64,000 nucleotides of DNA. Origin: Axinella damicornis (taxonomy: Eukaryota > Porifera > Demospongiae > Axinellida > Axinellidae). This document shows positions 1-64,000 of this stretch, piece after piece (the stretch's first letter is position 1; each line of letters starts with the position of its first letter). The stretch spans positions 4,167,707 to 4,231,706 of the forward strand of contig OZ007517.1 in assembly GCA_963931865.1 (NCBI GenBank), written 5' to 3'. Made by a program: the position numbers and the translations under genes. The notes under the pieces are model-generated. The model ran no database searches and was not told the origin of the DNA. It was given only the letters and a program-made list of their open reading frames with translations.

Positions 1-1290
1 ATATCGCTGTTGTGGAGCAGTGACAGACAAACTCTGAGGTCTCAGAGGAACCTTCTCCCCTTCCTCCGCACTCAAGAATGTATGATCGTGAAATTCGATA
101 CATTGCTTCATTTGCAGAGGCACCGGTGGGGCATGCGCAAATGGTGCAATGAGTTTGTCATATAGCTCTGCGTCAGGCACTGTATGGAGATGCAATATTA
201 GCTTACGGAAGGTCTTCCTGCACACAAACGTGGTTAGTATGGACAATAAAGCAGTGACAAAGGGTTGTAAGTCATCATTGAGTAGGTTCACCATTCCAAT
301 ACGTAGCTCTCCTGGCCTTACATAGCTGATTGCCTGGTCTATATCATCAAGTATTAGGTCAAGATTGGATACCCTACTGATAGGTAAGTCTATATCAATC
401 TTTTCCAAGTGGAGGAATGTTGACCGTGGTAAGCACTCACCTTTCTGTGGTACATAACTGCGTTGGGAGACCTCTCCATTCCATCCACAATCATCGCTGT
501 TGGGATCATAGCTAGAAGTGCTCAGGTTGACATGAACACTGTTCAGTTTGTTGCCAGAACATTGGATAAATGTATTAGCAATAGACATTGGTGGTGTATC
601 CTTCCGCAAAAGACCACAGAGGGTTTGTGATGGGGTGGGACATGAGACAAAGTCGAACTCCTCCACTTCACTCAGTAGCAGATTCAGAGTGCTCTCATCT
701 CCACAGGCGTATTGTGGTTTGTAGCGACCTGTAGTCAACTTGCGTGGAAATCTTTTGAAACAAGCAACCAACATTAGTTCATACGAAATAGGACAGTTCG
801 AGTCTAAGTATGGAGCATAACGAGGGGGAACAATGGCTACATGACCTTCTACAACTCGGACAGGAGCTCCCTTCCTGGATTGCCAATACAAGTCTTGGAA
901 TCCAAGGCATTCTCTCACTGAGTACAAGAGAAGAGGCAGATCTCTATGACAGTAGCGTTTCCAAATAAAATAGTGAGAAGCAACTTCATGGAAATGGTCC
1001 CGGTACCCTTCATGTTGCTCGAGCGGTGGAATTACAAACCAAGTCATAGTAGTAATCATGCACCTGTCGCTTCCCAACCTCTCTCCAAATGAAATTGGTA
1101 TCAATTCCCTGCACCACAGTGGTCTCCTCCAGCCTGCATAGTCTGCTACTGGTAGATTAATGAGTAGCCGTTCCCTCATTCTAAGTGAGAGGAGGGCTAG
1201 CTCTTCCGGCAGAAACTCCTCCAAGTGGAGAATAAGGTACAAGTGGCACTGGTCACTCAGAGGGAGCGTGATTTGGCTTGAACAGTTCAT
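1..1290 (-). CDS. F-box-like / LRR-type family protein, 3' part beyond the window
   Basis: An uninterrupted frame of 430 codons starts with ATG at 1290 and is still open at base 1; an in-frame TAA sits at 1302-1300, so this ATG is the first possible one. The first 50 residues (LSDQCHLYLILHLEEF, then LALLSLRMRERLLINLPVADY) have the leucine/proline spacing of an F-box-like helix pair. The middle is rich in W, Y, C and H (for example GWRRPLWC), and the C-terminal visible part has alternating hydrophobic strands like degenerate leucine-rich repeats (residues about 300-400). I recall closely similar proteins as a large lineage-specific family in the sponge Amphimedon; this is memory, not a search. 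If it is F-box-like, it would act as a substrate receptor of an SCF ubiquitin ligase, which is inference. No intron is visible in 1.29 kb. Codon use is smooth and there are no frame breaks, so I regard it as a real gene. Confidence 0.75.
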   Translation of the reverse strand, partial: MNCSSQITLPLSDQCHLYLILHLEEFLPEELALLSLRMRERLLINLPVADYAGWRRPLWCRELIPISFGERLGSDRCMITTMTWFVIPPLEQHEGYRDHFHEVASHYFIWKRYCHRDLPLLLYSVRECLGFQDLYWQSRKGAPVRVVEGHVAIVPPRYAPYLDSNCPISYELMLVACFKRFPRKLTTGRYKPQYACGDESTLNLLLSEVEEFDFVSCPTPSQTLCGLLRKDTPPMSIANTFIQCSGNKLNSVHVNLSTSSYDPNSDDCGWNGEVSQRSYVPQKGECLPRSTFLHLEKIDIDLPISRVSNLDLILDDIDQAISYVRPGELRIGMVNLLNDDLQPFVTALLSILTTFVCRKTFRKLILHLHTVPDAELYDKLIAPFAHAPPVPLQMKQCIEFHDHTFLSAEEGEKVPLRPQSLSVTAPQQRY

Positions 1291-1388
1291 ATCTCCGGCT
1301 TAGTCCGTGAGGATTGCAGTATTGGAAAGAAACCACACCCCTTAAACGTTTGCAAATTAGAAGGGGAAAACCCGTTCTTAAAGAAATA
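1291..1388. promoter_or_regulatory. Putative shared (bidirectional) promoter
   Basis: Only 98 bp separate the ATG of the minus-strand F-box-like gene (1290) from the first in-frame ATG of the plus-strand exon (1389). Head-to-head genes this close normally share one promoter or have overlapping transcription starts. I see no TATA box. The interval is inferred to be regulatory from position only. Confidence 0.35.
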
Positions 1389-1654
1389 ATGATCGCAGCC
1401 GACATGCTTTCGACTAGCGTCCTGAAGCACCCTCAAGGTGCTGCAGTAGTGGAGAGGATAACAGAGTCTCTGACACCTCGACAAAGTACAAAAAAAAGAT
1501 TTGCTGAGATTTTCGTCGGGCTCAGTCTGCAAAAGACTGGATCGCCTGCCCCAGCTCCTTGGGATCCATTGCCTGGGGACTACGAAAGCGAGAAGGAGTT
1601 CCACTGTGCACTCCGCTACCTTGTGTCACCAGCTCTGCACCCTAGAGTAGTACA
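1389..1654 (+). CDS. Putative first coding exon of the FANCE-like gene
   Basis: Open frame from ATG 1389 to a donor ACA|GTGAGT at 1654/1655. It encodes about 88 residues beginning MIAADMLSTSVLKHPQG and is leucine/valine rich in the style of FANCE N-terminal helices, but that region is poorly conserved between animals, so identity is position-based. The frame is also open upstream to 1314 without another ATG. It leaves two bases, whereas the next recognised exon (2859) needs one, so an exon in 1655-2858 is missing or this is a separate gene. Confidence 0.45.
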
Positions 1655-4600
1655 GTGAGTGACCAAAGAATGTGATTTCAGTGCAAATTTCAGTAGCAAA
1701 TGCATATGGCTAACGTAGTATTCCCTCTTCGCGATTCGCTGGTAATGAATGGCATTGCTAGCTGCAGGGTTTTTGTTTGTGATCAATCTGTGAGTACATA
1801 TGTATGCAGGGGCGGAGATATGCTGCAGGGTTTTTGTCTGTGATCAATCTGTGAGTACATATGTATGCAGGGGCGGAGATATGGGGGGGGGGGGGGGGGG
1901 GGGGGCTTGAGCCCCACCCCCCCCCCCCCCCCCCCCCCCCCCCCTTCAAAAGCAGGGGGGACTGGAAGGTACTATCCCACGAAATCTAGCACTAACTTAT
2001 AGCTATGTCACGGCCTCGTGTCTTGGGGGCTGGCGTCTCTAACTTGCAGTGTAAAGCACGAAGGTGCCATCCTGATAACTGAAAAATGAAATTTTCCACG
2101 CTTCGCGTGGACTGATCACCACTACACACCTCTATGCACTGCCTATACAGATAGACTTAGTCAAGAATGCATGATGACATGATCGTTATTGTGGACTGTG
2201 GGTTAAAATGAGGTCAGTACTACCATATCCACTCTACAAAGTGTACATGTACGTATAACCTACGTATATGGAAGTGTGTCGGTCATGGCTGTCGAGTGCC
2301 CAACAGGGCAGGGATATATCATATCCGTTTAGAAGCAGCTATGTACATAGCTCGATCCTCACGTGAGGACATGCCTGGCTGCAGCACACTGCACCACACT
2401 GTCACTACCGGTAGCACAGGTGCAGTAGCTGAGCATGTGAAGTAAGCAAGGATGGTAGTGTATGTATTAGCAATGGCGCATCGAGCCGCCGAAGGTATTA
2501 GCAAGGAGGTATCTGATTTTGCAGACACTGACAACTACGAGAATGTTTTCATTAATATACACACGTGCTACACTTCCATTATGCCCACATGTTTCAGTAG
2601 CCTCGTTCCCAGGCTCTCTCCTCCTCCGTTTTTTGAGGAGAGCGCCTGGGACCGAGGCTAATGTTACAAACAGGTATATGCATGTTGATGTGAATTAGAA
2701 AGCTTTAAGTGTGGATAATATGTGCGATGTATAGTAGCTTCCAAAGTGTGTATGTATGCCATTCGAAAATGGGAATAGATTTCTGCCTTGCAAGTTGGAA
2801 ATTGAGATGGTTTTGCTCATTAATAGTTTAACCTGGCTTTTAAATACCTCTTTCACAGATGGTCCCCTCAGGAAACGGAGAAGGATTGATACAGAGGCAG
2901 AGCAGAGTACGGAGTGTCTGCTTCCTGCTCTCAGTGGAGAACAAGTAGATGCCTGTAAGTTGAGTCAGTGTTTGCTCCTAGACAGACATACCACTGTTGT
3001 TCGATGGTGGTCTTATTTGTCTGCAGTATGAGCCATGGTTCTTGTTCCCTGTGTGCTTCTTTCATGGCTACACATGGCACTTGTCAGCCTCGTTCCCCCC
3101 CCCCCCCCCCCCACCACCAGCATTTCGTCACTTGCTGTACAGGCCTCTGCAGCTTTTTGTCACATACCTGCAGTATTGGAAAGCTGAGCTGGCCTTGGAA
3201 TAAGGCTAGGCGCTTTCCATACAGGCAGACATTGGGCTTCCAGAAAATCATTTCCTTTCCCAGGATTTGATGAGAAGAGAAAGTCGCCCTTTACCATAGC
3301 TGTGTGAGCATGTTCTCAAGAGTTCTCGTAGCAATGGGCACTTTGTTTGAGGTGCTGCGTACATCCTAGCCTCGTTCCCAGGCCATTCCTACCACCAGTA
3401 TGCAAATACTGGCAGTGGGAATGGCCAGGAATGAGGCAACATCCAGCATCACCAATATCGCAGAATTTGCTCATGGCGGGATGATGGCACTCCAGGCTGT
3501 TTATCGATCTGTTTATGCTTTCCCATGGCCGTCCTAGGAACAATAAGGATGGTGTGTCACTTTTATGAGGCTAGTGACCATTTCAATTGCTATATCATCC
3601 GAACTGTACTTTGAACAGTGGCGTAGGAACCATGGGGGCTCCAGGGGCTGGCGCCCCCTTTATATTCTGATATAAAACTTACCATCTTACACATTCTCTC
3701 GTCACAGTTTCATATACTTTCCTGGCTGCTAGCGGTATCAACAACTCGTCCCTATTTAATTCACACTATAAAGTTAAGGGGCCAGGACTTTGGGGTGTAT
3801 AGCCCTAGCCTCGGTCCCAGGCTCTCTCCTCTGATTGGGTCCGCCAGATCCAGGCGCCGGAAGTCGACAGCTTTTTACGCGAATGTTACCAGGCTCTCTC
3901 CTCCCCCCGTTTTTAGAGGAGAGAGCCTGGGACCGAGGCTAGTATAGCCCCATCCCTTCCCAGCAGCTGGCTGTTACTGCCCGGGTATGTTCCACCCGTC
4001 CCTGAAACCGTCTACGTGTGCTTGTAGAGCCCCACTTTATCAAAACATCTTCCTACACCACTGTTGAACCTTGAACCTTGAGCAAAGCTTGTACATGTAG
4101 TGCTTGTTCAATGTAGTGATTGGCTGTGAATAGCCAAGTAGCTGGAATGTTTGTGAGCTGCTGAAGTGGCCAAAGACCAGCCTATAAGGTTGACCTTTTG
4201 GCATGTTGGTGATCAGTGATCACAGGTTGGAAGCCATTATCATGTTGGTGGTCGTAGGTTGGAAGCCATTATTGCATTGTGCATGTTCTTGGACAACCCA
4301 CACCCAGTCACCTGGTCACCTGGTCACCTGCTGTGGTTTCTGCTAACCTTTGTGTTATTAGTTGTGCCTGAATTTCTTGTCTGAATGCTACTAGTTGAAC
4401 CTGCCGGCGGGTAGCAAAATTTAGTACTACATACAAAATTATGCAGAACTTGTGCACAAGTAAGTGATAGCATATCTGCAACTGCGGTCGCTTGAGGGCC
4501 AAGTATATAGTAACTTCTGATCTGACTTTTAAGTTTCTGCTAACCTTTGTGTTATTAGTTGTGCCTCGTCTCAATGCTACTAGTTGAACCTGCCAGCATA

Positions 4601-7600
4601 TTTATAGCCTGCAAGTAGAGCCTCAAAAGTGATTATGGGTTTTGCTTCATGAATCCACTTACCAAGACCAGGACAATGAATACTCACTCATCCATACACA
4701 GTGTGCTGACTCAACCATCCCAAGTGCATACTAACTATATACACACACTCAGCTCTAGCTAGCTAGACAGAAAATTGCTGAAAGAAGGTGTTGCCCACCT
4801 GGCTCTGACTAAACATCAAGCCCAGACACAACCATACTGCTTTTCACTGTTTGGGTGAACATTAATTTCCACCTCACCTCCTTACTCACACAGAACCTCC
4901 AACGATATTGACGCACTTAAGCTGAAAGTCTCATAGCTAACAGGTTTTGCAGTCATAAAGGGTAAAAGTAAAACTGTTGCCATGTCCTCTGCATGATTCT
5001 AGCTGATACCAAGTCGTGCTGAGACACATCAAGTCTTTTTTTAGACTCACTTGGTCATTCTGTACTGGGAGCTTATAGTTTGTGAGTGTACTAAATCTAT
5101 TCAAGTTGTTCCCTTGTTGTTGCAGGTAAGACTGGAGCGCATGTGTTTGAAGCACCTTCTGCTGGGCTTGAGGTGAGTTTTACCTGAGCTGTGTGTACAG
5201 TAGTATTGTTCCACTGAACTGGAATGTTCCTAAGAGTTAACTCGACCTCGATCCGACAGGCTCGAGTGGTTTTATAACCATCAAGTCAATAGGCTGTGTA
5301 GAGATAGAATGGACACACGATTAATGTACAATGGTCCTACCTACATGTACCTCAATAACACATCCAGATTTGAACTGTAGCTTCTGACAGATGGCTGCAA
5401 TACAAGTACATGTAGAACTAGAGGTGCTCAGCAGAGTACGTACCCCATGCGCGACTTTTTAACTGCCGATCATTCATGCATTTTAATACAGCTTGCACGA
5501 TGAGATAGCTAGGGCCTACCGATGCAGAATAAGATACCGTAAGTTGTGGCAGTAATGTTAGAAACAGGGTGTGCTCAAGTTGTATAAATGCTAATCGTCG
5601 GCATTCACGCAACTTTTTTCAGCCTCTCGAGTGGATCTCTGGTCTGTGAGTTATGTAGACACTAGTAATTTCTGAATTCTGACACTTCTATTCTGAAATA
5701 AGCCTTCGACAAGGCCTTCAGTGCTCAAACCACTTGGACAGACAGACTGACTGACAGACAAACCGATCACTCTACCCTCTGCTGCGCATGCACACGGGGT
5801 AACAGCTCCAAATAGTGCCTTCTTTTTGCTCAATAACATGATTGTGTCACTGCTAGACATTTTCACACTTTCCAGCTGGCTCTTAGGAGTCGTGGCTTCT
5901 ATAGCGTGGGTGTGCTTCATATGCTTGATGTACCTCTCTGCTAGCAGTTGTCCCATCTTTGTATATATAGCTACATGTACATGTCACACAGAATGCTCGA
6001 TTGGTCTCCTACATTAGCCTCATTCCCAGGCCTTCTACACCTCCAGTTTTAATTTGATCGCTTGCAGTATGCAAAATCAGAGCGGGAAGGCCTGGGAAAT
6101 CTTCACACGTGATCCTCGGCACGGCTTACATCACGGATCCTAGACACAATGGCTTATTTACATTCCCATCCTCAGCTACAGTGAAGCTACGTAGTAAACT
6201 GAACATGATCAGAGAAGAAGTAGGTCCAACATAATAATGCATATATATCCAGGTGTGAAGCAATTAAAACTGCTGAGGGATAGCTGCATGTGATACAAGG
6301 GGTGAAACTCCAAAGAGTGCCATCTTTTTGCCCACGAGAAGATTGTGTCATAGCTGGGCATTTTCACGCTTTTCACTCGGCAGCCCTTTGGAATCATGGC
6401 TTTTAGCCTGGGTATGCTTTATACCCTCGCTATAGCCCTCAGTTGGTGCTTTCCCATCTTCGTAGCTAGCGCAGAATGCAAAATCGGTCTCGTAAATGAC
6501 TTTGACTGTTGAGATGAGCATGACAACAGATGGCAGTCGTGCTGCGGATCGCGTGCAAATATTCTCCAGGACTTCCCCCTCTGTTTTTGTGTAGAAGGCC
6601 TGGGAACGAGGCTACTCCTGCATGACTTGGCTATTGAGAGGAGGTGTGACAACATAACGGTATCTGTGCTGCAGATTGTAAAATTTCCCATGCATGCCTT
6701 CTCACCTATATAGTGCGAGTCAGTAGTGAAAAATGGTCGGTGCATGAAGTGATCTCTTATTTACCAGGATGCACATGGGAGTCCAGTGGACAATCGTATG
6801 TGGTACAGTGGGGTAGGATATGTCTGTGAGCCATCTCGTCTGGTATATATGGGATTCCCAGGATTTTGAAGGCAAATATAGACAAGAGGTACTGAGCCAC
6901 TGAGTTAGTGCTTGTGCAGGCAACTTGACAGCAGTCTGAGTCTCATCAAACGGTGGTACCTTAAGACTATTCTTTGCTGGTATTAATTTTAGCGAATTTT
7001 TGAGAATTTGAAAATCGCTAAATTTTAAACCTGCAAACAATAGTATTAGCAGCATGTGACGTCACATACGTGTGCATTAATTGGAGTGAGTCATAAGCTA
7101 GCCACCTACGAAGTGATCTGCGAAGGTAGTTAGCTGTATAGTAAGAATCAGAGGCTATCTATATATATATATATACGAGCAAGACCCGAGCTAGACATCA
7201 TTCTGAAAAGTGAGTTTGTCCTACCTGTTGCACCAGAGGACTGAGCCGCGTGGTTGCCTCTTGAACGGATTAGTTGCCAGCAGCTCTGGTTAGTTAAAAC
7301 GCTAAAATTAATACCCGTCAAATCTGCTGCATGCCCAATTCGCTAAAATTAGTACCCGCAAATAATAGTGACCTTAAGGTACTTGGAAGGGAGTGTTCGG
7401 AGGAGTGGAACACTTGCTTTCCTTGCTGTGCTGACCATGAAGTCACACATCTCAGTTTTGTTGACCATTTTCTTCAGTTGCTCAACAAAGTTATGTTGGG
7501 CAGGCCTCGCTACCCAACCTCAACTGTGAGCAGCTTTATCTTGTAGCCTGTGTTTCGATGAGTGGAGAGGAGCTCCAAGTGCTTGTTCCTTCCTGCCAGG

Positions 7601-10600
7601 GTCACCCAGCCTCATGGAAGAGGGTGTCAAAACACACGGTCAGTTCCACTAGACAGACTGATTGGTTTGTGTCGTTCCACCAGACAACGTCAGACCTGGG
7701 GTCAGTGGGCACAATGTGGGAAGGAAAGCTGTAGCGCGGTCAGCCAGGTCAATGGTGCTTGTGAATTCTGGCACTGTCTGTGGGTACGTCCTCGACAGTG
7801 CACCTACCATCGCTGAGAAGCATTGCAGCCACTGCAGAATGTCCGTCACGGATCCGTCCTTGCGCCGCAGCCAGGACAAAATGTTCTTGGATGTCTCCTC
7901 ATTCAACCACGTCTCTGGCATCATCTCCCTCATCTCCACAAATTCCAACAGGACGATTTTCTGGGCCAGCTTCTCTGGGACAGGCAGGAGCCCTTCAGCC
8001 ATAAACACCACTGCTGGGACAACTGCTGTACTGCAGGTGTGGCAAACTGAGACAACAGAATATACTGAGCTAGTAGGCTAATACTGGTCTAGTAATCCAG
8101 TAAGCAAACAGCGAGTACACAAACAAAGAACTAGTACAACACAACAAGTTACAATAGATTGCTTATGGTACGAGATGAAAATGATATACGAAGTATGCAC
8201 AGGAATAGTTACTAGACTTGAATGACCTCATCTTCTTCTGCTTGAGTGCAGTGACGCAAGTATGGCAGTAGGCCAGGTCATTTGCTTAGTCTAGTGCAAC
8301 CAGATGATTAAACCAAGTCCGCTGGAAGGGATGCCACATGACATTCTTTTACCGTAGGCTTGATTTGAAAAAGCTAATCTGGCAGACGGCTGGTGAGGAG
8401 TCTGGACAACGAGGCATGAGCAGCTGGCCCTTTTGAACTGCATGCATGTACTACAGTATACATTCATCAATTCAGTGCCTCCACGTGGGTGCCACACCCC
8501 CCGACTGTATACAGCTGGTGGCTCAAGCCTATGTGTACGGCCAAAACCGTACTAGCCTGCGCCGGCCCTGGTATCCTGGTGTCTGAGAGTCTCCTTTTCT
8601 ACCTACCAGCCTCCTCATTCTCAATGGTGTCTCTGTCTTCATCTTCCTTGCCAATTCCCCCTATCGCCACACTCTACTCATCCTTTGTGCTGTCCCATCC
8701 TGCTTACATTTTCCTTATAGAGACTTCAGGTGTTTTTCTCCGAACTTTGTGAGCACTTTGGTGCCCTCCCATTCAGCACAAAGCATCCACCACCTTGTTA
8801 TTTTTCCACACGGTGCTGGATTCTAGGATTGTTTCCAAAGTAACGGATCCTTTCGTCGTTTAAGGACACAAAGCTCCTTGCAATCAGGACACCATCTCAT
8901 ACGTAGTATACAATGTTGTTCCCAGGTTGCTTTATAGGCAGCTCGAGAGTGCGCAGATGTATGGCATCACACACTGCCAACATTGTTGTTTGCAGGTTTG
9001 AAATTTAGCAGTTCACTAAAAATTAGTGCCCCCAAATAATAGTGCCCTAAAGGCTCATGTTGGTGTAGAGGAGGGCAGTTTGTGAGGTCTCTCTGGGTTA
9101 CTTGACTGAGGTCTCTCTGGGTTGGCTTGACTGGACTGAAGAAAAGCTACGTATGTGCAGACAGTGAATTTCACCAAAGCTATGACAGGCTGTCACTGTC
9201 TCTGTCCAAAGTTGCTCCCCATTCTTTTGAGTCATGTTCCTCACTTCTGAGAGGTCAAAGGTCGCATGCGTAATTTGTTTGCATGCTTACCTGTTTGCAT
9301 GCTTACCTGTTTGCATGCTTATTGAGCTGATCTGTTATAGCCATGGTAACCAGTATTGATCAATGTAAGTTGTCCTTTTGACTAGACTCATCCATAAGTC
9401 CGTAGTCCAGTCCAGAGTCCAGAGTGCTGCTTTTGCAGGGACCCCCATGTTATGATCCTTGTTGACTTTCAGGAGCAATTAAATGCGCGAGCTTGCAAGG
9501 AATGAGCTAAATTGATTGCTATGCCTTTGTAGTGCACTCCTCCTGTTGAGGTGGATTATTTGACAGCATAAACGAACAGATAATTTCAGATAAGAAAGAC
9601 AGCAGTGAAGCCTTTTGCATTGTCCACATGCAGTTCTCGGGCTCGGGTTGCATACAATGCATACGCCATTGACTGCAATCATAACACACATCACCATGTC
9701 ATGGTGATGTGTGTTATGATTGCAGTCAACAACGACCCGTAAAAGAAGCAAGCTAGGCCTCACTTGTTCCTTGGACGGCAAGCTCACTTAAACAATGGCC
9801 TCACATGCCATTCTTTCAAACCTTTCGTTATTCATCCACCCCTCCCGTTTCTTATAGCTACGTAGGAACAAATTTGTAGCAGTATTTATATGGTGCCTTC
9901 ATGTGCACCAATTGTTGTTGATTGACATTCTTACTTTTCAGGTTGTTTCTCAGAATCTTTTGACAGCTTCATGACACTGGGTAGCAACCAGGTACGTGAT
10001 GTAAGTGGGTACCAGTGGGCTGGTTAGCCTGCCTCTCAGTGTGGTGTGCATCCATTACAGTTTACAGCCAACAGGTAATATCATACGTGCCGATGATTAA
10101 ACTGTGGGGGTGTGACATCGAAGCCAGACATTGGCACTAAGGAGTCGTCATTCAAAATCTCTCCTATGTACGTCTGCAGAGCTAGCTATAAGCTCCGAAA
10201 GTCGGTGTCCGGAAGTATCAATTTCTCACACATGACAAGTGCATCGAATGAAATTATATGGTGAAACATATAGACCAGACTTGTAGACACTCCTTCTTGT
10301 TATGGGCTCCTGTTACTGGAGAGTGTTATTAATTACTTGGGATACGTGTGGATTACAGGAGATTGCTGCATGGAGATTACTTGGCGGATCTCCAGAGAAT
10401 CTGTGTGCCTCAGTCATCACATATATTTTCGTAGCAGAAAACAAATGGTCACCAGATTTTCAAGTTTGTAACAGTAAATGATAGATGTTATTGAGTCTCT
10501 TGACCCCATTGCCTTACCTCTCCTGTAGATAGAGAGGGTGCTAAGCCAGGGTGACTGTCCAAACCTTTCTGAGAGTGCTGTTATTGCCACCATTCAGAAT

Positions 10601-13600
10601 GTGAGTTTGCTATTGTTGGTGCTAGACGAATGCATTACATTGTGTGTGGGGCAGACCAGAGTGAGTGCATATGCAGTGTATGGAGTATGTACGTACTTGC
10701 ATGTAATACCTAGAAAGTGTGCTATAATGCCTACACTTAATTTTTGATCTTAGCAGACACTTTCCTTGAGCTCAATGAGGACTTTGTCATCTCTTTGCCA
10801 ATTGCCGTACGACTAGCCACAACAACTAACCCTGCACTCTCAAAACTGCTCACGATCTGATTTCTTTTCTATGACAATTTAGTACATACAAATGTACTGG
10901 GACGTGTGAACAGCAGGTATGACTGCTAATACAGAACACACACCCTGAACTATGATGTCTTAGACCTAGTTCTAGCAGCAATAGCAGTCACTGAGAATGG
11001 AGCTGTCATAGCACATTTGACATCTAGATTGCAATCCGAGATAGCTTGTGGGCCATCGGAAGAAGGGTCAGATTCTGAGCCATCCAATTCAGAGCCTATC
11101 ACTGGACGGAGGTATGCAGTACATGCTCTTTCCTCGAATAGAGTCAAGCGAGAAGTAGTCCCACACAACACTGGCACTCGGGCAACTGCTTTTTGGGGTA
11201 GGGAGCAAGAGTTAAGTGGCCTCCTCAGAAGACCCTGAAGACTGCAATGCCATCCCCTACGCTGACAGTGCAAAGAGAACAAAGCATGTACTGCATACTG
11301 TGCATGCGCACAGTGAACTGTAACGTAATCAGAAAAACTATAAGAACTGTGTGGGACACGTATACCGTACTCTCGCGAAAGTCCGCCCATGGGCGCTGCA
11401 TCTTACTTTCTCACCAAACAGGGGGGTGGGCGCTCTTTCGAGTGTTTCCGCATTCAACCTTGAAAGAGCGCCCACCTTTGTTTACGTACACAAGTAGCGC
11501 AATAGCAGCGATCGAGCAGCAAGCGCGCGTGAGTCAAAGCCCTCCCAGCACATCTACATCGCTGGAGTCACTAGCAACATCACCGCTCACCACGTTGTCT
11601 TCGCTGCCGCCAAGCACTGGCTGAGGGAGGTCCAGCGTGGAGGCGGCGGGGCCGTCGTCAGCACAGGCAAGCCAGGCAACACACATGGACACCATAGATA
11701 CGGATACACAGACTAATAGAGACTTGCTGCAAGGAGGTTCTTACCTCAGATACGCTGGAACATCTCACTAATGCGCTCTATCGCCTGTTACATGAGGCAC
11801 AGGGTATTATGCTATAGCGCGAGGGTGGGCGCTCATTCGAGTAAACTTTGACCCTATATAGAAAATTGAGCCAAGAGTGGGGGGTGGGCGCTCTTTGCGG
11901 AGTGGGCGGACTTTCGCGAGAGTACGGTAATATTATAGTTTTTCTCCTTAGGTACAAACATTTTACGTGTTAGTTGTACGTAGTAGAAGTATATCAGCTC
12001 ACCAAGTGATCGTAGTTATGGTTAAAACAACACCTGTTCCCAATGGTTCTGAGTGGTTACTGGTGGGTGCCAGTGTCTAACACATCTGCAGTCAGATCTA
12101 CACAGCCGACATGAAACCATTGCTGGCAATCGTCACACACCTGCTTTCTTCTGCTGTCCATTGCACACCATCGGTGGGCAGACTTCCTTATCTTTAGGGC
12201 CCCTTTCATCTGTAGCGTGTACGTAAGTTCCTTCCTTGGTTGCCCTCTCCTTCTTCCTTCTCTGTACTGCCCTCCATCTTTCCAAATAAGCTTTTTCATT
12301 CTGCAGTTCCCTTTGCTTGTCTGTCCTTCGTCGCTCCTCCTTCTTTCCTCCTCCTTCCCCTTTACGTTGTTTCTCCTCCTCAGCTTCCCTCCATTCCTCA
12401 TGCACGTGCCCTCCGTCTTCCCTCCTTGCAGCTGCCCTTATTCGTTCCTCTTCTTCAGCTGCCCTTTGTCATTCCTTCTCCTCGGGTGCCCTCCATTCCT
12501 CCTCCTTGACTGCCCACCTATGGACATACGTGCAGGGGTGCAGGTTACTGTAAACCTTGAACGAGTACAGGTGACCGACAGACCAATGCGATATGCATGC
12601 GGGATGGTTACTGTAAACAATTGACCTAAAATGTAAGTACCTAAGGTATAAGTAAGCACTTACCATGCAGCCTCCTTTGTCGCTTCTTTCCTCTCATCTT
12701 GCCAAAAGAACAAATTTTCGCAGTCACATGCTCTGTTGTTCCAGTTCAGTTGTTCTTATTCCAGCAACTCCATGGGAAAATTAACTAACAAAAACTTGAA
12801 CCATGAAGATGCATGCTTGTTCCAAACTGATTGCATATTCTATTAAACTAGATTACTAATGCAGTAACACATACCGTGGAAAGTTGCTGGAGTATTTCTG
12901 CTGGTACTGAGGTATAACCACACACTTCTTCTTTTTGCCTTTGGTCCTGGGGCACACAGATGTGTTGATGCTGGTTTCCCTCAAGAAATCCATTTGTCTT
13001 TCTTGATGTGTTGTTTCAGATCTTGTCAGATGCGAGTAGTATGAGTTAAGTTAATTGCAGCTACTGGTATGCCACCTTCCCAAGTCATATTGGGACGGAA
13101 AAATCTGACCACCTATGGACGTACGTGCAGGGGTGCAGGTTACTGTAAACCTTGAACGAGTACAGGTGACCGACAGACCAATGCGATATGCATGCGGGAT
13201 GGTTACTGTAAACAATTGACCTAAAATGTAAGTACCTAAGGTATAAGTAAGCACTTACCATGCAGCCTCCTTTGTCGCTTCTTTCCTCTCATCTTGCCAA
13301 AAGAACAAATTTTCGCAGTCACATGCTCTGTTGACTGAACCTTGAACTTTGAACCTTTGACTAAACCCCACCCACCTACTCTCCATGTGCTACTTCAAGG
13401 CTTGTAGTAATGCAAAACTGAGCAACACTATAGATTTTTGTTTATTGATTGATTGTTTCATAACTGGAGCAGTTTCACGTGTTTTAGCGCATCGCCATTC
13501 TCACAAGTCATGTACAACTGATGTAATATTGTTACACTGTGTCCATTCACTGTCATTCACTACAAGTACCTATACCTTACGTATTTCCAAGTGGCATGGG

Positions 13601-16600
13601 GTCGGGGCACCATTGTACTGGGTAGTACTGCTCATTCATGACCTGAAGTATGATGATGTCACTGCCAGAGGACAATTTCTTCTGCGCCAGTTAATTGCCG
13701 GCAGGTCTACCAGCCACAGTGATCAGATGACTGCAGGCGACTGCTTAGATGTATGTAGATGAAAGATGATGTTTGACGACCAGGAGCACACAGCCTCGTT
13801 CCCAGGCCCCTTACGAAAAATCGGAAATTTTTCGTAGGGGGCCTGGGAACGAGGCTAGAGCACAAGTGCACAACAGTGGTGATGAGAACAAATGGCTACT
13901 GGGTAGTTGTCACCTTGTCATCAGTAATTCAGGCAAACTAATGCATTCACTTATAGGCAGATGGTGACATTGGCTTCTCAGCTACGTACCTTGAATCAGC
14001 AAAGCAACACACTCTACTAATACAGTTTACTCAAAGTCATCAGAGTCTCTGGGTGCAATTCCGAATCATCTTTCCAAGTCTGTGCCCTTTCGGTTCTTCA
14101 AGTGGGGTAACACCGGCCTATGGCCATGAGTATAGTACAGGAACAAAGAATGTGCCTATGGGTGTATACTGTGCAACTACAGTGTTGATCCAATAGACAG
14201 AGCATGGATTTGGTTGAAAGATACAGCAAATTCACTGATTCTAACTGGCACAATCGTTAGTGGCTGACAGTGCTTGATATTACCAGGATAACCTTGAAAC
14301 TTGGTCTGGCCTTTGTCTTTCGTAATCTTCCGTAAAAATGACTATGTGTAACGATTATCTATCCATATGACAACACTGTATTTCTCAGTACATAAAACTG
14401 AAGTATTGGCAATAATGTACATGCGCGAACAGTACGTGCCATGCCATTTCCTGCATTGCCTAGCTGGGAATAAGTCTAGTGCAGAATACACAAGACTAAG
14501 CGTGCATTTCTCTCCGTGAGTTTACTGCATGTGTTCTGTTGTTTCTTTCCTTTCTTCTACAGTTAGTGTCCTCAACCACCAGCCTGAGCTATCACAGTGG
14601 AATCACCCTCTTACGTGTCACCACTCTCCCCCTGGTAAAGTACATACGGTAACATCATCCCACTAGTTTTACAGTATCATATGTAATTGTTAGGAATCTG
14701 GTGTACATCTTTTGGTGGCTCAGTTTGGTGGTTATTGCAGTGTGCAAGATGTCAGTGGTGAAGTTGCATGTCAGTAGCATATTCAATGTATTGTGATAAC
14801 AAAGTACGGTCTCTCTTTGGCGTATGGTATCATACATGTACGGTAAGCCTCTTTAAAATTGATGCCGACATTTGGAACGCTTTTCCGACGTGTGTGGCAT
14901 AGCCGGAATTTAACAGATGCAGAAGAATGCTGGCTTCCTCCTGTGTAGTTGCTGTTCTCCTTAATCAGCTTATCCATGCTTTAGCTTACCTATGAATATT
15001 GGTGCCTGTTTGTAGATGTCTATGTATGTACCTACATTTAACAGCTTATCAGAGCGATATGAGCATGGGAGCCCGAGTAAGGACACCCATCAGGTTTTGG
15101 AGGAAAAAACAGAGGCAAGGAACAGCATGCCAGTAGCATGCAGAGACCCTGCATGATTGGGTCCCTGATTACTTTGATCAATGCTTGGAGGGAAATGATT
15201 CTTGGTAACAGGTGGGTTTAGAGACCCTGCCAGATTACCTTCCAAGGAGAGACGGAGTCTGACCCTCCAAGCTGAGACATATGATAGTTATCCTTTAAAA
15301 AAAAAAATTGAGATCAAGTGAAAAATGTAATAAAATGTGTAGCTATAAATATGAGGCATGAGCAATGAAAGCTACGGAGATTTTTATGGAGAGGATGACA
15401 GAATTCCTTGTGATGGCTGCAAGCTGCTCGCGAGGCGTTTGGATGTACAGCAAATATGCTGATGAGTTCCATCGCCCAAGTAGCTGAGTTGTGGAGTCTG
15501 GGACGCCGCATTTGGCTGCCGTTGTGGTGGCGCCAATGCGGAAGCTATGGCCGCAGTAGTCGCTCTGGCGAACGTCTGTTATTGACAATACTTCACGGAG
15601 GCTGGCTACTAGGCGATCACGAGTCAGGAGCTTGCCATCCCGAAACTTGAATAGTGGACCTTCCGCACCACCTTGGCAAGCGAGATAGGCTAACATGGCA
15701 GAGATTGGGCAGAGCTCATTGTGCGTTCGCCTGAGATAAATGTCGACACCTTTCCTGAAGGGGTCCGTCTTCGACGTTTTTAAATGAACCCGCATGAGTG
15801 AGGGGTTTGAGAGATTGTCAATCGCCACGTCGCCGAAGCTCAGATGGGCCGTGGCATCGTACGTACTGTCAGAAGGAGAGCAGATTTCTCCTGACCTCAT
15901 GAACCCAAAGAAGGCCACAGTAAAGGCAGCCCATAGCATGGTGCGTTCAAAAGTAAGAGGGCTTTTTGACCAAGCTTGCCATATACTTCTGAGGATTGTT
16001 GGGGTGATGGGGAGGCGGGGCCTGGGTTGCCGGCCCTGCTTGGCTTGTAGGGATTTGATTCCCCTCATGAGTTGCTTGAGGCGGGGCATATCACCAATGT
16101 TAGGGTTAGGAACCCATGGGAGATTTGGAGGTGGCGGGCAGCAGAAAGGTAGCACTTTAATGATGAATGGGCCAGGCCCTTATCAGCTAGAAATGCAATG
16201 TAATAGCATAGTAAGTTCTCTTGAGCCTTGCTGAGACACAAAAGTTAATGAAACGAGATTTTGCGGAGTCGTAAGATTTCTGTGTGGAAGGGGCTAGACC
16301 TTGTTGATAGTACTTGCGAACAGAGTTGCCCAGTTGACACAGGTCCAATCCGGCTTCTAGGATACCAGCACTTGAAGTAAAGGCGATGGAATTGGAGTAG
16401 GGGATGGGGAGGCCTGTGGGTATAGAGATAGGAAGGCTGCCAGTCGATTGCGTGAGAGAGCATCAGCTAATGTGTTATGCACTCCAGGTATGTGCTTGCT
16501 GACAACCACAAAGTCATAAGCACATTCAATAAGGGTGAGGCAACGGATAAGATGCATAGCATCGGGGTTCCGGGAATTTATAATATGGACCACTGCCATA

Positions 16601-19600
16601 TTATCCGACAGGGCTCTGATGGTCTTCCCAGCCCATGCATGACCCCAAAGTGCTGCGGCCAGAACTACTGGGATGAGCTCTTGGACAGTGATATGGGCGG
16701 AGGATGCTGCGCCACTCCACTGCAACTGAAACCAATTGGAGTTGCAGAAGGCACCACACCCCCATCCGCCAGATAGGGGTGGGCGATATCAGAATAATGT
16801 GGTCACGATATATCATGTGTTAGTTATCACGATATTCGATATTATCACGATAATGCGTTTTGGCTAGTTTATTTGACTTCTCATGCCAAACTAGAATATT
16901 TATACAAGCCAAGCATTTACTATGTTGTCATAAATTGCATGTATACACTATTTAGCTACTGCATGCCTTATTTCTGCAAAAACAACACCACTAATAATGT
17001 GAACACGATATGACGATAATTTTATAACCACCACGATACGATTATCATGGGCTCTTAATATCACGATATACGATAATAATGATATATTGCCCACCCCTAC
17101 CGCCAGATGCATCAGAGGTGACTGTAAGATCGGGCTAATCTTTCTTCACTGGGGCTAGCATGGAGGTGCCATTCCATGAAGCTGCCATGCGATGTCACCA
17201 CTCCAGGTCGGACCGGAATTCTCGGGACAAACGAATCTTGGCATCTGGGTGTTTGCGGGAGGCAGAGAGGTCAATCATCCTCCTCACGAAGGCACGTCCA
17301 GGCTTTACAACAGAGGCAGCATGTTGCAAGGACCCAATCAGGGATAGAAGTTCACGCTTTAAACAGCACTTCTTTCCACACCATGCTTGGACCTGTTGTC
17401 TCAGGAGAGTGAGCTTTGTGAGTGGCAGGCGAAGAATCATGTCTTCCGTGTCAAATTCGATGCCAAGAACCGAGACTGATGTTGCTGGGCCTTCATTTTT
17501 CTCAGGTTCAGTGGGAACACCAAGTTCCACACACACCTGTTCTGTTGTGGCCATTGCCATTGAGCATTGTGAGGAGGCTGGGCGGCCTAAGACGATGAAA
17601 TTGTCTACATAGTGAAAGATTGGATCAACCCCTCGTTGTCTGATTATCCACTCTATGGCATCAGCAAGGGTTGTGAATAAGAGAGGGGCAGAGTGGAGAC
17701 CAAAAGGGAGTACTTTGTCTATGTACAGTTCTCCCTTCCACACCATGCCGAGGAGGAGTCTGTCTGAGGGGTGGATTGGGACCAACCGGAATGCTTCCTT
17801 TACATCCAGTTTCCCAATGAGGGTGCCTCTCCCCAGGTGCAGCACCTCTTGTGCGATGTTGTCTATCGAGATGTATGAGAGGGTCGCTAGATCTTTTCTC
17901 GATGAAGATATTGACACTCCGACCTTCTGGTGCTGAATGGTCGACAATGAGCCTCCATTTCCCTGGACGATGTTTTTTTTGGGATTACCCCAAAAGGGCT
18001 AATGTGAACCCACGGAAGTGTAGAGGGGTCGGTGATGTGGGTCATGCGCCCAAGCAACACCTCTTTATCAATGTAAGTTTCCACCACAGAAGGGTGTTCG
18101 TAGGTAGAGAGAAGGTTCTTTGATCGGGGTTTGAGGGAGTGGCTAGAGTAATTGAAGCCAATTCAAAACCCCTCTCTTATGCCCTCCAGAATGAAGGAAC
18201 TGAACGCAGAGTCAGGGTGACTCTTGAGGAGCTCATGCCAGCGGCTCAGGACCAAGGGGGTTGTGATGGTTTGCAGACTGGGAGGAAGAGTGTGGGGGTT
18301 CGGGCCCTTATAGCAATGAGCTGGTTGATGTAGGGGTAAGGCACTTTCAGGCAATCAGGAGTAAAATGAGTATGCCCTGTGTGAATAAATATGAGGGAGG
18401 TGTGGTGTGTGATGGGCAAAAGGAAATAAGTATTGATGATGACATAACCCAACTAGTATTCTTATCTGAGGTGGTATACAAAGATGTCATGATGCAGAGA
18501 CTGAGTCACTCCAGTGTCTTAGTTGTGGATGGTGTAGGCTTTGATGAGCAGAGTCTGCTCGGGTGGTCACTCCCACACTTAGCACAGCGGTGGGTGTAAC
18601 GGCACCTCATGCCAAATGGGCAGCCCCCGCTGCTGGTGTTAAAGCGCCTGCATATCTCAGAGTCGTATGGCCGGGCGCTGGCCGGTTTGGGACGCTTGGA
18701 TGGGGGTGGCCTCAGTGGGCAAGTTTCCGAAACGTGGTCGAGTGAGTGGCCGGTCTTACACCAGGATTCACTGGTTTTGGCCTGGCCCGTAAAACAATGG
18801 GCAAAGAGGCTGGAGTCTATGCAGGCCCAGTCTGATGTCTGATTGCGTTCCGCTGCTTCCTGGCGGAAGTTCTGGTCATAGACCACCCAGGAGGGCCACT
18901 TGAAGCGGTGGCTGGCCCTCACTATTTGACACATCCGATCAGATCCCCGAAGCGCTCGGGTGTGTGAGACCCAACTACAGCTGCATACAGGCCGAAGCAC
19001 TGGACCCAGGTTGCCAGGTCTGGGACAAGCCGCTTCTGTTGTTGGAGGTCATGGGCATTGACCAGAAGGACTCCCCCTTCTGGTGAAGGGAGGGGACGGA
19101 CCTTGCCTTTTGCAGGAGGAATCTCCGTCATGTCCACATATTCTCCTGCGAGAATGCGTTCTGCCAGCTTTTTGGGTATGGGAGGGAGGGGATGGCCTAC
19201 GTACCATATGCTGGGTGGACGTAACGCCCGCAGGGGCTTGAGTGTCGGGGAGCAAGGCTGAAGTATTGCTGAACAGCTGGGAGATGGACTGGGTGGAACT
19301 CTGAATAAGGGGCGGTGGTGGGGGTAGCAGGCTGATAGTACGAGGAATGTGCTCAGATGAGGGCATGTTTCCAAGGTGGTGACCTAGGGGGTAAATATTG
19401 GAATGGAGTAGATAGGGTTGCCTAATAATATACCATAATAATTCCGGTGACCTCATGCTTGGCTTGTGCTATATATGAGCTGATAGCTGACACTGGATAG
19501 AAAAGCATGATGCTGCATGTGTGAAAAGGGGAATGGGTAGCCGGCTGAGTGCTGCTGGCCCTGTAGACTGGGGCTGATGTCCTGGTGACATGGTTGTGGG

Positions 19601-22600
19601 CAGTACCCGGTGGAGTCACCTAGGGAGACTGTAAAGTTGGCAACCAGAGGGAGAGGGTCCTGGTCCTGGGACGGCCCTGATAATGAAACTGAGGGGTTGG
19701 CCTTTACGTACGCTGGCCCGCAGCAGTATGCTTATGGTATTGCCATGTGTGTAGGACACAATCTGATGTGAACGCCTTGTGACCTCAGGATACCAGCCCC
19801 GTTGTGCTATGGGGGCCCTAGGTACTAACTCGTAACACCTGAGTGCCCGCCTGGATCTACACTATGGAGGCACTGGAACACCTGGACGCTGGCCCAGCTG
19901 TGGAGGCCTTGGTGTAGCTGAACACTGGCTCGGGGGGGGGGGGGGGGGGGGGGGGGGGGACCTCTGGACCTCGATGCCTGTCCAGAGGTGCAGCTTTGGA
20001 ACAACTGGACACCGGCCCAGAGATTAGAGTGTTTGGACACCGGCCCAGAGATTGGAGTGTTGTGCTATGGAGGCCGGCCCAGGGAATGTGTTATGAGGCC
20101 TTGGTACAACTGGACGCCGGCCCAGAGGTTGGAGCACCTAGACACCGGCCCAAGTGCTGTGCCTTATAGACCTCCTGCCCAGGAAATCTGCAGTGAGGCC
20201 GTGGAAGAACTGGACGCCGGTCCAGAGGTTGGCGCACCTGGACACCTGCCTAGGGGGTCCGTCCACCACACAGCAAGCAGGTCCACAGAAAATGGCGTGA
20301 ACATCCCGTGGTGGATGAAGTACGCATGCGCAGCACTTTGAGGCATGCCTCCTCTGCTGTTAACCTCCTTTAAGGTTACGGGATACTCGTGCGCGCGCCG
20401 TGCGAAATGTATAGGGAAATGCATACTTAAGCTCGCTAACCAAAAATCTTGAGTACGAAGAGAGTGAGCAACTTGATTCTGGCGGTGGAGGTGCGCTGTC
20501 ACAAGATGCAGGGCATGACGGAAGCTTTTACGGATACGTTGTATAGCCGTGCAAAAACGAGCAGTTCAGTTCACCAAAAAGCCGTATTTACCGCTTTTCT
20601 CGAGCGAGACAGCAGATAAGTTTGCCAAGGATTATGCTATCAAAAAAAGCTTCCGTCATGCCCTGCACCTTGTGACAGCGCACCTCCACCGCCAGAATCA
20701 AGTTGCTCACACTCTTCGTACTCGAGATTTTTGGTTAGCGAGCTTAAGTATGCATCTCCCTATACATTTCGGACGGCGTGCGCACGAGTGTCCCGTAACC
20801 TTGACTTCATTAAAGTACATGTAATCAGGACATCTGTTGCCAAGCTGAAAGCTGCACTCAAGCACACATCAATTTTGATAACCTTTGAATTTAGAACTCC
20901 TCCTGCCTCCCAACCACAGCTTTGTAAAGCCTGTGAAAATTAATTACTTGGTGTTTCATTGACCTCAAAGTTGCCAACTATCCATGCACATTAAATTTTG
21001 TGACCTAATAAGCACACCTGCAGTAATCGCCTACATTGTTGTAGAAAATCGTATTGATGGTGTATCCATGCGTGTGACTAGCATCTTCATTCTTTTATGT
21101 CTCCAGCCATGTCACTTATCCTCAGTTGGATAGAGTAGTCACTTAAATAGCCGGAGACTGGCAAGAGCAGTGCAATCCTCCATTATCGAGTGTTTGTAGT
21201 GTGTTTTGTAAAGTGAACTGTGAATTCTATTTCGGTTGACTAAGTTTGCTCACCAAGAGTAGGGTGACGGCACCTTAGCTGGGTTGGCAGTGTGCGAGCA
21301 GGCTGAATGTGTGTCAGTTTGTCGTTTGTGTTCAGTAGTACATGTACGTATAGCACATACCAGGAAATTTTGGCAATGGTTTTAATTTGCTGAGTTGGCA
21401 ATTCAGAACTTGCTTAACCGCTAAATAAGAAATTTGCGGTAGGCCATGCCAGACGTACGTATGCACACAATGTGCAGCAAGATCCTTTGAATTTCAAGAC
21501 ACAAGGTGCCTTCAAATTTCACTGAGAATGGTCTGCAGAGAAGCACCTATTCCACTGATGGTGAGCTAGCTGAACTAAAACCGTACGTTCTGGTCACCGC
21601 CACAGCATATGCAGCCTTGGCGTTGCTGACCTCATGACCGGCTGTTCACTGATCCTGGGGCTCCAGATACCGCTGAAAAGTGATGGCTTTTGCCAACCAT
21701 ACTCAGATCTTCGTCCTGGGACTTCTCGATCTCGTGGAATAATGTCATGCAGTGCGCATGATTATGTCATACTTTTTCTCTGTCACATGCAATCGCCAAA
21801 TGTCATTCTGGCCATTTCGCCAAATTTAATGCCACAAATGTTTCCCAGTATAAAGTATTTTCTGCATTCCCTTGCAGCTTGAAGGTCTGCAGCAGAGTGT
21901 ATCACGGTCTCTACTCTTAGCACTGTCCTCTCTTGTGAACCAGCTCCCAAGGATCTCCTCAGATGGACTGCTAGTGCCTCTTGTAAAATGCAAGCAGTTC
22001 GGTAAGCAGAAAGAGTTGTGTTACCAATTGCAGAAATGTGACACCAGTTACCAGTATTGAATACTGAGGGTTACGGATTAGATGCATGTCACTATCCTCG
22101 TTCCCAGGCCGTCTGCCGCTTCGAGTCACATACATGACCTTTGAACCCCCTTCAGGTAAGCGGCAGAAGGCCTGGTACCACTCCTACGTCATTTACAAGC
22201 AAGGTGGCCACGGTTATGAAACAACTTGACTACACGTTTGCTCTTCCAGTTTATATTGCTACCACGAAGACAGCAACTTGATGCCATCTCAGCGCTAACT
22301 GGAATACAGCATGCACTAACGTTTGACTACTCAGGCGTACCAAGCGCTTGGTAAGCTACTGTAGAGAGCTATTGTAGTTACCTAGGCTACTACAACTGTA
22401 CAACAAGGAGATCCATACCTGACGCCTCCAGTGGTCCACCACGGTAGCGTAAAAGCCAATCGCTAGGAAACCTGCCGTTAGCCCGTGAAAGACATGTGCC
22501 ATTTTACATGTAACCGTGTCCACCTGTATTTATGCTAATAAAACGGTACATCTAATCTAGTAGAAATTCAATTCCTGGCAACTCAGGACACTAATTATTT

Positions 22601-25600
22601 TCTGTGATTCCAATGTACCAGATACAAGGAAATATACTTATCAAAACAAACAGGAGTTCCAAGTACACATTTACAAAATACACTATTCACCTTGATGATG
22701 CCCATTTCTTGGAATTACTATAGCCAAGGCAGCCAAAATGCAGGGTGTGGCAAGGCAGTGCAGGGTGTCCATTTCCTGGAATAGTGTACAGTCAAACCTC
22801 CCAACAAAGGACACTTTGGGAACAATATAAATTCAAGAGTTTTGTCCTTTGTAGAGAGGTTGTCCACTTCTCGGAGGTTCAAAATGTATTAGAACCATAG
22901 GCATTTGGGACCTTGAAAAGCGTCCTTTGTAGAGAGGTTTATTATATTGTGTCTCTATCTCAGAGGGTCCACTATTGCAGGTTTGACTGTAGTCACAAAC
23001 GCCAAATGCCAGCGCGTGGCAGTGGCAGTTGATGTCCATGTTCCTGGAATAACAGCCACAAACGCTGCATGGCAGGAGACACCCAGTTCCTGGAATAGTG
23101 CAGCTACAACAGTCACAAACGCTCGAAAAGCAGTACGAGGGATGGCAGTTCGATGCCTATTTCCTGGAATAACAGCGGTCACAAACGATTTCTCTCCAAA
23201 CGTAGCGCGTCGAGCGCGACAATTTCTATCTATTGCAACGGTCCATCCAATCTAGCGATACAAATTCATTTCCTGGAATTTCTACGATTCCAATCCTACG
23301 GTAGTGAATTTTGAAATTATTTGTTTTTATACCGTTTTATTAGCATAAATACGGTATGTCACAACCGTGTCTACCGTGCTTGTAAATGACGTAGGAGTGG
23401 TACCAGGCCTTCTGCCAGCTTATCTGACAAGGGTTCAAAGGTCACATATGCGACTAAAAATGAAGCGGCAGACGGCCTGGGAATGAGGCTAGCATGTCAC
23501 ATCACATGATTTCCATCAATGTTTACTGTAGCTCAAATGAATGTTCTGTGTATATACAGGAGCAGTCCATGCTGACCTACTTACCAAGGTGATAAAGGAT
23601 GTTATGACAGCGGAGCAGAAAGAGTCATTCTGGAGGTACGTACTATACACTTACTGGGAAAAAGATCGTGGCAGTATTGATTGAGTTGTGTATAGACTCA
23701 GCGATTCCCGACCAGCAGTTGCCACAATTGAGACTCAGAGGACTTGCATCTACCTGTAGTCAAATGTTGGCTTGTTGTTTCAAACATGCTCCTGATGATC
23801 TATTCTGAATGCTGGAGACATGTCAGTTATTGTTGTTCACTGTTGCCCCTACCATCGATTCCCTGTCATGCTATTGGAAATGAGCAATGCAATGGCATAT
23901 ATGTACTATGCCAAACATGGCTTTACGTAGGTGGAAACTTCATAAGCACAGTGTCGGGCGCTGTCATCAGGGAACACACAGTGAATATCTGCATGGGCCT
24001 ACAACTTGGCTGAAGCTCTACCTAGGGCTAAATGCATGTACTGAAGTCAGTTTGCGCATGTGGAAAGCTTTCTGATATTTTTCAACTAGCTTCCTTTCTC
24101 CCTTGTCATATATAGGCCTTGCTTTTATACTCTGACATAACCTGGTATTATACTCTGACGTAGCCTCGTTCCCAGTCCACGTGGGGGGAGGGAAAAGTGG
24201 ACCATTTGCGCATGTGCAAACTATCCCATGAAATCATGGGGCAACGATTGCCATACTGTGTGTTAGCATTGTTCTGTCTGTAGATCGTGATAGCCATTCC
24301 ATGTACATGTAATTGTTCTGACGTGAGCATGTACTGTAGTGTAGTCGTTTTCCAGAGTTGAGAGAGGAGGGCTGTGAGGCGCTGGTCACAAGTTCACCAT
24401 GACTACGTGGACCTGTAGTACTGCTAGACTGCATGTGCAGACATGCAATACTAAACTCAACTGTGTGAAGTAGTCTGCAGGAATTTGTTTAAGATGGCTC
24501 ATAATGAGATTCATACAGGTCAGTAACCTTGTGAAGCCATGTATTTGAAGTGGTTGCTAAAAGTAATCAACATGCAAAGGGCTGGCAAAGGGCACATTGT
24601 GCTTTTAGACACCAGTCCACTAAGCTAGGGCACATTAGAAGCCCAAAGGGCACTGTGACCTTTGGTAAAGGCCAGCTAGAAGCGCATGGAAAACTCAGTC
24701 CGTTTTCCGGTCCGTTTTCCAGTCTGTTTTCCAGTCTGTTCCGTGTTTTAGTCACATCCGGTCTGTAGCCAGGTCAAAGGAAGCTAATGTGATAAATGTG
24801 TGCTCAATGTGCAGAAATATGGCAGGTTTTCACTCAGTGATTACATCATTGAAGTTAGTGCTGGGCGATAGTATCGATACGTACGATAGTATCGATGGCC
24901 TATAAATATCGTTAGTATATCGTCACTAGTCCGCGAATATTGCGGCATTGCGCACGCCGCGCCGGGGCATTACGCTGACGCATGCGCAGTCTGCATCAGT
25001 TCCGCAATCCACGTGAAAAAAATGGCCATACCTGCTGAGCGTCTGAGAGAAGAATCTTCTTCCACTTCGTCATGGAGTTTGGGATTTTCGAAGCACAATG
25101 ACAGTCGGATCACCGATTCAAGCAAGGTATGTATGCCTATAGGCGTTGCTCAAGCTAGCTAGATAGCTAGTAGCTAGATACTAGCCAGACTGCCAGAGTA
25201 GCCAAAAACGCTGATTTACGTAGCTAGACTGGACTCTGGTTCTATTTCTTAGGTGGTGCGTGCGCTTGCCAGGGATTGTTCAGCACAGCGGGGGAGTGTT
25301 GTTAGTACAGCCAGACCTGCTTGCTATTGTCAACATTTTGTGTTTCTAAAAGTTCATAGATTAGTTACTACAGTAGTTCTGCTGTTTCATCTGTACATTG
25401 AAAATGGAAAGTTGTATTTTGAAATTTGAATGTCTATTAGTAATTTTAGTAACTATATCGTGATAAGTGGGAATGGTATCGTGATATGCAAAGCAATTCT
25501 AGTATCGCCCAGCACTAATTGAAGTATCATTTGACGTAGGACAATATTTTATTACTCCTCTGTTTGTTTGTTTCAGAGATCTAGTCTCTATCCGGTACCA

Positions 25601-28600
25601 TGAAATCATGGGTAAATATTATTTGCTGCATTGTACGTTCAATACATTAAGATTAACCGTGTGTGTGTGTGTGTGTGTGTGTAACGGAAGTGGGAAGTTT
25701 GTGGGGCGGGACTAGTGACGCGCAACCTTCGTACCATTGAACCTCGAACTCCACGAAGAATGTTCGAGAACAGTTGGCATGGGCTAGCTGGAAACTTCTA
25801 GAACAGCTGACGGATGCAATATCGGGGAGCTGCATGTGAAGCTGGATCAAAGGTGGCGTTTATTAAACTCAGGAAGCGAGGAAACAGATTGGAGCACCGT
25901 GTATGTTTCTACCCTGGGCCATGCGGTACCATCATAATCATCCCGACAAAACGGTAGGAAACGCCAAAGCCATTACTGTCACGAAAGATTTCACCGGTCA
26001 CACGTCGCTCGCCCCCCATACCTCGACCTCAGAAAATGCCAAACGCTTAGACAGCTCTCAGGAATATGACCAACAATAAGTTCTCCTCTCTTCACGCTCA
26101 CAGCAAAGCAGTCACGGTCCTTGAGGGCTAGACAAAGCGCTTCGATCGATCGCCGACCGTTGACTACTAGCCGCGGCGTTTATTTCGTTCAACCTTTCTG
26201 GAGGTGCGGCTATTATTAGAGGGTGGCCGCCAATCAAGTGTGGCGTTTGATCGCGGAAATACGGTACCTACAAAGCAGCCACCAGCAATTGTCACTTAAC
26301 TGAGTCAGAGCTACAACAGTGGCTATTAAACTAATACCAATGCGTGCAGTTTGCTTGAGGTGGTTGTGGTTGTGTTTAAGGTGCTTACTGAGAAACGAGG
26401 GAAAATGCCATTAGCCATCCTCATTGTCAGCCTCAGTCCAATTCCATCCTAGTCTCATGCCCAGTCCCTCCCGTACGTGCAAGAAAGAGGGTCTGGTGTT
26501 CTAAGCGACATTTCTTGTCACATGGGGCGGGGCTGAGCACGGATTTGAATTAGAACTCGAGTGATGTAGGCAATCAAGCAGACGGCCATGGTGACGTATA
26601 GTCTCGTAGGTAGTGAAAGCTTGTTAGCAGCTTGTTTTCAGCTGTCCCGATAGACTTTGTGGCCATCTCGAGGTTTGTCAACTCTGCTGTGAGGTAGTGT
26701 ATATGTACTGAGGAGTCAGAAACAGGACTTCTGAATTTAAAAATGCAATCTTTACGCCATTTGGCCCCGTCCCATGTGACAAGAACTGTCACTCAGAACA
26801 CCAGACCCTCTTTAGGGAGGGTCTGGGAACGAGACTAATTTCATCTTATGAATGGGATGGGACTGAGGATCAGTAATGACAGTTTCCCTTGTTCCTTTGG
26901 ATGGGATACTAAGGATGGGTAATTGCATTTCCCCTTGTTTCTTCTTGAGGTGGAGTAGACAGCCCTTCACTAAATCCCATTCACAAGGTGAAATCCACTT
27001 GAAGCAAGTTAACCTTCGTTATGGAGATGTTACACCTAAATGCAAACGCGGAAGGCCTAAACAAACTCCAGAAGATCCGCAAGTGAAGCTGCACCATTTT
27101 TCGGATACCTTATTATAAAAATGCTTACCATATCTGTACACAGACTCATTATCCATTCCACTTAATTATGTTTATGTATGTACACAGATCGTTTATCTGG
27201 AATGAAAGTGTTGTCGATGTTGCGCAGGCATTGGTGGATAAGGTACGTACATGATCCAACTACTGGGGTATTGTGTAGTGTAGCTGATGTGTGAACTTCA
27301 GGTTTCTGCGTATGAGACATCGTAATGTCACTTGCTGATATGTACGTTAATTGGGTACATATTTCAGTGTCTGCGAGTTGCATTTGCTGATATCTCTGGT
27401 TACCTCACATTATGTAATCAAACCATTTCACAACGTGAGTGTGAATAGGGGATTAAGACAGAGCATTCCCTTTTTGAAGTTCACTGCCACTTGCCTGAAT
27501 CTTTCAGCTAGTGCCATAGCCAATTAACATGTAAGTGTAGTATAATGTGCCTATCAATGTTAAGCCCCACCTCCCCCACCTGGGGTAGGTGGGGATTTGG
27601 CTCTAATTCAAATGCCCAACCCACTGGGCAGAACATCACAGCAAATCCCCATCTGGTACACAAGGAACTACATGGGGATTTGCTGGGAATTTGACAGAGT
27701 TTAATTGTTACAAGTTGGTCAGACAAAACTGGTGACAAGCCCAACATTACAACCATTAACTTAACTATTGACAACTTTTGGTGCAAATGTAAACATCAGT
27801 TAGAGGATGCGACCGCAAACCTTCACAACTGCCACAGTACCACTTGTCGCACATGTCGCAGCCAATCCAAAGTTCCTCTTCCTCAGCTGCTTCTTGGTAC
27901 TGCCTAGCACACTGCCCACAGTGGTACTCGGAGGAGGTTGCAGTAGCTGACTTGAAAGTTGTTTCAGTAGCGTTATCAGAGGTTGCAGCTGTAGGCTGTG
28001 ACTCGGCAACCCGAGCCAACTTCTTTGCTTGCCGAGTTGCAACTGCTTTCTTTGCCCCTCTTTTCCGATTTAGGAGGACAGTGTGGAGGTGGTCCATCCA
28101 CATCCGAGTTACATCGGGTGTCAACAGAACCTTTGCTGCAGTTGTCTCTATATACTGCTCAGTTGGAGGATACGCTTTCAACTTCCAAAATTCATTCTTC
28201 AGAACACTGGATGGGGGTGGCATGCATCAATAAACATCACTTTGTAATGCCCAGCACAAAGGCCGTTGCAGCTGTCACAAGAGGAGTTTCCCCATGGTCT
28301 ACCTGCATCTGCAGCTGGAAGAGGGGTGTTATGGGAGGACCTCCTTTGTACCATGTGGGAAGAACACTTGGCTGTCCTTTCTTGCACAAAGGGTGTGGAC
28401 AGTCTGGTTTGAAGCAGCAGAGGAGCAAATGATAGTCCATGAACCAAATGGCATTGTCGGATATCCCATACAGACTGAAATTCAGCGCAATGAGTTCTTC
28501 GCTGCCTTTGACCCCTTCAGAAGGTGAGCAGATGGTCTCGAACTTGCAGGTGCTCACTCATGTCAGCTCCCCAGTGCAGATTAATAGTTGTGTTGCCACA

Positions 28601-29962
28601 AGGGCATCCATCCACCCTATTGATGCAGCAATTGCTAGGTTCAAATTTTTCCGAAGCAACTCTTCGTTCACAGCTCCTGTATCCTGATCCGTATCTGTGC
28701 AAATACCTGCGAGTGTGGATGGGATAAATGTATTTGCGTGGTCCAAACTCAAGCAGCCGTTTTGCAGCTCGACGTATGAGGAATTGCTGCTGCGTGTGGT
28801 AACCAAGGTTGGAAGTCTCTCATTTCTAATGTGTTGTTGTGCCCACCAAACCTTCGTCTGTAGCCCCATCAACTCTGACACACTCAATGGACTTTGGGAG
28901 TCCGGTAAGGGGATTCATAAAAACTGCTTACCTCGGTGACAGGTTTCATGACAGCTTTGACAACCGACCTACGTATCAGCAATCTGTGTGCTGCCCAGCA
29001 GGTCGAGGTATACACCTCCCCACTCCTCATTCTTTAGCTGGAGAAAAAAGTCTTGGCCAGTTTGCAGGATATCTGCAAATGCGACTCGGATAGCTTGCTC
29101 CAGCACTTCCGAATCGGAGACAATGCTAGCTGCTGACTCTGAAGTCTCTGACGAGGCAGGGGTCGAAAAAATACAACTCTATTGTTATCACCCACGCTGA
29201 CTAGGAACCCAGCTTTACCCACGCTTGCTTTACCTACGTATTTCAGCTCACCTGGCTCCTCCGAGCCTGCCTCTTCACGGATCTTGCGCAGTAGCCCGGT
29301 CTTCCAGCTCCTGTAACGCCGCCGGTTCATCAGGTATGACTTTAGACATGGACTCTCCATCCTTTTTTGTTCCATTTCCTTCCTCGCCGCTCATTTTTGA
29401 AATCTCGCTCAGCAAATCTCGCTCCTCACTCGGGAAGATTTGGCGGTTGATAGCACGAGGCCTACGTTGTCAACGGTACTGTGCATGTACTAGCTAGGCC
29501 ACACCCCTGCAGACTACGTGGCATGCAATTACTGAATGTGGACGCCCCTCCCCGTTAACATGGATGTCCTCTCCTGTTAACTTGGTTTAACCTGTTGTTA
29601 AACTGCATTTAGCTTTTCCGAAGAAATTATAGGAAATGGGATTAGACTAGGTACATGGCAAGTACCGTGCTAATCTGTACAGCACAGTATTTTTGTATTT
29701 GACATTAGGAGTGCAAATGCTGAATAGTAACTTTGTTGTTTAGTTAGTTCAGGGATGTCCCTCCTGGTCACCACTGAATTACATACATGACTGTATACCT
29801 GTATTACTATGATCACAGATATATTTTGACTTGCAGGTCAGGTTAGACGGTGAAAGTGCTACTGCAGTAGTTTCTAGTCTCCAGCGGAGTGCTATACACC
29901 TCAAGCAAAGCTCAAAGTTTGCAAAGTTCTTGATTCAACTCATCAACAGAAATTCAGAAATC
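1389..29962 (+). CDS. FANCE: Fanconi anemia group E (FANCE) homologue, multi-exon gene span
   Basis: FANCE bridges the Fanconi anemia core complex (through FANCC) and FANCD2 in nuclear DNA interstrand-crosslink repair. Exons: 2859-2954, 5126-5172, 8721-8748, 9942-9991, 10529-10600, 14563-14634, 21878-22001, 23560-23635, 27188-27242 and 29837-29962. All have AG/GT borders and every successive phase fits (1/2, 0, 1/2, 0, 0, 0, 1/2, 2/1, 0). Joined, they align collinearly with the helical-repeat C-terminal half of vertebrate FANCE as I remember it: the LQ..F.ELC helix, PNLSES, LSYHSGITLL, then SVSRSLLLALSSL, ADLLTKVIKDV, SFIWNE, and KFAKFLIQLINRN near the end. An upstream exon at 1389-1654 may be the divergent N-terminus, but its phase (2 bases left) does not fit exon 2859, so at least one exon is missing between them. 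The last ~30 codons are also unlocated; 60449-60625 is the best candidate. Introns are unusually long and full of transposons. Confidence 0.8.
1761..1882. repeat. Two tandem 61-bp copies
   Basis: The unit beginning GCTGCAGGGTTTTTG and ending GGGGCGGAGATAT occurs at 1761-1821 and again at 1822-1882 with one or two differences. It leads directly into the G run that follows. Confidence 0.85.
1883..1944. repeat. G23 run followed by C28 run (hairpin / quadruplex-prone)
   Basis: 23 consecutive G (1883-1905), an 11-base linker, then 28 consecutive C (1917-1944). The two runs are self-complementary and each strand can also form G-quadruplexes. Exact lengths may be affected by sequencing or assembly error. 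Confidence 0.8.
1945..2597. other. Intronic/intergenic stretch without recognised gene
   Basis: I see no convincing exon. A short open stretch at 2333-2443 ends in GAA|GTAAGC and could hide the missing FANCE exon, but its phase and content do not let me decide. Confidence 0.4.
2598..2660. mobile_element. Short palindromic MITE, TAGCCTCG family
   Basis: Begins TAGCCTCGTTCCCAGGC and ends with the matching inverted GCCTGGGACCGAGGCTA; the whole 63 bp folds on itself. Flanks ATGTTTCAG and ATGTTACAA match in 7 of 9 positions, consistent with an aged 9-bp target duplication. Confidence 0.75.
2859..2954 (+). CDS. FANCE: FANCE-like exon (basic linker region)
   Basis: Preceded by CTCTTTCACAG and followed by GTAAGT. 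Encodes GPLRKRRRIDTEAEQ and then a Cys/Leu-rich stretch. The basic RKRRR patch could be a nuclear localisation signal. It takes one base from the previous exon and passes one on, which joins perfectly to exon 5126. Confidence 0.6.
3097..3112. repeat. C homopolymer
   Basis: About 16 consecutive C in a FANCE intron; length may vary by assembly error. Confidence 0.7.
3367..3438. mobile_element. Short palindromic MITE, TAGCCTCG family
   Basis: TAGCCTCGTTCCCAGGCC at the left and GGCCAGGAATGAGGCA at the right form inverted ends around a CAGTATGCAAATACTG core. Confidence 0.65.
3806..3941. mobile_element. Palindromic MITE, TAGCCTCG family, with perfect 9-bp target duplication
   Basis: Starts TAGCCTCGGTCCCAGG, ends CCTGGGACCGAGGCTA. 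The nine bases GTATAGCCC stand immediately before (3797-3805) and after (3942-3950). A 9-bp duplication is the hallmark of Mutator-like elements. Confidence 0.85.
4334..4594. repeat. Diverged direct repeat in intron
   Basis: The string GTTTCTGCTAACCTTTGTG followed by TTATTAGTTGTGCC and, further on, ATGCTACTAGTTGAACCTGCC occurs at about 4335-4405 and again at 4533-4594. Nearby 4200-4270 carries two copies of AGGTTGGAAGCCATTAT. Otherwise 3950-5125 shows no gene. Confidence 0.7.
5126..5172 (+). CDS. FANCE: FANCE-like exon (47 bp)
   Basis: Acceptor TTGTTGTTGCAG, donor GTGAGT. After completing a Cys codon it encodes KTGAHVFEAPSAGLE and ends in phase 0, matching exon 8721. Confidence 0.5.
6015..6614. 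mobile_element. TAGCCTCG-family element, 600 bp
   Basis: Left end TAGCCTCATTCCCAGGCC, right end GGCCTGGGAACGAGGCTA. Flanks CTCCTACAT (6006-6014) and CTCCTGCAT (6615-6623) agree in 8 of 9 positions. The interior has no protein that I recognise. Confidence 0.75.
6965..7373. mobile_element. TTAA-flanked MITE, family 1
   Basis: TTAA at 6961-6964 and 7374-7377 flanks inverted ends GACTATTCTTTGC.GG / GGTCACTATTATTTGCGGG (right end reversed), followed by TAATTTTAGCGAATT on both sides. TTAA duplication is diagnostic of piggyBac-type transposition. A second copy is at 48885-49478 and a lone end at about 9005-9050. It contains a short (TA)n tract around 7160. Confidence 0.75.
7649..8011 (-). pseudogene. 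DIRS-type gag-like fragment
   Basis: The frame encodes LPVPEKLAQKIVLLEFVEM, and later ILQWLQCFSAMVGALS. This parallels the gag-like frame of the DIRS element at 18.9-19.4 kb (IPKKLAERILAGEYVDM ... LATWVQCFGLYAAVVGS), so it is a stray fragment of a related element. Downstream of residue ~95 the similarity stops, suggesting a frameshift or truncation. The antisense frames here are shadows. Confidence 0.6.
8721..8748 (+). CDS. FANCE: FANCE-like micro-exon (28 bp)
   Basis: Acceptor TTTTCCTTATAG, donor GTGAGC. It encodes RLQVFFSEL plus the first base of a Cys codon. Found because exon 5126 ends in phase 0 and exon 9942 needs one base; this micro-exon satisfies both and supplies the LQ..F helix that precedes the Cys-Ser segment in FANCE. 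Confidence 0.5.
9005..9050. mobile_element. Solitary end of TTAA MITE family 1
   Basis: AAAATTAGTGCCCCCAAATA then ATAGTGCCCTAAAGG repeats the right end of the 6965-7373 element; the other end is not visible. Confidence 0.5.
9669..9729. repeat. Perfect 29-bp inverted repeat with 3-base loop
   Basis: The arm 9669-9697 (starting TTGACTGCAATCATAACACA) is followed by GTC and then its exact reverse complement 9701-9729. No mismatch in 29 pairs. It could be a cruciform site, a very young foldback, or a small-RNA hairpin precursor; transcription is unknown. Confidence 0.9.
9942..9991 (+). CDS. FANCE: FANCE-like exon
   Basis: Acceptor TTCTTACTTTTCAG, donor GTACGT. Completing the Cys codon, it encodes CFSESFDSFMTLGSNQ and ends in phase 0. 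Confidence 0.65.
10529..10600 (+). CDS. FANCE: FANCE-like exon (24 codons)
   Basis: Acceptor CTCTCCTGTAG, donor GTGAGT, phase 0 at both ends. Encodes IERVLSQGDCPNLSES then AVIATIQN; corresponds to the FANCE helix with P-x-LS before the central leucine-rich helices. Confidence 0.75.
11363..11929. mobile_element. MITE with TA target duplication (Tc1/mariner-like)
   Basis: Inverted ends TACCGTACTCTCGCGAAAG / CTTTCGCGAGAGTACGGTA, each followed internally by TCCGCCC; TA flanks. The interior repeats GGGGTGGGCGCTCTTT three to four times. No transposase frame. Confidence 0.75.
12057..12401 (-). pseudogene. PHD-finger fragment behind a Lys/Glu/Arg-rich low-complexity stretch
   Basis: On the minus strand the end of the frame reads RKQVCDDCQQWFHVGCVDL, the second half of a PHD finger (CDxCxxWFHxxC). 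The preceding 80 codons come from a degenerate purine-rich repeat (KEEERRRSDEGQ-like) and carry no fold. PHD fingers of this type are common in non-LTR retrotransposon proteins of sponges and cnidarians, so this is probably a retroelement remnant. Confidence 0.4.
12514..12738. repeat. 225-bp direct repeat, copy 1
   Basis: Almost identical to 13109-13333 (offset 595 bp; I see only about one substitution). Begins CCACCTATGGAC and ends CACATGCTCTGTTG. Confidence 0.9.
13109..13333. repeat. 225-bp direct repeat, copy 2
   Basis: Second copy of 12514-12738. The 370 bp between the copies are not duplicated. Confidence 0.9.
13791..13857. mobile_element. Palindromic MITE, TAGCCTCG family
   Basis: AGCCTCGTTCCCAGGCCCC ... 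GGGGCCTGGGAACGAGGCT with a CGAAAAATCGGAAATTTTTCG core: nearly perfect 66-bp hairpin. GAGCACA occurs on both sides, a partial target duplication. Confidence 0.8.
14563..14634 (+). CDS. FANCE: FANCE-like exon (24 codons)
   Basis: Acceptor TTTCTTCTACAG, donor GTAAAG, phase 0/0. Encodes LVSSTTSLSYHSGITLL then RVTTLPL; LSYHSGITLL aligns with the LSLSNATVL segment of human FANCE. Confidence 0.75.
14635..15342. other. Intronic sequence, no gene seen
   Basis: Between a FANCE exon and the DIRS element. Positions 15060-15290 (GAGACCCTGC repeated twice, purine rich) may be the terminal region of the DIRS element; its exact end is not visible. Confidence 0.4.
15343..16155 (-). pseudogene. DIRS tyrosine recombinase
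   Basis: A frame of about 270 codons. It contains the Arg of box I in FFGFMRSGEI, a Lys/Thr-rich hairpin (LKTSKTDPFRKG), the H-x-x-R of box II in CGHSFRIGATT, then LLGRWNSSAYLLYIQT with the Trp and the nucleophilic Tyr. All four catalytic positions R, H, R, Y are visible, so the domain itself looks undamaged. It would integrate a circular DNA copy without duplicating the target. There is no proper start codon because the frame is entered from an upstream broken frame; I treat it as a fossil domain. Confidence 0.85.
16357..16725 (-). pseudogene. DIRS RNase H domain
   Basis: Contains ELIPVVLAAALWG, the acidic ALSDNMAVV motif and HIPGVHNTLADALSRN, typical of the RNase H that follows RT in DIRS and Ty3-like elements. 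It is cut from the RT part by a stop (about 17145) and by the inserted MITE. Confidence 0.8.
16774..17099. mobile_element. hAT-type MITE inserted in the DIRS pol frame
   Basis: Inverted ends TAGGGGTGGGCGATAT / ATATTGCCCACCCCTA, exactly flanked by the 8-bp duplication CCGCCAGA (16766-16773 and 17100-17107). Interior is AT rich with many ATCACGATA repeats. 8-bp duplications and TAGGGGTG ends are hAT characteristics. The perfect duplication shows it is younger than the DIRS insertion. Confidence 0.9.
17195..18087 (-). pseudogene. DIRS reverse transcriptase
   Basis: Two frames cover the domain: 18087-17887 (TYIDKEVLLGRM, then HISPFGVIPKK) and 17947-17195 (GKLDVKEAFRLVPIHP = motif A; LPFGLHSAPLLF = motif B; HYVDNFIVLG = motif C; VLGIEFD). 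Motif C reads YVDN, so the second catalytic Asp is replaced, unlike the usual YxDD. The frame ends in an early stop at 17195 where a Trp would be expected. A further N-terminal piece (HPDSAFSSFILEGIREGF) lies at about 18165-18260. Confidence 0.85.
18506..19374 (-). pseudogene. DIRS gag-like protein
   Basis: The upstream frame (19374-18922) carries IPKKLAERILAGEYVDM and LATWVQCFGLYAAVVGS; a frameshift near 18925 leads into a second frame with MCQIVRASHRFKWPSW, a DWACIDSSLFAHCF segment and a CCCH-like knuckle ending CRYTHRCAKCGSDHPSRLC. It would coat the element RNA. The antisense frames in 18.5-19.3 kb are shadows. Confidence 0.7.
19860..20255. repeat. Degenerate minisatellite, core CTGGACACCGGCCCAGAG
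   Basis: At least eight imperfect copies of CTGGACRCCGGCCCAG, alternating with GAGGCCTTGGTGTAGCTG-like spacers. A G run of about 27 lies inside it at 19933-19959. Confidence 0.75.
20374..20800. mobile_element. Foldback MITE with long inverted arms, TTAA type (family 2)
   Basis: Ends GGTTACGGGATACTCGTGCG / CGCACGAGTGTCCCGTAACC; the arms extend about 200 bp each (20374-20545 and 20640-20800). Left flank is TTAA, right flank TTGA (one change). The 54410-54981 element shares the GGTTACGGGAT terminus. Confidence 0.8.
20805..21877. other. Intronic sequence, no gene seen
   Basis: Remainder of the FANCE intron before exon 21878. I found neither an exon nor a recognisable element. Confidence 0.4.
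21878..22001 (+). CDS. FANCE: FANCE-like exon (central helices)
   Basis: Acceptor CATTCCCTTGCAG, donor GTAAGC. Encodes LEGLQQSVSRSLLLALSSL, then a LVNQLPRISS segment and LLVPLVKCKQF, plus one base of a Gly codon. SVSRSLLLALSSL is the counterpart of SSASRLLTTAL in human FANCE. Confidence 0.85.
22093..23491. mobile_element. TAGCCTCG-family element, 1.4 kb, perfect 9-bp target duplication
   Basis: Left end TATCCTCGTTCCCAGGCCG, right end CGGCCTGGGAATGAGGCTA; arms of about 110 bp. GCATGTCAC is duplicated at 22084-22092 and 23492-23500. Between the arms sits another element (about 22526-23355) with ends like TATTTATGCTAATAAAACGG and many TTCCTGGAAT and CACAAACGC repeats; the same inner element recurs reversed at about 52158-53385. 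Confidence 0.85.
23560..23635 (+). CDS. FANCE: FANCE-like exon
   Basis: Acceptor GTATATACAG, donor GTACGT. Completes Gly, then AVHADLLTKVIKDVMTAEQ, KESFW and two bases of an Arg codon; matches TELLCCLVKM... in human FANCE. Confidence 0.8.
24856..25517. mobile_element. hAT-like element, copy 1, carrying a transposase first-exon remnant
   Basis: Inverted ends TAGTGCTGGGCGATA / TATCGCCCAGCACTA with perfect 8-bp duplication ATTGAAGT (24848-24855, 25518-25525). At 25021-25128 a short frame MAIPAERLREESSS followed by TSSWSFGFSKHNDS ends at a GTATGT donor, as in the first exon of a BED-finger hAT transposase. The rest of the transposase is missing. Confidence 0.85.
25659..25682. repeat. (GT)12 microsatellite
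   Basis: Twelve GT units in the FANCE intron. The following 25.7-26.4 kb shows no gene. Confidence 0.9.
26450..26837. mobile_element. Diverged TAGCCTCG-family element
   Basis: Ends TAGTCTCATGCCCAGTCCC and GGTCTGGGAACGAGACTA; flanks ATTCCATCC and ATTTCATCT match at 7 of 9 positions. Inner arms AAAGAGGGTCTGGTGTTCT and its complement extend the inverted repeat. Confidence 0.7.
27188..27242 (+). CDS. FANCE: FANCE-like exon (55 bp)
   Basis: Acceptor TATGTACACAG, donor GTACGT. Completes Arg, then SFIWNESVVDVAQALVDK; matches PWKEETFLVLQSLLE in human FANCE. Confidence 0.8.
27765..29375 (-). pseudogene. Frame-broken copy of an expanded PHD-finger protein family
   Basis: Fragments of one protein follow in order on the minus strand but in different frames. 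An N-terminal exon starts at ATG 29375 and ends near 29255 at a GTGAGC donor. Exon 2 reads VLEQAIRVAFADILQTGQDF then LQLKNEEWGG. Next come SSYVELQNGCLSLDHANTFI, NRVDGCPCGNTTINLHWGAD, YHLLLCCFKPDCPHPLC, PWGNSSCDSCNGLCAGHY, and finally a C-terminal PHD finger (27765-28223: YHCGQC, LWIGCDMCDKWYCGSC, VYICTKSC). Several frame changes and a stop after HLLTF show decay, although some could be introns. I recall many intact relatives in corals and sponges, annotated as uncharacterised; this is memory. PHD fingers read histone tails; the biological role of the family is unknown. It lies antisense within a FANCE intron and is probably a mobile or retroposed copy. Confidence 0.65.
29837..29962 (+). CDS. 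FANCE: FANCE-like exon (42 codons)
   Basis: Acceptor TTTTGACTTGCAG, donor GTAAGT, phase 0/0. Encodes VRLDGESATAVVSSLQRSA then IHLKQSSKFAKFLIQLINR and NSEI; the counterpart in human FANCE is MTPEKFSVLMEKL ... AYAKLMLTVMTKY. The gene must continue with one more exon of roughly 30 codons. Confidence 0.85.
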
Positions 29963-30005
29963 GTAAGTGTACTTAGTATCATGAACTATGGACAGGGTTC
30001 CACAG

Positions 30006-30362
30006 TAGCCTCATTCCCAGACCGTTCCCACCGCCAGTATTGATCGCTTCCAGTATGAAATACTGCAGGGGAAGGCCTGGGAGATCTGGTCATGTGTGGT
30101 GCCATCAGGTAGACACATGGTACACACACGGAGAGCAGTGCCCAACGAAGAATCTCAACGTCCTGTCTTATACTGTCCATCCAAAGGCTGGATAGATGCG
30201 AAACTGGTATTATAACAGTTGGGCACTGCCGCCCCCTCGTGTGTCTACCATCTGTCTATCTGACATCATCACGTGTGACCAGATCTCCCAGGCCTTCCCC
30301 CGACATATTTCATACTGGAAGTGATCAAATACTGGCGGTGAGAACAGCCTGGGAACAAGGTA
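30006..30362. mobile_element. TAGCCTCG-family foldback element
   Basis: Left TAGCCTCATTCCCAGACCGT, right GCCTGGGAACAAGGTA; the arms (30006-30115 and 30228-30362) share CAGATCTCCCAGGCCTTCCC and CATACTGGAAGTGATC in reversed orientation. Confidence 0.75.
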
Positions 30363-30564
30363 ACCATGTTCCCTGACTCCTCCCCAGCTTTCTGTCGCAT
30401 ACTGTGCAGAAAACGGGGAGAGAGCCTGGAAGTTTTCATCACAGGCACGATGATGTACTATGCATGGTTTTGGTAATCGAATTATGTAATACCCACACAT
30501 TCGTTAAGTACTGTTAATGTGTCATTGCGAGTTCAATCGTGTTGGAGGCTTGTTGACGGTCTCA

Positions 30565-30961
30565 GCGCTGGATGCCGCTCAGCATGACAGCAAGTAGTCC
30601 TTGAAAGGCAACTGTGAGTCCTGACAGCAACTTTTGCAACTTTTACTAAAAAAATTGGCCAGCTAGCAAACATTCTGGTTAGCTATGCCTGGCGTGGCCC
30701 TGCATTTGCTCTTGCTCCCAGCGGACGCTGAGTTACGCTAGGCACACTAGGCACATGGCCTCCTGCTTGATAGTGAACGACCTGTGTACTACATGTAATC
30801 TTGGCAAAACAAAAGCGTGACTAGCCTGAGCGTTCGCTCGTGATTTGTCACTTGAAACCATTGTGTACCTCTCTCAATTATAAAACTTGTTTCAGGACTC
30901 ACAGCTGTTGGTTGTGGTCTTCCAAGGACATCCTCGCTGTCGTACTGAGCGGCATCCAGCA
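30565..30961. repeat. Diverged inverted repeat
   Basis: GCTGGATGCCGCTCAG...GTGAGTCCT at 30569-30622 is the reverse complement, with differences, of GGACTCACAG...GAGCGGCATCCAGC at 30898-30961. Confidence 0.75.
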
Positions 30962-31136
30962 AGATCAAAAACGGTATGCGTGGGTAATAATTTGATTACC
31001 AAAACTACACATAAAACCACGCACAGTACATCTTCGTGCATGTGATGAAATCTTACAGGCAAAAAGCTGGGGAGGAACCGGGAATGAGGCTAGGAACAAG
31101 GCTAATTCCACAGGGTGTACCTACTGTGATGATCAC

Positions 31137-31678
31137 AAGAGCGCATAAGTAGGTCGCGCGGAGTAAGAGTGTGTAACTTCCGGAAAATTCAAACCGGGAA
31201 AAATACATACATGTAAGTTGTAATAAAAATAGCTATAGCGCGTCTAAACACTCTTGTAGTGATTCTTTCCGCCACGTGATAATTGACTAGAGTGGCGACA
31301 CCATGGTCATTATTCTGTGTTGTTGTGCACAGCTGTGTAGTTCTGAGCCAAGTGACGGCAGGAAACGACAGCGACAGCTACCAGAGAACGCTCTACAGTT
31401 GTGCTGAAGGCTAACCTAGTTAGCCTCGTACCCAGGCGGTACGAGGCTAGGCTATATTAAACCTAGTCTACTCGAACAGTCACGACAACGGTTATTGTGT
31501 GGATGTTCTTACCTGAGGCTGGAGGTGGAGAACGTCGACATCAGCAACGATCGCCACGGTGGGTTATAGGTTCAAAAAAGTTCAGCCGGAGCCGAATTGC
31601 TAGCCACTTAGATCTTCGCACCTCGCTAACGCGTTACACGCTCTTACTCCCGGGGGCGCGATCTACTTATGCGCTCTT
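31137..31678. mobile_element. TIR element, 542 bp
   Basis: Inverted ends AAGAGCGCATAAGTAGGTCG / CGATCTACTTATGCGCTCTT, extending with AGTAAGAGTGTGTAAC. Its two sides are flanked by direct copies of an approximately 100-bp segment containing GCATGTGATGAAATCTT (31037-31120 and 31690-31795). A small TAGCCTCGTACCC.. palindrome lies inside at 31419-31451. Confidence 0.75.
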
Positions 31679-31799
31679 GTACATCATCATGCATGTGATG
31701 AAATCTTCCAGGGTCCCCATTTTTTGTACAGTGTGTGACAAAAAGCTGGGGAGGAGCTGGGAACGAGGCTAGGAACAAGGCTAATTCCACAGGGTGTAC

Positions 31800-32644
31800 G
31801 TACTTCAGTAGGTTGCAGCCCTCACGCAATATTCACCATTCTATTTGTTGCTATGGGATATGGTCTAGGTAAGATAGGGCCCTCCCAATCACCCTGGGAA
31901 CACTCGGGTAGTGTTAATCTGTCTCGGCTGCACCCTCAACCAATTACATTTTTTTAAAAAATGATGCCCAGGGGGTGAAATTATGTTGGAAAAGTGCCTG
32001 GACAATTTGTCGTAGCACATCAATTTTGTTTTGCCATTCTCAGCTGTGTATGATAGCAACCAGGAGTTTGTGAACTGCCAATGGGCTGTGTAACTAGAGT
32101 GTATCCAAATTCATAGTGATGTTGGGCTGTCCAAGGTGAATGAACTACTGTAGCAAACACATTTGCAAGGGTGTTTGTTTGCTTTGGAACAACTTGCAGG
32201 AAATGAACACCTTATTTGGAGTGCTTGTAATCAGTCAAGGCTTCCGGAAGCCACTGTTCCAGTATCCAAATTACCTGTAATTCCTAATTGTGATAATTAG
32301 TGTTCTTACTGTGTTCACATCCTGGAGTAATTAAGAGGTCAATTACTATGTTTGTGTAACAGAATGCTGCAGGAATGCAACAGCACCCTCCATCCCCATG
32401 CCAAGCCAAAACTACGGCACACACCGTCAGGTGTACACTCTCACACTGCACGTAGTAAGATACCCTTGCATGCACGCACCCTTGCGTGTACATCTCACAT
32501 CGAACACACCGTCAGATAATTATACCCTCTCACCACACAGACATTCACGTATAAACCCTTGACATATACACCTTCAGACTGCGTACCCTTTCACATGTAC
32601 ACCCTCACACTACACAGTCATAATAGCAGCAGATTATTCACCCT

Positions 32645-32703
<59 letters not shown>

Positions 32704-33340
32704 CACACCCACACACACCTTAGGAATATCTGCGTCCGTAATGTGTCTACTCCTTCCCATTGACCCATCTACCAACCCTTCAACCAGATCAGCTGTCGAC
32801 TGACTTAGAGGAGAACATGGGATGGTAGCAAGTCGTCAAAGAGACCAAGGACAGGTGTACTTGGGTTGACAATGTCATGTGATGTAGTGAATTTACTGAC
32901 AGCTGGTTTTCTGATTGAAGTTCAGTTTATGGTAAGGGGTTTCATATTCATAATGTAATTGACATTTCACTAATGGGCAGTGGAAGCCAAGTCCCTTGGT
33001 ACTTCCTGTGTTAGTGTGAATACTCTTACCTGTTTGATCGACGATGGCGACATTACAGACGGAGACCACTCGTGGACCTACCTATTCTTTGGCTAGAGCG
33101 ATGAGCAAACCATGGACAGTCTAACCAGGCTCTGAAAACTGAACAAAACCGGACCGCTGGTGGACTTACCTATTCACCGACCTCAGACCTGTACATGTCC
33201 TGCAGAACACATGGTGTGCTAGAGCAGTGTCTGATTGTCATAATATGATTTCTGTCGCCTCAGTCATGTGCATGCAAATACTCACTGCATTGCACTCGCT
33301 CGTGCTTGCCCCACAATGTGATGCATTCTTTTAGTTATAG
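31800..33340. other. Intergenic/intronic stretch with simple repeats
   Basis: No gene recognised. 32380-32640 is a loose CA-rich run of ACACCCTCACAC-like words leading into a dinucleotide repeat. Confidence 0.4.
32646..32701. repeat. (CA)n microsatellite
   Basis: About 28 uninterrupted CA units. Confidence 0.95.
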
Positions 33341-33622
33341 CAACGAGAACTCGAATACAGGCACAGCACAGAATAGCTAGCTATATTCTGGCAGGAAGCA
33401 CAACAGTACACTAAAGGGCATGGCAGTAGAGGTCATTCCAAAACCACAAACATGTACCAGCACAAATTAGCACTGCAACTACTCTGCTGTAACTATGCCT
33501 ACAGCACATGCACTCTACCAAGGGTGCATCGAGCCGCCAAGAGGCTCGTAGACAGCAAAATGCTGAGCGTTACTGAATATAGAATTCAAATTTGGACTGC
33601 ACGAGATCTGTAGACGCACCCC

Positions 33623-34042
33623 TTATGCGGTCACTTTCTTTGATATGGCTGGCATTCCTTCTGCAGCGGTCGTCTTTGACGAGGATCTAGCTACATAGAG
33701 TGAGCCCCTTTCGATGCTACCATTCCCTCCCTCCAACTTCTGCAACAGCAAACGTCGAGCTGTTGTCAGGAGCGGCGAATGTTGGGCTTGCATCCGGCAA
33801 TACTTTCTCTGAATCTGGCCTGCTACACTGGTAGGAGAGGTACCCGGACCAGTAGAAGACGTACTTGGGCTAGAGAATGCTTGGATGGCGTTTCTATACC
33901 GAAATCGGTGGCACTCGAAGTCGTCTTCCTTGCTGCCATCTCCCAGGAAAGCGTTAGTCTCGCGCGCCAGTCTCTCGCTACACCCACTACTAGTCTGGTC
34001 CGCGAGACTTAGGATAACATTCCGTCGAACGTCCGTAACCAT
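33623..34042 (-). CDS. Hypothetical protein, 139 aa
   Basis: Open frame from ATG 34042 to TGA 33623. It is rich in Ser, Thr and Arg (a SSPSTSSTGPGTSPTS segment in the middle; a LLLQKLEGG helix after it) with no domain, signal peptide or membrane segment that I recognise. It begins near the left end of the paralogous block A but has no counterpart in block B. Could be a chance frame; moderate composition bias keeps me cautious. Confidence 0.3.
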   Translation of the reverse strand: MVTDVRRNVILSLADQTSSGCSERLARETNAFLGDGSKEDDFECHRFRYRNAIQAFSSPSTSSTGPGTSPTSVAGQIQRKYCRMQAQHSPLLTTARRLLLQKLEGGNGSIERGSLYVARSSSKTTAAEGMPAISKKVTA

Positions 34043-34249
34043 ACCGTGCACGCAATTTCACATGCTTAACCGGAAACGTTATTTTTAGTAACACTCAGCA
34101 CTATGCCGTCATGCCCGGTGGCTCGATGCACCCTTGACTTTATGATCTCCACCCCCTCACCTCCACACTCCCTTACTTCACCTCCACACTCCCTCACATC
34201 CACACTCCTTCACCTCCACACCCCCTCACCTCCACACTCCCTCACTCCC

Positions 34250-36360
34250 TTACTTCACACAGAATGTCCGGCCGGGCCATCATTGTTGAACCAAACACCA
34301 ACCCGCAGAAACTAATGAACTTGGTCTGACCTGCAGCTCTCCTCGTAGAACTGGAACAGCGAGTTACATGCAGACTTGCATGGAGCAGAACTTGTCGGAT
34401 TGGCTGAACATGTCTGGTCGTGGCATCAACGGACTGGAACCAGCTGTTCCCAGCCACCATTGCCATGGACTCACTGGATACTGAACTTCAGGAACTGCAG
34501 GTAAACTTCATCTACTGATTGAAGTCTCACCTTCTCTGTCCCTTCCTGCCTCTCGGTGTGTCATTCCTCCAGTATAGTCTCCACTAGTTTATTATGTCAT
34601 CTGGTTCATATGCATGTGAGAGATGTAGTTAAGAGATGTGGAATTAAAGGAGAAAGGGTACAAGACATACCTCCCTCTCCCTTCCACCCTTTCCCCCTTC
34701 CTCCCTCCCTCCCTCCCTCCCTCCCTCCCTCCCTCCCTCCTTCCCTCTCTGCCTCCCTCCTCTCTCCCTCCTACTCTACAGCCCCAAGTTCACACTGAAG
34801 TCACCCTATGAAGAGCAGAATGCAACCTATACACACCTGTCTAAAGGCTAACACCGCCCCCTCCTGCCCAACCCCTCAGCTGCACAAGAGACATGCAGCA
34901 AGTTTGAGGCCATTTCCAACACAGTGGAGAGGTGGGTGTATAGCCAGTCCCACTCCCTGTCTACCTTCTAAAATTGAATTCTGAACTGGTAGAAGCCCAT
35001 GGCTTTCATCTTTTCTATCTCGTAACTCTCTGCCTACTCATCTAGAATGTCATGTACATGTACTGATCTCTATCCTCATTCTCAGTAACATATACAAGCG
35101 TGTTGGATGTGAGCGTGTGTGTGGGTGTGAAGAGGTGGACGGAGGACATGGAGGGGAGACTGCAGTCGAGCAGTGACCACTGGCTGGGAGTGTGGACATC
35201 GTGGAACAACAGAGGAGCAGTGTACAGGTTGGGCTATTCAGTGTGTTACCCTCCACTGCCATTTAGTCAGTGAGTCGTATCTTGTTTACATTCAAGACTC
35301 TAACCACACCCATTCCTTAACAACTTTCAATAGTCACTGCTCTTTGCTAGTTACCACCTGTTCACACTAGGCCCTGTCATTGCCACAAATAGTGCCACTA
35401 CAAGGCTGGAGGACTGTTTTCTAAGCCCATTCATGCAAAGGAGAGATGTGGCTCCACCCAGAACCTACCAAGGCCTCTCTGCATGAGTTCAGTCGTATCT
35501 TGGTACTGTTAGCTCATCGATCTGTTGAGATGGGAAATACTTTTATCTTCATGAGATACAGCAAGTCCCCTAAATAGCCATCCATTGAAATCCGTCCCTC
35601 TCTCTATATCCCTCCTCCTATCCCTCCCTCGATATTCCTCCTTCATCCCTCTCTTGATATTCCTCTCTCAATATCCCTCCCGTCAGGATATCTCAGTGGA
35701 TATTGAGGCACACAATCTAAGCCAGGAGCAGAGGGTGCCCTCCACTCCCTGACTCCCCTCTCCTCCCACAAGAAGTGCTGCTCTACCCCTCACCAGTGAC
35801 CTTCTGCAAGAGACTCACAACGTGCTGGGAGGATCTCTGTCAGAAGGTGGGGCAGATCGTATTGTGTGATTTCTCACCACTGTAACTATACCAATCCTGA
35901 AGCTGCTAAGTACTACCAATAGAGGGTCTACCTTTAGCTCGAGCCCTACTTTAGCCCATGTTTTACTGCAGATGTCCGTAAGGCCGGACCAAATGAATCT
36001 GTTGTTGCACCGACTCACAAAAAGGGTGGAGTCAACGTAATCAGTGCAACTAACTCTCCATGTTTGCATACAAAACTATTGTAGTCCCTGTTGGTTTGTT
36101 AGCTAAAGCACTTTTAGCCTAAGTTTTAGGCCACTCCCCCTTTCAAAGACCTGAGCGACAAGAAATGACACGGAAATATTGGATGGGTTGGAATGGTGGA
36201 CTCGATTTGCTATGGTGTAATAGAGTCTCTGTACAGATAGATGTGATTATCTCTGTCACATGACCACATTCAACGGCCTGTCTCCCATGCCACACCCCCA
36301 GGTTGAGACCCGCAGGGAGATGACTGTCGGGAAAACACCTCAGCACATACGCTGGTCAGT
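34250..36360 (+). pseudogene. Unrecognised gene exons, copy in block A
   Basis: Several exon-like pieces lie on the plus strand, each after a pyrimidine tract and AG: one starting SGRAIIVEPNT (about 34265), PKFTLKSPYEEQ (34784), AQETCSKFEAISNTVER (34882-34930), one ending VWTSWNNRGAVYR (about 35189-35227), VTFCKRLTTCWEDLCQK (35796-35846) and RPDQMNLLLHRLTKRVEST (35980-36035). The same pieces are conserved in block B, so they probably derive from one real multi-exon gene. Frames do not join cleanly and stops occur, so I call it decayed. I do not recognise the protein. Confidence 0.4.
34690..34757. repeat. (CCTC)n microsatellite
   Basis: About ten CTCC units followed by imperfect copies; a shorter related tract is at 51190-51270 in block B. 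Confidence 0.9.
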
Positions 36361-36540
36361 CGGTGCCATTCCACTCAAAAGATATGGATGCTTGTAGCTA
36401 GCTAGTGTACTATTATACACATCTAGTTGTATGTATCATTATAATTAGTTTTTGCGTTCTTTCTAGCTGGGCTTACAAATAGATGTTACAGTTCTGTTCT
36501 CGATCCTTGGTCAACATTCAGACATTCCCAGCAGTGGCAA

Positions 36541-37564
36541 AAAAACTGGGTCAGTCAGGCCTGAGCAAAATAACATTATATTGGTATGGGCTTCTTTCTG
36601 AAGCACACCAGTAAACACAACCGATTATTGATGAAAATTGTGTATTGCATGTTAAAGCCACTTCAAAACAAATGCAGTTTGCAAACACTTTACAAAAACC
36701 ACGTAATTAATGGATGGCCAGTGCCAGTGTAAACAGCAATCACAATTGAAACATACACTTGTTGGGACCCCAGACTCCAGTCACTGCATGCCACAAGTGG
36801 CTTATGGAGATGACTACCATTTGAACTGCAAGGCATGCTTCAAGTGGCATTCTTGTGCATGAACATTCCTGGAAGAGGCCGGTAAATCTCAGGCATGCAG
36901 CAAAGAAGTCAGAATAATGGAGGACGATAAAGGAGTGACTGTCAGCCCAGGCGATATTTTTTTTTTTGCAGGAACCAATTTTAGTGCAATTTAAGGGGAA
37001 ATCAAATTTTGAACCCACATTTGCAGTTTAATTGAGATAGCTACATGCCGTAAGCTAGCAGCCTGGGAGTGAGGCTATAGCTTGCACTACGAGCTGGTGG
37101 ATGCAATCAGAGTGTACTCACGAGGTGAGAGTAAAACCTACAGGTATCATTCTGAAAAGTGAGTTCACCCTATCTGTTTCAGTAGCCTACCAGCAGAGCA
37201 GTTGCCACACCACATGGGCCAAATCCAACTGTGTTATACACCTTGCCTTAGGACAGGTGTTCACCTGTTGCGGTGCAATAGTTTTGATCCCTCCCCTATC
37301 AATGATGAGGTGCTGTATAATGTCTCTGTGTTCCCCCACCTCCACCCGTGGGCTGCTGCCAGCATCAGTGGAGCATATCCAGCCGCTGTCAGTGATAGTG
37401 AGAATAGGTTACTATGTAGATTCTAAGTAGTACTGCAGTTTTCCTTAACGTTGCAAAGTGGAAACGGTAAATGCATAACGGTTACACAATAATTCAATCA
37501 GCAAATTTGTGCATAAAACCGGCAAGTCGATCTGAGAGCAGCGACCAAACTCTGTACGTAGCTA
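36541..37564. other. Intergenic, no gene seen
   Basis: GTGGATGCAATCAGAGTGT occurs at 37097-37115 and again at 43335-43353, on the two sides of the element that follows. Otherwise nothing recognised. Confidence 0.4.
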
Positions 37565-37915
37565 CACTACGAAAAAGTGGGTGGTTTCCACGAAAGTTGT
37601 AGCGTGTAAACCTATGAGGAAACCTGATTTCAAGTTTCCTATGAAGTTTACAATGCAGAATTACTGTGTGTCACATTAAGTTTCCATTATGTATATAATC
37701 ATGGTATTTATACCAAGTTTCTATTGATTTCCTTTGAAGGAAAGGTTAAGTATGATTCAAGTTTCTTTGGAATGAGAAACATCATGTACTAAAAAAGGTT
37801 TCCAACGAGAAAACATGACACATCCTTTGAGTTTCCATGGAGTTAGAATTACGTATATTTCTCTATGTATCCTTATCGAGAAACAAATGAAACTTTAGAT
37901 TCCAGAATATAATCC

Positions 37916-40900
37916 GTGGTTGCTGGGCATGCGCACATTCAGCATGCTGGACTGAACTGGAGGAAAGCGAGAAATGATGGATGTATAAATGACTATTCCC
38001 AGAGGATACATGATGAAATCAGAAATCTCTACGTGGATGACTCACCTCCAACATGCTCTGACGAGATGGAGCAGGAAATTGAACGTGTATCTACACTGCT
38101 AAAGCAGGCAGGAACTGACACGATCCCAGCCTTTAACCATCGCAAGAAACGTAAACCATACATCCATGATGCAAACCTAAAGATGAAATGTAATACTAGC
38201 AAGAGTGCATGGAGGCAATGGAAAGCCTCAGGTGGCTCTCGGTCTGGTGCAGCTTTCGACACTATGAAGCAGGCAAAGAAAGATGTGAAGGAGTATGTCA
38301 AGCTGTGCAGGGCCCGTGAAGAGAGGAAGAGGATCCAGAAACAGGACCAACTGTTTAAGAACCGAGACCCTGCCCGCTTCCATATCCCCAGACGGAAAGC
38401 CTCTTGTAGGAAGTTGGTAGTGGATGGGAATGCAGTCACCTGCAAAGAGGATCTTCTGGACTGTTGGAAAGTGCACTTCTCTGAGCTTACCAAATCAAAA
38501 CTGGACGCAAATAGTGCTGAAAGTCGAGTTCAATCAGACCTACATGCCCGGTCGTTTGGCCACAATGATCAAGTCCTTGACACACCCTTCACAATTGAGG
38601 AGATTGAGAGAGCTGTGAAAAAGTTGAAGGTTGGGAAGGGTGGGGGTTTTGATGGTCTTCAGCCTGAGCACATCAAGTATGGTGGGCACTCACTCTTCAT
38701 CTGGCTACAACGTATCTTCAATGGCATCATCGTTCTGGAAGACATTCCCCCTAGCTTGAAGGTGGGAGTCACCATCCCGGTATTCAAGGGCAAAGGACGC
38801 GATCCTCTGAACCCAAACAACTATCGTGGCATAACCTTGACATCAGTCATTGCGAAATGCCTGGAGACTGCCATTCTAAGCAGGCTGAGTCCTATCCTTC
38901 AAGAAAAGGGTTTCCCTCATTGTGCACAAACAGCATACAGACACGACATCTCCTGTGCTGATGCTATCTTCTCAACCCAAGAAGCCATTCTCAAATACAT
39001 ACGCGAGGGTGAGAAACCAACACTCTGCTTTTTTGACCTCGAAAAAGCATTTGATTCCGTCGAATACACAACTCTTCTAAAGCACCTGGCAGACATTGGA
39101 ATCAACGGGAAGTGCTGGCGTTTGATTAAAAATTGGTATACCAACTCAATGAGTGTCATTAAGCTTGACTACTCCTTTTCCAGCAGTTTTCCAGTACACC
39201 GTGGAGTTAACCCTTGGTCTGCGTTCATTAATATTCATAACTTCCGCTCACGCGACTCGTGATCAATTTATTGCCTAAGTTACACATCTCTAAGGCTTCT
39301 CGCCGTTTAACTTACAATCGCCGAGTAGACTTCAAGTTCGAAGGCTAAGAAATGTCGAAGTATAGTTCATTTGTCTGCTAAGGGCGTGATTGAGCCCCGA
39401 CTATCGTTATATGGCTGCTAGGCCGAGTTATACTCAAGCGCTCACCTTGGAACTCTCCCTGTTGTTGTGCTGTCGATGTCTGCCCTCCAGCGGGTGAGTT
39501 ACTGGTGTTGATAGGTAGTTCAATGATGCCTCAAGCCTATACTAGGCCCTTGAGCGCTACCAATAGTGTTCCGTAGGCGAAAAAGCCTGCCTATGCTGGC
39601 AGTACACAATACGGCGACAAAACAGTGAGCGCTTACTTATCTCTCGATCGGTAGGAGGAGCTTCTGATCGACTGCTGATATCCGTAGGGTCTGCCTCTTC
39701 ATGACTGTGATTGCCATTATATTAGCAGGGTCTGCCCCGCTTCCTGTTAGCTCGACTCGCGATCTTGTCGTAAATATGCGACAGCCGCATTTTGCGCGCG
39801 TCCGCGCACGTCGCAATTGTGCGACAAACGCAGGCAGAGAGTTAAGCAGGGATCAGTCCTATCTCCAACTCTGTTCATCATTGTCATGGACTCCCTGCTA
39901 AGGCACCTGGAGGCTTCAGGCCAGAGTCTGTGCATGCATGGCCTGGACGTTGGCTCGTCTGCTCATGCTGATGACATCCGTGCTGCTAGCAACTTTACCG
40001 ATGCCACACATGTGCAAGGCAATTGCATAAAGGCCTTCTGTGCTGCCAACTCCCTCTCTCTGAATGCCAGTAAAACTGAAGCTGTCAAATTTTCCTTGGG
40101 CCCCTTTTCTCCTGATACCATCCAAGTAGCTGGCACTACCACCGACACGCAATCTCATGCTAAGTGTCTTGGAGTGTGGTGGCAGCATGACCTGAGCCCT
40201 TGCCGGTCAGTCGAAGAGAACGTGTCGAAAGCTCGCCGAGCCTTCTTTGGTCTGGGTTCCATTGGTTCATTCCAAGGCGTTCTAAACCCGCTGACTGGTC
40301 TAAGTGTGTTCGAAGTCTTTGTCATCCCCATACTACTCTATGGGTGTGAAACCTGGATACTAACACCTGCCCTCCTATTAAAATTGGAGAAACTACAGTC
40401 AGAAATTGGAAAACGTATTCTGAAACTCAGCAAATTCCACGCAGATCTTGCTCCCATAATCGGTCTACACCTTCCCTCCATCAAAGCACGTATAGCAATT
40501 CGGAAACTCCGTTTCTTAACAAAGTTACTCAAAAGTGAACAAGATGATCTTGCCTCTCGTGTTTTCCGAACTCTGTCCGCTGACAATGTGTACAGTATCA
40601 GTGTTGTTGAACAATGTAGATGGCTCCTCGAAGAACTGGGCCTTGGTTGGATTTTACAGAAATGTCTTTCTGATCCTACAGCCTCTGATACTGTTAAGGA
40701 CTTGCAGAACATCATTTTGAAGCAGGACTGGTCTCAATCCGTCGACAGTGCGAGAAATCACCCATCCCTAAAACACATTGTCTGCTCAAACTTTGTTGCT
40801 GCCAGCTGGTGCAGTCATTGGGATAGAGCACTGGACCTTGGAACCAAGGGAACTAGACTATTTCAGTGCCTTTTCTCCTCTCTGTGTCGTCCAGTCTTCG

Positions 40901-41094
40901 GTGATCGTGTTTGTCCACTATGCGAACGTGAAATACCATCACATCAAAACTACTTTGATCACCTGAACTCAGATCACTTGAACAAGGGCTATGGACCAGA
41001 AGTCCTCAGAAATACTTTAGAGAATGACAGTCAGAGCGTATTGGACTTGGCATCTTGTGTTCTGTCTTTGTACCATTGTCAATCCCCCTCCTAA
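37916..41094 (+). pseudogene. Non-LTR-type reverse transcriptase, interrupted by an insertion
   Basis: First part 37916-39210, second part 39846-41094; the frame is the same on both sides of the insert. Visible: a basic linker (NHRKKRKPYIHD), an IEEIERAVKKLKVGKGGGFDG fingers start, PVFKGKGRDPLNPNNYRGIT, motif A CFFDLEKAFDSV, motif B split by the insert (VHRGV / KQGSVLSPTLF), and motif C as SAHADDIRAAS with both Asp present. The thumb reads LPSIKARIAIRKLRFLTKLL, and near the C-terminus a CPLCEREIPSH...H zinc knuckle. About 840 codons. No endonuclease domain precedes it and there is no ATG at the 5' side, so it is 5'-truncated or begins within the element. Nearest groups would be Jockey/CR1/RTE-like RTs; clade not decided. 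Confidence 0.8.
39211..39841. mobile_element. TTAA-flanked insert within the RT frame (piggyBac-like, non-autonomous)
   Basis: TTAA at 39207-39210 and 39842-39845 (GAGTTAA shared). Ends CCCTTGGTCTGCGTT and AACGCAGGCAGAGAG are imperfect inverted repeats, with CCC right next to the TTAA as in piggyBac elements. The interior is CpG rich with ACTCGTGATC / GACTCGCGATC and no transposase. Confidence 0.8.
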
Positions 41095-41314
41095 ACCCTT
41101 ACCTTTGTACATATACTTATACAGTGTTCAGTCTGTACATGCTATCCCGAAAGGGCAATGCACATGAACCTTGATTATCAGAATGATGTCATAATCTAGT
41201 AACACGTGCACAGTTTTGGCGGGCTGCTGCGCTGGCAGATACTATTTTTTATAGCTAGCCGTTGTGAAAGTGCTGAGTTTGTCAGGCATCTTTACTTAAA
41301 TACTTCTGGTTATA

Positions 41315-42228
41315 ATGACTCAGTTGAGTCTTCGTCAGCCCAGCCTGGACATTAGCCCAGGAGCCAGTCCTCGGTCTCTCTTTGACGGGGATGAGGTAGC
41401 TGTTATCCCGCGCACTCCTCCCTGTGGCAACAGGAGTTCTTCCGTAAACCTGTTGCCGATCTTCGCAGCCAGGGAAAGGTCGCTTGAATCATCACTGTCT
41501 ACGTCTACCGAAGATTTGGCAAATGTACTTCCAGGATGGTGCGATAATTATTTGCACAGCGGAAGTAGCTCCAGCCTCTCAACTCCTTCGTCGGTGACGT
41601 CAGGACGCCACTCTAGAATGGGAAAGAGAAGGTATACACCAGCCACTACCAGCTCTTCATCAGAATCTCCTGGTTCAAGTGTTAGCAGCGCTGATAACTG
41701 CAAGTTGTTCGTAAATTATGTATAGCTGTACTGCAAGTGTGGCCACAAAGAAGCCTTTATGTAGGAAGGATATTTTTCTCTACTATAGCCATGCTCAGAG
41801 AAATCCTTAAAGAGGTCTGAGCTTCTAACAAGAAAGTTTCCGACATTGAAAAGAAGCTACAAGATCTCGAAGAAGCTGAGTGCAGTGGAAAAGTCAAGAG
41901 GAAGAAGATAGCACCATCTCCAGAAGTTAGAGTAAGTGCTTTTGTGAAAACTAATTCACTGAGTCAGGCACAGAAGGAGAGATGGGCACCGTGTGTTGTT
42001 GCCGAGATGATGAGCAGTGAGGAGAGTGATGATGAAAATGAAGAGTTTGTTGTGCGTCCTCTCCCATGGAGGAGTGACAAAGTGGACTCCCTTTACTCAA
42101 GCCTAGACATGAAGTTTAATAAGAAGCGGAGTAAGAAAAGTGCAATGATGACAATCCATCGTACAAAGGGCCTTCCATCAGATCGTTCTAGGCCATCTGG
42201 TGTTCCAGACTGGTCCCTAAAGCCCTAA
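41315..42228 (+). CDS. Ser-rich / coiled-coil accessory protein of the CACTA-like element (damaged)
   Basis: First exon from ATG 41315 (MTQLSLRQPSLDISPG...), Ser-rich, to about 41705. The second exon, from about 41790, encodes a coiled coil (KKVSDIEKKLQDLEEAE), a basic KVKRKK patch, an acidic MSSEESDDENEEFVVRPLPW segment and ends RSRPSGVPDWSLKP at 42228. An in-frame TGA at about 41818-41820 interrupts the second exon. Proteins with this acidic-then-PLPWRSDKV layout and a final PxW are, from memory, frequent in sponge and cnidarian transposons. It may bind the element's ends. Exon joint is inferred. Confidence 0.5.
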
Positions 42229-42231
42229 GTA

Positions 42232-42560
42232 TGTACCCTTGAGACTGGCCGATAATTATATCCCTTGAGACTGGCCTACCAATATCTTTGCTGCTTCACG
42301 CATTGTTTCTAGCCTGAGTGGGCTTACATCCCTTGAGACTGGCCTAAAGCCTGAGTGGGCTTACATCCCTTGAGACTGGCCTACAAATATCCTTTGCTGC
42401 TTCACGCATTGTTTCTAGCCTGAGTGGGCTTACATTTATTTTTGTTGTTTTGGTTGTTTTGCCCTTGAGACTGGCCTACAAATATCTTTTGTTGCTTCAC
42501 GCATTGTTTCTAGCCTGAGTGGGCTTACATTTATTTTTGTTGTTTTGGTTGTTTTGGTAT
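42232..42560. repeat. Tandem repeat, unit about 105 bp
   Basis: CCCTTGAGACTGGCC recurs five times, each followed by partial or full copies of TGCTTCACGCATTGTTTCTA and GCCTGAGTGGGCTTACAT. It lies just downstream of the accessory gene, probably in its 3' region. Confidence 0.9.
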
Positions 42561-43065
42561 AATTGTAGTGTGGAGTCTATTTCACATCCTGATTATGATG
42601 TTTCAATTTTCCAGTATGTTGTTTGTAGTCTGGAGTCTATTATATGATGTTTCCTTACAAGTGCCAATAAGGGTCATATCATGCAACACATGTAAGTATC
42701 TGTCCTGTCAGAATTATAGAATTCAAATCAGGTTTCCATACATCATACTCCAGATTCCTAAGCAAGGAAGTAAGGAATTCCAATCATGTTTCTATACAAG
42801 ATTCCTATACATCATACCCATTGATTCCTATGGGATACACTAAACGAATAATAGATTTCCTATTAGGTTTCCATGGAGGAATTGCATGTATTCGTCGTGT
42901 TTCCTGTGCTGGAATCATGCCGTGTTTGCGCGTATTTGTTGAAAGGAACTTCTAGATTTCTTGACATCAGAAACTCCATAATCTTGCTAAGAAACTTCAT
43001 GAATCTTGCATGTTTCAACAGATTTCATGAAACCATTTCAAACCACCCGCTTTTTCATAGTGCTA

Positions 43066-44393
43066 GCTGTTAGTAGTGTGCGTATAACAAGAGTACTACT
43101 GATCTGACCCTGTATGCATGTACCATCTGCAAGGTTCATGAAAACAACAGCTGCTACATTACGTCTTATAATCAAAATGATACCAGCCAAAAGCTGCCAT
43201 GCCCAATCCACAATCATTCAATAATTATTGCACATGCAGGCTGCAAATCAATGTCAATTTTGAGAATGTGAGAGCAAAACTTCTATGGTGCATGCGCATG
43301 TACTTAATGCTGAAGAAAATGGTACATCAGCTGGTGGATGCAATCAGAGTGTGTGGTGATTCAACCTAAGATAGTTTGCTAGCTACCTTAACCTACATCC
43401 TGCCTTTTGTCTAATCCATGCAATTATGAATATATTTATCCAAACAAGGCACATTGTCATAGCTGAACATGACTCTTCCATAAACAACATGCAGTAACAA
43501 AATATACTGACAGTGTTCTCCAGTAGTATACAAACCTTGCGATAACGAAGTATAAATAGCTAGTTGACAGTCATGCACAAAGTCAAGAATTACTAGCTAA
43601 GAACTTGTACTCGTTTTCATCCTACAAAGGGATCGGATTCCATGTACGTAGCATTTTCTTCAGCATTAAGTCCATGCAAGTATTGTGAAAATCAGCTAGG
43701 CATTAAACCTTTGCTTCGTCAAATGGTTTATATGTAGTTCTGACACATTACACCTCAACTAGGTTCCAGTCTGGATTTGCAATTGTAGGGCGTGCTGCTG
43801 CACAATTACGGTTGCTATGTACTTTGTTTTGTGCATGTGTGACAGCGATAGTCTGAGATTAGACACTGACTCTTTTTTTCTGCTTGTATTTGTTGACCAT
43901 TTAGGGGGTTATTTGATTGAACTTTGAAAGCAGTGTACAAATGAAGCCATAGTTGTTGAGTGGGCGGTTTCAAGTAAAACAGCAACATTTTACACTCACG
44001 CACTTTTTCACAACTTAGAAGTCTCAGAGGCACTTGAAACCCATCATGAGAAAGTCATGCAAGAACTAGCCTGCCTAAAGACAGAAAATGAAAAACGATT
44101 TTTGTCGTGCGGTACTTTGTGATGCTTCTTCACAACACTTGGAGTCTTCTTAGGCAGGAAAACACTCGAAGATGAATCATAAAGGTCTGTTTCTCTTATG
44201 ATAGAAATACAGGGTCTGCATGTGAAGTGTGAAATGAACACAATTATGTAACACAATAATATGAACACACAATGATGTACACCCAATCCATCAATCCAGG
44301 TATATACAAAAATCAGATAATGGTTCATTGTGCTGTTGATCGTTACATATGTTGTTCATGAGGAATCGCTGGGTGCAAGGTTCTTGGTGATGC
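43066..44393. other. Intergenic; start of paralogous block A, right part
   Basis: No gene from 43.07 to 44.39 kb. From about 43910 the sequence matches 56165 onward (CATAGTTGTTGAGTGGGCGG in both), which are the 3' flanks of the two zinc-finger genes. Confidence 0.5.
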
Positions 44394-45197
44394 TCAGTGC
44401 TTGTGACACCTTTTGATGTGCTTCTTGAGGTAGTTGGATGTGGTGTATATCTTGCCACAGATTTCACACTTATGGGGAATCTGTTGGTGAATCCTGAAAT
44501 GCTCAGGAAGATACGATTTTTGGAATGACCTCCCACACCACTGGCACATGTATTTGGGGGGGCTGACCAGGAATGGTTTATCTCCAGTGTGTATCCTAAG
44601 GTGACGTCTAAGATGGCCACTGCGTCCAAAGCACTTGCGACAGAACTCACACTGGAATGGCTTCTCTCCTGTGTGGACTCTGTGGTGTGATTGGCGATGT
44701 GCATATTGGGTGAACCTCTTGGGGCAGAACTCGCACTGGAATGGTTTTTCTCCTGTGTGTATCCTATGGTGACGTATAAGATGGCTACTTCGTCCAAAGC
44801 ACTTGTGACAGAACTCACACTGGAATGGCTTCTCTCCTGCGTGGACTCTGTGGAGGGATTGTAGATTTGCATACTGGGTGAACATCTTCCTACTGCTGAC
44901 TGTGCAACAAGAAAGTCATGACAATTCAGTCCAGGACACACACAATGGTAGCGGTACTTACTTTGGTTTGGGTTCTGCTGTGCCACCTTCAATTGTCAAT
45001 GAAGGATGTGATCTTTTCCGTTTGTTGCTCTTTTCCGAACAACCAATCACTCGTATGCTCTCTTCTATACCTGTAGCTTCGCTTGAACTGGAAATGGAAA
45101 CAGCTCTTTGGCCACGCTCCTTGCCATTGGCCTGCTTCTTGCTTTTGGTACTGCGTTGGGGAACTTGTGAAGTTTCACCAGTTCCACCATGACCCAT
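44394..45197 (-). CDS. C2H2 zinc-finger protein, two exons, about 243 aa
   Basis: Exon 1 is 45197-44962 (ATG 45197, MGHGGTGETSQVPQR, Lys/Ser-rich, basic NKRKRS patch) with a GTAAGT donor. Exon 2 is 44889-44394 with the acceptor CAGTAG; the phases join (2+1). The second exon encodes Krueppel-type fingers with TGEKPF linkers: [30 protein letters not shown]..., FQCEFCRKCF..., then, after a linker lost from its paralogue, YMCQWCGRSF and HKCEICGKIY with the C-terminal HIKRCHKH. The start of exon 2 has the end of a finger (YANLQSLHRVHAGEKPF) without its CxxC, so a finger was lost. Nuclear DNA-binding protein, targets unknown. The paralogue at 56.6-58.4 kb has a longer array. Confidence in the exact acceptor is moderate. 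Confidence 0.75.
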
Positions 45198-45330
45198 GAT
45201 GATGGCTGCGCACAACTAGCGGCTAGAAACAGGAATGAAAAGAATAGAGCATTGCACGTGTGCAACATTGATTGACTTCTGTGCATAATTATGGCATTCC
45301 TTATTCTGGGGTGCAAAAAATTAATCCTGG

Positions 45331-45358
45331 GGGGGGGGGGTGGGGGGTGGGGGGTGGA
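45331..45358. repeat. G-rich run upstream of the zinc-finger gene
   Basis: GGGGGGGGGGTGGGGGGTGGGG-like tract; a longer G run is at the homologous place 58622-58646. Confidence 0.85.
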
Positions 45359-45647
45359 CTAAATACAGTGTGGGGTGCTAACTTCCAACATGCAGCGCTA
45401 CATAGCTACTGTATTGTGGGGTGCTAGTAATGGGCATTGTGGGCCACTAAATTTACTGCCGTGGGGCACTGGATTCCTGAAAAAGGGTCATCGTGGGCCG
45501 TTCAATATGGCACCTGGGATGGTAATTCGTAAGTCAGGGAGCGGATATGTATATGTAATTGCATGGCTTGGAGTGTGTAATTGAGCATTCAGAAAGACCA
45601 CGAAGTGAAGCTGAAGTACTGCAAGCAACAAACGCTGCGAGTGAGTA

Positions 45648-45715
45648 GCCTCGTTCCCAGGCCTCTGCCCAGATTTTATCTCGCAGCCGTGGACGAGATA
45701 ATGCCTGGGAACGAC
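45648..45715. mobile_element. TAGCCTCG-family remnant
   Basis: TAGCCTCGTTCCCAGGCCTC ... ATGCCTGGGAACGA with a TTATCTCGCAGCCGTGGACG core; the right end is incomplete. A related remnant is at 59470-59540. Confidence 0.55.
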
Positions 45716-46350
45716 AACTATGCAACAAACATGGGGCTCAGAACAGCAAAGGTAACTTACCACAATCATGTATCGGGGGTTGACTGTCAACAAGCATTGA
45801 ACATTGTGCGAAACTTCGCTTTTTTAGCTGTTTGTCAATTACAGCAGGGGTGGATCCAGGGGGGGTGCTACAGCCCCCCTTTCCACTTCTGACCACACCC
45901 CTTGTTTACACGTGGGCCCAAGTGGCAGCAAGTTAAAACGAAGCTCAATGCTGGACTTCTTCCAACGGTAAACAGCTTGTGACAGTCAGAATGAATCAGA
46001 TACAGGATTGGATCAGCACTACGTGCCTCTATTCTCTGCCTTCGGCAGTTGCCGGATGACAGTCCCCCCCTAAATTTTTTCCAGGATCCACCCCTGAATT
46101 ACATAAACTGTGTGCACATGAGGAAGCATGTACCAGAATCTCCCCGATGAAAAGTTGGGCAGGGGCCTGGGAATGAGGCCCCAGATAAAGCGTAAGATTA
46201 CTTTATGAGGTATTGAAGCTATTCTTGTACCAATATCTCTGCTACTCAGCTACTGTACTCACCTCTGGCTCTGATTACCCTATCTGTAGCTGTATCGCCT
46301 TGCTGCATGCTGGTTCAAAAAATTGTGACGCATGCGCAGCATGTTCAACA

Positions 46351-46497
46351 ATGACGACAAAATCACAAGACATGGACATGTCGGTTTGTGGAACGTCGAA
46401 CCGCAGCGTGAAAAGGGCAAAGTTCACTTCATTTAGCTACCCACCTATTAACCTAGTGTATTTCGACAGGTCCTGGGCGAGATCCTGGCTGATATAA
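46351..46497 (+). CDS. Hypothetical 48-aa frame (possible first exon)
   Basis: ATG 46351, MTTKSQDMDMSVCGTSNRS then basic VKRAKF, ending at TGA 46497. Its beginning (to MTTKSQ) is repeated in block B at about 61001, where it is cut off. A poorly supported small gene or the first exon of one. Confidence 0.25.
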   Translation: MTTKSQDMDMSVCGTSNRSVKRAKFTSFSYPPINLVYFDRSWARSWLI

Positions 46498-46756
46498 TTT
46501 ACCAGGTTGGCTGAGTATAAACACATATAGTATTTTGCAATGTTTTGTGGTATGTATACGTCGCTATAATAGCTGGACACTGAGTAACTCGTGTCCAGGA
46601 ATCAAAGAAGCCATTTTGTTTTGAACTTGTGAGAATGTGGCAAGGAAGAGACCTGGGGGGGTTAGTTACACGAAGAAGCGTCTTCTAGTGAAGCGTACCC
46701 ATTCCAGCATCAGCAAGTTTTGTGAAGCTTGACTGATACATTGATGTACGGATCTA

Positions 46757-47301
46757 GATATCGTCAGGAGCGCATAATGAGGTAGAGAGCGGAGGGAAGG
46801 GAGGAGCGTGAAATGACCACGTATAAGATTATAAATTGAAAACTCCCACGGTAGTCCCGTTACTATTTTAGCACGCACGTGTATCGTTTTTCTGTGATAC
46901 CATTGACCGACTACAGCGACAGGCCAAATCTCGATGGGAGAGAGAGGAGATAGTGTCCGTAAGTGTTGCGGGATGTTTCCCAGCAGTCATGAACTCCAGG
47001 AAAAACAGAAGTAGCGTCGAGACGCCCGCTTGACTGTATGGAGCGGCTCGATCGACTGCATCGTCATACAGCATTTTGTCGAGGTCTGTATGTCATTCCC
47101 CTGCCTCGCTACAATTGGAGTCTTGATGCTGGCCTTTTCTGGCTTCTAGTAGTCATCCTTCTTGAAGTCTCTGTACACGTGCGAGCTGAACATAGTAAAG
47201 GGACTACCGTGGGAAAGTTTTCAATTTTTCATCTTTTGCGTGGTCGCTTCATGCTCCTCCCTTCCCTCTGCTCTCGACCTCATCATGCGCTCCTGATGTC
47301 A
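46757..47301. repeat. Inverted repeat, arms about 105 bp
   Basis: TCGTCAGGAGCGCATAATGA at about 46761 and, reversed, the string ending GCGCTCCTGATG at about 47298; both arms include ACTACCGTGGGA in complementary form. Probably a foldback element; no known termini. Confidence 0.65.
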
Positions 47302-48237
47302 TGGAAGCTGCTTGTCTGCATGCAGGGCCGGCAGAAGCAATTTCGTTTTGGTACGGCAAAATGGGATACGTCCACCGCCGAACTTGGGCAGTGTGTAGAG
47401 GCGCGTAGCGCTGATCTGTATATCGCGCGAAGCGCGGAAATTTTTCTTCGCGGTCATTTTTCAGTCGCCTGGATGGGGTCTTGTAGCACCTTCGTGCTTT
47501 GCACTGCACTGCCACTGCTGTCTGGTTTCCGTGCAATCCGTGACTGTCTCACTCTCGACGTGGAAAGGAAATGTACGCTGCCCTGGTAGCCCACGCCTAC
47601 TAATTATAAGGCGACGAATTTTTCGCTACTGTTATTCCACTTCCTGGCTCCACCCCTTTCTAAATCACACGTGGTAGTCAGCACGTAGTTGTTCGCCATC
47701 GCAACAAGCGCCCGGTATGTGTCCAGACACTTCAAGTTTTGCTGCATTACAACTGGACTCGTAAACAGACTTTCCCTCGAGCCTGGTCCCCATCACTACG
47801 TAGCTATGTATCCACGGAGGGGGACGCTCAGTGCCGCCTGATGTTTATCAAGTACCATGGTTTGTCAAAACATTGGTCCGGCAGTTGCCGGTCTGCCGGA
47901 CCTGTTCCGCCGCCCCTGGCATGGTTGGGTAGTTTAAAATGGTTGCTCAATGAGTGAAGTGTTGGTGCCTCCAGGTAAACAACATGATTGTATATATCTT
48001 GCTACTTGCTGCTGCAGATCGATACAGTGCTGTGCCCACAGCCAAGTAGCAGTGACCTACAGAACGTTTGCCGCCCTCCATCACTTTGCATACTCCTTGT
48101 AACGGTGAGGACAGATAGACTTGAAATTGGAGTGTGTGTTTGTTGAGGGACCACAAGTGCTATACCATACCATATACTGTATGGGTGTTGAGTGTAGGAA
48201 ACCTGAAAGTGTGATTATTCCTCTCCTTCCTTATGGA
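47302..48237. other. Intergenic, no gene recognised
   Basis: Plus frame 47038-47589 is hydrophobic and overlaps the inverted repeat; I do not support it as a gene. Nothing else seen. Confidence 0.4.
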
Positions 48238-48805
48238 TACCGTATAGCGTGAAATTTTTGTACGGTGCAAATTTTTGTATGAAACCTCCAGATACGAAAT
48301 AAACACTGCGAAAATTTTAACAGTTGAAATTTTAACGTCAAATTTTGCACGGGCAATCGAACACGTGGAAGCCGCGAACAAACAATGGCATTTGTAACAG
48401 TATTTCTGACGTTTGAACGGCCTTCCAGACTCCAGTGGACCCGTCTACACCCGTTAGCCTATGACGATAGCGAGTCTGTGGGAAGTGCAACAGATGACTT
48501 TCAGACAGTAAGCAAAGTTCATTGAGCAGCAACGATCGGCGAGTATGCCGCCAACCAGGTAGCTAATTGTCATTTCTCGCCAACAAGAGACCCAGATATC
48601 AGCACTGTAGACTTGGTACTCTCTCACCATTGTGCATTGCCTCCACCGTAAACAGAAAATACCATCGATACGTTACGTACGTGTAATAATAGGGCATGTG
48701 GCAATGCAGGCGCATACGAAAATCAAAATGCAAAAATTTCTGCTGAAGGCATTTCAGCCGTTTATACGAAAATTTGCACTTAGGAAAATATCCCGCTATA
48801 TGGTA
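48238..48805. mobile_element. MITE with TA-type ends
   Basis: Left TACCGTATAGCGTGAAATTT, right reversed TACCATATAGCGGGATATTT; both followed by GTGCAAATTTT and TATGAAAC/TATAAACG. Consistent with Tc1/mariner-type MITEs. Confidence 0.75.
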
Positions 48806-48884
48806 CTGACTGGTAACACCCTCACATTGACAACTGGATCTTTGTTGCCATGTGAGCTCCAGGGCATGTGTGAACTTACCTTAA

Positions 48885-49478
48885 GGTCACTGTTATTTGC
48901 AGGTATTAATTTTAACGAATTAGAAAAAATCGCTCAATTTTGAACCCTGCAAACAATAGTATTAGCAGCATGTGACGTCACATACGTGTGCATTAATTGG
49001 AGCAAGTCATAAGCAATGTGCGAAGGTAGTTAGCTGTATAGTAAGAATCAGAGGCTGGTGGCCTAGCAGTTAAAGCATTCGACTGCTAATCGAAAGGTTG
49101 CTAATTCGAGTCCCACTATTGCCATAGGAGATTTTCTTTCTCTCCTAGGAGTTGACTCAGCTCTACCCTTAAAATGAGTAGGTGTGTTCTTGAAGGTGTT
49201 TTCACCTGATACAGTTCACACCGCATCCTTCGGAGGGGATGTAAAGCCATTGGTCCCGGGGTACTGGTTAATATTAGCATTCATGCTATTCCAGTTACCT
49301 CGTTAGCCACTGTACACGGTGGTTTCTTTTAAAATAAAATAAGAGACTGAGCAGCGTGGTTGTCACTTGAACGGATTAGTTGCCAGCAGCCCTGGTGAGT
49401 TAAAACGCTAAAATTAATACTCGCCAGTCAGCTGCATGCCCAATTCACTAAAGTTAGTACCCGCAAATAATAGTGACT
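48885..49478. mobile_element. TTAA-flanked MITE family 1, second copy, with nested SINE
   Basis: TTAA at 48881-48884 and 49479-49482; ends GGTCACTGTTATTTGCAGGT and GTACCCGCAAATAATAGTGA. The body matches 6965-7373 (CAGCATGTGACGTCACATAC, AGTTGCCAGCAGC) but is interrupted after GTAAGAATCAGAG by a SINE. Confidence 0.85.
49054..49343 (+). mobile_element. tRNA-derived SINE (Ser-like head)
   Basis: The head has an A box (TGGCCTAGCAGTTAAAGCA), an anticodon-like GACTGCTAATC and a B box (GGTTGCTAATTCGAGTCCC), with TGGC/GCCA able to pair. The body carries CATCCTTCGGAGGGGATG then TAAAGCCATTGGTCCCGG, resembling the conserved central domain of several invertebrate SINE families. It ends in TAAAATAAAATAAG. 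A short tail and a tRNA promoter mean polymerase III transcription and dependence on a LINE. Confidence 0.8.
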
Positions 49479-49482
49479 TTAA

Positions 49483-50259
49483 GGTACATGTATACGTACT
49501 ATAAATTGCTATTCATGTGCACAAGTGCGAACAATACCGCAGCATAGCATTTGCAGGAGAAGGTAGCATTTGCAGGAGAAGGTAGCATTTGCAGGAGAAG
49601 GAAGGGTGCCTGATCAAATGTTCTCACTACTAGCTCATGCTTGCTTCCGATGTCTTCAATAAGAAGGACCTGTGTGAAATATTTAGCAGGCATGCCACTG
49701 TTGTCATGGACAGTGGCAGGATTTTTCGTTCCTGGCGTGAGGTCTTTCACCGCGTGCTCATACCCTAGCCTCCTTCCCTCGTCCTACCCTGCTTTCATTG
49801 CCTACAGTGTGTGGAGTTTTTGATATACACTCACTGTTCAACTTCACGTGTAGCTGATCTCAAATCTCATGCTATCCTCATGACTAACAGAACTCTAGCA
49901 GCTGGCCGGGAACCACTACAATTCCCGTCCAAGTTTGCTAATGTACCCAGTTTGGAATCCCACTGTACCACAGGACAGGTGACACTGTCCACGAGCCCCC
50001 CGCTTCAACCCACAATATCACACTGTCCGTCCTATCCCACTGTATCATTCCATGGGAATCAATCAGATGTCATGAACTCTTGGCATCGAAGCACTCTTCA
50101 TAATATCCCTTCTACCACTCCATCCCTCACCTCCACACTCCCTTATGTCACCTCCACACCCTCACCTCCACATCCTCACCTCCACAACCTCACCTCCACA
50201 CTCCCTCACATCTGTAGTAATGCGTGGCAGTATGCTCCTTAACCAAACAGCAGCAATAG
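49483..50259. other. Intergenic, no gene seen
   Basis: Contains three tandem copies of AGGAGAAGGTAGCATTTGC (49553-49600). A CTCCACACCCTCACC-like run at 50130-50215 parallels 34150-34260 in block A. Confidence 0.5.
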
Positions 50260-52828
50260 TTAGTAGCAATGAGAACCCAAATACAGACACAGCACAGAAA
50301 CTCAACACTAAGGGCAGTACTGAGGATTTCAAGTTGCTTGTCCAAGATCCATTTCAAATTTTTGGCGCATGCGCACTGGTGAGAGAATGCACGGTGAGCC
50401 TTCGCCATTTATGTGGCGTAGCTGTCTTGCCGTCAGCGAACGCAGAATCATTCGAATGAACACAGTGATTTGCCAATTCCCAGCTAGCTTAAACTTCAAG
50501 TGCAAAGGCTGTTTCCATGGCCATACTTGTGTGCATGCACTAATTTCTTGAATAGATCTGGGACAAGCAACCTGGAATCTGGTCACACCAAAACCACAGA
50601 CATGTACCAGCACAAATTATCAACTGTAGGAATGCCTAGAAGCAATCAGCTCTGGGGTTGGTTTGGGTCTGGGCCGAGACTATGCTTACAGCCACTCTGC
50701 TACAAATCCACACCCTCATCTCACCTCCATCCCCACCCCCTCGCCCCCACACTCCCTTACTTCACACAGAACTTCCGGCCGAGCCATCATTGTTGAACCC
50801 AACACCAAGGACTGGTCTGACTTGCAGCTGTCCTCGCAGAACTGGTACAATGGGCTACATGCAGACTTGGAGCATGTTAGACTGGCTGAGCATGTCTGGT
50901 CGTGGCATCAACGGACTGGAACCAGCTGTTCCCAGCCACCATTGCCATGGACTCACTGGATACTGAACTTCAGGAACTGCAGTTAAGCTTCAACTACTGA
51001 TTGAATGGTTGGCAGTCTCACTTCCTCCGCCCCTTCCTGCCTCTTGGTGTGTCATTCCTCCTCAAGTAGTTTAATATGTCGTCTGGTTCATACGCATGTG
51101 AGAGATGTACATGTAGTTGCAGTGTCGTGACGATACAAATAGCACGTCATTCTAAGATGTGGAATTGAAAGAGAAAAGGTACAAGACTTCCCTCCCTCCC
51201 TCCCTCTCCCTCTCCTTCCACCCTTTCCCTCCTTCCCTCTCTCCCTCCTCTCTCTTTCCCACCTCCCCCCTCCCCTTCAGCCCAAGTTCACAACTGAGGT
51301 CACCCTATGAGGAGTGGAAGGCAATCTACACACCTGACTAAAGGCTAGCACTGCCCCCTCCTGCCCGACCCCTCAGCCACACAAGAGACATGCAACAAGT
51401 CTGGGGCCATTTCTAACACAGTGGAGAGGTGGGTGTATGTATAGCCAGTCCCACTCCTAAAATTGAATTCTGAAGTGGTAGAAGCCCATGGCTTTCATCT
51501 TTTCTATCTTGTAACTCTGCTTACTCATCTAGAATGACCTACTGATCTTTATCTTCATTCTCAGTTGCATACACAAGCTGGCTGGAGTCGTGTTGGATGT
51601 GAGTGTGTGGGTGTGAAGAGGTGGACGGAGAATGTGGAAGGGAGATTGCAGTCGAGCAGAGACCACTTGCCGGGAGTGTGGGCATCGTGGAACAACAGAG
51701 GAGCAGTGTACAGGTTGGGACACCTCTGACAATGGGCTATTCAGTGTGTTAGCATGTGTTCCATTTAGTCAGTGAGTCGTATCTTGTTTACATTCAAGAC
51801 TCTAACCACACCCATTCCTTAACAACTTTCAATAGTCACTGCTCTTTGCTAGTTACTGCCTGTTCAGACTGGGCCCTGTCATTGCAATAAATAGTGCCAC
51901 TGCAAGGCTGGAGGACTGTTTTCTAAGCCCATTCATGCAAAGGAGAGAAATGGCTCCACCCAGAACCTACCAAGGCCTTAGTCTGCATGAGTTTATTCGT
52001 ATCGTGGTACTATTAGCTCATCAATCGTTTCGATGGGAAATATCTTCATGTACATGTATCTACCTTGTTCCTCAGTATCCCTCAATACTGTAGTGCTGGG
52101 CGATACTAGCATATCCATTCCCACTTATCATGATATACATGTAGTTGCTAAAACTACTACTGTATTTGGTATAAAAAACATAATAATTTCAAACTCACTA
52201 CCATAGGATTGGAATCATAGAAATTCCAGGAAATGAATTTGTATCGCTAGATTGGATGGACCGTTGTAATAGATAGAAATTGTCGCGCTGTGTTTGGAGA
52301 GAAATCGTTTGTGAACGCTGTTTATCCAGGAAATGGGCATCGAACTGCCATCCTACGTACTGCATTTCGAGCGTTTGTGACTGTTGTAGCTGCAGGAGCT
52401 GGGCGCTGACTGCCATGCCATCATTGCCATGCCTGCATTTCGAGCCGTTTGTGACTGTTATTCCAGGAACAATGGACATCAACTGCCACTGCCAGCTGGC
52501 ATTGGGCATGACTGGTGTGACTACACTATTCCAGGAAAATTATAGCCACCCACTGCCCTGTGACAAGCTGCATTTTGGCTGTGGTTATAGTAATTCCAAG
52601 AATTTGGCATGCACTGATGATGTGTGCCTTAATTTCAAGAGAACTAGTTTGTAACCAGGACTGTTGTGTTCCAGGAAAATAGGCATCAACTGCTAATCAG
52701 ACTGACTATGAATAGTGTATTTTAATGTGTACATGTACTTGGAACTTGTTTTGTTTGGATAAGTACATTTCCTGGTATCAGTACATTGGAATCAAAGAAA
52801 ATAATTAGTGTCCTGAGCTACTGCTTAA

Positions 52829-53294
52829 TAGCCTGGTTCCCAGGCCCTGCCCAGCTTTTCGTCGCTTGCAGTACGGAAAAGCGGGGAGAGCCTGATGTTT
52901 CCTCACGTGAGCATTACGTAATCGACAAACGGCCAAAATTTTCAGAACGAACAAGCGAAGTTTTGCGTATTGTTCAACCGACTACACGTTCAACGCTTGG
53001 TGTGTGTTGCCCCCGCTAGCTAGATACGTGTGGTAAGTTACCTCGTACTTTTGCTCTTCTTGCTGTTCTGAGCCCCAGTTTGCCCACGTTCAATCAAGTC
53101 CTTTCTACCACCTTTCTACCCTCGACCTCGTACTTTTGCTCTTCTTGCTGTTCTGAGCCCCAGTTTGCCCACGTTCAATCAAGTCCTTTCTACCACCTTT
53201 CTACCCTCGACGTCACGCACGTGAGGAAACATACCATGCCCTTAGCGATCTTTCGTGCAACCAAAAGCGGCACGCGGGCCTGGGAACCAGGCTA
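52829..53294. mobile_element. TAGCCTCG-family element, perfect 9-bp duplication
   Basis: TAGCCTGGTTCCCAGGCC ... GGGCCTGGGAACCAGGCTA; ACTGCTTAA stands before (52820-52828) and after (53295-53303). Arms include TTTCCTCACGTGAG / CACGTGAGGAAA. Confidence 0.9.
53042..53211. repeat. 85-bp tandem duplication
   Basis: Two adjacent copies beginning CCTCGTACTTTTGCTCTTCT and ending CCTTTCTACCCTCGA inside the TAGCCTCG element. Confidence 0.9.
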
Positions 53295-54409
53295 ACTGCT
53301 TAATTGGATTAGTTGAAATTCCAGGAATTGAATTTCTACCACTAGATGACTGTACCGTTTTATTAGCATAAATACCGTAATAGACATTCAAATTTCAAAA
53401 CACAACTTTCCATTTCCAATGTACAGATGAAACAGCAGAAACTACTAATGTCTGTACTTTTAGAAACGACATTAGCAAGCAGGTCTGGCTGTATTAACAA
53501 CACAGCCCGCTGTGCTGAACAATCCTGGGCAAGCGCACATGCCACCTAAAAAAATGGAACCAAAGAGTCCAGTCTAGCTACGTAAATGAGTGTTTTTGGC
53601 TACTCTGGCAGTCTGGCTAGTATCTAGCTACTGTCTAGCTGGCTTGAGCAACACCTATAGGTATACATACCTTGCTTGAATCGGTGATCCGACCGTCAGT
53701 GTGTTTCGAAAACCCAAACTCCATCACAAAGTGGAAGAAAATTCCTCTCAGGCGCTCAGCAGGAATGGTCTTTTTTTTTCATGGCATGCGGGCTGATGCA
53801 GACTGTGCATGCATTAGCGGAATGCCCCGGTGCGGCATGCGCAATGCCGCAATATTCGCTGACTAGTGACGATATACTAACGATATTTATAGACCATCGA
53901 TACTATCGTACGTATCGATACCATCGCCCAGCACTACTCAATTGCCATCCTTTCAAACCCATCCTTCTCTCTATATCCCTCCCTCAGGATATCTCGGTGG
54001 ATATTGAGGCACACAATTAAGCCAGAAGCAGAGGGTGCCCTACGCTCCCTGACTTCCCTCTCCTCCCACAAGAAGTGCTGCTCCACTCCTCACCAGTGAC
54101 CTTCTGCAAGAGGCTCACGACGTGCTGGAACGATCTCTGTCAGAAGGTGGGGCAGGGCTTATTGTGTGATTTCTCACCACTGAAACTATACAAGCTGCTA
54201 AGTACTATACTATACATGAAGTATCTACCTATATAGAGCTCTTTAGCCCATGTTTTACTGCAGACGCCCGTTACGGTAATGCCAGACCAAATGAATGTGT
54301 TGTTGCACCGACTCACTGCTTTTTTTTTTTTAGAATAAAAGGGTGGAGTCAACGTAATCGGTGCTACTAACTCTCCGTGTTTGCACTATTGCTCCTGTTG
54401 GTTTGTTAA

Positions 54410-54981
54410 GGTTACGGGATCCCCGCGCGGTGGGCGTGGCCAGACAATTTGTTGAACCCCATTTTTCTCGCACAGAATTAAAGTAAGCTAGCGAAATCAA
54501 ACTTGCTTGACACAAAGCAGGGGTAGTCAACATGCAGACCAAACATCATTACAGCAGCTCACACTGTAGCCGTCGTACGCTGGTTAAATCGATTCCAGCT
54601 AACTATTCACCAAAAATCTCCAGTGCGAAGACCGCCAGCAACTCGATTCTACTGTTGGGAGACACGCCATAGGAAGCTCTAAGGCGGGATGGAAGCGTTT
54701 TGCGGCTAGGTTGAACTGTCTTCGAAAGAACGACCCTCGAGTACAAATAACCGCCATCTTGATTCCCGTCTTTGGAATACAGCGTCGAATAACTTCGGAA
54801 CTGTCATCAGCATTTACAAAAACGCTTCGTCCGGCCCTTTCTATACTGTTCGTGCCTATTTCAACACGGTCTTCCAAGTCCAAGTCGGATCACACGGCTT
54901 TGTTTTTGGTGACAAAAAACTATGAAATAGCGCTTAATTAAGTATACGGTGCACGTATCCGCGCACAGGGATCCCGTAACC
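54410..54981. mobile_element. TTAA-flanked MITE (family 2)
   Basis: TTAA at 54406-54409 and 54982-54985; ends GGTTACGGGATCCCCGCGCG and CGCGCACAGGGATCCCGTAACC (last 20 bases shown as CGCACAGGGATCCCGTAACC). Shares its termini with 20374-20800. Block A at about 36091 has the empty site. Confidence 0.85.
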
Positions 54982-55099
54982 TTAACTAACACTTTTTGGC
55001 CACTCCCCCTTTCTAAGACCTGAGAAACAAGAAATGTGGCCCAACTGCCAGAAATGACAATGAAATAAACAATTTTGGATCATGGGTGAGCTCAATTTG

Positions 55100-55229
55100 T
55101 AGCCTCATTCCCAGTCCCACGCCCAGCTTTTCGTCGCTTGCAGTACGGTAAAGCGGGGAGGGCCTGGTACATCTTCTCACGTGTACTGCAAACGACGAAA
55201 AGCTGGGCGTGGGACTGGGAACGAGGCTA
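55100..55229. mobile_element. TAGCCTCG-family foldback, perfect 9-bp duplication
   Basis: TAGCCTCATTCCCAGTCCCA ... TGGGACTGGGAACGAGGCTA; CTCAATTTG flanks both sides (55091-55099, 55230-55238). Block A lacks it. Confidence 0.9.
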
Positions 55230-55490
55230 CTCAATTTGCCCAATGGAGTCTGTGCAAATGTGAGTAACTCTGACACATGACCACATTCAACCCTGTCTCC
55301 CATGCCACACCCCCAGGTTGAGACACGCAAAGGGCTTATGACTGTCGGGAGCACCTCAGCACATACACTCATGGATGCTTGTAGCTAGCTTGCTAGCTGT
55401 ACTATTATACACATCCAGCTAGCTGTTTGTACAATCATGTTTTGTTCTCCTTGGTCAACACTTCATGCAGACATTCCCAACAGAACTGTG

Positions 55491-56619
55491 CAGCATGCAT
55501 TCGGCCATACCAATGTAAGGTTAAGTTGCTTGGGCCAAATGACCTTTCCAATAGGGTCGGTAGGTAGGCTAAATAATGATAATAAGCATGTGATCACTAA
55601 TTACCATGGTAACCAAACAATGCCAGAGCCAACAGGAAATGACTACACACAAGCATACACTACACTGGGCTTCCACTATAATGGAATTCTCCCATTTTCA
55701 GCCAAGAATGTGGTAGCCTGGCACTATAGATGTTGCCATTTTTTAGTACTTGGCAATTAAGGCTGACGTACTCTTGTGCAGCGTATAGATGGCATAAATT
55801 TGGGTCGGAAGAACAAGATGATAGACCAAATCAAATATCAACAGCCTGTCAAAGTTCTAGACAGTGCATTATATACATAGCTAGTTCTGTGACCAGTGAT
55901 GCATAATTGCGAAGCTGTACATGTACATTCACCAGAAGCAGACTGGACCTATACATTGTGGTCTGCTGCGTGCTAGCTTTTGGGAAAATGGCTGGACGTC
56001 ACTGGCAAGTGCCCTCATCATCTGTTGTTACCTCCAGGACTACAATGGCATTCAATTTGTTGGGAGGTGTGGATAGCATACGGAGGAATGCATACATACA
56101 TACAGTTACATGCAGTTAAATCTGCCACATCAACACTTCCTGCAGCACTCCTTTCACACACCCTCTCCCACTGTTTTCATTGAACTTTGAAAGTTGCATT
56201 GCAAATAAAGCCATAGTTGTTGAGTGGGCGGTTTCAAATGCCTCTGAGACTTTGAAAAACTTGAAGCACTGCTCAGTGTAAAACAGAACTGTCGTGAGGG
56301 AGTTAAGAACTAGCCATTCTAAAGAAAAAACAATATTTGCAGTTTCAGGTTGTGATGCTTTTTCACAACACTGAATGGAAGTTGTCATGAAGACTTAACT
56401 GTTGGCCGTTTCAGAAAGATTTTGATATAATGCATGAAATACAGTGTGTGGGAAGTGTGAAATCAACACAATCACAATAAATATATGCAACACAGTACCG
56501 CAATATATGCAATTACACCAATACTGATAAATCCAGGTGTAATAAATCAGATAAAGGATCATTGTGCTGTTGATAATTTCTGATGTGCTTGATGAGGTAT
56601 CCTGGGTGCAAGGTGATGC
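55491..56619. other. Intergenic, no gene seen
   Basis: From about 56165 this is the 3' flank of the second zinc-finger gene, paralogous to 43910-44393. Confidence 0.45.
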
Positions 56620-58448
56620 TCAGTGCTTGTGACACCTCCTGATGTGCCTCTTGAGGTAGTTGAGTGTGGTGAATATCTTGCCACAGATTTCACATTCATG
56701 GGGAATCTGTTGGTGAATCCTGAAATGCTCAGGAAGATATTTTTGGGGGAATGACCTCCCACACCACTGGCACATGTATTTTGGGGGGCTGGTACTATGA
56801 GATGATTTCACATGACCTTGCAGAGCTAGGTCAGTAGGATAGCACTTCAAACAGTGTCTACAGCTAAATGTTAGCTTCTCTGGGTGGATCTCTGATAAAT
56901 GATCTTGAAGGGTATCGGTGTTACAGAAGACCTTACCACAGAACTGGCATGTGTGAGCCAAGTGGGACCTCTGATGGTTTGCAAGACCAGCAGCAGATTT
57001 GCAAACTTTAGAACAATGTTCACACTGATACTCTGCCGCAGACAACTTAATCGGTGTTTCGTTAAGCTCTGATGCTTCCATCCCTTTCGCAATTTCTGCC
57101 ACTGTTGTTGGTAACACCATGTCATCCTCATCAGTGCCTGTTTCAGTGGATACAGCTATGTCCGGATCAGTATCTTCTGGTTTACACGAGTCATCACTTA
57201 CTACTTTCCTTGCATGAGACTTTGATTTCAAATGATTACGTAAGCTGGATTGATGTCCAAATTGCTTGTGGCAGAGCTTGCACTGGAATGGCTTCTCTCC
57301 TGTGTGGACTCTGTGGTGTGATTGCAGACCATCATAGCGGCTGAATCTCTTGGGGCAGAACTCACACTTGAATGGCCTCTCCCCTGTGTGGGTTCTGTGG
57401 TGTGCTTGGAGACTTTGATGTTGGGTAAACCTTTCAGGGCAGAAATCGCACCTGAATGGTTTTTCTCCTGTGTGTATCCTGAGGTGACGTTTAAGATGGT
57501 TTCTATGCACAAAGCGCTTCGGGCAGAAATCACACAGGAATGGTTTTTCTCCAGTGTGTATCATAAGGTGATGTTTAAGAGTGCTGTTTCATCCAAAGCA
57601 CTTGTGACAGAACTCACACTGGAATGGCTTCTCCCCTGTGTGGACTCTTGTGGTGTGATTGGCGATCTGCAGATTGGGTGAACCTCTTGGGGCAGAAATC
57701 ACACAGGAATGGTTTTTCTCCTGTGTGTATCCTAAGGTGACGTTTTAGATTGCTACTAACTCAAAAGCGCTTGTGGCAGAACTCACACTGGAATGGCCTC
57801 TCCCCTGTGTGGACTCTGCGGTATGATTGGCGATCTGAATATTGGGTGAACCTCTTGGGGCAGAAATCACACACAAATGGTTTTTCTCCTGTGTGTATCC
57901 TAAGGTGACGTCTAAGACTTTCACTTCGTCCAAAGCACTTGTCACAGACTTCACACTGGAATGGCTTCTCCCCTGCGTGGACTCTGCAGAGGGTTACAGA
58001 TTTGCATACTGGGTGAACCTCTTAGTTCTATAGCCTTCCTACTGCTGATTGTGCAGCCATATGGGATATGACAATTTGACCAGACTCTTTCCATGCAAGA
58101 GAACCTGGCCCGCGAGACCACCCCTCCACGTCTAAAGTCCAGAACACAGCTATTTACACAATGGTAGCAGTACTTACTTTGGTTTGGGTTCTGCTGCGTC
58201 ACCTTCACCTAAAGGGTGCGCTCTTTTCCGTCTGTTACTCTTTTCCGAACAACCAATCACTCGTATGTCACTTGCACTCTCTTCTATACCTGTAGGTTCG
58301 CTTGAACTGAAAATGGAAACAGCTCTTTGCCCACACTCCTTGCCATTGGCCTGCTTCTTGCTGTTGGTACTCTTATCCCGCTCTTTGATGCTCTTGCTAT
58401 GTACTTTTGGGGACCTTCTGAAGTTTCACCAGTTCCACCGTGACCCAT
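56620..58448 (-). pseudogene. C2H2 zinc-finger gene, damaged paralogue of 44394-45197
   Basis: An intact 3' frame (57564-56620, 314 aa) has nine fingers: four with TGEKPF/TGERPF linkers (FLCDFC, FRCDFC, FKCEFC, FQCKLC), an acidic spacer (DPDIAVSTETGTDEDD), then YQCEHC, HTCQFC, FSCRHC, YMCQWC and HECEIC, ending HIRRCHKH. Upstream, at least four more fingers (57570-58015) are interrupted by a stop after CHKCFG, another after CHKRF and a frameshift in the HHKSPHRG linker. The first exon (ATG 58448, MGHGGTGETSEGPQK) is frame-shifted by a 32-bp length difference from its paralogue. An internal start at 57564 could still give a shorter protein. Tandem paralogue of the 44.4-kb gene, which lacks the fingers kept here. 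Confidence 0.75.
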
Positions 58449-58621
58449 TATGATGGCTGCGCACACTAGCGGCTAGAGACAGGAATGATGGACAATGGTC
58501 AATTGTACACGTCAATGCCACATTGCACATGCACAATGCCGTAACATTGACTTCTGTGCATAATTATGGCATTCCAAGCGCAAAAGAAAAAGCACATGTT
58601 TTGGGGCACAAAAATTTAATT

Positions 58622-58646
58622 GGGGGGGGGGGGGGGGGGGGGGGGG
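58622..58646. repeat. G homopolymer
   Basis: About 25 G upstream of the second zinc-finger gene; counterpart of 45331-45358. Confidence 0.85.
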
Positions 58647-58869
58647 CTAAATACAGTGTGGGGTGCTAACTTCCAACATGTGGCGCTAGATTGCTATAGA
58701 CTGTATTGTGGGGTGCTAGATTCTGAGTAATGGGCATTGTGGGCCGCTAAATTTACTAGATTCCTGAACAGGGCCGTTAATTATGGGACCTGGGATGGTA
58801 ATTCGTCAGGGAGCGGATGTGCATAATACTATGTAATTGCATGGCTTGGAGTGTAATTTAGGATACATT

Positions 58870-60448
58870 GCACGAGCAATGCATTCAGGAAGGTGATTGG
58901 GGCGAGCCAAGGCGAGCCCCACATAGTCGTGCTCTTCAGGATGTCCGTCGAGTTGCAGGTGTCTGTCCGATTTAGCGTATGACCGTATATCCAAGTGGAA
59001 AATCGTAATGTTGCGCGCCCGCCGCGCCCGCCGCGCCCGCCCGCGTGCTTAGGGCATGGCACGGCAAGTACCGAGTACAGCCTGCTACGCTTTACGCCGG
59101 TGCTACAAAGTACGTAGCTACTACACGTCTACAGATCGATAGACTTGAAGAGGTCAGCTGGAGGGACAGATTCTCTCGGGGTACTGCTCTCAGGTACAGT
59201 GTAGCCTCGTTCCCAGTCCCACGCCCAGCTTTTTGTTGCTTGCCGTACGTTCGTCGCTTGCAGTAGGGCAAGCAACGAAAAGCTGGGCGTGGGACTCGGA
59301 ACGAGGCTACCACGAACTTCAAACTGCAGCTGCAGACCATCAATAATGAACTACAATTGGCTACATCGCATGCCCCACCCCCAGCTTCCCTTATTAGCTG
59401 CGCCGCGCCGCCCGGGACACCTAGCCTACGATCACTCAGAAAATGATTATTGGCATCCCGCCAGCTTCCCTTATTAGCTCCCGCCTCCGCCCAGATGTTA
59501 TCCTGTAGCTGTGGACGGAGGCCTGGGAACGAGGCTAGGGGTGAGAAGGCCTGGGAATGAGACTAGATACATGTAAGTAGTGATCGAATAGCTGAACAGG
59601 TTATGAATTACACTTGTTTGGTGATGCAAGCAGAGGAGAGGAAATGCAGGTGTGTCCCAGGCCCGTAACGTTTCGGTTGCATGAAGAATGCGTAGGGACT
59701 GGTAAGTTTCCTCACATGGGTGATGTCAAGGGTAGAAAGGTGGTAGAAAGGACTTTGAACATGGGCGAACTGGGGCTCAGAACAGCAAGAAGATCAAAGG
59801 TACCAGGTAACTTACCACAATCATGTATCAGGGGGTGACTGTCATACACAACAAGCATTGAACATCGTTGAACAGTTGAACAAAACGGTTAGACCACATG
59901 CACGGTGAATCTTCATCGGACACTGACATTGGAGATTCACGAGTCACACTGTACCTTCCCACGTCGGGAGTGAGACGTTCATGGACGACCAGAAAGCAGT
60001 GAGTGCAGTGCAAAAGCACGAAGCTAGCTAACTGAAAAGTGACGGTGAAAATCACGTTTCGTGTGGATTGGATCGGCACTATTCACTGCCTTCGGAGTGG
60101 TGTACGACAGCCCCTCCTTCATTTTTTTTACATAATGCGCACATGTACCAGGCTCTCCCCGATGAAAAGCTAGGAGGGGGGCTGGAAATGAGGCTAGATA
60201 GTATAGAGATCTAGATCTACCAGTGAATTTGAACATGCCCTCCACCATCTAACAAGCTAGCCCTTCACTTTCTCCAACGCGCAATCGCTTTCAGTATGCG
60301 CGCACGGAGAAGGTCTAGAAACTTTGGACCACTTTACTCGCTATGAAAGAAGCTTACATCACGTCCGTTTACGTCATAATATTCCGCCGATTCCGGCCCG
60401 CTAACCTCGTTGGCTGTTTGTACTTCTGTCTGTTTGGTCGTTGTGCAG
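58870..60448. other. Paralogous block B, right part; no gene seen
   Basis: Pieces match 45560-46200 (TTGCATGGCTTGGAGTGT, CAACAAGCATTGAACAT, the CAGAACAGCAA segment). 59009-59045 is a GC-rich CCGCGCCCGC run. A TAGCCTCG foldback is at 59202-59309. Confidence 0.5.
59202..59309. mobile_element. TAGCCTCG-family foldback
   Basis: TAGCCTCGTTCCCAGTCCCA ... TGGGACTCGGAACGAGGCTA, same subfamily as 55100-55229. No target duplication visible. Confidence 0.8.
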
Positions 60449-60625
60449 GAGAACAGCAATCGCAGGCAACTTCAGACAGTCCTCAACGCTTGCACCGAGC
60501 GATTTGAAAGATCACAACGTGACAGCCTCTATCCGATTTCAAGTAGAACTCAAGCAAAGTGGTCCAAAGTTTCTAGACCCTCTTTTTCCCCGTGCGGTCA
60601 CGTGAGTCGATCCGTGCTGGGGTAA
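60449..60625 (+). CDS. Candidate last exon of the FANCE-like gene
   Basis: A long pyrimidine tract and TTGTGCAG precede a phase-0 frame of 58 codons ending in TAA. It starts ENSNRRQLQTVLNACTERFE; the leucine spacing and the TERFERS word recall the QRLGLAMALEPNTTFLRKS end of human FANCE. It fits the phase 0 left by exon 29837-29962, but it would need a 30-kb intron holding two zinc-finger genes. Could equally be an exon of another gene. Confidence 0.3.
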   Translation, partial: ENSNRRQLQTVLNACTERFERSQRDSLYPISSRTQAKWSKVSRPSFSPCGHVSRSVLG

Positions 60626-60699
60626 ATTCGAGGGGCTAGCCAGCTAGACTACCCTCCACCTCACGTCATGTGTGCAGAACCCTCCATTTGACTGCCTCG

Positions 60700-61020
60700 G
60701 ATAAACCGTAAGATTACTTTATGAGGTATTGAAGCTATTCTTGTACCAATATCTCTGCTACTCAGCTATTGTACTCACTTCTGGCTCTGATTATCCTATC
60801 TGTAGCTGTATCACCTTACTGCATGCTGGTTCAAAAAATTGTGAAGCGCATGCGCAGCATGTTCAACTTTATCTCAGCATCATCATCATTGATGTATGTC
60901 TGTCAGCGGTCCTTATTCAAATGTATCACTTTACTATCCTTGTTCAAATGCCATTGTACTGCTGTAAAGTTCTAATAATAATAATAATAATAAAAAAAAA
61001 CAATGACGACAAAATCACAA
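60700..61020. repeat. End of paralogous block B
   Basis: CGTAAGATTACTTTATGAGG through ACAATGACGACAAAATCAC is nearly the same as 46190-46370, except for an inserted ATA/A-rich stretch at 60975-61000. The similarity ends where the following region begins. Confidence 0.85.
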
Positions 61021-61088
61021 GTCCACGGAGCTCCGGAGACACACGAACCCAGAGGGAGTGCAAGCTTACAGAGGTTTGTATTCGTCCG

Positions 61089-62640
61089 TTACCTCTTCCG
61101 GTAGTATTTCCGTGTAACGAAATAGACGGCTTCTAGAAGGAGAAGCAGATTTTGGCACCGACTGTTCCAAGATGTGTTCATGCGAGCTTCCTTGTGGTTT
61201 GCACTTTCAAGTAGGGATAGGGACAACTGTAGATGTTTTCCAGCTCTCAGGGAACTGGCCGTGACTGATGGAGAGGTTGACTCTGAGAGTTTGGCGAGGG
61301 ATGGTGCAATGCTGTGTGCTGTGGCTTTAAGCATTTGGGCTGAGACTCCATCAGGCCCATTAGCTTTGGATGAATCCAGAGTCTGTATTAGAAATAGGAC
61401 TTCATCAGTTGTACACAGCAGGTCTTCTGGACATGAGTCGTAATGCGCATTGTGATAATCAGTGTTGGCAGGTGAGAGCGGAGGAATATCTCTGTTAAAA
61501 CAGGCTGAAAAAAACTCATTCAGCCGATTGGCCTTCTCAGAATTGGACTCGGCAGCGGTATCTTGATAGTGGAGTGTTGGAATGGATGATTCTTGTTTGT
61601 TCAGATATTTTAGAATTGCTTCTTGTCTTTGGGGTTTAAGCGTTGAAAATAGGATGACTTTGCACTCCGCATGAGTTTCACAACTTTGTTACCCAGCTTC
61701 CTGAATTTGGAATTGTGTTCAGACTTGCCAGATTTCTTGGCAGCTTGGAAAGCAGCATTCCGCTTCCTAATGTGGCGAGTAATGTTCATTGTGAGCCACG
61801 GCATAATATTATTTCTTCTACGTCTTAGGGTTTTTTGGGGGATACAGGCAGACATGATTTCCATAAACTTGTGCCAGTTGGTAGCAGAGCCATCAATATC
61901 ATTTTCGTGAAGCAAACGATCCCAGTCAGCTTCCTCAATCAACTGACATGCTTTTTGTAGTCTGCATCCTGGTACCTCCAAATTGTTCTTTGTGCGGTGT
62001 GGACTTGCTTGCCCCTGTGTTTCCATTCAAAAGACAGTTCAAGGCCATTATGATCTGCGTTTGCAAGAGGTGGAATTACAGAACAATCCAGAAGCTGAGT
62101 TTTACTTGACACCAGGGCCAAATCAATCAGAGAGGCATGACCATTGGAATTTGTGAGGGTAGGGGAGAGTACAACTTGTGACAGTGAAAAATTCTGGAGT
62201 ATGTTGCAAAGTCTATAAAAATAAGGGTGATCTTTGTTACAAAAATTAATATTAAAGTCTCCAACTAGTACAAAACTGGTAAAAAGATGCATATGGGGTG
62301 ACAAATGCTGTAGCGTGGTACAAAGACTATCAAAAAAAGAAACTGATGAGGATGGGGGACGGTACAGAACTGAGACACAATGTTTATAAACACTAGAAGA
62401 TAGCCTACAAAATTTCCCATGTATGTGAGGTATGAATGTACATGAGAACCGCCACCATGCCGGTTATGGTCAAGTCTGACTACAGCATAGAGATTTCTTG
62501 GTCTGATGTCTTCTGAAAGCCATGTCTCAACAATACAAACAATAGAATGATTCTGGGCTTCAACTTCCACCCTCAAATCGTCTAGCTTGGGAAGACCCTA
62601 TGCTTCTTGCGTTAAAGTAAAGAATTGAGAGGTCAGAGGG
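61089..62640 (-). pseudogene. Endonuclease and N-terminal RT of the non-LTR element
   Basis: Frame pieces: SLYFNARSIGS, VEVEAQNHSIVCIVETWLSE (62577), VRLDHNRHGGG, then FVLVGDFNINF, HASLIDLALVSSKTQLLD and ANADHNGLELSF (62304-61939), the hallmark endonuclease motifs (ETWL, GDFN, SLIDL, DHxGL). Next a linker MPWLTMNITRHIRKRNAAF (62026-61610) and RT start SSKANGPDGVSAQMLKATAH (about 61330). At least three frame changes. The frame runs into unrelated sequence near 61170. Confidence 0.8.
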
Positions 62641-62696
62641 ACTAGGTTGACCAGGTGTATGGTGAGAGCTTACGCCCTCCATGTAAGGAGAAGACA

Positions 62697-63300
62697 TTAC
62701 TGTTTGTCTAAAAAAGACAATGAAGCATTGTTGGATACGGAACTCACATTGACAGCTGCAGCCCCATCATTGAGGACATTGGCCGATTGCTGAGCATGCA
62801 CAGGGACAGCACCTTGTACATTTTGATCACTTTGCAGGTCCGCATCATCCTCATATCGATAGGCAGGCTCCAGTTTCCATGCAGTTTGCGTGGCAACAGA
62901 GTTCCAAGCCCCCTCCACCTGCTGCAGCACGTTTTCCTCACCTCTGACAGCAAACCACCATTTTTGAATACGTGTAGGGTTGTTGGCAGCAGTCTTGAAT
63001 TTTCTTTTGACTGTTAGCTGGGTGACATCAACTGTGGTTACTGCAGTGGGGGTAGTGGTTCACATTGTTCCCCAGATTCTTTGTGCGCCTGAAATTACAA
63101 CACGCTTCCGTTGCCTTGGCTGGGTTGCCAGGGGCTCGTTCGTGTTATTTCTTTCAGCTGTATATACCGCGGCCCTGTTCTTGTTGTTTATGGGGGTGAC
63201 GCTTACTCGCTCTGCCATGCAGCTACGACATTCCAGCTTGGCCTGGCTTCCTTGGAGGGCCTGCGACCTGTGTTCTGCACGGTACTCGCTTTCAGTGCCA
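62697..63300 (-). pseudogene. ORF1-like protein of the non-LTR element
   Basis: Frame with RQRKRVVISGAQRIWGTM, a TGA stop, then LTVKRKFKTAANN, KWWFAVRGEENVLQQVEGAW and TQTAWKLEPAYRYED, ending SSVSNNASLSFLDKQ. I recall this layout from ORF1 proteins of cnidarian and sponge CR1-like elements. One clear stop after IWGTM marks it as defective. Confidence 0.6.
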
Positions 63301-63710
63301 CAACGGAGTCTTTCGATCAGTCACGTACCCGTGTATACGTACAATGGTCAAAATTTATAAAATGTTGTTCCCATAGCAACCACTACAGACAGGTCTCATT
63401 GTATGCAGGCATGCAAGGTATTGGACTGTTTCCACAAATTAGTTGGCACAGAATGGTACAAATCGGTGAAAATACAAAGTGTTGAACTATTAGCACAAAA
63501 GTCTTGCACAAACTAAATTATAATTGGTGTATGCCCAAACACCCAGTGTCAGTGCTACATGTACAACCAGGATCGAGTGAAGAAACCTTATCATGTGCAC
63601 AACTACTTATTATATTAACACATCGAATAATAATAGGCATCTTGTACAGCACATGGTATAACTATATACTAGCCGTATACAATAGTATTCATATGCGTAG
63701 GTATCGACTT

Positions 63711-64000
63711 TCACTGTTTTTTAGGTTTCAAAAACTTGAAAAACCGTGACAAAGTATTTGTTGCTGGTGTCTGAGTTACAATTGCTGTAGGTGTTGCAGG
63801 TGTCACTGATGCAGGTATCACTGATGCAGGTGTCACTGATGCAGGTGTCACTGATGCAGGTGTCACTGACGCAGGTCTCTCAGCAGCAGTCCTGAGGTGT
63901 GAAGAACAATGTACTGTTTAGCTATAGTGTGTCCATTTTCTTACATGCGAGTGGCACAACTGATACACCAAACAGTCATTTGAAATTTGGGACTCTGAGA
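63711..64000 (-). CDS. 3' end of a gene with PASVTP repeats (partial)
   Basis: Two exons: 64000-63945 (open at the window edge, SPKFQMTVWCISCATR), a 53-bp intron 63944-63892 with GTAAGA donor and CACCTCAG acceptor, and 63891-63711 ending in TGA. The phases join (AT|G gives Met). The last exon has five PASVTP-type hexapeptides, then a Pro/Thr tail and a basic end FFKFLKPKKQ. No domain recognised. The repeats come from an 18-bp minisatellite; length variation between individuals is likely. Confidence 0.5.
63787..63873. repeat. 18-bp minisatellite, about five units
   Basis: GATGCAGGTGTCACT-type units (TCACTGATGCAGGTG) in tandem; on the minus strand they read PASVTP. Confidence 0.9.

Follow-up and report, generated by a model that had tools for sequence, protein, structure and literature searches.

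A probable non-autonomous CACTA transposon with a nested, 5′-truncated LINE in the genome of Axinella damicornis

Overview

The unit at positions 37565-43062 of the window, that is, the whole 64,000-nucleotide stretch of Axinella damicornis DNA that was analysed (C13:4167707-4231706), is very probably (about 0.94) a non-autonomous CACTA (EnSpm) transposon with a nested, 5′-truncated LINE and a third, high-copy repeat in the reverse transcriptase (RT) gene of that LINE. The unit is an assembly of ordinary nested transposable elements, and the RT is a passenger that stands outside the design of the CACTA element. The original prediction offered two alternatives for an RT between CACTA-like ends. 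The LINE boundaries and the layout of sibling elements support the first, in which a LINE inserted into a CACTA element at the place expected for the transposase. The second, a new architecture in which an element bounded by terminal inverted repeats has its own RT, is not supported, as the RT ends at the 3′ end proper to its LINE family. All own-genome searches covered 226 Mb in 120 contigs, and the counts from DNA searches are lower bounds.

Termini and subterminal regions

Regarding the termini, the 23-bp inverted ends first noticed in the sequence are present at 37565-37587 (plus strand, CACTACGAAAAAGTGGGTGGTTT) and 43040-43062 (minus strand). The two arms are 91% (21/23) complementary and lie 5,452 nt apart, and such an arm pair is expected 0.0009 times per 7.5 kb under a uniform base model. 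They are terminal inverted repeats of the CACTA/CACTG type, which are also found in the sibling L075 (CACTGGAAAAAA). The letters CTA stand on both outer sides as claimed (37562-37564 and 43063-43065) and form a possible 3-bp target site duplication, which, taken alone, has a 1 in 64 probability of arising by chance and may be chance.

The search of the host assembly for copies with these ends, suggested with the original prediction, returned one identical 23-bp end, at L019 (C13:4316693, about 106 kb off; 26 bp identical in BLAST), and no second two-ended copy with the same RT junctions. Beyond its end, L019 extends at 83-86% identity to the right end region of the window, and this end therefore belongs to a dispersed repeat. 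The exact 13-bp word CACTAYGAAAAAG has 14 genome matches, two of which are the unit's own ends; because the reversed control word gives 22, the 13-bp word alone is no marker of copies. Nine of the 12 other places were inspected (L001-L008 and L019); the other three lie on C14 (two) and C18 (one). Among twelve loci (L001-L008 and L017-L020), five or fewer mismatches over the 23 bp were found only at L004 (four), L006 (five) and L019 (none). A search with the end word for the opposite ends of L017, L018 and L019 found none; L017 has one end word with two mismatches, at 1356 and in the other orientation.

The subterminal repeat arrays of the original prediction are borne out. The motif GTTTCY/RGAAAC occurs nine times in the left subterminal region (37588-37942) and seven times in the right one (42561-43039), with shuffle means of 0.45 and 0.49, and 0 of 1000 shuffles reach either count for this word, which was picked after inspection. 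Subterminal repeats of this kind belong to the CACTA (EnSpm) features found in the window copy. The same motif is concentrated near the ends of L046 (11 in 678 bp vs 6 in 5.4 kb elsewhere), L044 (5 in 728 bp vs 10 in 7.5 kb) and L075 (4 and 3 near the two ends vs 10 in 5.7 kb), and L045 shows no enrichment there (1 in 585 bp near the end vs 9 in 4.8 kb). In DNA searches, the left region is found in this copy only, and the bases immediately ahead of 37943 could be filler belonging to the 5′ junction of the LINE; DNA related to the right region exists at C6:14.6M, C13:3.95M and C13:4.32M. The right region is preceded by a tandem array with units of about 37 and 95 bp (42241-42560). Next to the element, the window has a tandem 84/168-bp repeat (44570-44888) whose units look, by eye, like C2H2 zinc fingers.

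The partner gene and the missing transposase

The Ser-rich/coiled-coil protein with a PLPWRSDKV segment is most plausibly encoded by a second gene that belongs to the CACTA element itself, here called the partner gene. Its conserved C-terminal domain (SSEES...PLPWRSDKV) is encoded at 41944-42228 on the plus strand and is supported by genome matches, an alignment of siblings (A1) and public relatives. The Ser-rich ORF at 41315-41725 on the same strand is probably the first part of the gene, since its place, strand and Ser-rich composition are, by eye, as in L046 and L075; the Ser-rich part of L046 gives no scored match to the window, and 41180-41760 is found once in the genome by DNA search. 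An in-frame stop separates the two parts and may sit in an intron. The domain has 22 genome matches: the window's own, two that share a C6 locus, and 19 more, hence 20 other loci. Upstream of the C6 partner gene lies a 196-aa ORF (L017:7078-7668) that by eye presumably resembles a portion of a HECT-type domain and could be either cargo or a neighbour.

A public search with the partner domain yields 266 proteins at E≤0.001, including the window's own, and among the 120 relatives listed, many are tagged PF26792. The domain itself has no match over the cut-off in the Pfam set used, which is one without PF26792. DUF4616 was considered as its identity and rejected, as the match (E 0.046) lies below the curated cut-off and three of nine aligned members match at E≤1.

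Partner genes are accompanied by CACTA-type termini elsewhere in the genome. In 22 fetched partner stretches, words like CACTACGAAAAAG (≤2 mismatches) occur nine times, and seven of the nine (in L021, which is the window, L024, L029, L030, L031, L038 and L040) are oriented as expected and sit 575-825 bp downstream of the partner gene. L029-L031 are near-identical copies, 96-99.6% alike. The remaining two words lie off the expected place (L029 at 238 and L033 at 176). The homology shared by L046 and L026 begins at TACACAGGAAAAAA, and L034/L075 ends in CACTGGAAAAAA.

The absence of a transposase from the unit, as originally claimed, was confirmed by tblastn with the transposase pieces of L075 and L046 and two fragments from L045, which gave nothing at E≤1 inside the element and, in the rest of the window, two weak hits at E 0.058 and 0.076. 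A Transposase_21 (tnp2) gene is thus absent from the window copy and present in siblings with the partner gene; therefore, the window copy is classed only as a non-autonomous derivative. Among 23 genome matches of Transposase_21, four have one of the 20 other partner loci within 4 kb, in each case in divergent orientation (C12:7.707M, C4:69k, C8:4.378M and C14:7.666M), and 19 have no hit of the partner-domain search nearby. The highest-ranking Transposase_21 hits are at C12:10221813, C12:9995617 and C13:3992894. L075 has both ends (CACTGGAAAAAA), at 1755 and 8398 with 6.6 kb between them. Its minus strand contains transposase pieces from 5097 to 2263 in several frames (Transposase_21, E 2e-14), and its plus strand contains the partner ORFs at 5167-6027 (Ser-rich) and 7638-7967 (PLPWRANQV, with the core PLPWRA). 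L046 matches Transposase_21 at E 3.9e-17, and in L045 the N- and C-terminal pieces of the transposase match, divergent to the partner gene. Order and strand in the window are as in L075, and the LINE occupies the place of the transposase.

In alignment A1, the partner domains of the transposase-bearing siblings are 34-45% identical. Transposase-bearing copies without the RT, which the original prediction named as a refuting result, exist in related families that share the partner gene. No copy that combines a transposase with exactly the ends of the window was found in the host genome.

The nested LINE

The RT belongs to a 5′-truncated LINE at 37943-41174 on the plus strand, which closes with the family's own 3′ end CATGAACCTTGA. 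Its frame is open in the 5′ part (37943-39210, without a stop in frame 0; the ORF 37916-39262 matches RVT_1 at E 5.9e-13) and has one stop in the 3′ part (39842-41094, frame 2, where the ORF ends; RVT_1 E 2.7e-11 for the ORF 39817-41094). The original prediction noted an intact motif A and both motif C Asp in the RT; the RT as a whole is not intact, as a 631-bp insert (39211-39841) parts its two halves.

The 3′ boundary was established by a search of the own-genome DNA with 40700-41330, which finds 24 other matches at 20 loci. Sixteen of these matches (at 16 of the 20 loci) end at query 475-476, which corresponds to window 41174-41175, and eight end earlier; none of the 24 runs on past 41174-41175 into CACTA DNA. 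Behind the common 3′ end, 15 of the 16 copies have a further CCTTGA or ACCTTGA unit, and the window LINE has a single CCTTGA at its end, like L060. The flanks of the copies mostly differ, and the DNA behind L059, L060 and L062 looks alike. A common 3′ end combined with differing 5′ starts is found at many loci.

Regarding the 5′ boundary, the junction region has one other hit, the locus of L049, also fetched as L073, where the match begins at 37943. L073 contains an uninterrupted RT frame of 695 aa that is 98% identical, and this locus matches the window only from 37943; relative to the window, L073 has a deletion located before the RT frame. The frame of L073 before the RT matches no Pfam family, and we take it, by eye from a motif, to resemble the end of an AP-type endonuclease. 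Against the PDB, the RT of L073 finds R2 and LINE-1 ORF2 proteins (best seven, E 2.2e-18 to 1.2e-17), and the RVT_1 domain of the window is hence related to LINE/R2 enzymes. Each side of the window LINE has CAGAAT followed by ATAATC, with a 6-bp difference between the two sides; as a target-site duplication this pattern is not clean, and it may be chance.

These boundaries bear on the idea of a transposon lineage bounded by terminal inverted repeats in which the RT is a working gene. The position of the RT between the ends and beside the partner gene would suit such a lineage, but the RT is 5′-truncated, stops at the 3′ end of its LINE family and is split by an insert, and tblastn finds it in no other partner locus (with flanks of 1.5 kb, and longer ones for L017, L043-L046 and L075), which makes this explanation extremely improbable. 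Against this alternative, the original prediction named RT copies elsewhere with LINE-type flanks and no CACTA ends as a refuting result, and such copies exist, with the LINE-type 3′ end and tail, in the roughly 1.5 kb of flank seen. In 93.7 kb of LINE loci (most with 1.5 kb on each side), the closest end-like words are three with two mismatches. The transposase has no match there, and the partner domain has a single weak one (28 aa in L055, E 0.002).

Alternatively, the LINE fragment could be cargo that the CACTA element captured and carried along when it moved. Both LINE junctions do lie inside the element, whose outer ends are kept; against this, the fragment shares its stop at the LINE 3′ end with 16 of the 24 other matches, as target-primed reverse transcription gives, and no second copy across either junction (37942/37943 and 41174/41175) appears in the own-genome DNA searches. 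Capture as cargo is accordingly very unlikely, and insertion of the LINE into the CACTA element is preferred. Identity between the window LINE and its best copies reaches 99.9%, vs 77-88% for the CACTA part relative to C6; this contrast fits a later arrival of the LINE as judged from sequence identity, though the two are not clocked alike. DIRS-like elements likewise have an RT between inverted repeats, together with a tyrosine recombinase. A DIRS-like identity was rejected, as a Pfam scan of four ORFs yields no recombinase and the boundaries of the RT are those of a LINE.

Short copies of the LINE 3′ end, about 140 bp long, start at window 41034 in L054-L057 and L059-L061 and at 41036 in L058. 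In the seven that start at 41034, a shared GAACTTTGAACTTGAACTT-like stretch precedes the LINE part, a hint of a SINE-like relative that uses the 3′ end of the LINE.

The third insertion

The 631-bp insert in the RT gene (39211-39841) is flanked by a 7-bp duplication, GAGTTAA, at 39204-39210 and 39842-39848. At L049 and L051 the site is empty and GAGTTAA is present once. A search with the insert gives 41 matches, namely its own, 39 that are near full-length at 96-98% identity, and one fragment, with 40 of 198 candidates scored. This repeat family is homogeneous, and its ends are weakly inverted.

Relation to known elements

The host elements share CAC ends, Transposase_21 (in the siblings), a second protein beside the transposase and subterminal repeats with the CACTA/EnSpm superfamily, as represented by the account of SmTRC1 (PMC1636069), and the window copy differs in being without a transposase. 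According to the same account, Spm is one alternatively spliced unit and a SmTRC1 clone has two ORFs in tandem, in contrast to the divergent genes of the siblings here, and 2-bp duplications flank 7 of 14 SmTRC1 copies, in contrast to the CTA at the window (PMC1636069). With non-LTR LINE retrotransposons (R2 and LINE-1 ORF2), the nested element shares the RVT_1 RT, 5′ truncation, a fixed 3′ end and a short-repeat tail; unlike them, the window copy lacks the endonuclease region and is interrupted. Coe1 of beet, as its description states, likewise brings a Tnp2-type transposase together with RT remnants in a composite stretch (PMC2426827). In Coe1, however, the transposase gene sits, with an RT pseudogene, between putative LTRs, whereas in the window the LINE lies within CACTA ends (PMC2426827). 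The titles and abstract openings of the entries listed in literature searches mention neither the partner protein nor an element bounded by terminal inverted repeats with its own RT.

Proposed history of the unit

In the proposed history, a CACTA copy would have lost its transposase half, while at least the partner domain stayed in place together with the ends and the subterminal repeats. This loss probably occurred by deletion, before or together with the LINE insertion. The 5′-truncated LINE would have entered the transposase half via target-primed reverse transcription, and the third, high-copy repeat would later have inserted into its RT gene. The CACTA element itself would have moved by cut and paste, with a transposase supplied in trans. 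A variant of this history, in which the LINE insertion itself deleted the transposase rather than landing in an already transposase-less copy, would agree with the lack of a clean target-site duplication and of a transposase remnant at E≤1 within the element. Non-autonomous copies with internal deletions are common in CACTA families, which counts against the variant, and no close pre-insertion copy is available for comparison; we consider the variant rather unlikely.

Implications

The partner protein (Ser-rich, coiled-coil, SSEES...PLPWRSxKVD) can tentatively be proposed as a TNPA-like second CACTA transposition protein, encoded divergently to the transposase and binding the GTTTCC subterminal repeats as plant TNPA does, a role that is possible rather than probable. 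The proposal draws on the conservation of the domain, on the four loci where it is paired with a transposase and on the repeats close to the ends. According to the account of Spm in PMC1636069, transposition requires both tnpA and tnpD, and TNPD stabilises the binding of TNPA to DNA. For the study of mobile elements, a false lead is removed, as no DNA transposon with its own RT is demonstrated here. The CACTA layout of this host consists of a divergent transposase and partner gene, and partner genes without a transposase can be examined as CACTA remains. If the TNPA-like reading is true, the public relatives of the partner protein would form a broad, uncharacterised family that marks CACTA elements outside this host.
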